Notes under the pieces: generated by a model
What the model was told of the DNA's origin: nothing
The model's database searches: none
Seen by the model: the letters and a program-made list of their open reading frames with translations, nothing else
Made by a program: the position numbers and the translations under genes
Part shown: piece after piece, positions 1-45,115 of the stretch
Position numbering within the stretch: the stretch's first letter is position 1
Layout: each line of letters opens with the position of its first letter
Assembly (NCBI GenBank): GCA_003212925.1
Contig: QCOL01000009.1
Span: forward strand, 1-45,115
DNA from: Pelagibacteraceae bacterium AG-430-P08
Lineage (GTDB): Bacteria > Pseudomonadota > Alphaproteobacteria > Pelagibacterales > Pelagibacteraceae
DNA length: 45,115 nt
Direction of reading: 5' to 3'

Positions 1-1
1 G

Positions 2-337
2 AGTGAAATTAATGATATGCAAAAATATTATTTTCAAAATAAATTAAATAATATTCTTTTATTAGTTAATAAAAAACTAAGTTTTGATAATAATCTAAAG
101 GGCGATTTTGATTTAGAAGATAATATAATTAAACAAAGTTTTGAAAAGAATTTTATATATACTGGTTGTCAAATTTTGAATAAAAACTTATTTAATGAAT
201 ATGAAGTAGAAAACTTCTCAGTTGCTAAAATTTGGAATAAATTATTAATGAAACAACAGTTAAACGGATTTGAGAGCACCAATAAATTTCATCACTTAAC
301 GAACTTAGAAATTTTTAAAAAACTAAAAGGTTCTTAG
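2..337 (+). CDS. C-terminal part of a sugar-1-phosphate nucleotidyltransferase (MurU/GlmU-N-like), 5' end outside window
   Basis: The reading frame is open to the left edge of the window, so the visible part is the 3' end of a longer gene; the in-frame ATG at 17 is probably internal. The visible residues end with a 'TGCQILNKNLF' strand followed by 'FHHLTNLEIFKKL'. This is the layout of the C-terminal end of NTP_transferase enzymes such as the N-acetylmuramate-1-phosphate uridylyltransferase MurU, where a 'TG...' strand precedes a 'D-x-GTPE' turn and a last helix. The canonical 'W.DVGTP' turn is here 'FHHLTNL', so it is diverged. The catalytic N-terminal half is not visible, hence the substrate (MurNAc-1-P, mannose-1-P or other) cannot be decided. 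The 3' end overlaps gpmA on the other strand by 23 bases. Confidence 0.55.
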   Translation, partial: SEINDMQKYYFQNKLNNILLLVNKKLSFDNNLKGDFDLEDNIIKQSFEKNFIYTGCQILNKNLFNEYEVENFSVAKIWNKLLMKQQLNGFESTNKFHHLTNLEIFKKLKGS

Positions 338-1028
338 ATCTCTCTTGATCTAGATATTTACATTCATTTATTTTCAAATTTTCACCGACATTGATTATTA
401 AGGGATTTCCTGTTGGAATTTCTAGACTTGTGATTTGATTGTTATCTAAATTGAACAGATATTTACATAAAGCTCTTATGGAGTTTCCGTGTGCTGTAAT
501 TAATATATTTTTATTTGTTAGTTTAGGCTGTATTTCATTTTTGAAATACTCTAAAACTCTGTTGTATGTATCTTTTAAAGACTCTGTGTCAGGAATGAGC
601 TCTTTAGGGATTTTCTCATATGTTTCAATATTTAGGGGATGATAAGAGCTTTCTCTACTTAGTTTTCCAGGTTTGATATCCCAAGATCTTCGAAATTCAA
701 AAACTTTATCTTCACCAATTTTTTTTGCAGTCTCAATCTTATTCAACCCTGTAAGCTCACCATAGTGTCTCTCGTTTAGCTGCCACGCCCTTTCAAAATC
801 CTTTTTTGATTTTAATACTTTTTGTATTATTTTAAGAGTATGGTTTGCCCTCACTTGAAACGAGGAATAATAAAAATCTATATCTATATTTTGATTTTTG
901 ATAAGTAAACCAGCTTTCTCTGCTTCTATTTTACCTTGATCTGTGAGATCTACATCAACCCAACCAGTGAATCTTTTTTCAAGATTCCAAATGCTCTGAC
1001 CATGTCTTACTAATATCAAAAAACTCAT
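315..1028 (-). CDS. gpmA: 2,3-bisphosphoglycerate-dependent phosphoglycerate mutase
   Basis: This cytoplasmic glycolytic/gluconeogenic enzyme interconverts 3- and 2-phosphoglycerate through a phosphohistidine. The N-terminus has the histidine phosphatase signature 'LVRHGQSxWN' with the catalytic His at residue 9. The family block 'NERHYGELTGLNK' and the second catalytic His in 'AHGNSIRAL' are all present. At 237 residues it has the usual length of the dPGM family, and the ATG start gives the complete N-terminal strand. It is convergent with the preceding nucleotidyltransferase, overlapping it by 23 bases, and divergent from the VanZ-like gene across 44 bases. No terminator separates the convergent pair. 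Confidence 0.96.
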   Translation of the reverse strand: MSFLILVRHGQSIWNLEKRFTGWVDVDLTDQGKIEAEKAGLLIKNQNIDIDFYYSSFQVRANHTLKIIQKVLKSKKDFERAWQLNERHYGELTGLNKIETAKKIGEDKVFEFRRSWDIKPGKLSRESSYHPLNIETYEKIPKELIPDTESLKDTYNRVLEYFKNEIQPKLTNKNILITAHGNSIRALCKYLFNLDNNQITSLEIPTGNPLIINVGENLKINECKYLDQERSKNLLVF

Positions 1029-1072
1029 CTTGTCATATCTAAAAATTATTTATAAAAAAATCATTTAACTAA

Positions 1073-1468
1073 ATGTCAAAATTTTTTTCTACATATAAAG
1101 TAATATTTTATATAATTAATATCCTTTTAATTATTTTATATCTATATCCTGGAAGTCTATTAGGCTGGATAATTTATGACAATAAAAGTATACAACCTCA
1201 AATAACACCAGATTTTGTTATATCATCAAATCATTTTTATGTATTTGTATTAATTTCAGTTATTGGTTTTTTAACTTTTACTAATTCCAAGAAAATTATC
1301 TTATTACTATTATATTTAATTTTTCTTTCTATCACGCTTGAAATTTTTCACCTATTTATACCTGAAAGAACTTTTCAATGGTCAGATTTATTTGGAAATT
1401 TATTGGGTGTTATTGTTGTAATTCTTCTCAATAATTTTATAAATAAATATGGTAGATTTAAAAAATAA
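1073..1468 (+). CDS. VanZ-like integral membrane protein
   Basis: This 131-residue protein has about four hydrophobic helices (roughly residues 8-33, 50-68, 74-92 and 106-124). The last part carries the VanZ-family pattern of a Glu near 'EIFHLFIPERTFQWSDL' followed by 'GNLLGV', that is E..(Q/H)...P.R...D...N..G. VanZ-fold proteins are small membrane proteins of unknown general role; only the founding member is tied to teicoplanin resistance, which should not be assumed here. The last 20 bases overlap the next gene, a lysozyme-like lipoprotein in another frame, so the two are probably co-translated. That neighbour suggests an envelope role, but this is inference. Confidence 0.8.
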   Translation: MSKFFSTYKVIFYIINILLIILYLYPGSLLGWIIYDNKSIQPQITPDFVISSNHFYVFVLISVIGFLTFTNSKKIILLLLYLIFLSITLEIFHLFIPERTFQWSDLFGNLLGVIVVILLNNFINKYGRFKK

Positions 1469-2048
1469 ATTATTAATTTTTGTTTATTTTTTTACAATCG
1501 GCTGCTCATCAATTCCATCAAACACTTCTAACAGTTGTTCAATTTTTAGTGAAAGATATCTATGGTATAAACATACAAAAAAAGTTGAGCAAAAGTGGGG
1601 CACACCTATCTATATTCAATTAGCAATAATAAAAATGGAGTCTGATTTTGATTGGCTTGCTAAACCGGCAAGACAAAAAATTTTTAAAGTGATACCTTAT
1701 AAACGACCTTCTAGTTCTTTTGGTTATTCACAAGCAGTTAAAGGAACTTGGGATCAGTATAAAAAAGAAACTGGTAATAAATTAGCAACAAGAGCAAGAT
1801 TTAAAGACAGTGTTGACTTCATTGGATGGTATACAAATAAATCAGAAAATATTTTAAAGATATCAAAGAAAGATGCTTTCAAACAGTATCTTGCATATCA
1901 CGAAGGATGGGGAAATTATAAAAATTATAAAAAAAATAAAAAAGTAATTGGACTAGCTAAAAAAGTTGAGAGACAATCTAATAAATACAAAAATCAATTA
2001 TTGAAATGTAAAAGTAAATTAAATAGAAAAAAATATATTATTTTTTAG
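1449..2048 (+). CDS. Lipoprotein with lysozyme-like (SLT-type) lytic transglycosylase domain
   Basis: The N-terminus has a basic start, a hydrophobic stretch and a lipobox ending at Cys19 ('TIGC'), so the product should be a lipoprotein exported by Sec and cut by LspA, which is encoded in this window at 36933. The mature part has 'AIIKMESDFDW', which looks like the catalytic-Glu helix of SLT lysozymes (E in 'xxESxF'), then 'SSSFGYSQAVKGTWDQYK' matching the 'GxxQ...TW..Y' motif, and 'YLAYHEGWGNY' matching the 'A(Y)HxGxG' motif. Together these suggest cleavage of the glycan chains of peptidoglycan. The C-terminus is a lysine-rich tail. The start overlaps the VanZ-like gene by 20 bases, and the end overlaps the convergent RND pump gene by 11 bases. 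Confidence 0.8.
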   Translation: MVDLKNKLLIFVYFFTIGCSSIPSNTSNSCSIFSERYLWYKHTKKVEQKWGTPIYIQLAIIKMESDFDWLAKPARQKIFKVIPYKRPSSSFGYSQAVKGTWDQYKKETGNKLATRARFKDSVDFIGWYTNKSENILKISKKDAFKQYLAYHEGWGNYKNYKKNKKVIGLAKKVERQSNKYKNQLLKCKSKLNRKKYIIF

Positions 2049-5000
2049 ACAATTCTTTTTTTAGCTCTAAGTCAACTATATCAATCCTTTTAGTATTTTT
2101 TGCTAATGCGAGATACATTGAAGGAGTGACATATAAAGTAAAGAAAGTTGAAATAATCATTCCTCCTAATATTGTAGAACCAACTGCTAATCTTGAACCC
2201 TCTCCTGCACCTGGGCCAAAATTTCCAATCACTAAAGGCATCATTGCAATCATTGTACTTAGTGATGTCATTATAATTGGTCTAAACCGAACAGCGCACG
2301 CTTCTTTAACAGCTAATTCAATAGTTTTTCCACTAGATCTAATTTGGTTTGCGTAATCTACAATTAAAATACTATTCTTAGTTGAGATACCTATGAGTAT
2401 AATTAATGCAATTTGAGAAAAAATATTTACTGAGCTATTTAAAAATAAAATAAACACTAATCCTCCAAAAATAGCCAAAGGCACGGTTAAGATTATAACA
2501 AATGGATGAACAAATGAGTTGAATGTTGCAGCCATAACCAAATAAGCAGTTAGTAAAGCTAAAGCAAAAATTATAAATAATTCATTACTTGTTTCTTTAA
2601 TTTCCTCTGATTTTCCTTTCCAAGTAATTTGGTTCTCTGGTGCTAAATCAACCATCATATTTTCGAAGTATTTAATCGCTTCTGTTAATGTATACCCCTC
2701 ACTAATATTTGCAGAAATTGTTACAGCCCGTTGTCTATTATATCTAGCAAGTTCTTTTGCTGAACCTTCTTCCTTAAAACTAACAAGATTTGCTAAAGAT
2801 ATTAATTTTCCATTGGTTTCAGAGCGAACAAATATTTTTGAAACACCCTCTTTATTTCGCCGATCAGATAAATATTGTTGAACAATTATTGGATATTCTT
2901 TGCCTAGTTTATTAAAAGTCGTTATTTTTTTACCCCCATAAAGTGTTTCAAGTGTTTCACCAATTGATTTAGTTGAGACACCTAGATCTTTGGCTTTATT
3001 TTTATTTATTATTAATTTTACCTCTGGTTTATTTCGATTGTAATCAGACTCAATTCTTGAGAGATTTTTATTAGATCTGAGTGTTCGTATAACTTTTTTT
3101 TGTATCGCCTCAAGTTCCTCATAAGTATTTCCATAAATGACCATTTGAACTGGTTTGTTGTAATTTGATACTCTTATAGATTGAGGAGATATAGGAAAAG
3201 CTAGGGCTTGGGGTAAAGTTACTATTTTCCCAATCGCTTCTCTAAGAACAACTTGTTGACTTTTTTTACGATTTTTCCAATCATCAAGGAGAGCGATTAT
3301 TATAAAACTATTGTATGAATTAGCTGAATTTCCAAATCCTGGAACACGCATTATAAATCTTGAATATGGACTATCCTCAGCTTGTAGCAAAGGAATAAGT
3401 CTTGCCTCTACTTTTTGAGCTTGTTCTTGAGTATATTCAAAAGAACTTCCTTCATCAGTTGAGCCAATTATTAGATATGCTCCTCGATCCTCCATAGGCA
3501 AAAGTTCTTTTTTTGAGAAACTAAATAAAAGCACTGAAGCAATTATTATAAAAACAATAAAAAAACTTACAGTTTTAGTTTTATTAATAACGTTCACTAA
3601 AGTTTCCTCATAAAATTTTGAGAAGTTGGAAAAAATTTTTTCAAATTTTTGAATAAAAATTTTTTTTGATTTTTTTTTGTATAAAAATTTACTTGCAAGC
3701 ATTGGTGACAAAGTTAATGCAACAAAAGAAGAAACTACAATCGAAAAAGATAATGCAATCGCTGTTTCTCTAAATAATGTTCCAGAAATTCCGTCAATAA
3801 ATATTAACGGTAAGAAAACTGCTACTAAAATTAGTGTTGTAGCAACGATAGCAAAAGAAATTTGTTTAGAGCCTTTATAAGCTGCAACGAGTGGGGTCTC
3901 ACCATTCTCTATTCGTCTGTATATTGCATCTGTCATAATTACCGAGTCGTCTGTGATTATACCAATCGCTAAAATAAAACTTAAAAGGACAAAAATATTA
4001 ATAGAAAGACCAAATATGTATAAGCCTAGAAAAGATGCAATTAAACTCACGGGGAGTGCGATAGCAGGTACGATGACTGCCTTTAAATTCCCTAAAAATA
4101 AATAAATTATCAATACAACTAAGATAAACGCAATGACCAAAGTTTTATATACTTCTTCAATTGCAGCCTCAACATAGTTAGCTCTATTGAACGAAACTCT
4201 TAAATCTAATTCTTCTGGTAAAGATTTTTTTACTTCAACAATTTTTTTTTTGATATTATTTGAAAGTTCTACCGTTGAAGCACCACTTCTTGCATAGATA
4301 CCTATTCCTACGGTTTTCAAATTTATTTGATCTTTAGTTTGAGCTTTAAAAAGAGTTTTCTCTGATACTGGACCGAATTCAACGTTTGCTACGTCTGATA
4401 ACTGAATTACACGATTACTAGTTTTTTTGATGGGTATTTGCTTTATAGTTTCAATATCGTTGTATGATTTATCTAGATTTAGTGTTAAGTCGATATTATC
4501 TGCCTCTAAAGTTCCTGCAGGCAAACTTACATTTTCTCCACGAATTGCAAATTCAACTTCTTTAATGGTTAGATCATTAGCTGCAAGTTTAATAGGATCA
4601 ATCCAAACTCTAATGCTTAATTCTCTTAATCCACCAACCCTTATTCTTCCAACATTTTTAACACTTGAAAATTGGTCTACAAGATATCTCTCCGCGTAAT
4701 CTCCTAACTCAAGGTCGCTCCATGAAGATGAGGATAATGACAGCCACATTGTTGTTGTAAACCCTGCAGCTCGTTTAAGTATTTGTGGTGGATCTGATTC
4801 GGTTGGCAAGTTATCCACAACTCTTGCAACTCTTTCTCTTATATCATTGGCAGCATTATCTAGATCAATACTCGTATCAAACTCGACATTAATTGTACTT
4901 CTTCCATTTTCAGATTTGGAGTCTATATTTTTTATACCCTCTGCTCCACCAATAACATCTTCAACAACTTGTGTGACCTCTTGATCTACTATTGAAGCTG

Positions 5001-5166
5001 ATGCAGACTTGTAGTCCACTTGAACTTGAACAACAGGTGGTTGAATTCCATTGGGCAATTCTCTAACGGGTAATTTCCAAAAAACAAATAAACCAAATAT
5101 GACCAGTATCAGTGACATAACCCAGGATACCGTCGGTCTTTTAATACTTAATTCAGTAATAAACAT
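2038..5166 (-). CDS. RND efflux transporter, inner-membrane permease (HAE1/AcrB-like)
   Basis: At 1042 residues it has the full length of a hydrophobe/amphiphile RND pump. One N-terminal membrane helix is followed by a large periplasmic loop, five or six helices, a second loop and the C-terminal helices. The proton-relay pair is visible as Asp406-Asp407 in 'IGIITDDSV', and the helix-10 lysine as 'LIGISTKNSILIVDYA'. 'RPIIMTSLSTM' is the usual family block. It would drive proton-coupled export of amphiphilic compounds from the inner membrane/periplasm as a trimer. The start codon overlaps the stop of the upstream adaptor gene (TAATG), which argues for translational coupling and a shared complex. 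Substrate cannot be read from the sequence. Confidence 0.95.
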   Translation of the reverse strand: MFITELSIKRPTVSWVMSLILVIFGLFVFWKLPVRELPNGIQPPVVQVQVDYKSASASIVDQEVTQVVEDVIGGAEGIKNIDSKSENGRSTINVEFDTSIDLDNAANDIRERVARVVDNLPTESDPPQILKRAAGFTTTMWLSLSSSSWSDLELGDYAERYLVDQFSSVKNVGRIRVGGLRELSIRVWIDPIKLAANDLTIKEVEFAIRGENVSLPAGTLEADNIDLTLNLDKSYNDIETIKQIPIKKTSNRVIQLSDVANVEFGPVSEKTLFKAQTKDQINLKTVGIGIYARSGASTVELSNNIKKKIVEVKKSLPEELDLRVSFNRANYVEAAIEEVYKTLVIAFILVVLIIYLFLGNLKAVIVPAIALPVSLIASFLGLYIFGLSINIFVLLSFILAIGIITDDSVIMTDAIYRRIENGETPLVAAYKGSKQISFAIVATTLILVAVFLPLIFIDGISGTLFRETAIALSFSIVVSSFVALTLSPMLASKFLYKKKSKKIFIQKFEKIFSNFSKFYEETLVNVINKTKTVSFFIVFIIIASVLLFSFSKKELLPMEDRGAYLIIGSTDEGSSFEYTQEQAQKVEARLIPLLQAEDSPYSRFIMRVPGFGNSANSYNSFIIIALLDDWKNRKKSQQVVLREAIGKIVTLPQALAFPISPQSIRVSNYNKPVQMVIYGNTYEELEAIQKKVIRTLRSNKNLSRIESDYNRNKPEVKLIINKNKAKDLGVSTKSIGETLETLYGGKKITTFNKLGKEYPIIVQQYLSDRRNKEGVSKIFVRSETNGKLISLANLVSFKEEGSAKELARYNRQRAVTISANISEGYTLTEAIKYFENMMVDLAPENQITWKGKSEEIKETSNELFIIFALALLTAYLVMAATFNSFVHPFVIILTVPLAIFGGLVFILFLNSSVNIFSQIALIILIGISTKNSILIVDYANQIRSSGKTIELAVKEACAVRFRPIIMTSLSTMIAMMPLVIGNFGPGAGEGSRLAVGSTILGGMIISTFFTLYVTPSMYLALAKNTKRIDIVDLELKKELSKK

Positions 5167-6035
5167 TATTTATTAATAGGTTTTATTTTTCCACGAGGCC
5201 TTACCTTTTTTAGACCCTCAGCTACAATTATATCGCCTGCAGTCAAGCCTGAAATTATTTCAATGTTACTATCGCCTCGAAGGCCAGTTTCTACCTCAGT
5301 TTTATTTGCAATATTTTCTGTATTAATTTTGTAAACATATGATTTATCGCCCTCTATCATCACACTCGTGTCAGGTACACTTAAAGAATTTCTCAAATCA
5401 AATTTAACTCTTACCTCTAAAAGTGAACCTGAAATTAATTCTAAATTTTCATTTTTCACTTTTATTCTTGATAACAAACTTCTGGTGTCCGCATTTATTC
5501 TGCTCGAAACAAAATCTATTTCACCTAAAAAAGTTTTATCTTTAAAACTAGATAAGGTAACTTCGACTGGAAGGCCTTTTTTTATAAATGTAGAGTAGCT
5601 TTCTGGAATTTTAATATCTGAGTAAATTATTGAGTTATCATCAAGTGTAATGATAAATATGTTATTAGAAACAAGAATGTCTTCAGTTAAACCTGTGTAG
5701 CCAAGAACTCCACTAAATGGAGCCAATATATTCCCACTTTTTAATTTAATTAAAACATCTCCTTTTTTAACAAAATTCTTAAGTTTTAAATCCTCAAAAA
5801 GATCATCCTTTTTAATCTTAAAAGTTTTTGATTTTTTTGAAATTGCCGTACCGTAAGTTTCTATTTGTTCAGAGAATTCTTTTTCAATAACCTCAGTCAC
5901 AATTATTCCTGGCGGCGGTCTCTTACTGAATTTTTTTTTAAAATGATTGCCAATCATTGATCTTCCAACAATCACAATTGTAATAATTAAAAAAAATACA
6001 AATATTATTGAAATCGTTTTTGTAGATCTTTTCAT
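5166..6035 (-). CDS. RND efflux periplasmic adaptor (membrane fusion protein), lacking the alpha-hairpin
   Basis: A single N-terminal membrane anchor (about residues 8-25) is followed by a beta-barrel/lipoyl type adaptor. The first half of the lipoyl domain ends at 'KKGDVLIKLKS' (about 90-100), and the second half 'APFSGVLG' starts at 105. In ordinary adaptors of this family a long alpha-helical hairpin of tens of residues sits between those two strands and docks onto the TolC-type channel; here only about four residues remain. The rest (beta-barrel about 130-215, membrane-proximal domain about 220-285) looks complete, and the total of 289 residues is correspondingly short. It is followed by the permease gene with a one-base stop/start overlap and preceded by sseA seven bases upstream. 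Confidence 0.9.
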   Translation of the reverse strand: MKRSTKTISIIFVFFLIITIVIVGRSMIGNHFKKKFSKRPPPGIIVTEVIEKEFSEQIETYGTAISKKSKTFKIKKDDLFEDLKLKNFVKKGDVLIKLKSGNILAPFSGVLGYTGLTEDILVSNNIFIITLDDNSIIYSDIKIPESYSTFIKKGLPVEVTLSSFKDKTFLGEIDFVSSRINADTRSLLSRIKVKNENLELISGSLLEVRVKFDLRNSLSVPDTSVMIEGDKSYVYKINTENIANKTEVETGLRGDSNIEIISGLTAGDIIVAEGLKKVRPRGKIKPINK

Positions 6036-6042
6036 ATAAAAT

Positions 6043-6858
6043 TTAAATTAATCCGTATTCGGCCCAAGAACCATCATATATACAAGGGAGATATTTATCA
6101 TTAATTAAAGAATAAGCTAGTGCCAAAACACACGCTGTAACACCTGAACCACATGAAAAAACAATATTTTTTTGTTCTAAATTTTCAATATTTGTTTTAA
6201 AAATTTTTTCTAGCTCATCTTTATTTTTAAAAGTTTTATCGTCATTTAGACAGTCATTAAATGGTATACAAAAAGAGTTTTTTATACATCCGCTTCTTAG
6301 ACCTTTTCTTGGCTCAGGGATTTTACCTTCAAATCTTTCTCTACTTCGAGCATCAATCAATGTAAATATTTTTTCTTCTATATTTTTATCAATTGCTTGT
6401 TTATTTTTAACAAGAAATTTTTTTTCACTACTTTTATAATCTGATTTATCTATATTTGAAATTTCATCAGTCACTTTCTTTTTTTCTTTAAGCCATTTTT
6501 TTAAACCACCATTTAAAACATTTATTAATTTTGGATCATGTCCGTAATAGATAAAATTAAACCAACCACGACATGAGCTTATAACATCTGAATTATCATA
6601 AATGACTATCTCATCATTCTTTTTAATTCCCATACTTGAAACAATTTTATCCCAACTCATTTGGTCAACTAACATGTGTGGTAAAGTAGTATCTTTTTTT
6701 GAATTTTCATCTATATCAAAAAAAATTGCGCTAGGTATATGAAGAGATTTATATTCCTCGAAACCACTTCTTTGTGTTTGAGGCATATGCCAAGAGCAAT
6801 CAATAATTTTCACCTTAGTAAGGTTTTTTTCTAACCAATCAGTTTCAACTAAAGACAT
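6043..6858 (-). CDS. sseA: 3-mercaptopyruvate/thiosulfate sulfurtransferase (tandem rhodanese)
   Basis: Two rhodanese domains lie in tandem (about 1-125 and 140-271). The active-site loop of the second is 'CGSGVTA' with Cys236, which is the mercaptopyruvate sulfurtransferase form rather than the 'CRKGVTA' of classical rhodanese; this is why SseA is preferred. The C-terminal 'YDGSWAEYG' block is typical. The first domain keeps the fold but has no catalytic Cys loop of this type. The enzyme moves sulfane sulfur from mercaptopyruvate to thiophilic acceptors in the cytoplasm. It sits one base after msrA and seven bases before the efflux adaptor, so the four genes are probably one transcript. Confidence 0.92.
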   Translation of the reverse strand: MSLVETDWLEKNLTKVKIIDCSWHMPQTQRSGFEEYKSLHIPSAIFFDIDENSKKDTTLPHMLVDQMSWDKIVSSMGIKKNDEIVIYDNSDVISSCRGWFNFIYYGHDPKLINVLNGGLKKWLKEKKKVTDEISNIDKSDYKSSEKKFLVKNKQAIDKNIEEKIFTLIDARSRERFEGKIPEPRKGLRSGCIKNSFCIPFNDCLNDDKTFKNKDELEKIFKTNIENLEQKNIVFSCGSGVTACVLALAYSLINDKYLPCIYDGSWAEYGLI

Positions 6859-6859
6859 G

Positions 6860-7303
6860 TTATCGCTTTTCTAAATACTTTTGATGATATTCCTCAGCTG
6901 GACAGTAATTTTTTAGTAAAGATATTTTTGTTACAACATTACCAGATAAACGTTCGTTCACCTCATTTAATACCTTCTCAGCAATCATTTTTTGAGCATC
7001 ATTCAAATAAAATATTTCACTCCTATACTGAGTTCCAAAATCTGGTCCTTGAGAATTTAAAGTAGTTGGATCATGAATCTGAAAAAATATTTTTAAAATT
7101 TTTTCGTAAGTGATAATTTTTTCATCAAAATCTAGCTTTACCACCTCAGCATGATTTGTATTACCAGTACAAACTTCTTTATATGTGGTGATAGAGCTAT
7201 TACCTCCACAGTAGCCAACTTCAGTTTTGATTATGCCATCTATTTTACTGAATTTAATTTCAGGTCCCCAAAAACATCCAAGTGCTAAAACAGCTATTTC
7301 CAT
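6860..7303 (-). CDS. msrA: Peptide-methionine (S)-S-oxide reductase
   Basis: The N-terminus carries the MsrA signature 'GCFWG' with catalytic Cys10. Further conserved blocks are 'VGYCGG', 'HAEVV', 'FQIHDPTT', 'GPDFGTQYRS' and the C-terminal 'PAEEYHQKYL'. At 147 residues it is the compact form with almost no N-terminal extension. A resolving Cys candidate lies just before 'PAEEYHQ'. It repairs methionine sulfoxide in proteins using thioredoxin. It is the first gene of the minus-strand cluster msrA-sseA-adaptor-RND pump, and is divergent from a DMT transporter across 35 bases, which must contain or share the promoters. Confidence 0.96.
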   Translation of the reverse strand: MEIAVLALGCFWGPEIKFSKIDGIIKTEVGYCGGNSSITTYKEVCTGNTNHAEVVKLDFDEKIITYEKILKIFFQIHDPTTLNSQGPDFGTQYRSEIFYLNDAQKMIAEKVLNEVNERLSGNVVTKISLLKNYCPAEEYHQKYLEKR

Positions 7304-7338
7304 TGAATAAGATTTAATTTAATTTACAAATTATTCAT

Positions 7339-8223
7339 ATGCTAAGTAAAAATCAATTGGGATTTTTGTACATGTTTTTGTCCATATGTGCATTTTCATT
7401 AATGGATTTAATTGTAAAGTGGTCTGTTGATTATCCAATTGGGCAAGTTTTGTTTTTTAGAGGTTTTTTTGGAATAATCTTTTATTTTTTTATAATTCCA
7501 AAAGAAAGATTTCATAATTTTTACAAAACTCAACGACCAGGATTACATGCTTTAAGGTGTGGTTCAGGATTAATAGCACTAATTGCAATATTTATTGCTT
7601 TAAGGCAGCTGCCATTAGCAACTGTTGTAAGCATTTCTTTTGCTGCTCCAATATTTACAACAATTTTGTCTATTTTTCTATTAAATGAAAAAGTTGGAAT
7701 TTTTAGGTGGTTAGCAGTGATCATAGGCTTTGTTGGAATTCTCATAATTACAGAACCTGGGATCACCGAATTAAATATTTATTATATTTTTCCAATTATA
7801 TTTTGTTTAGGTCTATCCTATGTAGCTATAACTATAAGACAACTGTCAACAACCGAACCAGTGTGGTTAATTTCTTTTTATTTTTCCTTAGCAATTACAT
7901 TATTAAGTTTTTTAACTATCCCTCAGGGCTGGGTTATGCCTTCTTTAAATCATTTCATACTTTTATCTTTGATAGGTATTTTTGGAGGCGTTGCAAACTT
8001 GTGGTTAAGTCAATCATATAAATTTTCAGAAGTTTCTTTAGTAACACCCCTTAAATATTTGACTTTAGTTTTCGCCATTATATTTGGATATTTCATTTGG
8101 GACGAGATACCCACGTTTAAAACATTAATAGGGTCATTATTGGTAATTGTTTCAACGCTTATAATTTTTAGAAGGGAGATTTATAAGAAAAAAATTATAA
8201 CATCTAGGTCAATTAATGACTAA
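7339..8223 (+). CDS. DMT-family transporter with two EamA domains
   Basis: The protein has 294 residues and ten predicted hydrophobic helices arranged as two EamA repeats (about 8-140 and 150-285). The 'FFRGFFG' after helix 2 and 'LPLATVVSISFAAPIFTTILS' region (shown in part) are typical of the drug/metabolite transporter superfamily. Such proteins export or import small metabolites, and the substrate is not predictable here. The last eight bases overlap the start of the DNA glycosylase gene, so the two are one transcription unit, although no functional link is evident. Confidence 0.92.
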   Translation: MLSKNQLGFLYMFLSICAFSLMDLIVKWSVDYPIGQVLFFRGFFGIIFYFFIIPKERFHNFYKTQRPGLHALRCGSGLIALIAIFIALRQLPLATVVSISFAAPIFTTILSIFLLNEKVGIFRWLAVIIGFVGILIITEPGITELNIYYIFPIIFCLGLSYVAITIRQLSTTEPVWLISFYFSLAITLLSFLTIPQGWVMPSLNHFILLSLIGIFGGVANLWLSQSYKFSEVSLVTPLKYLTLVFAIIFGYFIWDEIPTFKTLIGSLLVIVSTLIIFRREIYKKKIITSRSIND

Positions 8224-8851
8224 AGTACCTAAATATTGGAATAAGGCAAAAAAATACTTATCTAAAAAAGATCAAACACTTTCAAAGTTAATCAAAAGTT
8301 ACGAAAGTCCCTCAGAAACTATTTTGACCTCAAGGAGAGATATTTTTTTTTCGTTATGTAAAAGTATAATTGGACAACAAATTAGTGTCGCAGCAGCGAA
8401 CTCTGTCTTCTCAAAATTTAAAAAAAAATGCAAAAATAAAATTAATGCAAAAACAGTATCTAATCTGACTTTTGCTCAATTAAAAAGTTGCGGACTTAGC
8501 AGACAGAAAGTTTTAGGAATAAAGAGTTTAGCCAAACAAACAATAGAAAAAACTTTTAATCCTAAATTGATTGATAAAATGTCTGATGAGGAGGCCATAA
8601 ATTATTTATCACAATTAAGGCAAATAGGGAGATGGTCAGCTGAAATGATTTTATTATTTACATATAACAGATCAAATATTTGGCCAATTCAGGATATTGG
8701 CCTTCTGAGAGCTATTTCAAAAAATTATAAAAAAAAATATTTACCACCCGATAGATTTGTATCACTATTAAAAAGAAGATTTAGTCCTTATTGTTCTGTC
8801 GCTACGTGGTATTTATGGAGAAGCATAGATCCTGAGCCTATTCAGTACTAA
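8216..8851 (+). CDS. AlkA-type DNA-3-methyladenine glycosylase (HhH-GPD)
   Basis: This 211-residue protein has the helix-hairpin-helix-GPD core. The N-terminal helix contains 'SIIGQQIS', the hairpin is 'LRQIGRWSAEMIL' (about 138-150), and the catalytic Asp sits in 'WPIQDIGLLRAI', equivalent to Asp238 of E. coli AlkA. It lacks the C-terminal Fe-S cysteines of the MutY/Nth branch and has no AlkA N-terminal domain, so it is the short bacterial AlkA-like form. It removes alkylated purines from DNA by base excision without lyase activity (family knowledge). It overlaps the upstream transporter by eight bases and the convergent DUF1330 gene by 14 bases. Confidence 0.9.
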   Translation: MTKVPKYWNKAKKYLSKKDQTLSKLIKSYESPSETILTSRRDIFFSLCKSIIGQQISVAAANSVFSKFKKKCKNKINAKTVSNLTFAQLKSCGLSRQKVLGIKSLAKQTIEKTFNPKLIDKMSDEEAINYLSQLRQIGRWSAEMILLFTYNRSNIWPIQDIGLLRAISKNYKKKYLPPDRFVSLLKRRFSPYCSVATWYLWRSIDPEPIQY

Positions 8852-9137
8852 ATCCTTCGACGACTTGCATATGTCTTTTTGTAGTTTTTTTTGCTACTGC
8901 CCAACTATCTTGATATTCTTTAGAAGAGTGACACTCTAATGCTTTGGCATAACTTGGAAATTCCCATACAACAGTTCTACTAAAATCATCACCGTTAAAA
9001 GTGTCATGCTTACCACCTCTTATTAATGGCACACCACCGTAACTTTTAATAACTGGTGTAGCTAACTCTGAATATTTTTTCAGATTTTCTTGATTATCTA
9101 TTTTAAAATATAAACTAACCCAATATCCTTTTTTCAT
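8838..9137 (-). CDS. DUF1330 family protein
   Basis: The 99-residue product starting 'MKKGYWVSLYF' has the DUF1330 layout: a 'KGYW' first strand, 'YGGVPLIRGG' in the middle and 'VVWEFPSYAKALECHSSKEY' (about 63-82). The last is the ferredoxin-like alpha+beta barrel motif seen in dimeric small enzymes and monooxygenase-like proteins. Biochemical function is unknown. I chose the ATG at 9137 because it shares its first base with the stop of the upstream gene (TAATG) and because family members begin with this 'M-K-K-GYW' sequence. An upstream ATG at 9149 would add four residues. The 3' end overlaps the convergent glycosylase gene. Confidence 0.88.
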   Translation of the reverse strand: MKKGYWVSLYFKIDNQENLKKYSELATPVIKSYGGVPLIRGGKHDTFNGDDFSRTVVWEFPSYAKALECHSSKEYQDSWAVAKKTTKRHMQVVEGFSTE

Positions 9138-10027
9138 TAAGCTAACCATCTCTCATATTTTGTTTTATTATCGCTGATATATTTTGGTAATTTTTTTAAG
9201 TGCATTATTTCTAATTTTACACCTTTTGAAAATTTATTTTTTCTTTTATCTGATGAAAGATTATATACAGATTCTCTTTTTTTTATTCTTTTTTCAATAT
9301 TTTCTATTCCTATTGGATTTAAATCATATTCTCTGTGGTGAGTGTATGATTTTAATTTTTGTTCAATTAATTCCGGGGTATTTAAGTAGGAAAAATGCCA
9401 CCCACCCTCATTAACTAAGATTATATTAGTGTATTTTAACTTTGAAAAATATGTATCAACCCTCCATTTTGGGTAATTTTTAGGTTTAATATCTCTTAAC
9501 CACTGAGGTGATACCAAATTTTTTTTTTTACAAGCTCTTGAACCAAACCATTTGTAATCTTTTTGGTAAAGATTAAATTTGTAATAACACATCTTTTGAT
9601 TAAAAAAGACTAAATTGTTTTTTATATTATTTGTATTTATTTTTCTTAAATTTGGTATTTCATCTATGTCAGAGATTATGATTATATCATTTTCATTAAC
9701 TTCACTTATTCCGTTTGATATGTGATTTCTTTGAAAGTTGTCTCTTCTATAACCATTCAAAATATATTTTCTAGACTTTTCTTCATCAGTATCATTATTT
9801 TTTATTTCCTCAATGTCAGGTGGTTGTTTATCTAACACAAAATATTTAATCTTGTCCTTAAATTTTGAAAAGTTATTAATATTGAAATTTAATTTTTTCT
9901 TTTGCCCTCTATGATTAAATGTACTTTCAACAATTATAAATTTGTCCACAAGTTGGTTTAAATAATTTAGTCTAAGATCTAGAATTACATCTTCGTTATA
10001 ATACATAAAACAGTCGAAAATTTGCAT
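9137..10027 (-). CDS. GT17-family glycosyltransferase (N-acetylglucosaminyltransferase-like)
   Basis: The N-terminus 'IFDCFMYYNEDVILDLRL' and the following 'FIIVESTFNHRGQKK' match glycosyltransferase family 17, named for eukaryotic beta-1,4-GlcNAc transferase III. A 'SDIDEIP' D-x-D type metal/nucleotide-sugar motif is at about residue 118. Later blocks include 'YYKFNLYQKDYKWFGSRAC' and 'GGWHFSYL' (about 211-218). All are typical of bacterial GT17 proteins in surface polysaccharide loci. No membrane segment is seen, so it acts at the cytoplasmic face. It lies back-to-back with the sugar-modifying fusion enzyme at 10092, and the two may serve the same glycan. Donor and acceptor are unknown. Confidence 0.85.
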   Translation of the reverse strand: MQIFDCFMYYNEDVILDLRLNYLNQLVDKFIIVESTFNHRGQKKKLNFNINNFSKFKDKIKYFVLDKQPPDIEEIKNNDTDEEKSRKYILNGYRRDNFQRNHISNGISEVNENDIIIISDIDEIPNLRKINTNNIKNNLVFFNQKMCYYKFNLYQKDYKWFGSRACKKKNLVSPQWLRDIKPKNYPKWRVDTYFSKLKYTNIILVNEGGWHFSYLNTPELIEQKLKSYTHHREYDLNPIGIENIEKRIKKRESVYNLSSDKRKNKFSKGVKLEIMHLKKLPKYISDNKTKYERWLA

Positions 10028-10091
10028 ATAAAGGTTATTAATGATTATTAAATTTGATGTAAAGTTTTAAATAATTTGTTAAGAAATACTG

Positions 10092-12632
10092 ATGAAAAAA
10101 ATCGTTATTACTGGTGGCTTAGGTTACATTGGTACTGAATTATGCAAGATATATTCTGGATACAGTTGGAATGATAAAATTACAGTTATAGACAATAGAT
10201 TTATTTCTGAAAGGGTAAACCAGTTAAGAAATTGGAATATGACCTTCATACAAGGAGATATTCTAGATAAAAATCTAATCAATGAATATTGCAAAGATGC
10301 TGACATAGTGCATCATCTAGCTGGTATAACAGATGTGCCTCGAGTTAAAAGTGAGAGCACTTTTGAAAAAGAAGAATTAATAAGAAAAGTAGCGGAGGAG
10401 GGTACTCAAAATATTTTAGATGCAATCAGTGACAAATGTAAAATTATTATGCCATCTTCACACGTAGTTTATGAAGGACTAGAAAGTATTGAGAAAAATA
10501 TTAAAGAAGATGAAAAAACTTGCCCAACTCTCGCATATGGCAAATCAAAAGATATTAATGAGAAACAACTTAAAAGTTCAAAGAAAAATTTTGTAATATT
10601 AAGGCTGGCATCTGTATACGGTTACTCAACTGATACCGCTAGAGTTGACATAATGGCAAATTTTTTTGCAAAAACTGCTTCACAAGATGGAACGTTAAGA
10701 CTTTTTGCAGGAGGAAAGCAAATTAAAAGTTTAGTGCCACTTATAGATGTAGCTAGATGTTTTAAATTTATGGAAGAAAAAAAGAATATTAATCGAGAAT
10801 TATTCAATTTATCAAAAGATACTGTGACTGTTAAAGAGGTTGCAGACATATGCAAAAAACACAATCCAAACATTGAACTAAGAGAGACAAACGACGAAAT
10901 ACCTAATTTAGGATTTTCTATATCAAATAACAAACTTTTAAAAACTGGTTTTAAATTTTTATATGGATTGGACGAGAGTATAAAAGAAATGATGCAAAAG
11001 TGGTCTAAACAAAACTTAATTAAAGATCTTGAACATGTAAAAGATGGTGAGAATGAATTCGTTGATAGTCGAGGAAAAATTAGCAATCATGAGTTAACAG
11101 AACCAATAAACATGATTGGTTTAATTCACTCAAAAAAAGGCACTATAAGAGCAAATCACTATCATCCTCAACAAGAGCAAAAATGTCTTTTTACAAAGGG
11201 GCAAATTATTGAAATTTTTCAGGATATTCTCAATCCCAATTCACCAAAAATAACTCAAGTAGTAAATGAGGGGCAATTATCGATTATAAAACCTAATGTA
11301 GCTCATACAATGGTGTTTACAAAAGATACAACTTTTTTGAATTTAGTCAGAGGAGAAAGAGAACATGATAACTACGGGGTAACCCATACAATAAAACATG
11401 TTTTTGTTGATGATAAAGAGAGAGATTTATTATTACGATATTATAAATTTGAATGTAGATCATGTGGAAATGAAAAACTCAAGAGAGTTATTTCTTTAGG
11501 TTACCAACCATTAGCTAATAATTTATTAAATAAAAAAAATGAAAGAACTGAGCTTTATCCCTTAGAAGTAAATTATTGTGAAAATTGTCATAATTGTCAA
11601 TTATCAGTTTCTGTAGATCCAAAAAAAATGTTTTCAAATTATCTTTATACATCATCAACATCTAAAATTTTTAGAGATCATTTCATTAATTCAGCTAATA
11701 GATACATTAAAGACTTTAAGTTAAAACCTAAAACTTCTTACATTATCGATGTAGGTAGTAATGATGGCGTGGCTTTAAGACCTTTTTTAAATTTAAAATT
11801 TAAAAATATTTTAGGTATAGAACCAGCTAAAAACTTATCCAAATTAGCCAATAAGAATAAAATAAAGACATTCAATGGTTTTCTTGAGAAAAAAAACCTA
11901 AAAAAAATTAAGAAAAATGCTGATTTGATTTTAGCTTCTAATGTCTTTGCTCACTCAGATAATCTTAAAGAAATGGCAGAATGTATGAAAAAATTACTTA
12001 AAAAAAATGGCACAATAATTATAGAAGTTCAATATTTATTAAATACATTAAAGGATTTAACCTTTGATAATATTTATCATGAGCATTATAATTATTGGTC
12101 ACTAACATCTCTTATAAATTTTTTTAAACAATTTAATTTGACTATATTTAGAGCAGAAAAAATAAATACCCACGGAGGCTCAATCAGAGTCTACTTAAAA
12201 AATGGAAATATCAAAGTTGAGAATAATGTTAAATCTCTTTTAAGAGAGGAGGATAATTTTGGTATCAAAAAATTTAGTACCTACAAGAAATTTGCAGATA
12301 AAATTTATAAAATAAGAAAAAATGTTATTAATAATTTAGATCAATTAAAAAAAGAAAATAAAAAAATAATTGGATACGGCTCTCCAGCAAAAGCAACAAC
12401 AGCATTAAATTTTTTTGGAGTAACTAATCAAATTGATTTTATTATTGAGGACAACAAGTTAAAACATAACAAATTTATTCCAGGTGTTAAAATTCCAATA
12501 TTTTCAAAAAATAAAATTAAAAAAAAGGTTAATCAAATTTTAGTCTTAGCCTGGAATTTCTTTGATGAAATTAAAAAGAATAACAGTAATTTATCTGAAA
12601 ATTTTATTAATATTAAAGACTTAGAAAAGTAA
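10092..12632 (+). CDS. Three-domain fusion: NAD-dependent epimerase/dehydratase + cupin + C-methyltransferase for nucleotide sugars
   Basis: This 846-residue protein has three parts. Residues 1-310 are an extended SDR with NAD motif 'GGLGYIG' (8-14) and the catalytic pair Tyr149-x3-Lys153. Residues about 318-440 are a cupin, with 'NHYHP' (355-359) and His405 as possible metal or catalytic ligands, resembling sugar 3,5-epimerase/isomerase-type cupins. Residues about 453-846 are a C-methyltransferase of the TylC3/NovU/TcaB9 kind: a zinc knuckle (Cys455, 458, 496, 499), SAM loop 'DVGSNDG' (553-559), the 'YHEHYNYW' active-site block (662-669) and the C-terminal 'GYGSPAKATT' lobe. The architecture would let one polypeptide oxidise/epimerise and C-methylate an NDP-keto-sugar. 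I see no frameshift or internal stop. It is divergent from GT17 and followed ten bases later by the phosphoribosyltransferase. Confidence 0.88.
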   Translation: MKKIVITGGLGYIGTELCKIYSGYSWNDKITVIDNRFISERVNQLRNWNMTFIQGDILDKNLINEYCKDADIVHHLAGITDVPRVKSESTFEKEELIRKVAEEGTQNILDAISDKCKIIMPSSHVVYEGLESIEKNIKEDEKTCPTLAYGKSKDINEKQLKSSKKNFVILRLASVYGYSTDTARVDIMANFFAKTASQDGTLRLFAGGKQIKSLVPLIDVARCFKFMEEKKNINRELFNLSKDTVTVKEVADICKKHNPNIELRETNDEIPNLGFSISNNKLLKTGFKFLYGLDESIKEMMQKWSKQNLIKDLEHVKDGENEFVDSRGKISNHELTEPINMIGLIHSKKGTIRANHYHPQQEQKCLFTKGQIIEIFQDILNPNSPKITQVVNEGQLSIIKPNVAHTMVFTKDTTFLNLVRGEREHDNYGVTHTIKHVFVDDKERDLLLRYYKFECRSCGNEKLKRVISLGYQPLANNLLNKKNERTELYPLEVNYCENCHNCQLSVSVDPKKMFSNYLYTSSTSKIFRDHFINSANRYIKDFKLKPKTSYIIDVGSNDGVALRPFLNLKFKNILGIEPAKNLSKLANKNKIKTFNGFLEKKNLKKIKKNADLILASNVFAHSDNLKEMAECMKKLLKKNGTIIIEVQYLLNTLKDLTFDNIYHEHYNYWSLTSLINFFKQFNLTIFRAEKINTHGGSIRVYLKNGNIKVENNVKSLLREEDNFGIKKFSTYKKFADKIYKIRKNVINNLDQLKKENKKIIGYGSPAKATTALNFFGVTNQIDFIIEDNKLKHNKFIPGVKIPIFSKNKIKKKVNQILVLAWNFFDEIKKNNSNLSENFINIKDLEK

Positions 12633-12642
12633 GATTTACATT

Positions 12643-13164
12643 ATGGCAAAGAAATTGATTGTAGAATGGGAGGAGTATAAAAAAATTGTTGAGAAATTAG
12701 CAATTGAAGTTCATAAAAGTTATAGACCAACTGTTTTAATTGGAATAATGAGAGGTGCGGCCCCTATTATTGATATTCTTTCTAGAATTCTTAAATTGCC
12801 TATTGCATACATAGTAATCCAAAGTTATTCAGGAAAAGGACTTGAGGATCAACAAGGTCAACTAATGTTTGCAAGAGAAATAAGTTCGTTAGCAAATAAT
12901 GAAGACTTTAAAAAAGTTTTATTGATTGATGATCTATCAGACACAGGTTTGACACTTAATAAAAGTATTGAATGGCTTAGAAATTATGGACCTACTAAAG
13001 ATTTTATTAAAGAAGTTAAAACTGCATGTTTATGGAAAAAAAAATCATCAAAATTTGAACCTGATTTTTGTCCTATCAGACTAGACTCAGATCCCTGGAT
13101 TGTACAGCCAACTGAACATTATGAAGAATTGTCTATTGATGAAATAGTTAAAAGAAATAAATAG
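12643..13164 (+). CDS. Purine (xanthine/hypoxanthine-type) phosphoribosyltransferase
   Basis: The type I PRTase fold is clear from the PRPP-binding motif 'VLLIDDLSDTGLTL' (92-105) and the 'GIMRGAAPIIDILSR' PPi loop region (34-48). Its length, 173 residues, fits the Gpt/Hpt branch. The C-terminal part 'DPWIVQPTEHYEEL' resembles the hood segment of xanthine-guanine-type enzymes. It would convert a free purine plus PRPP to the nucleotide in the cytoplasm. It converges on an AzgA-type purine permease gene, and the two share one terminator, which supports purine salvage as the role. The exact base preference is not decidable. The stop codon lies inside the left arm of the terminator stem. Confidence 0.85.
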   Translation: MAKKLIVEWEEYKKIVEKLAIEVHKSYRPTVLIGIMRGAAPIIDILSRILKLPIAYIVIQSYSGKGLEDQQGQLMFAREISSLANNEDFKKVLLIDDLSDTGLTLNKSIEWLRNYGPTKDFIKEVKTACLWKKKSSKFEPDFCPIRLDSDPWIVQPTEHYEELSIDEIVKRNK

Positions 13165-13201
13165 GGCTAGATAAAATTTACCTAGCCCTATTAAATTTTT
13201 T
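13160..13201. terminator. Bidirectional rho-independent terminator between convergent genes
   Basis: A perfect inverted repeat (arms 13160-13170 and 13182-13192, core TAGGGCTAG/CTAGCCCTA) encloses an 11-base loop. A run of T follows on the plus strand at about 13196-13201, and an A-rich stretch precedes it, giving a weaker U-tract on the minus strand. It lies between the phosphoribosyltransferase and permease genes, includes the stop codon of the former and abuts the stop codon of the latter. Confidence 0.85.
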
Positions 13202-14510
13202 AAGCAACTGCAAAACTTACTACACTTAGTATTGCAACAACCCATATTGCTGGTGAAGTGCTTGAAAACTTACCAGTAAATATTTTGATTAAAGCATAAG
13301 ATACAAATGCTAAGGCTATACCATTACTAATGCTATAGGTTAATGGCATAGCAATCATTGCAAGAATAGCAGGAGCTGACTCAGAAATATCATTCCACTC
13401 AATATCAGTAATATTTCTGATAAAAAGCACTGAAACGAACAGTAATGCGGCACCATCTATTTGTTTTGGTAGACTTGTTGCAAGAGGAGCAAAAAATATA
13501 CACGCTAAAAACAATATACCTATCACAAGGGAGGTCATTCCAGTTTTACCACCAGCTTTTACTCCAGCACCAGACTCCACATAACTAGTGACAGTTGTTG
13601 TTCCCATCATTGCACCTGCAACAGTTCCAACACTGTCAGACAACATTGCTTTGTTAATGTCTTGAACTTTTCCTTGTTTATCAACTTTGCCAGCAACATT
13701 TGCAACAGAAGTTAAGGTTCCAGCTGTATCAAAAAAATCTATAAATAATAAAGTAAATATTACTGTAGACATTCCAGCGGTCATAGCAGCGGACAAGTCA
13801 AATTCAAAAAGGTAAGTCATCGGTGGTGGCGAACTCGCTAATCCATTAAATTTAGCTAAACCAGTTGCCCAAGCGATAACGCTAAAAAATAGAATACCTA
13901 TAATGATATTTCCTTTTACATTCATTTTTTCAAGTACAATAATTGCAATAAAAGTTGCACATCCAAGAAGAACTAATGGGTCACTTAAATTTCCAAGCTG
14001 TACTAGTGTTACAGGATTATCAACTACAACTTCCATAATTTGTAATCCAATAATTGCAAGAAATAATCCAATACCCGCACCAATTCCAAGTTTTAAACTT
14101 TTTGGAATTGAGTTAATCAACCAGGCTCTTATCGGTGTAAGTGAGATGATTAAGAACAATACCCCCGCAACTAAAACTGCACCAAGAGCTTCTTGTGGCG
14201 TATAACCCATGCCAGCACAAACTCCAAAAGCAACAAATGCATTAATACCCATACCTGGAGCAAGTCCAATTGGCCAAGTTTTTCCGTAAAAGGCCATTAT
14301 GAAACAAGCCAAAGCAGTTGCTAAAATAGTTGCTGTGTATACTGCGCCGAAATCAAAGAAACCTTTTTCAGGGCCGGCGAATTCCCCTGATAAGATGAAC
14401 GGATTTAAAAACATTATGTAAGCCATTGTGAGGAACGTTGTTGTTCCTGCAATTACTTCAGTTTTAAAATCAGTTTTATGTTTTTTATATTCAAAATATT
14501 TTTCAAGCAT
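13200..14510 (-). CDS. NCS2-family purine permease (AzgA-like guanine/hypoxanthine permease)
   Basis: This 436-residue membrane protein has about 12-14 hydrophobic helices. The N-terminal 'KTEVIAGTTTFLTMAYI' and 'GLAPGMGINAFVAF' blocks are diagnostic for the AzgA subgroup of NCS2 permeases, as is 'DFFDTAGTLTSVA' in the middle and 'TTTVTSYVESGAGV' after it. It imports purine bases across the inner membrane by proton symport (family knowledge). A strong Shine-Dalgarno (AGGAGG, about 14515-14520 on the minus strand) precedes the ATG. It converges with a purine phosphoribosyltransferase. I looked for a purine riboswitch core in the 126-base upstream region and did not find one. Confidence 0.93.
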   Translation of the reverse strand: MLEKYFEYKKHKTDFKTEVIAGTTTFLTMAYIMFLNPFILSGEFAGPEKGFFDFGAVYTATILATALACFIMAFYGKTWPIGLAPGMGINAFVAFGVCAGMGYTPQEALGAVLVAGVLFLIISLTPIRAWLINSIPKSLKLGIGAGIGLFLAIIGLQIMEVVVDNPVTLVQLGNLSDPLVLLGCATFIAIIVLEKMNVKGNIIIGILFFSVIAWATGLAKFNGLASSPPPMTYLFEFDLSAAMTAGMSTVIFTLLFIDFFDTAGTLTSVANVAGKVDKQGKVQDINKAMLSDSVGTVAGAMMGTTTVTSYVESGAGVKAGGKTGMTSLVIGILFLACIFFAPLATSLPKQIDGAALLFVSVLFIRNITDIEWNDISESAPAILAMIAMPLTYSISNGIALAFVSYALIKIFTGKFSSTSPAIWVVAILSVVSFAVA

Positions 14511-14636
14511 TTATCCTCCTATAAATTGAAAAATATTTGATTCTTTCTTATATTACCCGTCAAAACTAATTCTTATTAACAATTTTCAACCCACAAGTTT
14601 ATATTTATGCCATAATTAGGTTGTTATTATAAAATT

Positions 14637-14942
14637 ATGAAAAAAATTAAGATCTCAATTCTAAGTGTATTTATAATATTTTCTTTGTTGGGTTGTCAGA
14701 CAATTAAGCAAAAAACTGACGCTATTGTTGAGAAGGAAAATAAAAAATTAAGTGCATTTATAGGTAAGTCCTCTCAAGATTTAAAAAGCAGCTTGGGCAG
14801 CCCAGATGAAGATTTCAAAAATGAAAAAGGAAATTTAGTTTTAGTTTATAACACAAAAAAATACGGAATCCCTTGCGAAAGAAGATTTGAAGTAAATTCA
14901 AAATTGATTGTTATTGGATTTGTATCTAACGGATGTTTTTGA
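14637..14942 (+). CDS. Small lipoprotein of unknown function, BamE/SmpA-like fold possible
   Basis: The N-terminus is a signal peptide with lipobox 'LLGC' and Cys20. The mature 81 residues contain 'IGKSSQDLKSSLGSPDE' followed by 'VLVYNT' and a C-terminal 'CERRFEVNSKLIVIGF' with two cysteines near the end (in 'PCERR' and the last 'NGCF'). The order 'G.s..dl...lG.P' then beta strands resembles the SmpA/OmlA (BamE) fold, which is a guess from pattern. The two Cys could form a disulfide in the periplasm. It is divergent from the purine permease and ends 38 bases before the convergent hsp20 gene. Confidence 0.75.
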   Translation: MKKIKISILSVFIIFSLLGCQTIKQKTDAIVEKENKKLSAFIGKSSQDLKSSLGSPDEDFKNEKGNLVLVYNTKKYGIPCERRFEVNSKLIVIGFVSNGCF

Positions 14943-14943
14943 T

Positions 14944-14977
14944 TACCTGCGGAGAATTTATCTCCGCAAGTAAGGTA
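14944..14977. terminator. Hairpin between convergent lipoprotein and hsp20 genes
   Basis: An 8-bp perfect stem (14948-14955 with 14961-14968, TGCGGAGA/TCTCCGCA) has a five-base loop. It is flanked by a second short complementarity (TACC at 14944-14947 with GGTA at 14974-14977). No clear T-run follows on either strand, so it may be a weak terminator or a 3'-end stabilising hairpin rather than a strong intrinsic terminator. Confidence 0.5.
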
Positions 14978-14980
14978 TAC

Positions 14981-15427
14981 TTATTTAATTTCAATAAGTT
15001 TTCTTTTTTTATGCTCTGGAACAATCCTTTCACAAGATATTGTTAAAAGACCATCTTTTAACTCAGCGCCATTTACTTTTACATCATCAGCTATAGTAAA
15101 TGATCTAGCAAATTGTCTTTGAGAAATACCTTTGTGAATTATTTCTCCATCAGCATTATTATTTTCAGATTTATTAACTTGTTTAGTTCTTACAGTTAAT
15201 AAATTATCTTCAAACTCAACTTCAACATCGTTTTTATTAAAACCAGCTAATGCAACTTCAATCGCATAATTATCCTTACCAGTTTTTCTGATGTTATAAG
15301 GTGGGTAATTTGACTGCATAGTCAAAGAACCATTACCAAGCATATTTTCGAATTGGTCAAACATATCGTCAAAACCAATTGAAAAAGGTCTTAGTGAGTT
15401 GAATATAGATAAATCCTTACTTGTCAT
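14981..15427 (-). CDS. Small heat shock protein, Hsp20/alpha-crystallin family (IbpA-like)
   Basis: The 148 residues have the typical sHSP layout: an N-terminal 'RPFSIGFDDMFDQFE' segment, an alpha-crystallin domain from 'YPPYNIRKTGKDNYAIEVAL' (in part, about 41-60) to 'DGLLTISCERIVPE', and a short C-terminal tail with 'KKRKLIEI', the IxI-like anchor. It is an ATP-independent holdase that binds unfolding proteins in the cytoplasm. The gene has a sigma-32 type promoter 64 bases upstream and a leader that appears to mask the ribosome binding site, so heat induction at two levels is likely. A strong AGGAGG precedes the ATG. Confidence 0.96.
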   Translation of the reverse strand: MTSKDLSIFNSLRPFSIGFDDMFDQFENMLGNGSLTMQSNYPPYNIRKTGKDNYAIEVALAGFNKNDVEVEFEDNLLTVRTKQVNKSENNNADGEIIHKGISQRQFARSFTIADDVKVNGAELKDGLLTISCERIVPEHKKRKLIEIK

Positions 15428-15485
15428 AATATCCTCCTTTTTTAAGCAAGTTTATTTATTGTTAGCCCCATTAGGCGACAAACAT
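15428..15485 (-). promoter_or_regulatory. Candidate ROSE-like RNA thermometer in the hsp20 5' leader
   Basis: The inferred leader of about 57 bases can form two hairpins. The first (15481-15459, minus strand) pairs UUGU with ACAA and GCCU with GGGC around a small internal loop. The second (15450-15433) pairs CUUGCUU with AAGGAGG across an AAAA loop and so sequesters the Shine-Dalgarno AGGAGG; the middle pair would be G-G. A UUGCU element facing the SD with a G-G mismatch is the hallmark of ROSE thermometers of alphaproteobacterial small heat shock genes (established for rhizobia). The transcription start is inferred from the promoter, and folding was done by eye. Confidence 0.55.
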
Positions 15486-15490
15486 TGTTT

Positions 15491-15518
15491 ATATGGGAGT
15501 TATTTATTTTTTTTCAAG
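15491..15518 (-). promoter_or_regulatory. Heat-shock (sigma-32/RpoH-type) promoter of hsp20
   Basis: On the minus strand CTTGAAA (15518-15512) is separated by 13 bases from TCCCATAT (15498-15491). These match the sigma-32 elements CTTGAAA and CCCCATnT with one mismatch in the -10 element. It begins only four bases after the stop codon of ptrB and predicts a start at about 15484. The same arrangement recurs upstream of groES. Confidence 0.8.
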
Positions 15519-15521
15519 ATA

Positions 15522-17603
15522 TCAAATTTTAATTTTTTTGGAGATCTTTAAAATAAATGCGTAGTCAAAAGCTATTTCTTCAATGGCACCATCTCTACCT
15601 GACTTACCTCCATGACCTGCATTCATTTCAGTTTTTAACAAAAGTAAATTATTATCAGTTTTTAAATCTCTAAGTTTGGCTGTAAATTTTGCTGGTTCAT
15701 CGAATAGCACTCTATTATCACTTAAGCTTGTAGTAATTAACATGTGAGGGTAATCCATTTTTTTAATATTATTATACGGAGCATAAGAATAGATGTAATC
15801 AAAATGGTCTTTTTTATCTTTTGCATTTCCGAATTCATCAAATTCTCCAACAGTAAGGGGCAAAGAATGATCCAAGTTAGTTGTTAAAGAGTCAACAAAT
15901 GGTACAGCCATGACAATTCCAAGAAACAATTCTGGAGATTGATTAACTACTGCTCCCATTAATAAACCACCAGCTGATCCACCCATGCCAATAATTTTTC
16001 CTTTCGATGAATATCCTTTTTCAATCAAAAACTTTGCCACGTGTATGTAATCTTCAAATGTATTTTTTTTATTAAGAAGCTTTCCTTCTTTCCACCATTT
16101 CATTCCTTTTTCCATTCCTCCTCTAATATGCGCGGTTACCCAAATAATATCTCTGTCAATTAAACTCAATCTAGTTGAGGAAAAATCTGGAGTCATTGAA
16201 CTTCCATAGGATCCATAGCCATATAAAAGTAAATTTGCTGAACCATTAATTTTTGTTTTTTTGTGTCTAGTAATTGTAAGTGGAACTAATCTTCCATCAT
16301 GAGAAGGGCACTCTAGTCTTTCGACTATATAGTCATCTGGATTATGACCAGATGGGATTTCTTGTTCTTTTACTAATTTTTTTTCTTTGGTTTTTAGATT
16401 GTATAAATAAGTTTTACCTGGTGTTTTAGGGGATGAATATGACAAGAAAACTGAGTCAGTATTTTTATTTCTTTGTATTAATGAAACACTAGGCACAATC
16501 ACAGACTCATCAGTAAATTTTAATTCTTCCTCAATTCCTGTTTGTTTATTTCTTACAAATAATTTTCCTAATGCATTTGATTTTTCTCCTCTGATAATCC
16601 AGTCATTCAAAAATATTAATCCTCCTATCAAAACCTCTTCTTTAGCAGCTATATAAATTTCCCACTTTTGATTTGATAAATCTTCACATCTTTCGATTTT
16701 GAAATCCTCTGCATCATCATTAGTATGACAATAAAAATATCCACCCCAAGAATTGACTGAATAAATTACACCCTTTTTTCTTTTTATAATTAATTTTGGC
16801 TTTGGGTTTTTTTCTGTTACTTCAAAGTAGTATTGTTCAGAAGTATTATGATCTGAAGTTGTTATAAAAAAATATTTTTCATCTGAACTCAAACTTATGC
16901 CCACAGTAAATGCTTCACTTTTTTCTTCAAAAATAAGCTCATCATCTTTGACTGATGATCCAATTTTGTGCCTATATATTTTTCTTGGTCTATGAAATTC
17001 ATCAAGCTTTGAATAAAAAAAATATTGGTCGTCCAAACTAAAAGTAATACTCCCACTAGTTTCCTCTATTTTCTCAGTGACCAATTTTCCCGAGCTAATA
17101 TTTCTTATGTAAATTGTATAATATTCAGATCCTTTTAAATCTAAAGAATAACCTAAAAGTTTGTCATTATAACTTACCTCTAAATCACCTACACCGAAAT
17201 ATTCAGTTTTCAATTTCTCTTTTTCTTTATCACCGTTCCAAAATTCTTCAACTTTATCACTCCCAATTTTCTTTCTTAGTTTTATCGAATAATTTCCTAC
17301 TGCAGTTGTTTTAGTCCAATATTCAAATTCTTTGTCTTTAAATTTTAATGATTCATCATCTAACTTTATTCTACCTTTAATTTCATCAAATAAGATTTTC
17401 TGATATTTTTTTGTGTCTTTTAAATTATGTTCTGTAAAATTATTTTCTTCTTCAAGATATTTCCTAACATCTGGAAGTAGCTTTGAACTATCTTTTAAAA
17501 CCTCAAGAATATCGTCTTGATGGATCCAACTATAATTATCCTCCCACGTGGTATTGTGACAAGATTTAAGCTCTGGTTTTTTTTTAAGTTGTGGTATTTT
17601 CAT
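15522..17603 (-). CDS. ptrB: Oligopeptidase B-like serine peptidase (prolyl oligopeptidase family S9A)
   Basis: At 693 residues it has the normal length of the S9A family. An N-terminal 'WEDNYSWI' helix region and a long beta-propeller (about 75-410) are followed by an alpha/beta-hydrolase domain. The nucleophile Ser is in 'GMGGSAGGLLMG' (about residue 538), the Asp in 'SLSDNRVLFDEPAKF' (about 628) and the His in 'NAGHGG' (about 664). 'HIRGGMEKGMKWW' is the typical oligopeptidase B block. It cleaves short peptides after basic residues in the cytoplasm (family knowledge). The start at 17603 lies only 14 bases from the start of the divergent J-protein gene, so both promoters must sit partly inside the opposite coding sequences. 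Confidence 0.93.
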   Translation of the reverse strand: MKIPQLKKKPELKSCHNTTWEDNYSWIHQDDILEVLKDSSKLLPDVRKYLEEENNFTEHNLKDTKKYQKILFDEIKGRIKLDDESLKFKDKEFEYWTKTTAVGNYSIKLRKKIGSDKVEEFWNGDKEKEKLKTEYFGVGDLEVSYNDKLLGYSLDLKGSEYYTIYIRNISSGKLVTEKIEETSGSITFSLDDQYFFYSKLDEFHRPRKIYRHKIGSSVKDDELIFEEKSEAFTVGISLSSDEKYFFITTSDHNTSEQYYFEVTEKNPKPKLIIKRKKGVIYSVNSWGGYFYCHTNDDAEDFKIERCEDLSNQKWEIYIAAKEEVLIGGLIFLNDWIIRGEKSNALGKLFVRNKQTGIEEELKFTDESVIVPSVSLIQRNKNTDSVFLSYSSPKTPGKTYLYNLKTKEKKLVKEQEIPSGHNPDDYIVERLECPSHDGRLVPLTITRHKKTKINGSANLLLYGYGSYGSSMTPDFSSTRLSLIDRDIIWVTAHIRGGMEKGMKWWKEGKLLNKKNTFEDYIHVAKFLIEKGYSSKGKIIGMGGSAGGLLMGAVVNQSPELFLGIVMAVPFVDSLTTNLDHSLPLTVGEFDEFGNAKDKKDHFDYIYSYAPYNNIKKMDYPHMLITTSLSDNRVLFDEPAKFTAKLRDLKTDNNLLLLKTEMNAGHGGKSGRDGAIEEIAFDYAFILKISKKIKI

Positions 17604-17617
17604 TAAATCAAAAATAT

Positions 17618-18121
17618 ATGAATATAATAATTTATACAGTGGTTATATTAACCATTTTTTATTTTCTACTACGTTTAATAACCAACATTTCATCTAGGAA
17701 AATTTCAAAAGGCCTAAGATTTTTAATTATATTAGGATTAATTGCTTTAGCAGTTTTGTTTGCTATTGGTGGAAAATTTTTAGTAACCCTGCCTCTTACT
17801 TTGGCAAGTTTAGCTTTATTAAAATTAAAAGGTCTATCTATTTTCCAATTAATTTCTCTTTTTAGACTTATTCAAACATTAAGAAGATCTGGTCGCTTTT
17901 CTTTTAACCAAGCGGGTACCAATAACGTTTCGTCTATATCAGTTTCAGAGGCTTACAAAATTTTAAATTTAGATATGAATAAAAAAGTTACCAAGGAGGA
18001 TGTCAATAAAGCATACATAAAAATTCAAAAAAAAATTCATCCTGACATTTCTCCTGAAACTTCAAGATTATCCTCAATTGTTAATGAGGCTAAAGATATT
18101 GTGCTAAACGATATTTCTTAA
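17618..18121 (+). CDS. Membrane-anchored J-domain protein (DnaJ-like co-chaperone)
   Basis: From the ATG at 17618 the product has 167 residues: two to three hydrophobic helices in the first 85 residues and a C-terminal J domain (about 107-167) with the HPD motif at 141-143 ('KKIHPDIS'). The J domain starts with 'SEAYKILNLD', the usual 'xAYxiLgl' helix I. The protein would recruit DnaK to the inner membrane. A GTG at 17591 would extend it by nine residues but would overlap the divergent ptrB start, so I prefer the ATG. The last four bases overlap the stop codon of the convergent GT9 gene in a TTAA palindrome. Confidence 0.85.
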   Translation: MNIIIYTVVILTIFYFLLRLITNISSRKISKGLRFLIILGLIALAVLFAIGGKFLVTLPLTLASLALLKLKGLSIFQLISLFRLIQTLRRSGRFSFNQAGTNNVSSISVSEAYKILNLDMNKKVTKEDVNKAYIKIQKKIHPDISPETSRLSSIVNEAKDIVLNDIS

Positions 18122-19080
18122 GCAATAATTTCTAAAAATCTCTCAAAAATTTTTTGTGGATCAATTTTATCTTTACCTAAAGTATTATGTGTTACTGTGT
18201 TTTCTTCGTCTGGAATTATCGGAAACATTTTTGAGCTATAATTTCCATAAATTAATGGAGTATCAGCCATTAAAGTAATTGTTTTAATACCTAAAGCTGA
18301 GGATAAATGACTAAAGCTCGAATCATTACAAATGGATACATTACAATTCTTAATTAACGGTAAAATTTCTTTAATGCTTAAATTATCTAAACGAGTACAA
18401 AAATTCTGAAATTTAGATTGCAAAATTTCGTTTAATACTTCCTGTTCCTCATTTGCCTTACCTGTTGCAAGAAAAAATCTGCAATTTTTCATATTTGATA
18501 TCTTATCAATTACGCTTAAGAAAGTTTTTGCAGGAATTCTTTTTGTAGGTCCAGAACCACCTATGCCTAAGAGAATATTTGTAGTATTTTTATCTATTTG
18601 AAATTTTTGTGCTGCGTTAGAAATTAAATTACTATCGATTTGTACTTCAGGATCCTCATTAATGTCTAAATCTAAATTTTTTTTTAAAAATTTTTTAGGA
18701 GCCTCAATTATATGTTGTTTGTTTTTTGCGAACAATGGATATTGGTAAATTTGTGGAATACCAGATATCTTAGCAACTAAGTTAAATCTTAGAGATGAAT
18801 TAAAAATAAAAATTTTATCAAATTTATATTTTTTTAAATCGTTTGCTAATTTAAAAATACCAAAAAAACCACCATGTCTATTATTTGTTTTATTATCTCT
18901 TTCTAGAGTAAGAATTTTATCAATATATTTTGTCTGGTGTAAATATTGATTGGCTTTAGAGTTTTCTTTTACCAATATACTAATTGGTGAATTAAATTTT
19001 TTGGACAAAGCCTTTATAAATGGTAAGAAAATTACGGTATCTCCAATACCCATTCTGCTCTGAACTGCTAATATTTTCAT
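18118..19080 (-). CDS. GT9-family glycosyltransferase (heptosyltransferase-like)
   Basis: The protein (320 residues) begins 'MKILAVQSRMGIGDTVIFLP', the GT9 N-terminal pattern in which a GxGD(x)(I/V) turn follows the first strand. The second domain has 'ILLGIGGSGPTKRIPAKTF' (about 170-188), equivalent to the 'GaS...K.WP...f' nucleotide-binding block, and 'CNDSSFSHLSSALGIKTITL' (about 252-271), the ADP-heptose/donor-binding 'ndSg..HlAaalg.p...l' motif. It would add a sugar to the LPS core or another envelope glycan at the inner face of the inner membrane. The donor could be ADP-heptose or another sugar. It is divergent from the DapA-like gene. Confidence 0.85.
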   Translation of the reverse strand: MKILAVQSRMGIGDTVIFLPFIKALSKKFNSPISILVKENSKANQYLHQTKYIDKILTLERDNKTNNRHGGFFGIFKLANDLKKYKFDKIFIFNSSLRFNLVAKISGIPQIYQYPLFAKNKQHIIEAPKKFLKKNLDLDINEDPEVQIDSNLISNAAQKFQIDKNTTNILLGIGGSGPTKRIPAKTFLSVIDKISNMKNCRFFLATGKANEEQEVLNEILQSKFQNFCTRLDNLSIKEILPLIKNCNVSICNDSSFSHLSSALGIKTITLMADTPLIYGNYSSKMFPIIPDEENTVTHNTLGKDKIDPQKIFERFLEIIA

Positions 19081-19128
19081 ATAGTATTTATAAACTTTAC
19101 TGAGTATATTTTTATATAAATTTTTATT

Positions 19129-20013
19129 ATGACAGAAATAAGTGGAATTTTTGCTGCTTCAATGTCAGTGCTTAACAATGATTTAAGCCTGAATGTTGAA
19201 AAAACAATAATGCATGCTGATAAGCTTATCGATCAAGGTTGTCATGGCACTGTAATCTTTGGCAGCACAGGTCAGTCTCAATTAATACCTATTTCAGAAA
19301 AAATTGACTTACTTAACAATCTCTCAAAAAGCAAATATCAAGATAAACATATAATTGGCACAGGTCTTAACTCTTTAGGTGAAACAATAAATTTTATGAG
19401 GATAGCAATTTCATTGAATCTAAATAAATTTTTAATTATGCCTCCCGCTTATTATAGTTATGGTGATACAGAGGTTTTGGATTTTTATTCTAGAATAATT
19501 AATTCGGTGCCAGATTGTAAAATTATTCTTTATAATTTTGAAAAACTTAGTGGTTATAAATTTAGTTTGAAGTGTGTAGAGACACTTGTTAATAAATTTC
19601 CAAAACAAATAGTTGGGGCAAAAGATAGCTCTTACAATTTATATGAAAATTTAAAACTTAAAAATTTTTCAATTTTACCTGGTTCAGAAATTAAATTGTT
19701 AAAAGGATTGGAATTAGGATGTTCTGGTATAATAACTGCAACATGCAACGTTACAGCAGAATTATCTAGGCAAGTTTATGATGATTTTTTTGCAGGAAAA
19801 AAACAATTATATAATGATAAGTTATGCGATGTGAGAAGCACCTTTGATAAATATAATCTAATTTCTAGTTTACATACTTTTTGTGCACAAAACGACAATC
19901 TGTACAAAAATATTTTACCACCACTAAGTCTCTTAAATAAAAATGATGAAGAGGAATTAATGAATAGATTAAAAGATTTAAAATTTTATAACAAACCAAC
20001 CCTGGCAGCATAA
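19129..20013 (+). CDS. DapA-like class I aldolase (dihydrodipicolinate synthase family, not assigned to lysine synthesis)
   Basis: The 294-residue (beta/alpha)8 protein shows the family order: 'FGSTGQSQLI' (44-53) as variant of 'GTTGES', Tyr135 in 'LYNFEKLSG' and the Schiff-base Lys165 in 'VGAKDSS'. The Thr of the canonical TTGES is Ser, and Glu is Gln, so substrate binding differs from true DHDPS. Related enzymes include N-acetylneuraminate lyase and KDG aldolase. The last residues are one base from the start of cfa, so the two are co-transcribed, but no pathway link is apparent. I call it DapA-like only. Confidence 0.83.
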   Translation: MTEISGIFAASMSVLNNDLSLNVEKTIMHADKLIDQGCHGTVIFGSTGQSQLIPISEKIDLLNNLSKSKYQDKHIIGTGLNSLGETINFMRIAISLNLNKFLIMPPAYYSYGDTEVLDFYSRIINSVPDCKIILYNFEKLSGYKFSLKCVETLVNKFPKQIVGAKDSSYNLYENLKLKNFSILPGSEIKLLKGLELGCSGIITATCNVTAELSRQVYDDFFAGKKQLYNDKLCDVRSTFDKYNLISSLHTFCAQNDNLYKNILPPLSLLNKNDEEELMNRLKDLKFYNKPTLAA

Positions 20014-20014
20014 A

Positions 20015-21202
20015 ATGCAATTAGCAAGATTTCTTAACAAAGTTTTTAAAAAAGGTGGTTTTGTATTAACTGATGCTAATTCTAAAGACTATATTATTGG
20101 AGAACCAGACAATAACCCTATTAGACTAAAAATTTTAAATAAAAATCTTCATTATAAATTGTTATTTCATCCTGATTTATATTTTGGCGAAGCATATACC
20201 AACGGTGAAATTGTAATTGAAAACGGCACACTTACAGATTTTTTAGATCTTGCCTTAATGAATTTTGGAAGGGGAGAATTAAACTTTTTCAGTTATTTAA
20301 TTAATAAATTAAGGGGATCATATAGATATTTAACTAACTTTAATTTTATTAAAAAATCCAAAATGAATGTATCTCACCATTATGATATTAAGGACGACTT
20401 GTATGACTTATTTTTAGATCCAAAAAGACAGTATTCTTGTGCATATTTTAAAGATGAGAGTGACAGTTTGGAAACAGCTCAAAATAATAAAATTCAACAC
20501 ATAATTAAAAAATTAAATATAAAACCCAATCAAAAAGTTTTAGATATTGGATGTGGCTGGGGTTCACTTGCCATCGATATAGCCAAAAGTGCTCAATGTG
20601 AAGTAACTGGAATCACTTTATCAAAGAACCAACTTAATTATTGTACCCAAAAAGCTAAAGAATTGAATTTAGAAAACCAAGTTAAGTTTAAACTAATGGA
20701 TTATAGAGAGTTAAATGAAAAATTTGACAGAATTGTAAGTGTTGGGATGTTCGAACATGTTGGAAGAAAATTTTATAAAAAATTTTTTAAACAAATCGAA
20801 AAAATGTTGAAAGAAGACGGGGTTTCACTGATACACACTATTGGATCTGTAAATCCTCCAAGAGATCCTCATCCATGGATTACGAAATATATTTTTCCTG
20901 GTGGTTATACTCCAAGTTTAAGTGAAGTAACCAACCCTATTGAAAAAGCTGGCTTAATAGTAACAGATATTGAGGTTTTAAGGCTTCATTACGCACACAC
21001 TTTGAGACATTGGAAAGAAAATTGCTTAAAAAATAAAGATAAAATTATCCAAATGTTTGATGAAAAATTTTTTAGAATGTGGGAGTTTTATCTTGCTGGT
21101 TGTGAAATGGCATTCAAGTGGGGAGATCAAGTTGTATATCAATTTCAACTTACTAAAAATTATAGTTCAACACCTGTGACTAGAGACTATATTTATCAAT
21201 AA
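20015..21202 (+). CDS. cfa: Cyclopropane-fatty-acyl-phospholipid synthase
   Basis: At 395 residues it has full length. The N-terminal domain (1-115) is followed by 'NVSHHYDIKDDLYDLFLDP' (in the 120s), the diagnostic CFA entry block, and 'QYSCAYF'. The SAM site 'VLDIGCGWGSLAIDIAK' lies at about 176-192, and 'HTIGSVNPPRDPHPWITKYI' and 'LRLHYAHTLRHW' later in the chain are the family's bicarbonate/active-site regions. It transfers a methylene group from SAM to unsaturated acyl chains of membrane phospholipids. It starts one base after the DapA-like stop codon and is followed 29 bases later by the polylysine protein. Confidence 0.95.
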   Translation: MQLARFLNKVFKKGGFVLTDANSKDYIIGEPDNNPIRLKILNKNLHYKLLFHPDLYFGEAYTNGEIVIENGTLTDFLDLALMNFGRGELNFFSYLINKLRGSYRYLTNFNFIKKSKMNVSHHYDIKDDLYDLFLDPKRQYSCAYFKDESDSLETAQNNKIQHIIKKLNIKPNQKVLDIGCGWGSLAIDIAKSAQCEVTGITLSKNQLNYCTQKAKELNLENQVKFKLMDYRELNEKFDRIVSVGMFEHVGRKFYKKFFKQIEKMLKEDGVSLIHTIGSVNPPRDPHPWITKYIFPGGYTPSLSEVTNPIEKAGLIVTDIEVLRLHYAHTLRHWKENCLKNKDKIIQMFDEKFFRMWEFYLAGCEMAFKWGDQVVYQFQLTKNYSSTPVTRDYIYQ

Positions 21203-21231
21203 ATTATTGATAGGGTCATTTCTTCTTAGAA

Positions 21232-22431
21232 ATGAAAAAAAAACAGAAAAAATCAAAAAAAAAGACAAAAACTAAAAAAAAAAATAAAGCTAAAAGAGCT
21301 AAAAGAAAAATAAATAAAATTAGAAAAAGCTCAAAAAAGCAAAGAAAAAATAAGTTAATTAAAAAAAAGAAAAAAAATAAGTCTAAAAAACCAAAAAAAG
21401 TCAATTACCAACCAAAAATAAAAAAAAAACAGAAAGATAGCCTAGTCTTAAAACTAGTTAAATTTGAATTATCTCTCAAACCACAATTTAATTTCAAATT
21501 TAATTTTGGTTTGGAAAAAAGCATTCAGAGTTTTTTTGACAAGATTTCAGAGACAATTTCTAATTACAAGATATTAAAAACCGATGAAAAAAGAAGAATA
21601 AAAATAGAAAAAATTGAAAGGGAGAGAAAAGAAAAAATTGAAGAAGCAGAGAAGAAAAAAGAAGAAGAAAATTTAAGATTAAAGCTGAGGGAGCAAACGC
21701 TAAGAGAAGAGGAAAGATTAGAAAAACAGAGAACGAAAGATATAAAATTATTTTTAAGAAAAGAACAAGCGCTTTTAAGAATCGAACAAGCAGAAAAGCA
21801 AAAACAATTTTTAAAACAATTAAGATTAGATAAACAAATTGAAAAATTCAGAATAAGAGAAGTTAAAGAACTAGAAAAACTTGAGAAAATTTCCCTAAAA
21901 GAAAAAAGAGAAGATTATTCTGGGCTACAAGAGAGAATCGACAAACTTAAAGAAAAATACAGATTACTAAGAGATCAAAAAATCAAAGAAAGAGTTGAGG
22001 CGCTAGGTGTTAAACTTCAAGGTGACGAAGACAGAGAAACCTTATTAGAAAAAGAAAAAGAATATACATTAGCAAGACAAAAAGTTGAATTTGCACTTGA
22101 AAGTTTTTACAGAAGCGCAAGTAGTTTAGTATTTCAACTCAATAAAAGACATATTACAAGAGATATGTCTATTTTTCGATGTATAGATAGACGATTTGAA
22201 ACTGGAGAAGTTTTTATTAAATGGGACGAGTCATCAGATGATGAGTGGTTATTATTAATTTACATCAAAAATAACTCTCCAGATGAAGGAATTGTCATTG
22301 AAGATAAAACAAACCCTGAAAAAAATCTTTCCCATGAGTTTAGAAATGTAGATATCTTTAAAGCTTCAGACACCATGGTAGACTCTTTAACACAGCTTAT
22401 TGCAAGGAAAAGAGCCAAAAATAATAATTAA
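21232..22431 (+). CDS. Unknown protein: polylysine N-terminal tail, long coiled coil, C-terminal globular domain
   Basis: I do not recognise a family. Residues 1-56 hold 32 Lys and 4 Arg with only scattered other residues, like a histone tail. Residues 57-112 are mixed. Residues about 113-285 are a charged, Glu/Lys/Arg-rich alpha-helical coiled coil with a heptad-like pattern. Residues about 286-395 look globular, containing 'SLVFQLNKRHITRDMSIFRC' (about 298-317) and an acidic segment with 'DESSDDEWLLLIYI' (332-345). No signal peptide or membrane helix is seen. The tail could bind DNA, RNA or membrane phosphates. At DNA level the tail is almost all A, with runs of eight or nine A that could cause polymerase or ribosome slippage. 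It lies between cfa and a small membrane protein gene, probably in one transcript. Confidence 0.75.
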   Translation: MKKKQKKSKKKTKTKKKNKAKRAKRKINKIRKSSKKQRKNKLIKKKKKNKSKKPKKVNYQPKIKKKQKDSLVLKLVKFELSLKPQFNFKFNFGLEKSIQSFFDKISETISNYKILKTDEKRRIKIEKIERERKEKIEEAEKKKEEENLRLKLREQTLREEERLEKQRTKDIKLFLRKEQALLRIEQAEKQKQFLKQLRLDKQIEKFRIREVKELEKLEKISLKEKREDYSGLQERIDKLKEKYRLLRDQKIKERVEALGVKLQGDEDRETLLEKEKEYTLARQKVEFALESFYRSASSLVFQLNKRHITRDMSIFRCIDRRFETGEVFIKWDESSDDEWLLLIYIKNNSPDEGIVIEDKTNPEKNLSHEFRNVDIFKASDTMVDSLTQLIARKRAKNNN

Positions 22432-22461
22432 ACATTTATATTTAATTAGATATTATCTTAT

Positions 22462-22755
22462 ATGATTTTAGGATCTGCCTTTTTAATAATTTTATATTTA
22501 GTTTTCAGATACATTATTGCGTGGATCACATATTATAATAATTTAGACCCAAGACTTGGTGAAAGTACGTGGCGATTCACTTATGATTATCCAGTAGTTG
22601 GTGAGAGAGACATTTCTGATTTGGATGATAAGGATTTTGTTAGATTAAGAAGAAAAAAAAATAAAATTATATTACTAATGTACTCAATAGTCTTAGTAAT
22701 GTTTGTATCCTCCATGTCTTTATTAAGTAAATTTTTATTATTTTTCACAAGTTAG
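22462..22755 (+). CDS. Small unknown membrane protein with two transmembrane helices
   Basis: The 97 residues form a hydrophobic helix at about 2-22, a charged central loop ('RLGESTW', 'ERDISDLDDKDFVRLRRKK') and a second helix at about 69-93. I do not recognise the family. The loop between the helices is about 45 residues. It follows the polylysine/coiled-coil gene by 30 bases on the same strand and overlaps the convergent DUF393 gene by 11 bases. The close spacing suggests co-expression with the coiled-coil protein, so the pair may act at the membrane together, which is inference. Confidence 0.65.
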   Translation: MILGSAFLIILYLVFRYIIAWITYYNNLDPRLGESTWRFTYDYPVVGERDISDLDDKDFVRLRRKKNKIILLMYSIVLVMFVSSMSLLSKFLLFFTS

Positions 22756-23101
22756 ATTTTTTTAGTTGCTTTTTATTTTTTAAGTAAAGAAAAAAAGCTA
22801 CTATTTCATATACAACTGAAAATATATTAAAGATGATTGGTAATTTAAAAAATTTATAGAGAAATTTATATTTTGGCATTTTTTTCCATAATAATAAAAA
22901 TGCCTCTGCACCTCCTAAAACTTTCTCACCATCTTTGATATGAAGTCTTCTTAAAAGTTGTTTACTGTCTTTAGAAGTTTCCTTTTCAGCCAACTCATTA
23001 TCTGTAATATCAACCCAATCGATTTCATCTATTTTTTCTTTTTTATAAAGATCAATTTCGGCCTTACAAATTTTACAAGAATTATTAAAATAAACTTTCA
23101 T
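22745..23101 (-). CDS. DUF393/DCC-family thiol-disulfide oxidoreductase-like protein
   Basis: The 118-residue protein starts with a strand and 'NNSCKICKAEIDLYKK', i.e. a CxxC at Cys9 and Cys12 at the end of a first beta strand, as in the DCC family (named for its Asp-Cys-Cys motif; here the first residue is Ser). The middle has 'RLHIKDGEKVLGGAEAFLLLW' (shown only to mark the block, about 51-71), the usual 'G..a...lw' block. A hydrophobic C-terminal helix (about 88-106) may associate with the membrane. Function in the family is not well defined; a redox role is implied by the CxxC. It is convergent with the previous small membrane protein. Confidence 0.8.
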   Translation of the reverse strand: MKVYFNNSCKICKAEIDLYKKEKIDEIDWVDITDNELAEKETSKDSKQLLRRLHIKDGEKVLGGAEAFLLLWKKMPKYKFLYKFFKLPIIFNIFSVVYEIVAFFLYLKNKKQLKKSNL

Positions 23102-23186
23102 AATAAGTGAATTTATTACTAATTTGTCTCAGGTATGTACATGCGTAAAATACTCTAATTGAAAATTTTATGAAATAATCTATTTA

Positions 23187-24608
23187 ATGTCTTATATGAG
23201 TAATTTCTTTGAAAAATCTGACGTATCTAGAAAAGAGGCTGAAAGTATTATTTCTGATACTTTGCAAAAATGTGATGATGGCGAATTGTATCTGGAAAAT
23301 TCAAAATCTGAGTCGATACTATTAGATGATAACAAAATTAAAAATTCTAGTTATAATTCAGATTTAGGATTTGGTTTTAGAGCTATATCTGATGAAGTGG
23401 TCGCTTATTCTCATTCTAATGAGATTTCTAAGAACTCTTTAAAACAATCTTCAGAAAATTTAAAGTCAACTTTAAAATCTGTCAAAGGTACTTACAATCA
23501 TGAAATTCCTAAATCAAATAAAAAGTATTATGACAATATTAATCCTATTGAGCAAAAATCTCTTAATGAAAAAATAAAAATATTGAACGATGTAAATGAT
23601 TATTTACGATCTAAAGGTGATAAGGTTAAACAAGTTACAGCTAATTTTTTGGGAGAGCAAAAGTCTGTAGAAATAATTAGATCTGGTGGAGAGACTTTGT
23701 CAGATGTCCGTCCTTTAGTAAGATTTAATGTGTCAGTTATGATGGAGAAAGATGGCAGAAAAGAAACAGGCGTATACGGTGTTGGTGGAAGACAATCTTA
23801 TGAATCATATTTAAAAGATGAAAATTGGAAAAGTGTTTGTGACGAAGCTTTAAGGATAGCATCAGTAAATTTAGAGAGTAAACCCGCGCCAGCAGGAGAG
23901 ATGAAGGTTGTACTCGGACCTGGGTGGCCAGCAATATTAATTCATGAGGCTGTTGGTCATGGTTTAGAAGGAGATTTCAATAGAAAGAAAACTTCAGCAT
24001 TTCATAATCTGATGGGCCAAAAAGTTGCAAGTGAAGGAGTTACAATTATTGACGACGGTACCATTGATAATAGAAGAGGCAGTCTTACAATTGACGACGA
24101 GGGAACACCAACAGAAAAAACTGTTTTAATTGAAAATGGAATTTTAAAAAATTTTATGCAAGACAGGCTCAATGCACGTTTGATGAAAACAAGATCTACT
24201 GGTAGCGGAAGAAGAGAAAACTATAGACATATAGTTCTACCAAGAATGAGAAATACGATGATGCTAAGCGGTAAGCAAACCCAAGAAGAAATGATTAAGG
24301 CAGTCGACAAGGGTATTTTTGCAGTAAGTTTTGGTGGTGGACAAGTTGATATTACATCTGGAAAATTTGTATTTAATTGCACTGAAGCTTATGAAATTGT
24401 TAATGGCAAAATTGGATCACCAATTAAGGGTGCAACATTAATTGGAGACGGTCCTTCAATTTTAAAAGAAGTTTCTATGGTAGGCAATGATATGATGATG
24501 GACCCTGGAATTGGAACATGTGGTAAAGCTGGACAGGGTGTCCCCGTAGGTGTAGCACAGCCATCAATATTAATTGATAAGATGACCGTAGGCGGCACGA
24601 AACTTTAA
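23187..24608 (+). CDS. tldD: TldD metalloprotease subunit
   Basis: The zinc motif HExxxH is clear as 'HEAVGHGLEGDF' with His253, Glu254 and His258. The downstream Cys ligand lies in 'GTCGKAGQGVPVGVAQP' near the C-terminus. At 473 residues the length is normal. TldD pairs with PmbA/TldE, encoded immediately downstream, to form a heterodimeric cytosolic protease that degrades unfolded peptides and matures some modified peptides (family knowledge). Another ATG three codons in (residue 4) is also possible, since a TTGAAA with a TATTTA 16 bases later lies directly before the first ATG, but the annotated start is kept. The gene is followed with no gap by pmbA. Confidence 0.95.
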   Translation: MSYMSNFFEKSDVSRKEAESIISDTLQKCDDGELYLENSKSESILLDDNKIKNSSYNSDLGFGFRAISDEVVAYSHSNEISKNSLKQSSENLKSTLKSVKGTYNHEIPKSNKKYYDNINPIEQKSLNEKIKILNDVNDYLRSKGDKVKQVTANFLGEQKSVEIIRSGGETLSDVRPLVRFNVSVMMEKDGRKETGVYGVGGRQSYESYLKDENWKSVCDEALRIASVNLESKPAPAGEMKVVLGPGWPAILIHEAVGHGLEGDFNRKKTSAFHNLMGQKVASEGVTIIDDGTIDNRRGSLTIDDEGTPTEKTVLIENGILKNFMQDRLNARLMKTRSTGSGRRENYRHIVLPRMRNTMMLSGKQTQEEMIKAVDKGIFAVSFGGGQVDITSGKFVFNCTEAYEIVNGKIGSPIKGATLIGDGPSILKEVSMVGNDMMMDPGIGTCGKAGQGVPVGVAQPSILIDKMTVGGTKL

Positions 24609-25925
24609 ATGGTTAAAGATCAAGAATTTTTAAAGAAAAAAGCATCATATTGTTTAGATTTAGCGAAGAAATTAGGTGCAACAGACTCAAGTGTGGTTGT
24701 AAAAAATTCAGTTTCTGAAACCGTTAATTTTAGAAATAAAAAATTGGATGAGGCTAACAGGTCAGATGATCTAGGCATAAGTATCATTACTTACGTTGGT
24801 AAAAAAAAATCATCAATATCTTCATCTAATTTACTCTCTGATAATTTGAATATTTTGATCGAAAAATGTGTAGAAACTACGAAAAATACTCCTGAGGATG
24901 AATTCAATTCTTTGCCGGACAAAGATTTATTGGCAAGAGAGGTTAAAGATTTAGATCTCTATGATGATAGCCATATAGCGAATGATCAAAAAATAGATTA
25001 TTTAAAAAAATTAGAGGCTGCTGCTTCAAACGACAAAAAAATTGTTAATACTGAGTCTAGTTTTACTCAAAATAAATCTAATTTTGTTTTGGCTAATAGC
25101 AAAGGTTTTTGTGATGGTTACAAAACATCTTCATTTACAGCATCAAGTGTAACAGTTGCAAAAGATGAAAAAAGCATGGAAAGAGATTACGAGTACTCTA
25201 GTAAATGTTTTCTTAAAGACCTAGATGATGCAGACGAGTTAGGCAATCTAGCTGCTAATCAAACTATTAGAAAATTAAGTCCAAAAAAAATTGGGAGTGA
25301 GAAAATTGCTATAATTTTTGATAAAAGAATAGCTAAAGGAATATTAAGTACTTTTGCAAGCGCTATTTCTTCATCAGCAATATCAAGAGGAACTTCTTTT
25401 TTAAAGGATAAAGTTAATCAAAAAATATTCTCAGATAAAATTAATGTATTTGACAAACCTGATATGCTTAAAGGATTAGGCTCAAGAAATTTTGATAGCG
25501 AAGGGGTAAAGACTGACACACTTAAATTAGTGGATCATGGAATTTTGAAGCATTATCTGATTGATACTTATAATGGAAAAAAATTAAATCTTAAATCTAA
25601 TGGAAGATGTGGAGGAACAAGTAATCTTTATTTTGAAAATGGAAATATTTGTTTTAAAGATTTACTGAAATTAAATTCAAAAAGTCTCTATATTATAGAA
25701 ACCATAGGACATGGAAGTAATATTGTGACCGGAGATTATTCAGTTGGAGCAACAGGGTTTTTAGTTGAAAATGGTGAGTTTAAATATCCAATAAATGAAA
25801 TTACCATAGCAGGTAATTTTAAAGATATGTTTCAAAATATCACTTTAGCAAATGACTTGGAGTTTAAATATGCAACTAACGCACCAACCATGTTAATAGA
25901 GGGAATGGTTGTTGCTGGTAAATGA
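24609..25925 (+). CDS. pmbA: TldE/PmbA, partner subunit of the TldD/E protease
   Basis: The 438-residue protein has the TldD/PmbA fold without the HExxxH motif, as expected for TldE. Recognisable blocks are 'KNSVSETVNFRNKKLDEAN' near the N-terminus (about 27-45), 'DNKxx' type strands, and the C-terminal 'YIIETIGHGSNIVTGDYS' (about 358-375) and 'GATGFLVENGEF' (about 377-388). It starts on the base after the tldD stop codon, so stoichiometric co-expression is expected. The stop codon overlaps the start of the next gene by four bases (ATGA). Confidence 0.95.
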   Translation: MVKDQEFLKKKASYCLDLAKKLGATDSSVVVKNSVSETVNFRNKKLDEANRSDDLGISIITYVGKKKSSISSSNLLSDNLNILIEKCVETTKNTPEDEFNSLPDKDLLAREVKDLDLYDDSHIANDQKIDYLKKLEAAASNDKKIVNTESSFTQNKSNFVLANSKGFCDGYKTSSFTASSVTVAKDEKSMERDYEYSSKCFLKDLDDADELGNLAANQTIRKLSPKKIGSEKIAIIFDKRIAKGILSTFASAISSSAISRGTSFLKDKVNQKIFSDKINVFDKPDMLKGLGSRNFDSEGVKTDTLKLVDHGILKHYLIDTYNGKKLNLKSNGRCGGTSNLYFENGNICFKDLLKLNSKSLYIIETIGHGSNIVTGDYSVGATGFLVENGEFKYPINEITIAGNFKDMFQNITLANDLEFKYATNAPTMLIEGMVVAGK

Positions 25926-26902
25926 GCGAATTTTGTATAATTGGTTCTGGTATATCTGGATCCACAATTGCAAATCTCCTAAATAAAAAATATTCAGTAA
26001 TTTTGTTCGACAAAGCAAGAGGTCCTGGGGGTCGAGCATCTTTTAAAAGAATAAAAGGCAAAACAGGTTTTGATCATGGTACTCAGTATATTTCACCAAA
26101 AACTAAGGAATTTAAAAAATTTACTAAAGATTTAATAAAAAAAAGAATTTTAAAAGTATGGAGAGGCAAACATGTTTTTCTTAATTCAAAAAAAAAAGAA
26201 GATAAAAAACATTTAAAAGTAATTGGTAAAAATGGAAACAATGATATTAGCAAACATTTGCTAAAGAAAATTAATTGCAACTATCATAGCGAATTAAAAA
26301 AAATCTATTATAAAAATAAACTCTGGTATTTGTTATTTGACGATGGAAAATTAAGATCCTTTAAAAACTTAATTTTGACTTGTCCTATTCCACAATTAAA
26401 AAAACTTTCTAAGAAATTTATTAATCATTCTTTTTTAAGAAAATCCATAAAAATGGATGCAAATATCACTACTATGATTGCAATAAAAAAAAGTAAGAAT
26501 TCAAATAGTAGCTATCTTTTTGAGGATCCAATTCTTGGTTGGGCAGGAAATGAAAACTCAAAAAAAAGATTTAAATCAAAATATGATTTATGGACTCTTC
26601 AAAGTACATTTGAATGGGCAAATAAAAAGATTAATAAAAACAAGAGTAATAAAAAAGAAAATTCACAAATTATGATCGATAAATTTTTTAAACTTTCAAA
26701 TATCAAAAAAACGAAAATTTATTATTCACTTAATCACGGCTGGCGATACTCTTCAAATTCAAGACCATTTAAAATTAAAAGTTATTGGGATCCTAGGAAA
26801 AGATTGGGTGTTTGTGCTGATTGGTTTGTCGGACCTAGATTAGAGTCTGGATGGATAAGCGCACATGATTTATTTAGAAAAATCTCAAGAGAAATTAATT
26901 AA
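25922..26902 (+). CDS. FAD-dependent NAD(P)-binding oxidoreductase (renalase/amine-oxidase-like)
   Basis: The N-terminus 'FCIIGSGISGSTIANLL' is a Rossmann FAD-binding GxGxxG motif (8-13), followed by 'FDKARGPGGRAS' (about 34-45), which is the renalase-like 'K..GPGGR.s.r' block. A 'FDHGTQYI' block is also typical. C-terminal 'LGVCADWFVGPRLESGW' (about 298-314) is the final FAD-contact block. The 326-residue length fits this family of flavoproteins, whose bacterial members include dihydro-nicotinamide oxidases. Substrate unknown. The start overlaps pmbA (ATGA), and the end overlaps the next convergent gene by eight bases. Confidence 0.85.
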   Translation: MSEFCIIGSGISGSTIANLLNKKYSVILFDKARGPGGRASFKRIKGKTGFDHGTQYISPKTKEFKKFTKDLIKKRILKVWRGKHVFLNSKKKEDKKHLKVIGKNGNNDISKHLLKKINCNYHSELKKIYYKNKLWYLLFDDGKLRSFKNLILTCPIPQLKKLSKKFINHSFLRKSIKMDANITTMIAIKKSKNSNSSYLFEDPILGWAGNENSKKRFKSKYDLWTLQSTFEWANKKINKNKSNKKENSQIMIDKFFKLSNIKKTKIYYSLNHGWRYSSNSRPFKIKSYWDPRKRLGVCADWFVGPRLESGWISAHDLFRKISREIN

Positions 26903-27575
26903 AATTCTTTAACTTATATTCCCAGTTACCCATTCTTGAATAGGATACTTTTAATATCATTAAATTTTTACGATCATACCAAATGTCAAAATTTAATCTT
27001 TTATCTTTCGGTATACTCATGTCTTTAGACTTCAGTGTAAAATGATCAACGTCATAAACTTTTCCATAAAGATCTATTTTTTCTTTACCTAAAAAGGTTA
27101 CCACTTGATCCTTAATACTCCCTGAAATTGGACTTATTTGAGAACCTGTTTGTAAAATTTTGTGATTCCACCAATTTCCAATCACGTTATCAGCTGAGGC
27201 TTCCCCACTATATGAAGAGCCTTTGATATCAAACTTTTTATTTTTTTGATTAAATGTTAAGTTAACGAACTTTTTTTTGTCGTTTTGCAAAGTTTTAGAA
27301 TTATAAGAAACTAGTTGATCTTTGAAATATTTTTCTTCACTATAACCCTCAACTTGGAAAACAGTTGCTCCCAAAAGTTTAACCGCAAATTTAATTTGAT
27401 TAGTAACAATAGTTTCTGATCCATTTCTATTAAAAAAATAATGATTATAGCCAATAAGCTCACCATTTCGAAAAATCTCCATCTCAATTTTGTTGTATTT
27501 AATGTAATGTCCAATATGAGCGATTGAATTTGTTGGATAAATAAAAAGAAATAAAATGACTATAATTTTTTTCAT
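26895..27575 (-). CDS. Exported DUF6134-like beta-rich protein
   Basis: A signal peptide (about residues 1-19, 'MKKIIVILFLFIYPTNSIA') leads into about 205 residues of predicted beta structure. The mature part opens with 'KIEMEIFRNGELIGYNHY', the block that marks DUF6134 proteins ('eveV.r.Ge.IG.h...'), and continues with 'IGNWWNHKIL' and 'DIWYDRKNLMILKVSY'. Function unknown; an outer-membrane or periplasmic lipocalin-like or AsmA-like role has not been shown. It is divergent from the YczE-like gene across 50 bases, which is room for little more than core promoter elements. Confidence 0.75.
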   Translation of the reverse strand: MKKIIVILFLFIYPTNSIAHIGHYIKYNKIEMEIFRNGELIGYNHYFFNRNGSETIVTNQIKFAVKLLGATVFQVEGYSEEKYFKDQLVSYNSKTLQNDKKKFVNLTFNQKNKKFDIKGSSYSGEASADNVIGNWWNHKILQTGSQISPISGSIKDQVVTFLGKEKIDLYGKVYDVDHFTLKSKDMSIPKDKRLNFDIWYDRKNLMILKVSYSRMGNWEYKLKNFN

Positions 27576-27625
27576 TTAACAACTAGTTTAATAGACTTTA
27601 TTAACAATAGAAATAATTTATTAAA

Positions 27626-28273
27626 ATGTTTTTAAAAATTAAGAAAATACCAAGGGTAAATTGGAGCTCAGATAAGCCTTATAACTTTAAACCAAAATTC
27701 TCTACTTTCTTTTTTTTATGTTTTGGCTTGATGTTATTTGGTCTTGGAGAAGGTCTATTAATTGTATCTTTTACTGGTGCTTCTCCATGGAGTGTTTTAG
27801 CTCAAGGTATCTCTTTAAATGTTAACTTGAGTATAGGAACAATAACATTTTTGATTAGTGTTGCAGTTTTAATTTTGTGGATACCGCTTGGTCAAAAACC
27901 AGGGATGGGAACAATACTTAATGCAATCATTATTGCATTGATGATTGATCTTTGTATAAAATTTGTTCCTACCCCATCTAATTACTTTTATCAATTAATT
28001 CTGGCAATAATTTCAGTAATAACCGTCGGGATTGGTGGAGGTATTTATTTAGTATCTAATCTTGGAGCTGGACCAAGAGATGGTTTGATGATTGGTCTCC
28101 AAAAAAAAACAAATTTACCAGTTGCTGCCGTAAGAGCATTTTTAGAGATCTCTGTTGTTAGTATTGGATGGTACTTAGGTGGAACTGTGGGTGTGGGAAC
28201 TTTATTATTTGCTTTTGGGATCGGTCCTTGTGTTGCCTTAGGCCTTTATTTAGTTGATAAAATTTTCGATTAG
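27626..28273 (+). CDS. YczE/YitT-like integral membrane protein
   Basis: The 215 residues form five or six membrane helices, starting at about residue 28. Family marks are 'GLGEGLLIVSFTGASPWSVL' (about 41-60) and 'LVSNLGAGPRDGLMIGL' (about 142-158), the repeated 'lGa.P.d.l..gl' motif of the YczE/YyaS/YitT group. The group has no proven general function, although some members influence peptide or surfactin export. The product probably sits in the inner membrane. The 3' end overlaps typA by four bases on the other strand. Confidence 0.85.
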   Translation: MFLKIKKIPRVNWSSDKPYNFKPKFSTFFFLCFGLMLFGLGEGLLIVSFTGASPWSVLAQGISLNVNLSIGTITFLISVAVLILWIPLGQKPGMGTILNAIIIALMIDLCIKFVPTPSNYFYQLILAIISVITVGIGGGIYLVSNLGAGPRDGLMIGLQKKTNLPVAAVRAFLEISVVSIGWYLGGTVGVGTLLFAFGIGPCVALGLYLVDKIFD

Positions 28274-30096
28274 GCTGCAGCGCCTGATTTTTCACTTCTC
28301 TTTCTTTCGTGCGGATCGAGAATGGCTTTTCTCAATCTACAAGAGTCTGGAGTGATTTCTAAAGCCTCATCAGTATTTAACATGCTTAATTGTTCTGCGA
28401 TGGACATTTTTCTTACTGGTGTTAAAACGACATTTTCATCTGTACCTTGTGTTCTCATATTAGTTAATTTTTTGCCCTTCATAACATTAATAATCATATC
28501 TCCTGGTTTAGGAGATAATCCCACAATCATACCTGGATAAACAGGATCATTATGAGTTACAAACATCTCTCCTCTAGCCTGTAAATTAAATATTGCAAAT
28601 GCAACTGCTTTTCCTTGTTCCATCGAAATAAGCGCACCATTTCTTCTACCTTCCATTTCACCCTCAAATGGTCCATACGCATGAAAAATTCTGTTAATTA
28701 CACCATTACCTTTTGTAAGTGTTAGAAACCGACTTGTGTATCCCATTAAACCTCTTGTTGGTGCATGAAAGATTAATCTTTTTTTATTTTTACCAGTATC
28801 TTTTAATTCTATTAATTTGCCTTTCCTTTTATTCATGGAGTCAATAATCTTTGATGAATGTTCCTCATCAAGATCCATAGTTATTTCTTCTATTGGCTCA
28901 AGTTTGTTACCATTTTCATCTTTTTTATAGAGAACTTTTGGGGGACTAACAGTCATTTCAAAACCTTCTCTTCTCATTTGAGTAAGTAAAATTTCTAACA
29001 TTAATTCACCTCGACCACTTACAACAAAAGAATCGTTACCTTCATTTTCTGTAAAAGTAATTCCAACATTATTCTGTGCTTCTTGAAGCAACCTATCTCT
29101 TATTTGAGTACTTGTAAGTTTTTTACCCTCAGTTCCTGCAAGAGGAGATGTGTTTACAGTAATGGTAATAGACATTGTTGGTGGATCGATTGGAGTAGCT
29201 TTAATTGGATCATTTACCTCAAGATTACAAATTGTGTCCGCAACATTTGCTTTTTCTAAACCAGCGACAACTACAATATCACCCGCCTCACCGATTTCGA
29301 TTGGTACTTTTTTTGTGCCCTCATATCTAAAAATTTTAGTAAGTCTTCCTTCATCCACTTTTTCACCCTTAAGATTTATTGCTTTGATCGATTGATTAGC
29401 TTTTGCGGTTCCTTGAGCAATTCTTCCGACTAAGCTTCTACCTAAGAAATTGTCTGCATAAAGAAGAGTAGACAGCATTGCAAAAGGTTTTGTTTTATCA
29501 AGTTCAGCAGGTTTTACATGATCAATAATTTGATCTAATAAAGGATTTAAATTTTCCCTTGAACCATCAATTTCTTTATCAGCCCAACCAGATCTTCCAC
29601 TTGCATATAAAACTGGAAAGTCTAGTTGATCTTCATTTGCATCTAAACTTACAAATAAATCAAAAGTCTCATCTAAAACTTCATTAGCTCTTTGATCTGA
29701 TTTGTCCAATTTATTGATTACAACAATCGGTTTTAAGCCTTGTTTTAGAGCTTTAGATAAAACGAATTTTGTTTGAGGCATAACTCCTTCAGCAGAATCT
29801 ATTAAAAGTAATGCGCCATCTGCCATACTTAAAACTCTTTCAACTTCTGCTGCGAAATCTCGGTGACCTGGTGTATCAATAATATTTATTCTTGAATCTT
29901 TCCAATTAATAGATGCAGGTTTTGCTAAAATTGTTATTCCTCTTTCTTTCTCAAGTTCACCGGAATCCATTAATCTTTCATCAACAACTTCGTTTTCCCT
30001 AAACGAACCGCTCTGCTTCATTAGGTTATCAATTAAGGTAGTTTTTCCGTGATCAACGTGTGCGATTATGGTGATGTTTCTAATATCTTTGCTCAT
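28270..30096 (-). CDS. typA: Translational GTPase TypA/BipA
   Basis: The 608-residue protein has a G domain with G1 'AHVDHGKTTL', G3 'DTPGHRDF' and G4 'NKLDKSD', then EF-G-like domains II, III and V, and a TypA-specific C-terminal domain with 'GPFEGEMEGRRNGALISMEQ' (about 466-485) and 'MSIAEQL'. Ribosome binding under stress, including low temperature, is the known family role, and TypA assists large-subunit maturation. There is no trace of EF-G domain IV. It is the gene downstream of the 38-codon ORF and a small hairpin, so it probably has its own promoter: TATAAG lies about 14 bases upstream of the ATG. Confidence 0.97.
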   Translation of the reverse strand: MSKDIRNITIIAHVDHGKTTLIDNLMKQSGSFRENEVVDERLMDSGELEKERGITILAKPASINWKDSRINIIDTPGHRDFAAEVERVLSMADGALLLIDSAEGVMPQTKFVLSKALKQGLKPIVVINKLDKSDQRANEVLDETFDLFVSLDANEDQLDFPVLYASGRSGWADKEIDGSRENLNPLLDQIIDHVKPAELDKTKPFAMLSTLLYADNFLGRSLVGRIAQGTAKANQSIKAINLKGEKVDEGRLTKIFRYEGTKKVPIEIGEAGDIVVVAGLEKANVADTICNLEVNDPIKATPIDPPTMSITITVNTSPLAGTEGKKLTSTQIRDRLLQEAQNNVGITFTENEGNDSFVVSGRGELMLEILLTQMRREGFEMTVSPPKVLYKKDENGNKLEPIEEITMDLDEEHSSKIIDSMNKRKGKLIELKDTGKNKKRLIFHAPTRGLMGYTSRFLTLTKGNGVINRIFHAYGPFEGEMEGRRNGALISMEQGKAVAFAIFNLQARGEMFVTHNDPVYPGMIVGLSPKPGDMIINVMKGKKLTNMRTQGTDENVVLTPVRKMSIAEQLSMLNTDEALEITPDSCRLRKAILDPHERKRSEKSGAAA

Positions 30097-30139
30097 AAAT
30101 CCTGGCTCTTATACCTTAAAAATTTTTTTTGAAAACTTT

Positions 30140-30160
30140 AAAAAAACCAATAAATATTGG
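30140..30160 (-). terminator. Candidate terminator between the 38-codon ORF and typA
   Basis: On the minus strand a six-base AT-rich stem (30160-30155 CCAATA with 30152-30147 TATTGG) and a two-base loop are followed by seven T (30146-30140). The stem is weak but the U-tract is good. It would end transcription of the small basic ORF before typA. Confidence 0.45.
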
Positions 30161-30181
30161 GATTTTGATCAAAAAATGTCG

Positions 30182-30298
30182 TTATTTTGTTTTTTTTGCC
30201 TTTTCTCTTTTTAATCTTCTTTTTTCTTTCAGAGTAAATTTTGGTTTTTTATTAAGACTTGAGTCCTTGAACGATTTTCCACTGTATCTTTTTGACAT
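30182..30298 (-). CDS. Candidate 38-residue very basic small protein
   Basis: An ATG at 30298 opens a 38-codon frame ending in TAA at 30182. It encodes 'MSKRYSGKSF' and then a lysine/arginine-rich chain ending 'KEKRRLKREKAKKTK'. About half of the residues are Lys or Arg, so the peptide could bind nucleic acid or the ribosome. I do not recognise it. It lies between the groEL terminator and typA, followed by its own hairpin-T-run. The opposite strand also has an open frame here, but that one is Phe/Leu-rich, as expected for the antisense of a lysine-rich gene. There is no strong Shine-Dalgarno, and there is no conservation test available to me, so the call is tentative. Confidence 0.5.
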   Translation of the reverse strand: MSKRYSGKSFKDSSLNKKPKFTLKEKRRLKREKAKKTK

Positions 30299-30318
30299 TA
30301 AATTATTCTAATATTTCC

Positions 30319-30347
30319 AAAAAAAAGGCCATCAAAAGATGGCCTTT
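30319..30347 (-). terminator. Strong rho-independent terminator of groESL
   Basis: On the minus strand AAAGGCCATC (30347-30338) pairs perfectly with GATGGCCTTT (30333-30324) around a TTTT loop, and the T-run continues through 30319. It begins 25 bases after the groEL stop codon. The ten-base GC-containing stem makes it the clearest terminator in the window. Confidence 0.93.
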
Positions 30348-30371
30348 AAATTCTTTAAATTTAAGATTGGG

Positions 30372-32051
<1,680 letters not shown>

Positions 32052-32056
32052 TTAAA

Positions 32057-32347
32057 TTACTTACTTGAAATACCCATAATGTCTGATTCTTTCATTATGC
32101 TGTATTCTTTGCCATCAATTTTGACTTCAGTTCCTGACCATTTGCCAAATAAAACTTTATCTCCAACTTTCACATCCATTGGTATGGTTTTACCGTCTTC
32201 TGTTTTAGCACCACCACCAACTGCTACTACTTTACCTTCTTGAGGTTTTTCCTGTGCTGTATCTGGTATAATTATTCCTCCAGCGGTTTTTTCGCTGCTA
32301 TCTAAAACTTCTATTAAAACTCTATCGTGTAACGGTCTAAATTTCAT
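32057..32347 (-). CDS. groES: Co-chaperonin GroES
   Basis: The 96-residue product has '[13 protein letters not shown]', the mobile loop '[20 protein letters not shown]' (about 17-36), '[10 protein letters not shown]' and '[20 protein letters not shown]' (about 62-81), all standard for GroES. It caps the GroEL ring. The gene precedes groEL in one operon and is divergent from the HAD hydrolase gene. The upstream region holds a sigma-32-type promoter and AAGGAG eight bases before the ATG. Confidence 0.99.
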
Positions 32348-32373
32348 AAATTCTCCTTATTAATATGATCTTC

Positions 32374-32401
32374 ATATAGAGATTGACCTTACTATTTCAA
32401 G
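32374..32401 (-). promoter_or_regulatory. Heat-shock (sigma-32/RpoH-type) promoter of groESL
   Basis: On the minus strand CTTGAAA (32401-32395) is followed after 13 bases by CTCTATAT (32381-32374). The second element also fits the alphaproteobacterial RpoH consensus CYTATnTG, because CTATATGA is present. The predicted start is about 20 bases before groES. No CIRCE inverted repeat is present, so HrcA control is not indicated. Confidence 0.75.
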
Positions 32402-32470
32402 ATATAGTTAAAAATTAGTTAGTTAAAAAATAAAGGAATTTGAGGGTTTTATGGTTTATAGATAAATTTG

Positions 32471-33289
32471 ATGACTAAAAATTTAGATAAAGAGGGTTTA
32501 AGTTCTATAGCAGACAATTATCAACTATTTTATGTTGACTTATGGGGAGTGGTTCATAACGGGGTTACTCTACACCTTGAGGCAATAAAAGCTCTTAAAG
32601 AAATCAATAAAAAAAGAAAGGACTATATTTTGCTTACGAATGCTCCTAGACCTAATCATGCAGTTAAATCTTTTTTAGAGAGGCTAGGCATGGAAAAAGA
32701 GATTAGAGACCATGTTTTTACCTCTGGTGAGGCAGCACTCATTTATTTGAAGAAGAATTTAATTAATAAAACTTTTTTTCACGTGGGCCCCCCAAGAGAT
32801 TTTGATTTATTCAAAGATTTTGAAAAGATGAAATTAAATAATATAGATAAATCTGATTATATTTTGTGCACAGGATTATTTGATGATCATGATGAAGATT
32901 TAAAATATTATAAAAATTTGTTCGAAAAAAATATTAAAAAAAAAATGATTTGCACAAATCCAGACCTAATCGTTGATAGAGGAAACACTAGAGAATTTTG
33001 TGCTGGTTCTGTTGCAATGGTTTTTGAAAAAATGGGTGGAGAAGTTGTTTACTTTGGAAAACCTTATCCTGAGGTTTACAATCAATCTACGGATAATAAG
33101 AATAAAAAGATTCTCTCTATAGGTGATAATTTAAATACTGATATAAAAGGAGCAAACCTTTTAAATTATGACTCTTTAATAATTTCAAATGGAATTCACA
33201 AGGATGAAATTAAAGAAAAAGGAATTGAAAAAGTTGCAAAATCTTACGAAGCAATTTGTAATTATATTCAATCAGAGCTGAAATGGTAA
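32471..33289 (+). CDS. HAD-superfamily hydrolase, subfamily IIA (TIGR01459-like)
   Basis: Motif I is 'FYVDLWGVVHNG', a HAD-type D-x-(W/G)-GV(V/L) signature, with motif II 'LLTNAPRP' and motif IV 'SIGDNLNTDIKGANLL' (the DN..TD metal site). This is the HAD-IIA C2-cap type, and the 272-residue size fits the alphaproteobacterial family linked to ribF-ileS-lspA. The substrate is unknown; probable phosphatase. I chose the ATG at 32471; a TTG one codon earlier is in frame. The last seven bases overlap ribF. Confidence 0.88.
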   Translation: MTKNLDKEGLSSIADNYQLFYVDLWGVVHNGVTLHLEAIKALKEINKKRKDYILLTNAPRPNHAVKSFLERLGMEKEIRDHVFTSGEAALIYLKKNLINKTFFHVGPPRDFDLFKDFEKMKLNNIDKSDYILCTGLFDDHDEDLKYYKNLFEKNIKKKMICTNPDLIVDRGNTREFCAGSVAMVFEKMGGEVVYFGKPYPEVYNQSTDNKNKKILSIGDNLNTDIKGANLLNYDSLIISNGIHKDEIKEKGIEKVAKSYEAICNYIQSELKW

Positions 33290-34209
33290 ATTCAAAAAAA
33301 ATATATAAAAATTTTAATATCGATACTAGATATAAAAATTCGATTATATTAATTGGTAACTTCGATGGAGTCCATAAAGGACATCAAAAATTATTTTCAT
33401 TAGCTAAGAAATATAAAAAAAGATATTTAACAAAAATTGGTGTGTTAACTTTTGAACCGATGCCGAAGATGTTTTTTAATAAAAATCTAAATAATTTTAG
33501 GATATCTAGTTTGCAGCAAAAAATTGATAATCTCAAAGATCTTAATGTAGAATTTATAATTATAAAAAAATTTGATCGAAAATTCTCAAAAATAAAATCT
33601 ATATCTTTTATAAAAGAAATTTTGGGAAAAAAGTTAAAACCAAAATTTATTTTTGTTAGCAATAATTTTAGATTTGGGAATAAGAGAGAAGGTAACGTTA
33701 GACAATTAATTAAATTTGAGAGAATATTTGGTTATAAAGTAATCAAGCCTCAACCATTGTTAACCAATAAGAAAATAGCATCCTCATCATTGGTTAGAAA
33801 CCTTTTGCAAAAAGGAAAATTAGAAAAAGCTAATAAAATTCTGAATAGAAACTGGTCAATTGTAGGAAAGGTTCAAAGGGGAAGACAACTAGGAAAAAAA
33901 ATTGGTTTCCCAACCGCAAATATTGATATTAAAGATTATATTTTAGCCTGCCCAGGCGTATATGCAGTAAAAGTAAAATGGAATGGTAAAAATAATTATT
34001 TAAAAGGAGTTGCTAATTTAGGCTATCGACCAACATTTAATGGAAAAAAAATATTATTAGAGGTTCATATATTTAATTTTTCTGGAAATCTTTATAATAA
34101 GTATTTAACAGTAGAATTTAAAAAATTTATTAGAAAAGAAAAAAAATTTAAAAATGTTGAACTGCTTAGAAGACAAATTAAAACTGATTTATTGATAGCA
34201 AAAAAATAA
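33283..34209 (+). CDS. ribF: Bifunctional riboflavin kinase/FAD synthetase
   Basis: The N-terminal adenylyltransferase half begins 'ILIGNFDGVHKGHQKLF' (about 22-38), with the HxGH nucleotidyl motif as HKGH. It ends with 'SSSLVRNLLQKG', the equivalent of 'sST.iR..l..G'. The C-terminal flavokinase half starts 'GKVQRGRQLGKKIGFPTANI' (about 197-216), typical of riboflavin kinases. The enzyme makes FMN and FAD from riboflavin and ATP in the cytoplasm. The 308-residue length is normal. It overlaps the HAD gene and is one base from ileS. Confidence 0.96.
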   Translation: MVNSKKIYKNFNIDTRYKNSIILIGNFDGVHKGHQKLFSLAKKYKKRYLTKIGVLTFEPMPKMFFNKNLNNFRISSLQQKIDNLKDLNVEFIIIKKFDRKFSKIKSISFIKEILGKKLKPKFIFVSNNFRFGNKREGNVRQLIKFERIFGYKVIKPQPLLTNKKIASSSLVRNLLQKGKLEKANKILNRNWSIVGKVQRGRQLGKKIGFPTANIDIKDYILACPGVYAVKVKWNGKNNYLKGVANLGYRPTFNGKKILLEVHIFNFSGNLYNKYLTVEFKKFIRKEKKFKNVELLRRQIKTDLLIAKK

Positions 34210-34210
34210 A

Positions 34211-36940
34211 ATGAACAAATCACAAATTAATCTTCCTAAAACTGCTTTTTCGATGAAAGCAAATTTGCCAACAAGAGAACCAGAAATTTTGAAACTTTGG
34301 CAAAAAATAAATCTTTATGACGAATTAAGAAAATCGAGAAAAGGAGAGGAAAAATTTGTTCTTCACGATGGTCCTCCCTATGCGAATGGCAATATACACA
34401 TGGGAACTGCTTTAAATAAAATTTTAAAGGATATAATTGTGAGATTTCATCAGATGGATGGTAAAGACTCTGTCTATGTTCCAGGATGGGACTGTCATGG
34501 ATTACCAATAGAATGGAAAATTGAAGAGCAATACAAAAAAAATAAAAAAAACAAAAATGAAGTTCCAATCGTTGAGTTTAGAAAAGAGTGTAGGGCTTTT
34601 GCAGAAAAATGGATAGATATTCACAAAGATCAATTCAAAAGATTAGGAGTTGTGGGAGATTGGGATAATTACTATTCTACAATGAGCTTTGATGCTGAAG
34701 CTCAAATAGTAAGAGAATTAGGAAAATTTTTAAAAGAAGGAAGTTTATATAGAGGCTTTAAACCTGTTTTGTGGTCAACTGTTGAAAAAACAGCTTTAGC
34801 AGATGCTGAGGTTGAGTACCAAGATCATAAGTCAGATACAATATATGCATTTTTTCCAGTTAAATCATCAAACATTAAAGAATTAAACGATAGCGAAATA
34901 GTAATTTGGACAACTACCCCATGGACTATTCCAGCCAATAAAGCATTAGCTTACAATGAAAGCTTAGACTATTTATTAGTTGAAATAAATGATGATGGAG
35001 ATTTTAAAAATAAAAAAATTGTAATTGCAAACGCATTAATAGACTCAGTTGTAAAAGATACCAATATTCAAAGTTTCAAAAAATTAAAAAATTTTAAAGG
35101 TAAAGATTTAAAAGGGACAATATGTAATCACCCCTTTTTAAAACTTGGTTATGAATATGATATACCTATGTTAGAAGCACGTTTCGTTACTACAGAACAA
35201 GGTACCGGAATTGTTCATTGTGCGCCAAGCCACGGTCCTGACGATTTTAATTTGTGTATGAATAATGGAATTAAAACACTTGAAACAGTTGATGGTGATG
35301 GAAAATATACAAAAAATGTAGCACTTTTTGAAGGAATACATATTTTTAAATCTAATTCAATTGTCATTGAAAAATTAAAAGACCAAAAAAAATTATTATC
35401 AAGTGGTGAACTTGTTCACTCTTATCCTCATTCATGGAGGTCAAAAGCACCATTAGTTCACAGAGCAACTCCCCAATGGTTTATTTCTATGGATAGCCAT
35501 AAGCTTAGAAATAAAGCTTTAAAAGCGATTGATGAAACAACTTTCTATCCTAGCAAAGGAAAAGAAAGATTAAAATCGATGATTGAAACAAGACCTGATT
35601 GGTGTGTTTCAAGACAAAGAGTGTGGGGAGTTCCATTGCCTATTTTTATTAACAAGAAAACAAATAAAATTTTAGTCGATGATGAAGTTTTTGAAAATAT
35701 TGCAAAAATCTATGAAAAAGAAGGATCTGATTGTTGGTTTTCGGATGATCCGCAAAAATTTCTTGGAAAAAAATATAAAGCTGACGATTTTGAAAAGTTA
35801 AGCGATATCGTAGAGGTATGGTTTGATAGTGGATCTACACATTCATTTGTATTGGAAAAAAGAAAAGATTTAAAATGGCCTGCATCTATGTATCTTGAGG
35901 GCTCTGACCAACATAGGGGCTGGTTTCATTCTTCCCTTTTAGAGTCTTGCGGAACAAGAGATCGTGCGCCTTTTGAGTCTATTCTCTCCCATGGTTTTGT
36001 AGTTGATGGTAAAGGTTTAAAAATGTCAAAATCGTTAGGAAATGTAATTGCGCCTGAGGACATCCTAAAAAAATATGGAGCTGATATTCTTAGAATTTGG
36101 GTTGCTTCCTCAAATTATGCTGAGGATCTTCGGATAGACTATTCAATATTAGATCAACATGCTGAGTCTTATAGAAAAATAAGAAATACATTTAGATATT
36201 TGTTAGGAAATCTTAATGATAATTTTGAAGAAATAGATTTAGAAAAAATTAAAATTGAAGACTTGCCGGAATTGGAACAATTCATGCTTCATAAAATTTA
36301 CAATTTAAATTCTAAATTTAACAAGTATTTCAAAGATTATGATTTTCATAATTTGTATAAAGAATTATTAAATTTTTGCACTGTAGACTTATCTGCTTTT
36401 TATTTTGATATAAGAAAAGATACTTTGTACTGTGATCCAATAAATTCCGAAAAAAGAAAATCTACACTTATATTGTTAAATGTTATTCTTAATTCTTTAA
36501 TAAGATGGTTTGCACCAATCCTATCTTTTACAACTGAAGAAATTTACCAACTTATTTCAAAAAAGAACAAAAGTATTCATCTTGAAAAATTTTTAAATTT
36601 TCCTAAAAAATTTTTTAATTCTGGTCTTAATTTTAAATGGGAGAAATTAATCAAAATAAGAGATATATGTAATCTTAGTATTGAACAAAAACGAGCAAGT
36701 AAAGATATAGGATCTAGTTTAGAGGCAGCATTAGTTGTGAAATTAAATAATGAAGACCAAAAATTTCTCAAGAATATTGATTTATCAGAACTTTGTATAA
36801 CTTCTTCAGTAAAAATTGAGAATATTGATACAAATGAGATAATTGTAGAAACAAACAAAGCGTCAGGTGAAAAATGTCCAATATGCTGGAAAATTAGAAG
36901 CGCACCATGTGAAAGACCAAATTGTAAATTAAATGTTTAA
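34211..36940 (+). CDS. ileS: Isoleucyl-tRNA synthetase
   Basis: The 909-residue class Ia synthetase has 'PPYANGNIHMGTALNK' (about 55-70, the HIGH signature as HMGT), 'PGWDCHGLPIE', an editing domain (about 185-400) with 'VIWTTTPWTIPAN', 'WFDSGSTHSF', 'GSDQHRGWF' and KMSKS at about 604 ('GLKMSKSLGNV'). A C-terminal zinc module is compact: Cys889, Cys892, Cys900 and Cys905. It attaches Ile to tRNA-Ile. The bacterial type I form with the zinc tail fits. The last eight bases overlap lspA, as in other alphaproteobacteria. Confidence 0.98.
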   Translation: MNKSQINLPKTAFSMKANLPTREPEILKLWQKINLYDELRKSRKGEEKFVLHDGPPYANGNIHMGTALNKILKDIIVRFHQMDGKDSVYVPGWDCHGLPIEWKIEEQYKKNKKNKNEVPIVEFRKECRAFAEKWIDIHKDQFKRLGVVGDWDNYYSTMSFDAEAQIVRELGKFLKEGSLYRGFKPVLWSTVEKTALADAEVEYQDHKSDTIYAFFPVKSSNIKELNDSEIVIWTTTPWTIPANKALAYNESLDYLLVEINDDGDFKNKKIVIANALIDSVVKDTNIQSFKKLKNFKGKDLKGTICNHPFLKLGYEYDIPMLEARFVTTEQGTGIVHCAPSHGPDDFNLCMNNGIKTLETVDGDGKYTKNVALFEGIHIFKSNSIVIEKLKDQKKLLSSGELVHSYPHSWRSKAPLVHRATPQWFISMDSHKLRNKALKAIDETTFYPSKGKERLKSMIETRPDWCVSRQRVWGVPLPIFINKKTNKILVDDEVFENIAKIYEKEGSDCWFSDDPQKFLGKKYKADDFEKLSDIVEVWFDSGSTHSFVLEKRKDLKWPASMYLEGSDQHRGWFHSSLLESCGTRDRAPFESILSHGFVVDGKGLKMSKSLGNVIAPEDILKKYGADILRIWVASSNYAEDLRIDYSILDQHAESYRKIRNTFRYLLGNLNDNFEEIDLEKIKIEDLPELEQFMLHKIYNLNSKFNKYFKDYDFHNLYKELLNFCTVDLSAFYFDIRKDTLYCDPINSEKRKSTLILLNVILNSLIRWFAPILSFTTEEIYQLISKKNKSIHLEKFLNFPKKFFNSGLNFKWEKLIKIRDICNLSIEQKRASKDIGSSLEAALVVKLNNEDQKFLKNIDLSELCITSSVKIENIDTNEIIVETNKASGEKCPICWKIRSAPCERPNCKLNV

Positions 36941-37424
36941 AAAACATTTAGTAAATTTTTCTATAATTATTTTTATTTTTTTAATCGATCGTATAAGTAA
37001 ATTTTTGATCATTGGTTCTCCAGAAACTTATGAACAACATGGGATTAGTGTTACCTCTTTTTTAAATTTTAATTTGATTTGGAATGAAGGTATCGCTTTT
37101 GGTTTATTTTCTTTTGACGAAAAATTATACTATAATTTATTAACAATCTTTATAATTTTGGTCACAACAGTCATTATTTGGTTAATGTTTAAATCACAAG
37201 GATTTGAAAAATTCAGTTTTATCATGATTATAGGAGGCTCATTCGGAAATATTTTTGATAGAATTTTTTATTCTGCAGTACCTGATTTTATTGATATCCA
37301 CATTAACAATTTTCATTGGTTTATATTTAATGTTGCTGATATATTTATCACACTAGGTATATTATGTTTAATTAGTATTGAAATTTTGGGTAAAAAAAAA
37401 TTTAAAAATGAAAATTATAAATAA
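36933..37424 (+). CDS. lspA: Lipoprotein signal peptidase (signal peptidase II)
   Basis: The 163-residue protein has four membrane helices and the two conserved catalytic Asp: Asp109 in 'GNIFDRI' and Asp136 in 'FNVADIFITLG'. 'LIWNEGIAFGLFS' and 'DFIDIHI' are the other conserved blocks. It cleaves signal peptides of diacylated prolipoproteins at the periplasmic face. At least three lipoprotein substrates with clear lipoboxes are encoded in the same window (1449, 14637, 37408). Its start overlaps ileS and its end overlaps the next lipoprotein gene by 17 bases. Confidence 0.97.
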   Translation: MFKKHLVNFSIIIFIFLIDRISKFLIIGSPETYEQHGISVTSFLNFNLIWNEGIAFGLFSFDEKLYYNLLTIFIILVTTVIIWLMFKSQGFEKFSFIMIIGGSFGNIFDRIFYSAVPDFIDIHINNFHWFIFNVADIFITLGILCLISIEILGKKKFKNENYK

Positions 37425-37725
37425 TATTTTAAAAATTTTAATAGTTAGTTTATTGTTGTTCTCATGCTCAGGTGGCTTGGAAGGATTTAAATTTAAAAGA
37501 AAATCCACATCCGGAGATGAGTTTTTGATTGAAAAAAAAGACCCCTTAGTTTTACCTCCGGACTTTTCTAAATTACCAAATCCAGAAGAGGATATCCAAG
37601 AAACTGAGAAAGAAGAGTCTCAAATTGAGATAGTTTTTAAAAATGATAATACTGAAAATGAAAACACCAACACATCTAGCACTGGTTTAGAAAAAAGTAT
37701 ATTAAAGAAAATACAAAAACAATAA
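37408..37725 (+). CDS. BamF-like lipoprotein (DUF3035)
   Basis: From the ATG at 37408 the product has 105 residues with a lipobox at Cys20 ('LFSC'). After the signal, 'GDEFLIEKKDPLVLPPDFSK' (about 41-60) matches the DUF3035/BamF consensus 'PDEF.V..r.PLv.PPdf.l'. BamF is an alphaproteobacterial lipoprotein of the BAM outer-membrane protein assembly complex. The C-terminal half is an acidic, Asn/Glu-rich low-complexity tail. The position after lspA is the same as in other alphaproteobacteria. An upstream ATG at 37378 would run deeper into lspA and spoil the signal peptide. Confidence 0.78.
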   Translation: MKIINNILKILIVSLLLFSCSGGLEGFKFKRKSTSGDEFLIEKKDPLVLPPDFSKLPNPEEDIQETEKEESQIEIVFKNDNTENENTNTSSTGLEKSILKKIQKQ

Positions 37726-38882
37726 TGTTAACTAATTTTGTTTCTTTTAAAGGTTTTAAAAAAAAAAAGAAAAATAAAAGTTTACAAAAATATCTTAAAG
37801 AACTTATTAATTCTAAAGATGAACTAATTATTTCTTTAACTAACAAATATAAATACAGTTATACAAAAAATTTTTTAATAAAATTTAAAAAATATAAATT
37901 TATAAGAATATTTGGAATGGGTGGTTCATCGCTGGGAGCACATGGAATTTATGATTTTTTAAAACACAAAATTAAAAAGGATTTTTTTTTTATATCCAAC
38001 TTGAAACATAGAGGATTTTACCCGAAAAAAAAGTATCTAAATTTAATAATTTCTAAGTCTGGGAACACATTAGAAACAATTGTTAATTCAAACATATATA
38101 TAAATAAAAAAGAAAAAAATATTTTTATTACAGAAAATAAAAAAAGTATTTTAAAAGATATTGGCTTAAAGCTTAAAAATGAAATTATAAATCATAACGA
38201 TTACATAGGTGGAAGATATTCGGTTCTATCTGAAGTAGGAATGTTGCCAGCAGAATTAATGGGATTGAATGTTAAAAAATTTAAGCAGTTAAATAATTTA
38301 ATAAAGAATAAATTTTTTTTTGACTCTATTATAAGTAATGTTGCAAATATTTTAGAATTAATAAGGCTTAAAAAAACTAATTCTGTAATTTTAAATTATG
38401 ATGAAACTGCAGATAATTTACTAAAATGGTACCAACAACTTGTAGCAGAAAGTTTGGGAAAAAAGGGACATGGGGTCTTTCCAGTAATTTCTACAATGCC
38501 AAAAGATAATCATAGTTTAATGCAATTATACTTAGAAGGACAAAAAAATAATTTTTATACTTTTTTTTATTCTCAAGAAAAGCTTGATGCAAAGATAAAT
38601 TCTAAATTAATTCCTGAGGGTTTTAAATTTATAAGAAAAAAGAAATTAAGCAATATTTTGTCATCGCAAATTATTGCAACTCAAAATGTCTTCAAAAAAA
38701 AGAAGATACCTTTCAGAAGTTTCTTAATTAAAACTAAAAGTGAAGAAGCACTAGGAGAGTTGTTTTCTTTTTTTATTATTGAAACAATTTTGATTGCAAA
38801 AGCTTTAAAGATAAATCCTTATGACCAACCAGCTGTTGAACTGATTAAAAAAGAAACTAAAAAAATTCTATTAAGATCTTAA
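37725..38882 (+). CDS. pgi: Compact glucose-6-phosphate isomerase
   Basis: This 385-residue protein is much shorter than the usual 445-550 residues. The family core is intact: 'GMGGSSLGAHG' (64-74), 'SKSGNTLET' (110-118, sugar-phosphate loop), 'GGRYSVLS' (162-169), catalytic Glu242 in 'LVAESLGKKG', His263 in 'NHSLMQL' and Lys375 in 'YDQPAVELIKK'. It interconverts glucose-6-phosphate and fructose-6-phosphate. The missing length is mostly at the N-terminus. Its first base is the last base of the bamF-like stop codon (TAATG), so it belongs to the same operon. The last four bases overlap rsmD at a TTAA palindrome. Confidence 0.93.
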   Translation: MLTNFVSFKGFKKKKKNKSLQKYLKELINSKDELIISLTNKYKYSYTKNFLIKFKKYKFIRIFGMGGSSLGAHGIYDFLKHKIKKDFFFISNLKHRGFYPKKKYLNLIISKSGNTLETIVNSNIYINKKEKNIFITENKKSILKDIGLKLKNEIINHNDYIGGRYSVLSEVGMLPAELMGLNVKKFKQLNNLIKNKFFFDSIISNVANILELIRLKKTNSVILNYDETADNLLKWYQQLVAESLGKKGHGVFPVISTMPKDNHSLMQLYLEGQKNNFYTFFYSQEKLDAKINSKLIPEGFKFIRKKKLSNILSSQIIATQNVFKKKKIPFRSFLIKTKSEEALGELFSFFIIETILIAKALKINPYDQPAVELIKKETKKILLRS

Positions 38883-39439
38883 TTTAAAAAATAAACTTTT
38901 GAAATTCCATAATTTCTTACATCTAAAACTTTTAATTTTTTGCTTATCTCCAATTTATCTTTTTTATGTCTATGAATTATGATTAACCCATTATCTTTGA
39001 GAATTTTTTTTTGAATAATTTTTTCAATCAATTTATTTGTTCTCAATTCCTTATACGGTGGATCTAAAAAGATAATATCAAATTTTTTACTTATTTCTTT
39101 GTTCGACTCAAAGAATTCAAAACAATCAAATTTAAAAATTTTAAAATTTTTATTATCTTTAAAAAAATTAAGATTTTTTTCCAACACCTTGATTGCTTCA
39201 ATATAATTTTCAAAAAAGTAAACGTTTTTTGATCCTCTCGAAAGACACTCTAATCCAAAAGAACCTGTGCCGGAAAATAAATCTAAAATTGAGGAATTTT
39301 CCAATTTTTTTTTAACTATATTTGAATGATCTAATAAATTGAATATTGAGACTTTAACTAAGTCTTTTAATGGTCTTGTCTTTTTATCATTTGGTAGAAA
39401 TAACTTTTTTCCTTTTAATTTCCCAGAAATAATTCTCAT
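38879..39439 (-). CDS. rsmD: 16S rRNA (guanine-966-N2) methyltransferase
   Basis: The 186 residues begin 'MRIISGKLKGKKL', the RsmD N-terminal block, then 'TRPLKDLVKVSIFNLL'. The SAM-binding 'LDLFSGTGSFGLE' (about 49-61) and the catalytic 'DPPYKE' (about 127-132) follow. It methylates 16S rRNA in the assembled 30S subunit. The ATG at 39439 overlaps the purD stop codon (TGATG), and a GTG one codon upstream is less likely. Confidence 0.95.
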   Translation of the reverse strand: MRIISGKLKGKKLFLPNDKKTRPLKDLVKVSIFNLLDHSNIVKKKLENSSILDLFSGTGSFGLECLSRGSKNVYFFENYIEAIKVLEKNLNFFKDNKNFKIFKFDCFEFFESNKEISKKFDIIFLDPPYKELRTNKLIEKIIQKKILKDNGLIIIHRHKKDKLEISKKLKVLDVRNYGISKVYFLN

Positions 39440-40701
39440 CACTCAAAAATTTTAAAACCAATGTCTTTTCTGAAATATCCATTTTCCCAATTCAAATCAT
39501 TTATTGAATCGATTAATTCATCTCTACTTTGTTTTAAATTTTTAGACTTAATTACAAAATTTAAAACCCTACCTCCATTAGAGTAAATCTTAGAATTTTT
39601 TAATTTTGTACCTGCATGAAAAATATAATTGTTATTTTTAGGTTCAATTTTTTCTAGTTTTTTTATTTCAACATTGTTTTGAAATTTGTCAGGGTAACCT
39701 TTAGAACACAAAACAATGCAAATACTTTTTTCTTCAAACCATTCTAAATTCATAGATCCTAATTTTTTGTTGATAGTAGCATCGATGATTTCTAAAAAAT
39801 CTGTTTTTAATCGTGGTAAAATCGTTTGGCATTCTGGATCACCCATTCTTACATTATATTCAATTAAAAAAGGTTCACCTTTCACAATCATTAATCCAGC
39901 ATATAAAAAACCCACAAATTTTGTTTCTAAATTTTTTAACCCTTTCAGCGTTGGTTCAATTATTTTTTCTAATATTTTTTTATCTAAAGTTTCATTTTCA
40001 AGACGAGAAGGTGAATAAGCACCCATTCCACCAGTATTTTTACCCTTATCACCTTCGAGAACTCTTTTGTGATCTTGTGCGGTACCAAATTTTTTATAGC
40101 TTGTTCCATCTGAAATTATAAAAAAACTCATCTCTTCACCTTCTAAAAATTCTTCAATTAATATTTCATTAGCTTCACCAAATTTACCATCAAATATTTC
40201 TATTATCGCATCTTTGGAACTTTCTAAGTTTTCGCAAATATAAACACCTTTGCCTGAGGCTAAACCATCTGCTTTTACGACAACAGGAAACTTGCATTTT
40301 TTTAAAAAAGACAAACTTTTCTCAATATTGTTAAAAACTCCAAAATTTGCTGTTGGAATTTTATATTTTTTACATAGATTTTTAGTAAATATTTTTGAGC
40401 CCTCTAGTTGTGAAGCAGTTTTATTAGGACCAAAGACTTTAATTTTATTATTTTCCAAAAAATCTACAATCCCATCGACAAGGGGTTTTTCAGGTCCAAC
40501 AACAACAATATCTATAGCAAGTTTTTGGATTAATTTTTTTAATTGCTCAAAATTAGTAAGATCAATTTCTATATTTTTTGCAATAAAGCTTGTTCCAGCG
40601 TTTCCAGGAAAACAGTAAATATTTTTAATTTTTTGTGATTTTTTAAGCGAAATACAAATAGCATGTTCTCGTCCTCCACTTCCAATTATTCCAACATTCA
40701 T
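39439..40701 (-). CDS. purD: Phosphoribosylamine-glycine ligase (GAR synthetase)
   Basis: At 420 residues it has the standard length. The N-terminus 'MNVGIIGSGGREHAI' is diagnostic, 'FPGNAGT' follows, the ATP-grasp domain contains 'VKADGLASGKGVYI' and 'IEEFLEGEEMSFF', and 'GGMGAYSP' and 'NVRMGDPECQ' are the usual substrate-site blocks. It catalyses the second step of de novo purine synthesis. It is co-transcribed with rsmD (TGATG) and divergent from DUF2093 across only 21 bases. It complements the purine salvage pair at 12.6-14.5 kb in the same window. Confidence 0.98.
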   Translation of the reverse strand: MNVGIIGSGGREHAICISLKKSQKIKNIYCFPGNAGTSFIAKNIEIDLTNFEQLKKLIQKLAIDIVVVGPEKPLVDGIVDFLENNKIKVFGPNKTASQLEGSKIFTKNLCKKYKIPTANFGVFNNIEKSLSFLKKCKFPVVVKADGLASGKGVYICENLESSKDAIIEIFDGKFGEANEILIEEFLEGEEMSFFIISDGTSYKKFGTAQDHKRVLEGDKGKNTGGMGAYSPSRLENETLDKKILEKIIEPTLKGLKNLETKFVGFLYAGLMIVKGEPFLIEYNVRMGDPECQTILPRLKTDFLEIIDATINKKLGSMNLEWFEEKSICIVLCSKGYPDKFQNNVEIKKLEKIEPKNNNYIFHAGTKLKNSKIYSNGGRVLNFVIKSKNLKQSRDELIDSINDLNWENGYFRKDIGFKIFE

Positions 40702-40722
40702 ATAAACATATATAAACTAAAA

Positions 40723-40917
40723 ATGTATAAAAAATTAGCGAAAATAAAATATTTACGTAATAATTTTAAGATTATAGAAAACGGAGATCATGTATTATGT
40801 GCAGTTTCCGGTAAAAAAATTTCTCTAGAAAATTTAAATTATTGGAATGTAGATGCACAAGAGGCATATTATTCATATAAAGAAGCTCATTTGAAAAGAG
40901 AGGAAAATAAAAGTTAA
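40723..40917 (+). CDS. DUF2093 family small protein
   Basis: From the ATG at 40723 the product has 64 residues. 'AKIKYLRNNFKIIENGDHVL' (about 5-24), 'CAVSGKKISLENLNYWNV' and 'QEAYYSYKEA' match the alphaproteobacterial DUF2093, whose consensus has a CAvTG.pI...L.YW....QEAY layout. Function unknown; it is probably cytoplasmic. The position next to the LPS gene block msbA-waaA-lpxK recurs in the class. The earlier ATG at 40663 would overlap the divergent purD. The last base is directly adjacent to the stop codon of the convergent acyltransferase gene. Confidence 0.85.
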   Translation: MYKKLAKIKYLRNNFKIIENGDHVLCAVSGKKISLENLNYWNVDAQEAYYSYKEAHLKREENKS

Positions 40918-41784
40918 TTAAATTTTCCATCTATCATGGGTCCATATCCATTGTTCCGGATTAGACATAATCATTTTTTCCAAAATTTTATTAAGTTTAA
41001 ATGTTATGTTACTAACAGAGTCATCTTTTAGAAACTTGATAGTATTAGAGATTCTTACTTTGAAAGTATCATCGCTTAACCTCTCTATGTAAATCGGTAC
41101 AACAGAGGCATCAAATTTCCTAATAAATTGAGCTGGAATTGTGGTTGTCAAGGCTTCCTTTCCAAAAAAATCTGATTTAATCCCCTCTGAAACTCTTTGA
41201 TCAATCATTAATGCAACAGAGGTCCCATTTTTAAATTCTTTAAGCAATTCCTTTGTTCCTGAAATTCCCTTTTTAATTTGTTTTTTACAAATATATTTTT
41301 TTCTAATTCTTTCCATTATTGGATTTAGGAATTTGTTATTTAAAGGCCTATATATTGCAGCCAAATTAATATTAGATTTTTCTAAATGCATTGCCATTAA
41401 TTCAAAGTTACTGAAATGACCAGATATAAATATTACAGGCTTATTTTCTAATTTAATTTTTTCCAGCTCTTCTTGGTTTTCAACAACTATTTTTTTTGAA
41501 TATTTTGGGTCTGTTCTGAAATTTTTTATAAACATATATTCTGAGAAAATTTTTCCATAGTTTTCCCACATCATATCGATAATTTTATTTTTTTCAGTTT
41601 TTGATATATTTGGTAAAACTGTGGATAAATTATTATATGATATTTTTTTAGTTCTAAATAATGGACCAATTATTCTAAAAATAAAACTCGAAATAAATAA
41701 AGAAACTTTTAATCCCAATATTTTAAATATCAGTAATAAAAAAATGATAAATATAAATTCAATAAAATATTTAACTTTTTTCAT
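40918..41784 (-). CDS. Lipid A late acyltransferase (LpxL/LpxM/HtrB-like)
   Basis: The 288-residue protein has an N-terminal membrane helix region (about 5-40) and the acyltransferase signature 'FISGHFSNFELMAMHLE' (about 118-134), in which His and Glu form the HX4E site. 'IYRPLNN' and 'ALMIDQRVSEGIKSDFFGKE' are further family blocks, as is the final 'PEQWIWTHDRWK'. It adds a secondary acyl chain to Kdo2-lipid A or its precursor at the inner membrane. It overlaps lpxK by 14 bases and is the last gene of the msbA-waaA-lpxK operon. LpxL versus LpxM cannot be decided. Confidence 0.93.
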   Translation of the reverse strand: MKKVKYFIEFIFIIFLLLIFKILGLKVSLFISSFIFRIIGPLFRTKKISYNNLSTVLPNISKTEKNKIIDMMWENYGKIFSEYMFIKNFRTDPKYSKKIVVENQEELEKIKLENKPVIFISGHFSNFELMAMHLEKSNINLAAIYRPLNNKFLNPIMERIRKKYICKKQIKKGISGTKELLKEFKNGTSVALMIDQRVSEGIKSDFFGKEALTTTIPAQFIRKFDASVVPIYIERLSDDTFKVRISNTIKFLKDDSVSNITFKLNKILEKMIMSNPEQWIWTHDRWKI

Positions 41785-42727
41785 TAATTATAGATTCAAT
41801 AAATTTAATAAGTTTATCTTCTTCAGAAATCTCTAATTCTATATCTACAAAATCAATTTTTTTTCTCAAGTAATTAGGAACTTTAATATAATCTTTTTCT
41901 GTAGTAATGATTCTCATATTTTTTTTTTCAGCAATTTCAGTAATTCTAAGAATATCTTTATCTTTATAATTATAATGATCTGTAAAAATTTTTTCTTCGA
42001 TTATATTAAAATCATTTTTTATTAAAATTTCTTTAAAACTTTTTGAATTACCAATCCCTGAAAAAATTAGATATTGATCTGATTTTTTAAATTTTTCAAT
42101 ATTTTTTATTTTTACATATGTATGGAAAATCTGAATTTTTGGATTTATGTTTTTAATTTTTGATATAATTTCATTTAAATCTACATTTTTGTCTATATTC
42201 TTAAAGATTACACAATCATATTTTCTTAAGCTATTTATTTCCTCTCTTAAAGGCCCTGCAGGTATTAAAAAACCATTTCCAATTAAGTTCTTACTGTCAA
42301 AACAAACAAACTTTAAATTATAATCAATTGTTTTATCTTGCAAACCATCATCAAAAATTATTAATTTATAATTTTTTTTTAAAGCTTGTTTCATAATTTC
42401 TTTTCTGTTTTTTGATGAGATAACTTGTGATTTATTTTTTAGTAATAAGTATTCATCTTGTTGATTTGAATAATATTTTTTTCCGTTAACAATGTTATAA
42501 TTCTTATCTTTAAGTAATTGATATAGTTTTAATGTAGTAGGTGTTTTTCCTGTGCCCCCTAGATATATATTTCCAACACAAATAGATTTAATTTTATTAA
42601 ATTTTTTTTTTGGGTATAAATTAGTAATAAAAATGTTTATTTTTATGAGTATAGTTAAAGGCAAAAGTAAGTAAGCTAAATAATTTGGTTTTTTCAAATC
42701 CCAAAATTTAGGTTTTTTTAAATTCAT
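41771..42727 (-). CDS. lpxK: Tetraacyldisaccharide 4'-kinase
   Basis: This 318-residue lipid A kinase has an N-terminal membrane helix and a Walker A motif in 'GNIYLGGTGKTPTTL' (about 53-67). 'IFDDGLQDKTIDYN' matches the conserved 'iDDGlQh..l..D' and 'PAGPLREE' the family block. It phosphorylates the 4' position of the lipid A disaccharide. The 'H' of DGLQH is D here. It lies 12 bases after waaA and overlaps the late acyltransferase gene. Confidence 0.94.
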   Translation of the reverse strand: MNLKKPKFWDLKKPNYLAYLLLPLTILIKINIFITNLYPKKKFNKIKSICVGNIYLGGTGKTPTTLKLYQLLKDKNYNIVNGKKYYSNQQDEYLLLKNKSQVISSKNRKEIMKQALKKNYKLIIFDDGLQDKTIDYNLKFVCFDSKNLIGNGFLIPAGPLREEINSLRKYDCVIFKNIDKNVDLNEIISKIKNINPKIQIFHTYVKIKNIEKFKKSDQYLIFSGIGNSKSFKEILIKNDFNIIEEKIFTDHYNYKDKDILRITEIAEKKNMRIITTEKDYIKVPNYLRKKIDFVDIELEISEEDKLIKFIESIINEKS

Positions 42728-42739
42728 CTAATAATTTTT

Positions 42740-43972
42740 TTAAAAAACTTCTTTATAAGTTTTATTTAAAATATTTTTTCCAATCAAATATAAACTTTTT
42801 TTTATTTTATTAGATTGACTTTTATTTTTAAAAGTTAAACTTAGTAAATTTGCTAAATTTTTGTGATTAGTTACCCTTTTAGATAAATTTTTATTTTTTA
42901 AGAACCAATAGATTTCTTTAAAATTAGATATATTTGGACCATGAAATATGTTGCATCCATATCTTACAGCCTCTAATGGATTTTGCCCACCATGATTTAT
43001 CATCGAACCTCCCAAAAAAACATTTTTACATACTTTATAGAATGATTTTGTTTTGCCATAAGAGTTCACCAAATAAACATCCGTATTAGAACTTATTTTT
43101 CTTTTAGGTTCATCTAAGTGTACTTTAAGTTTAAGACTCATTAGCTCTTTTTTAATGGAATTAACTCTATTAATATGTCTTGGTATAATTATTGTTAAAA
43201 TATTTTTATATTTCTTATTAAGATGTAAATGAGTTTGGCCACAAAATTTTTCCTCATTATAGTGAGTGCTTGAGGCACACCATAAATTTTTTGATTTAGC
43301 AAAATTTGTAAAATCTTTGTCTAAGAGCGGGCTAGCAATTTCTGACTGACTGAATTTAATATTCCCAAAAAATTTGATATTTTGCGCTCCCAGCTTTCTG
43401 AGATATCTTTTTGACTCTAAACTTGACGACAAGCAAAGATTGAATTTATTGAACAATGTTTTTGCAAAATTTGGAAAAACTAACCACCTTTGGAATGTTT
43501 TTTTTGTTATTCTACCGTTTAAAAGAATCATCGGAACCTTTTTGTTATATAAATTATTTATTGTGTTTGGCCATATTTCAGAGTCTATGAAAAAAACTTT
43601 CGATGGTTTCCAATGATTAATAAATTTTTTAGAAATAAAATTACAATCTATAGGAAAAAACTGATGAATTGTTTTCCTAAATCTAAATTTTTTTATTATA
43701 CTTGATGAGCTTACAGTATTAGAGGTAATTAGAATTTGTTTAATATCTTTATTTTTTTCAAATTTTTCAATTAAAGGTATTACACTTTGTATTTCCCCAA
43801 CACTTGCCCCATGAAACCAAATTAATTTTCCAGATTTTTTTTTTTTCGAAAAAAAACCTAATTTTTCTATAAATCTGTTTGGATCCTCTTTTTTTTTAAT
43901 AAGTCTTAAAATTAATATGATTGGAGAGAAAAAAAAAATAATGTTTATTAAAGTTCTATAGATGAAAAGCAT
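42740..43972 (-). CDS. waaA: 3-deoxy-D-manno-octulosonic acid (Kdo) transferase
   Basis: The 410-residue GT-B enzyme starts with a membrane anchor. It carries 'WFHGASVGEIQSVIPLI' (about 53-69), the acceptor/catalytic Glu block, 'NGRITKKTFQRW' and 'VFLGGSMINHGGQNPLEAV' (about 318-336), the CMP-Kdo binding motif. It transfers Kdo to the lipid IVA precursor at the inner face. Its start overlaps the msbA stop codon by one base (TAATG). Whether it adds one or two Kdo units cannot be read from the sequence. Confidence 0.94.
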   Translation of the reverse strand: MLFIYRTLINIIFFFSPIILILRLIKKKEDPNRFIEKLGFFSKKKKSGKLIWFHGASVGEIQSVIPLIEKFEKNKDIKQILITSNTVSSSSIIKKFRFRKTIHQFFPIDCNFISKKFINHWKPSKVFFIDSEIWPNTINNLYNKKVPMILLNGRITKKTFQRWLVFPNFAKTLFNKFNLCLSSSLESKRYLRKLGAQNIKFFGNIKFSQSEIASPLLDKDFTNFAKSKNLWCASSTHYNEEKFCGQTHLHLNKKYKNILTIIIPRHINRVNSIKKELMSLKLKVHLDEPKRKISSNTDVYLVNSYGKTKSFYKVCKNVFLGGSMINHGGQNPLEAVRYGCNIFHGPNISNFKEIYWFLKNKNLSKRVTNHKNLANLLSLTFKNKSQSNKIKKSLYLIGKNILNKTYKEVF

Positions 43973-45115
43973 TACATCTTAATTTGTTTATTATAAAAGT
44001 TCTTATAAATTGATGAGTTTTTCATTAGTTCATCATGACTGCCTTCAGCCGCAACTTTGCCAGAGTCTATTACATATATTTTATTTGAGTTTAGTATTGT
44101 CGATAGTCTATGAGCTATGACAATAGTTGTTCTATTTTTTGTAAGATAACTGATTGCTTTTTGTATTTTATCCTCTGTTTCAGCATCAAGTGAAGAGGTA
44201 GCTTCATCTAGTAAAATGATTTTACTTTTTTTGAGGATCGCTCTTGCAATTGATAATCTTTGTTTTTCACCACCAGATAATCTGATCCCATTTTCACCAA
44301 TCTTTGTGTCATATTTATCTCTTAATTTTTCAATAAATTCGGACGCAAATGAGAGTTTTGCTGCATTGTAGATATCCTCATCACTTGCATCCATATCAGC
44401 ATAAGCAATATTATTTTTTATTGTGTCATCAAATAAATTTGTATCTTGGCTCACAAATGAAATTTGATTTCTTAAAGATTTAATTTTTGTTTTATAAATT
44501 GATTGATTATCAATAATTATATCACCTTTGTGTGCATCATATATTCTTGGAATTAAATTTAGAATTGTAGATTTACCACTTCCACTATGGCCAACTAGCG
44601 CTGTCATTTTTCCACCATACATTTTTAAACTTATATTTTTTAAAGTAACTTTTGGTAAATTTTCATTTCTTAAATTATCATATGAAAATTCTATATTTTT
44701 AAATTCAATATTTCCATTTTCTAAAGTTAAGTCTTTATCACTACTGTTTTGCTTAAGCTCTGATTTCTCATCAATAATTGGAAGAATTCTTTTTGCTGAT
44801 ACGAGGCCGTTATTAATAACTATATTTAGAGTAGCCAAAGATCGAACAGGTTGATATGCAAGCATCATTGCTGCTAAGAAAGAAAAAAAGTTACTAATAT
44901 CTATCTCATCATTCATTATTAATCTTCCAGTAAAATAAATTAATATTGCTATTATAATACCAGTCATTGTCTCCATAATCGGAGAAGCTCTGACAAATAC
45001 AATTGCCATTTTTCTACTTTTTTCTTTTACATTATTTAAAAAAATTTGAGCACGATCTTTTTCATAAGTCTCTTTTTGAAATATTTTTATGAGTTTGTGA
45101 TTTTTAAAAACTTCA
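43972..45115 (-). CDS. msbA: MsbA-like lipid A ABC exporter, 5' end outside window
   Basis: The frame is open up to the right edge of the window, so the visible 381 residues are the C-terminal part. The ATG at 45009 is internal: upstream codons continue with charged helix residues such as 'KETYEKDRAQIF'. The transmembrane end 'METMTGIIIAILIYFTGRL' is followed by a nucleotide-binding domain with Walker A 'GHSGSGKST', Q-loop 'FVSQDTNLF', signature 'LSGGEKQRLSIARA', Walker B 'IILLDEATSSLD' and H-loop 'IAHRLST'. The arrangement of one TMD fused to one NBD makes it a half-transporter. Being the first gene of the waaA-lpxK-acyltransferase operon supports an MsbA role in lipid A flipping. Confidence 0.92.
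   Translation of the reverse strand, partial: EVFKNHKLIKIFQKETYEKDRAQIFLNNVKEKSRKMAIVFVRASPIMETMTGIIIAILIYFTGRLIMNDEIDISNFFSFLAAMMLAYQPVRSLATLNIVINNGLVSAKRILPIIDEKSELKQNSSDKDLTLENGNIEFKNIEFSYDNLRNENLPKVTLKNISLKMYGGKMTALVGHSGSGKSTILNLIPRIYDAHKGDIIIDNQSIYKTKIKSLRNQISFVSQDTNLFDDTIKNNIAYADMDASDEDIYNAAKLSFASEFIEKLRDKYDTKIGENGIRLSGGEKQRLSIARAILKKSKIILLDEATSSLDAETEDKIQKAISYLTKNRTTIVIAHRLSTILNSNKIYVIDSGKVAAEGSHDELMKNSSIYKNFYNKQIKM

Follow-up and report, generated by a model that had tools for sequence, protein, structure and literature searches.

Among the described RNA thermometers, the closest counterparts of the leader analysed here are those of the Pseudomonas ibpA genes, which are two-hairpin ROSE-like elements of 61-62 nt (PMC3669281). 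The role of the upstream hairpin in ROSE leaders is not fully understood (PMC3669281). Two geometries have been reported for the central G of the sensory hairpin. The NMR structure of a Bradyrhizobium ROSE element, as cited in PMC11342760, contains a G-G pair, and the crystal structure of the ROSE-like element of Providencia stuartii oppF has a bulged G flanked by a U·G and a C-G pair (PMC11342760). A further layer of control has been described in E. coli, where IbpA binds its own 5′ untranslated region (PMC10474464).

In the window, i.e. the whole stretch of 45,115 nucleotides that was analysed, a gene for an IbpA-like small heat shock protein lies downstream of a gene for prolyl oligopeptidase. 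Both are on the minus strand, and the latter ends at 15522, which leaves an intergenic stretch of 94 nt. The genome comprises 1.02 Mb in 39 contigs and belongs to an order that we take to be SAR11. The encoded Hsp20 is identical to IbpA of E. coli K-12 at 53 of 134 aligned positions (40%). Of the genomes searched for hsp20, 82 of 101 in the genus and 259 of 297 in the order have the gene. Our searches of the literature on RNA thermometers and ROSE elements in Pelagibacter and SAR11, on bulged Gs in upstream hairpins and on the self-regulation of IbpA yielded no description of this leader beyond one candidate, a "possible RNA thermometer" in an intergenic region of strain HIMB5 whose gene is left unnamed in the passages concerned (PMC6429828); it may be the same element. 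The words "thermometer" and "heat shock" do not occur in the main text of PMC2704228 on Pelagibacter ubique.

Comparative and predicted evidence makes it very probable that the hsp20 leader is a two-hairpin ROSE-type RNA thermometer of about 58 nt placed behind a σ32-type promoter. The preliminary description had assigned nucleotides 15428-15485 of the minus strand to the leader of a small heat shock gene with two hairpins, and both the sequence and the Pfam HSP20 match bear this out (Table 1).

Table 1. Features of the hsp20 locus in window coordinates
Feature	Position	Strand	Basis
Promoter -35 like box CTTGAAA	15512..15518	-	TTGAA upstream in 116/118 leaders
Promoter -10 like box CCCATAT	15491..15497	-	TTGAA plus loosely defined -10 box in 112/118 leaders
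Hairpin I, GUUUGUCGCC-UAAU-GGGGCUAAC, stem with UAAU loop (15483-15461)	15461..15483	-	covariation
Bulged G of hairpin I	15476	-	invariant in 118/118; G-CC/GG module found again in further hsp20 leaders
Hairpin II, proposed thermosensor: CUUGCUU (15450-15444), AAAA loop (15443-15440), AAGGAGG (15439-15433)	15433..15450	-	sequence, conservation, isolated fold
G of UUGCU motif	15447	-	register count over 118 leaders; opposite G15436 in the register of the preliminary description
Shine-Dalgarno GGAGG	15433..15437	-	sequence; 5 nt upstream of AUG
hsp20, 148 aa, IbpA-like small heat shock protein (AUG at 15427-15425)	14981..15427	-	Pfam HSP20, E 1.5e-17
AAGUAAGG, codons 2-5, complementary to anti-SD	15415..15422	-	codons 2-4 frozen at synonymous sites

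The resemblance to the Pseudomonas ibpA thermometers extends to the number of hairpins with hairpin I upstream, the leader length, the U(U/C)GCU strand facing the Shine-Dalgarno (SD) sequence in hairpin II, the small heat shock gene and the σ32 promoter (PMC3669281). Unlike the description of these elements in PMC3669281, the present leader is AT-rich and the SD/anti-SD core is closed by a C-G pair at one end only. With the classical alphaproteobacterial ROSE elements (RF00435, RF02523) it shares the motif and the bulged G, and with the Rfam ROSE consensus an upstream hairpin with a bulged G and CC/GG pairing. Its SD hairpin, however, is shorter than theirs, the long lower stem being absent, and its score is below the gathering threshold. 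Since two-hairpin ROSE-like elements of 61-62 nt have already been described in Pseudomonas (PMC3669281), the preliminary view that the element would be unusually short finds no support. Two-hairpin elements as such are known; what is unusual here is a hairpin I with a bulged G and a set of frozen early codons.

Conservation was assessed on leaders from the window's family. We fetched 135 of them, four of which needed their starts to be set by hand, and left out one of these four (L137); the remaining 134 reduced to 118 distinct leaders, while two loci (L076 and L086) are gene fragments at contig ends without a leader. An alignment (A1) was made with MAFFT. The pair of TTGAA and -10 like boxes is found at identical spacing in 104 of the leaders, this figure and that of the pair itself (Table 1) being raw counts without a chance control. 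By the σ32 consensus, CTTGAAA and CCCATAT presumably form a σ32-type promoter, and the same genome carries an rpoH-type sigma gene with a score above the curated cut-off. Transcription would be expected to begin close to hairpin I, which would give a leader of about 58 nt.

A U(U/C)GCU motif facing GGAG is present in every one of the 118 distinct leaders, as UUGCU in 116 and as UCGCU in two, so that the alignment of relatives upholds the UUGCU-type strand named in the preliminary description. Four uridines opposite AGGA, as in a fourU thermometer, are not found in these leaders; the place is taken by UUGCU or UCGCU. The background consisted of 422 start contexts from 386 kb of this genome, one for every long open frame and each set at its first ATG (not all of these frames are real genes). 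GGAG stands upstream in 26 of these contexts, and U(U/C)GCU precedes it at hsp20 only; the composite CUYGCU-N2-9-AGGAG recurs in the 386 kb as one further sequence, which came up twice. Given these 26 contexts, strong Shine-Dalgarno sites look rare in this genome.

The motif G is invariant in all leaders. The preliminary description had placed it opposite a G of the SD strand. If the outer half of the hairpin slides by one position, the G is bulged out instead and comes to lie between a U·G and a C-G pair. In this register all five core pairs are intact in 118 of 118 leaders, whereas in the G-G register the outer pair is lost in 18 of them and a U-A pair in two. Folded in isolation, hairpin II is drawn by the energy model as (((.(((....))).))) from 5 to 42°C, i.e. 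with G opposite G, at a predicted -2.0 kcal/mol at 37°C and -4.1 kcal/mol at 20°C; in the whole leader at 5-10°C the same model draws the bulged G. We prefer the bulged G, which appears to fit the relatives better than a G-G pair, bearing in mind that the SD bases are constrained anyway. The better-kept register resembles that of P. stuartii oppF, an element of another gene and another bacterium, in its bulged G between U·G and C-G (PMC11342760).

Hairpin II is so nearly invariant that covariation is unable to test it, and RNAalifold did not call it on the family leaders. A possible compensation between its apical and basal ends (at least one of two pairs is kept in 115 of 118 leaders) runs in the right direction and was left aside because only two independent pairs on supported branches bear on it (median p 0.5).

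Hairpin I presents the opposite case, and the covariation check suggested in the preliminary description, uninformative for the nearly invariant hairpin II, gave a strong result here. In alignment A1, 97.9% of the cells in hairpin I are paired and seven of its nine pairs have changed on both sides; in the window, the pair 15480/15464 is a U-U mismatch. Both hairpins together contain 91 cells changed on both sides versus 19.6 in shuffles, and their covariation score is 0.314 versus 0.187 in shuffled and at most 0.178 in slid versions. Neither of these two measures was reached by any of the 500 shuffles or of the slid versions; the count of double-changed pairs is unremarkable, being equalled in 84 of the 500. 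The only structure that RNAalifold returned was exactly hairpin I with its bulged G. Compensation was also counted as independent pairs on supported branches of a quick tree of hsp20 coding sequences. For columns 21/42 the partner followed in 5.7 of nine independent pairs and never changed in the opposite direction (median p 0.031); this was the only pair of columns to reach the 0.05 level. The partner changed the same way in four of four pairs at columns 23/40, in 3.1 of 12 at columns 22/41 and in 3.7 of 6 at columns 19/44, the latter two without any change in the opposite direction. At columns 20/43, 2.0 changes went the same way versus 0.8 the other way.

Taken together, these features suggest the following mode of action. 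In the cool state, CUUGCUU would pair with the SD sequence around the bulged G (C15450-G15434, U15449-A15435, U15448·G15436, C15446-G15437, U15445-A15438, U15444-A15439) and block ribosome binding. Warming would melt the weak hairpin II and raise translation. Hairpin I would stay closed and aid folding, stability or recognition. We infer the formation and melting of hairpin II and the translational response, and carry over the permanence of hairpin I by analogy with Pseudomonas (PMC3669281).

Temperature predictions for the leader are suggestive at most in favour of a thermometer. Over a stretch of 112 nt, the predicted fold is no better than that of shuffled sequences (z -0.80, 39 of 200 as good). 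In the whole leader, GGAG is predicted to become more exposed on warming, with a median of 0.26 at 10°C and of 0.51 at 40°C (n=118). The values in 25 control leaders with GGAG are 0.45 and 0.49, and the quartiles of the two sets overlap. The window's own values are 0.20 and 0.45, and when the upstream sequence is shuffled, the SD is buried equally well at 10°C in 12.5% of cases. The minimum-energy fold of the window's leader also speaks against simple melting: from 5 to 30°C it encloses the anti-SD:SD pairing in longer pairings, and from 37 to 42°C it pairs the anti-SD with codons instead. In a short local fold, hairpin II barely opens below 55°C. Median local T50 values were 60.8°C for this family, 48°C for its sister family (f2) and 64.7°C for other alphaproteobacteria; being uncalibrated, they do not allow us to claim a lowered set point.

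At the gathering score, Rfam gave no match in the window. In a scan of 211 bases the two best matches were ROSE_3 (RF02523; 20.3 of 43 bits) and ROSE (RF00435; 18.3 of 45 bits), both with scores below gathering. None of 58 genomes exceeded the cut-off with either model; RF00435 was silent in 14 control genomes as well, so this genome scan does not show absence. When 20 loci were scanned laxly, a ROSE match appeared at two only and not at the window's locus. One was the leader of a relative (L010), which reached 35.1 of 43 bits with ROSE_3 (E 0.0018), and the other scored 28.6 bits (L256). As 20 other alphaproteobacterial hsp20 loci also lack a ROSE match at gathering, the Rfam cut-offs are narrow. 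The motif and its invariance, the upstream hairpin, the hsp20 gene and ROSE_3 and ROSE as the top, sub-threshold Rfam matches support the identification as a ROSE-like thermometer.

A model built from the family leaders (R1) shows how closely the element is tied to its gene. It matched at E ≤ 5.7e-6 in 61 of the 64 family genomes listed (counted by hand), 27 of the 61 being also in the training set. The results covered 117 genomes of the order, the 11 genomes without a match being absent from them. The three family genomes without an R1 match (G130, G186 and G204) are also without an hsp20 match, and each hsp20-bearing genome of the family has one strong copy. All 30 matches that were fetched lie upstream of hsp20. 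In 190 genomes of the class, R1 gave 24 matches at E ≤ 0.1, the window and G101 included. The four strongest outside the family (5.4e-8 to 1.3e-4) all precede hsp20, as do three weaker ones; 15 at E 0.006-0.1 lie elsewhere. No R1 match below E 0.005 was found in the sister family. One of the weak matches (L192:1501-1571, 23.7 bits), in another alphaproteobacterium, lies by eye directly 5′ of a dnaK-like gene and sets UUUGCC opposite AAAGGAG; it may be chance. An exact pattern scan of named genomes, a collection possibly without near relatives, gave a single match, in Confluentibacter lentus (L225:7946-7998), which is probably fortuitous.

The bulged G of hairpin I recurs far beyond this family. 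We searched for a module made up of a stem (5 bp or longer), a bulged G, CC, a loop of 3-8 nt and GG; this module is implicit in the Rfam ROSE consensus. It was found in 25 of 28 hsp20 leaders of the class (0.36 in shuffles, 0 with any other bulged base) and in none of 415 background leaders. These 28 were the best-scoring hsp20 loci of 28 genomes and had been seen before the pattern was written. With the pattern unchanged, 27 of 40 further class leaders carried the module (0.62 expected; bulged A 2, C 0, T 1). This second set came from 37 genomes and includes some second copies from genomes of the first; one leader, G502, had been seen before the test and is without the module. If any inner pairs are allowed together with a 6-bp stem, a bulged G is found in 24 of the 40 versus 2, 2 and 2 for the other bases. 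Outside the class, 10 of 19 leaders have the module (0.07 expected), seven of them from one family, and six of the nine without it are of one genus. Beside those 19 stood 11 leaders of the same class, of which two repeat counted loci, three come from a single genus and one lacks leader sequence. The module is present upstream of both ibpA and ibpB of E. coli. In the window's own family, 109 of 118 leaders contain the CC/GG module; the general search with the last 38 nt removed found only 3 of 118 (A 10, C 6, T 2), as this trimming cuts into hairpin I. The sister family has the CC/GG form in 0 of 38 leaders (duplicates included) and a GC/GC form in 27 of 38. The U(U/C)GCU motif was counted in the same sets. 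Together with the SD it was seen in 23 of the 28 class leaders; of the 40 further ones, 36 have it no more than 45 nt from the start, as do all 19 from outside the class.

Such recurrence invites the guess that the module is a binding site for Hsp20 on its own leader. On this reading the leader would act mainly as a putative Hsp20 site, as reported for E. coli IbpA, with the bulged G of hairpin I being recognised and temperature acting through depletion of free Hsp20. The strong preference for G as the bulged base and the presence of the module in both E. coli leaders are in line with it. For self-repression, IbpA needs an aromatic residue at position 34, a basic one at each of positions 97 and 98, and R93 (PMC10474464). 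The family proteins have Y or F at the equivalent of Y34 in 116 of 118 (two were unmatched by the pattern), R at that of R93 in 117 and R or K at that of position 97 in all 118. At the equivalent of K98, however, 117 of 118 have S or T in place of a basic residue. Moreover, the passages on binding in PMC10474464 do not locate the site within the 5′ untranslated region, and in Pseudomonas hairpin II alone suffices for thermoregulation (PMC3669281). With the module absent from nearly half of the leaders outside the class, concentrated there in one family and without its CC/GG form in the sister family, we regard control mainly by self-binding as unlikely. A different alternative concerns the start of hsp20. 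Codons 2-4 (ACA AGT AAG) are identical in 0.99, 1.00 and 0.98 of 101 full-length genes, compared with a median identity of 0.75 over conserved degenerate positions of the gene, and the freeze fades through codon 5 (0.93) to codon 6 (0.71). Two of these codons are rare elsewhere in the same genes, where AGT makes up 9% of the Ser codons and AAG 20% of the Lys codons. As the frozen codons are complementary to the anti-SD strand, a switch is possible in which codons 2-5 may serve as a second partner. Warming would then move CUUGCUU from the SD sequence to AAGUAAGG and free the ribosome site by an exchange of strands, not by simple unzipping. The complementary run is 7 bp long in 105 of 118 genes; with a motif shorter by one base, only two of 431 background starts reach a run of 7, and one of these is hsp20 itself. 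Weighted by codon use, the probability that a duplex this strong arises by chance is 0.018-0.027. The energy model is in accordance with this, as the predicted median pairing of the motif with the coding region is 0.00 at 5°C and 0.17 at 45°C, and that with the SD drops from 0.45 to 0.25 over the same range. On the other hand, this predicted occupancy is low, the native codons come only 11th and 13th when the 96 synonymous sets are ranked by duplex strength, and in six of 118 genes the run does not exceed 5. There is hardly any variation in either strand and thus no covariation. A few other codons of hsp20 (Q103, R104, N75, Q25) are conserved as strongly, and the early codons are perhaps constrained for other reasons. 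A strand switch is a tentative and rather improbable reading of the frozen codons.

The two ideas might be combined in a three-part device, in which UUGCU swaps the SD sequence for codons 2-5 on warming and hairpin I offers the putative Hsp20 site, so that a leader of about 60 nt would sense both temperature and free chaperone. We consider this combination quite improbable. Another explanation would be that only the promoter and a strong Shine-Dalgarno sequence are conserved and that the pairing is fortuitous. The absence of covariation in hairpin II and the weak predicted folding would agree with this, but UUGCU serves no obvious purpose in the promoter or for the ribosome and is nevertheless kept in all leaders while the linker varies, and hairpin I covaries. 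We consider fortuitous pairing very improbable. A short upstream open reading frame, beginning within the hairpin I loop and mediating the action of the leader, has least to recommend it. In the window, AUG GGG ... UAA gives nine codons (15471-15442, minus strand) ending inside hairpin II, and an ATG stands at that place in 101 of 118 leaders. It is missing from the other 17, and the frame has four codons in 37 leaders, nine in 24, another length in 12 and runs open into the gene in 28. As the frame is not kept among relatives, we disfavour this reading and hold it to be scarcely credible. In four leaders (L057, L060, L061, L064), an in-frame ATG in the loop lengthens hsp20 by 13 codons; thus, the annotation may set the start of hsp20 too early there.

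If the ROSE-type thermometer is what the comparison suggests, a promoter and an RNA thermometer would jointly set hsp20 expression in small-genome marine cells. The least ordinary features of the leader are the unchanging bulged G of hairpin I and a frozen gene start as a possible competitor for the same RNA strand. Present in all sampled leaders and in many other hsp20/ibpA leaders, this bulged G provides a concrete target for studies of chaperone binding or folding, and the frozen early codons offer a second handle on the mechanism.

The sister family appears by eye to have kept the long-stem form of ROSE. Its hsp20 leaders (L077-L085, L226-L255) have similar promoter-like boxes and UCGCU, and to the eye they contain a third hairpin and a longer lower SD stem of 6 bp, UUAAUC/GAUUAA. 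In one other genome (L266), AUUAAC/GUUAAU occupies the same place in the lower stem.
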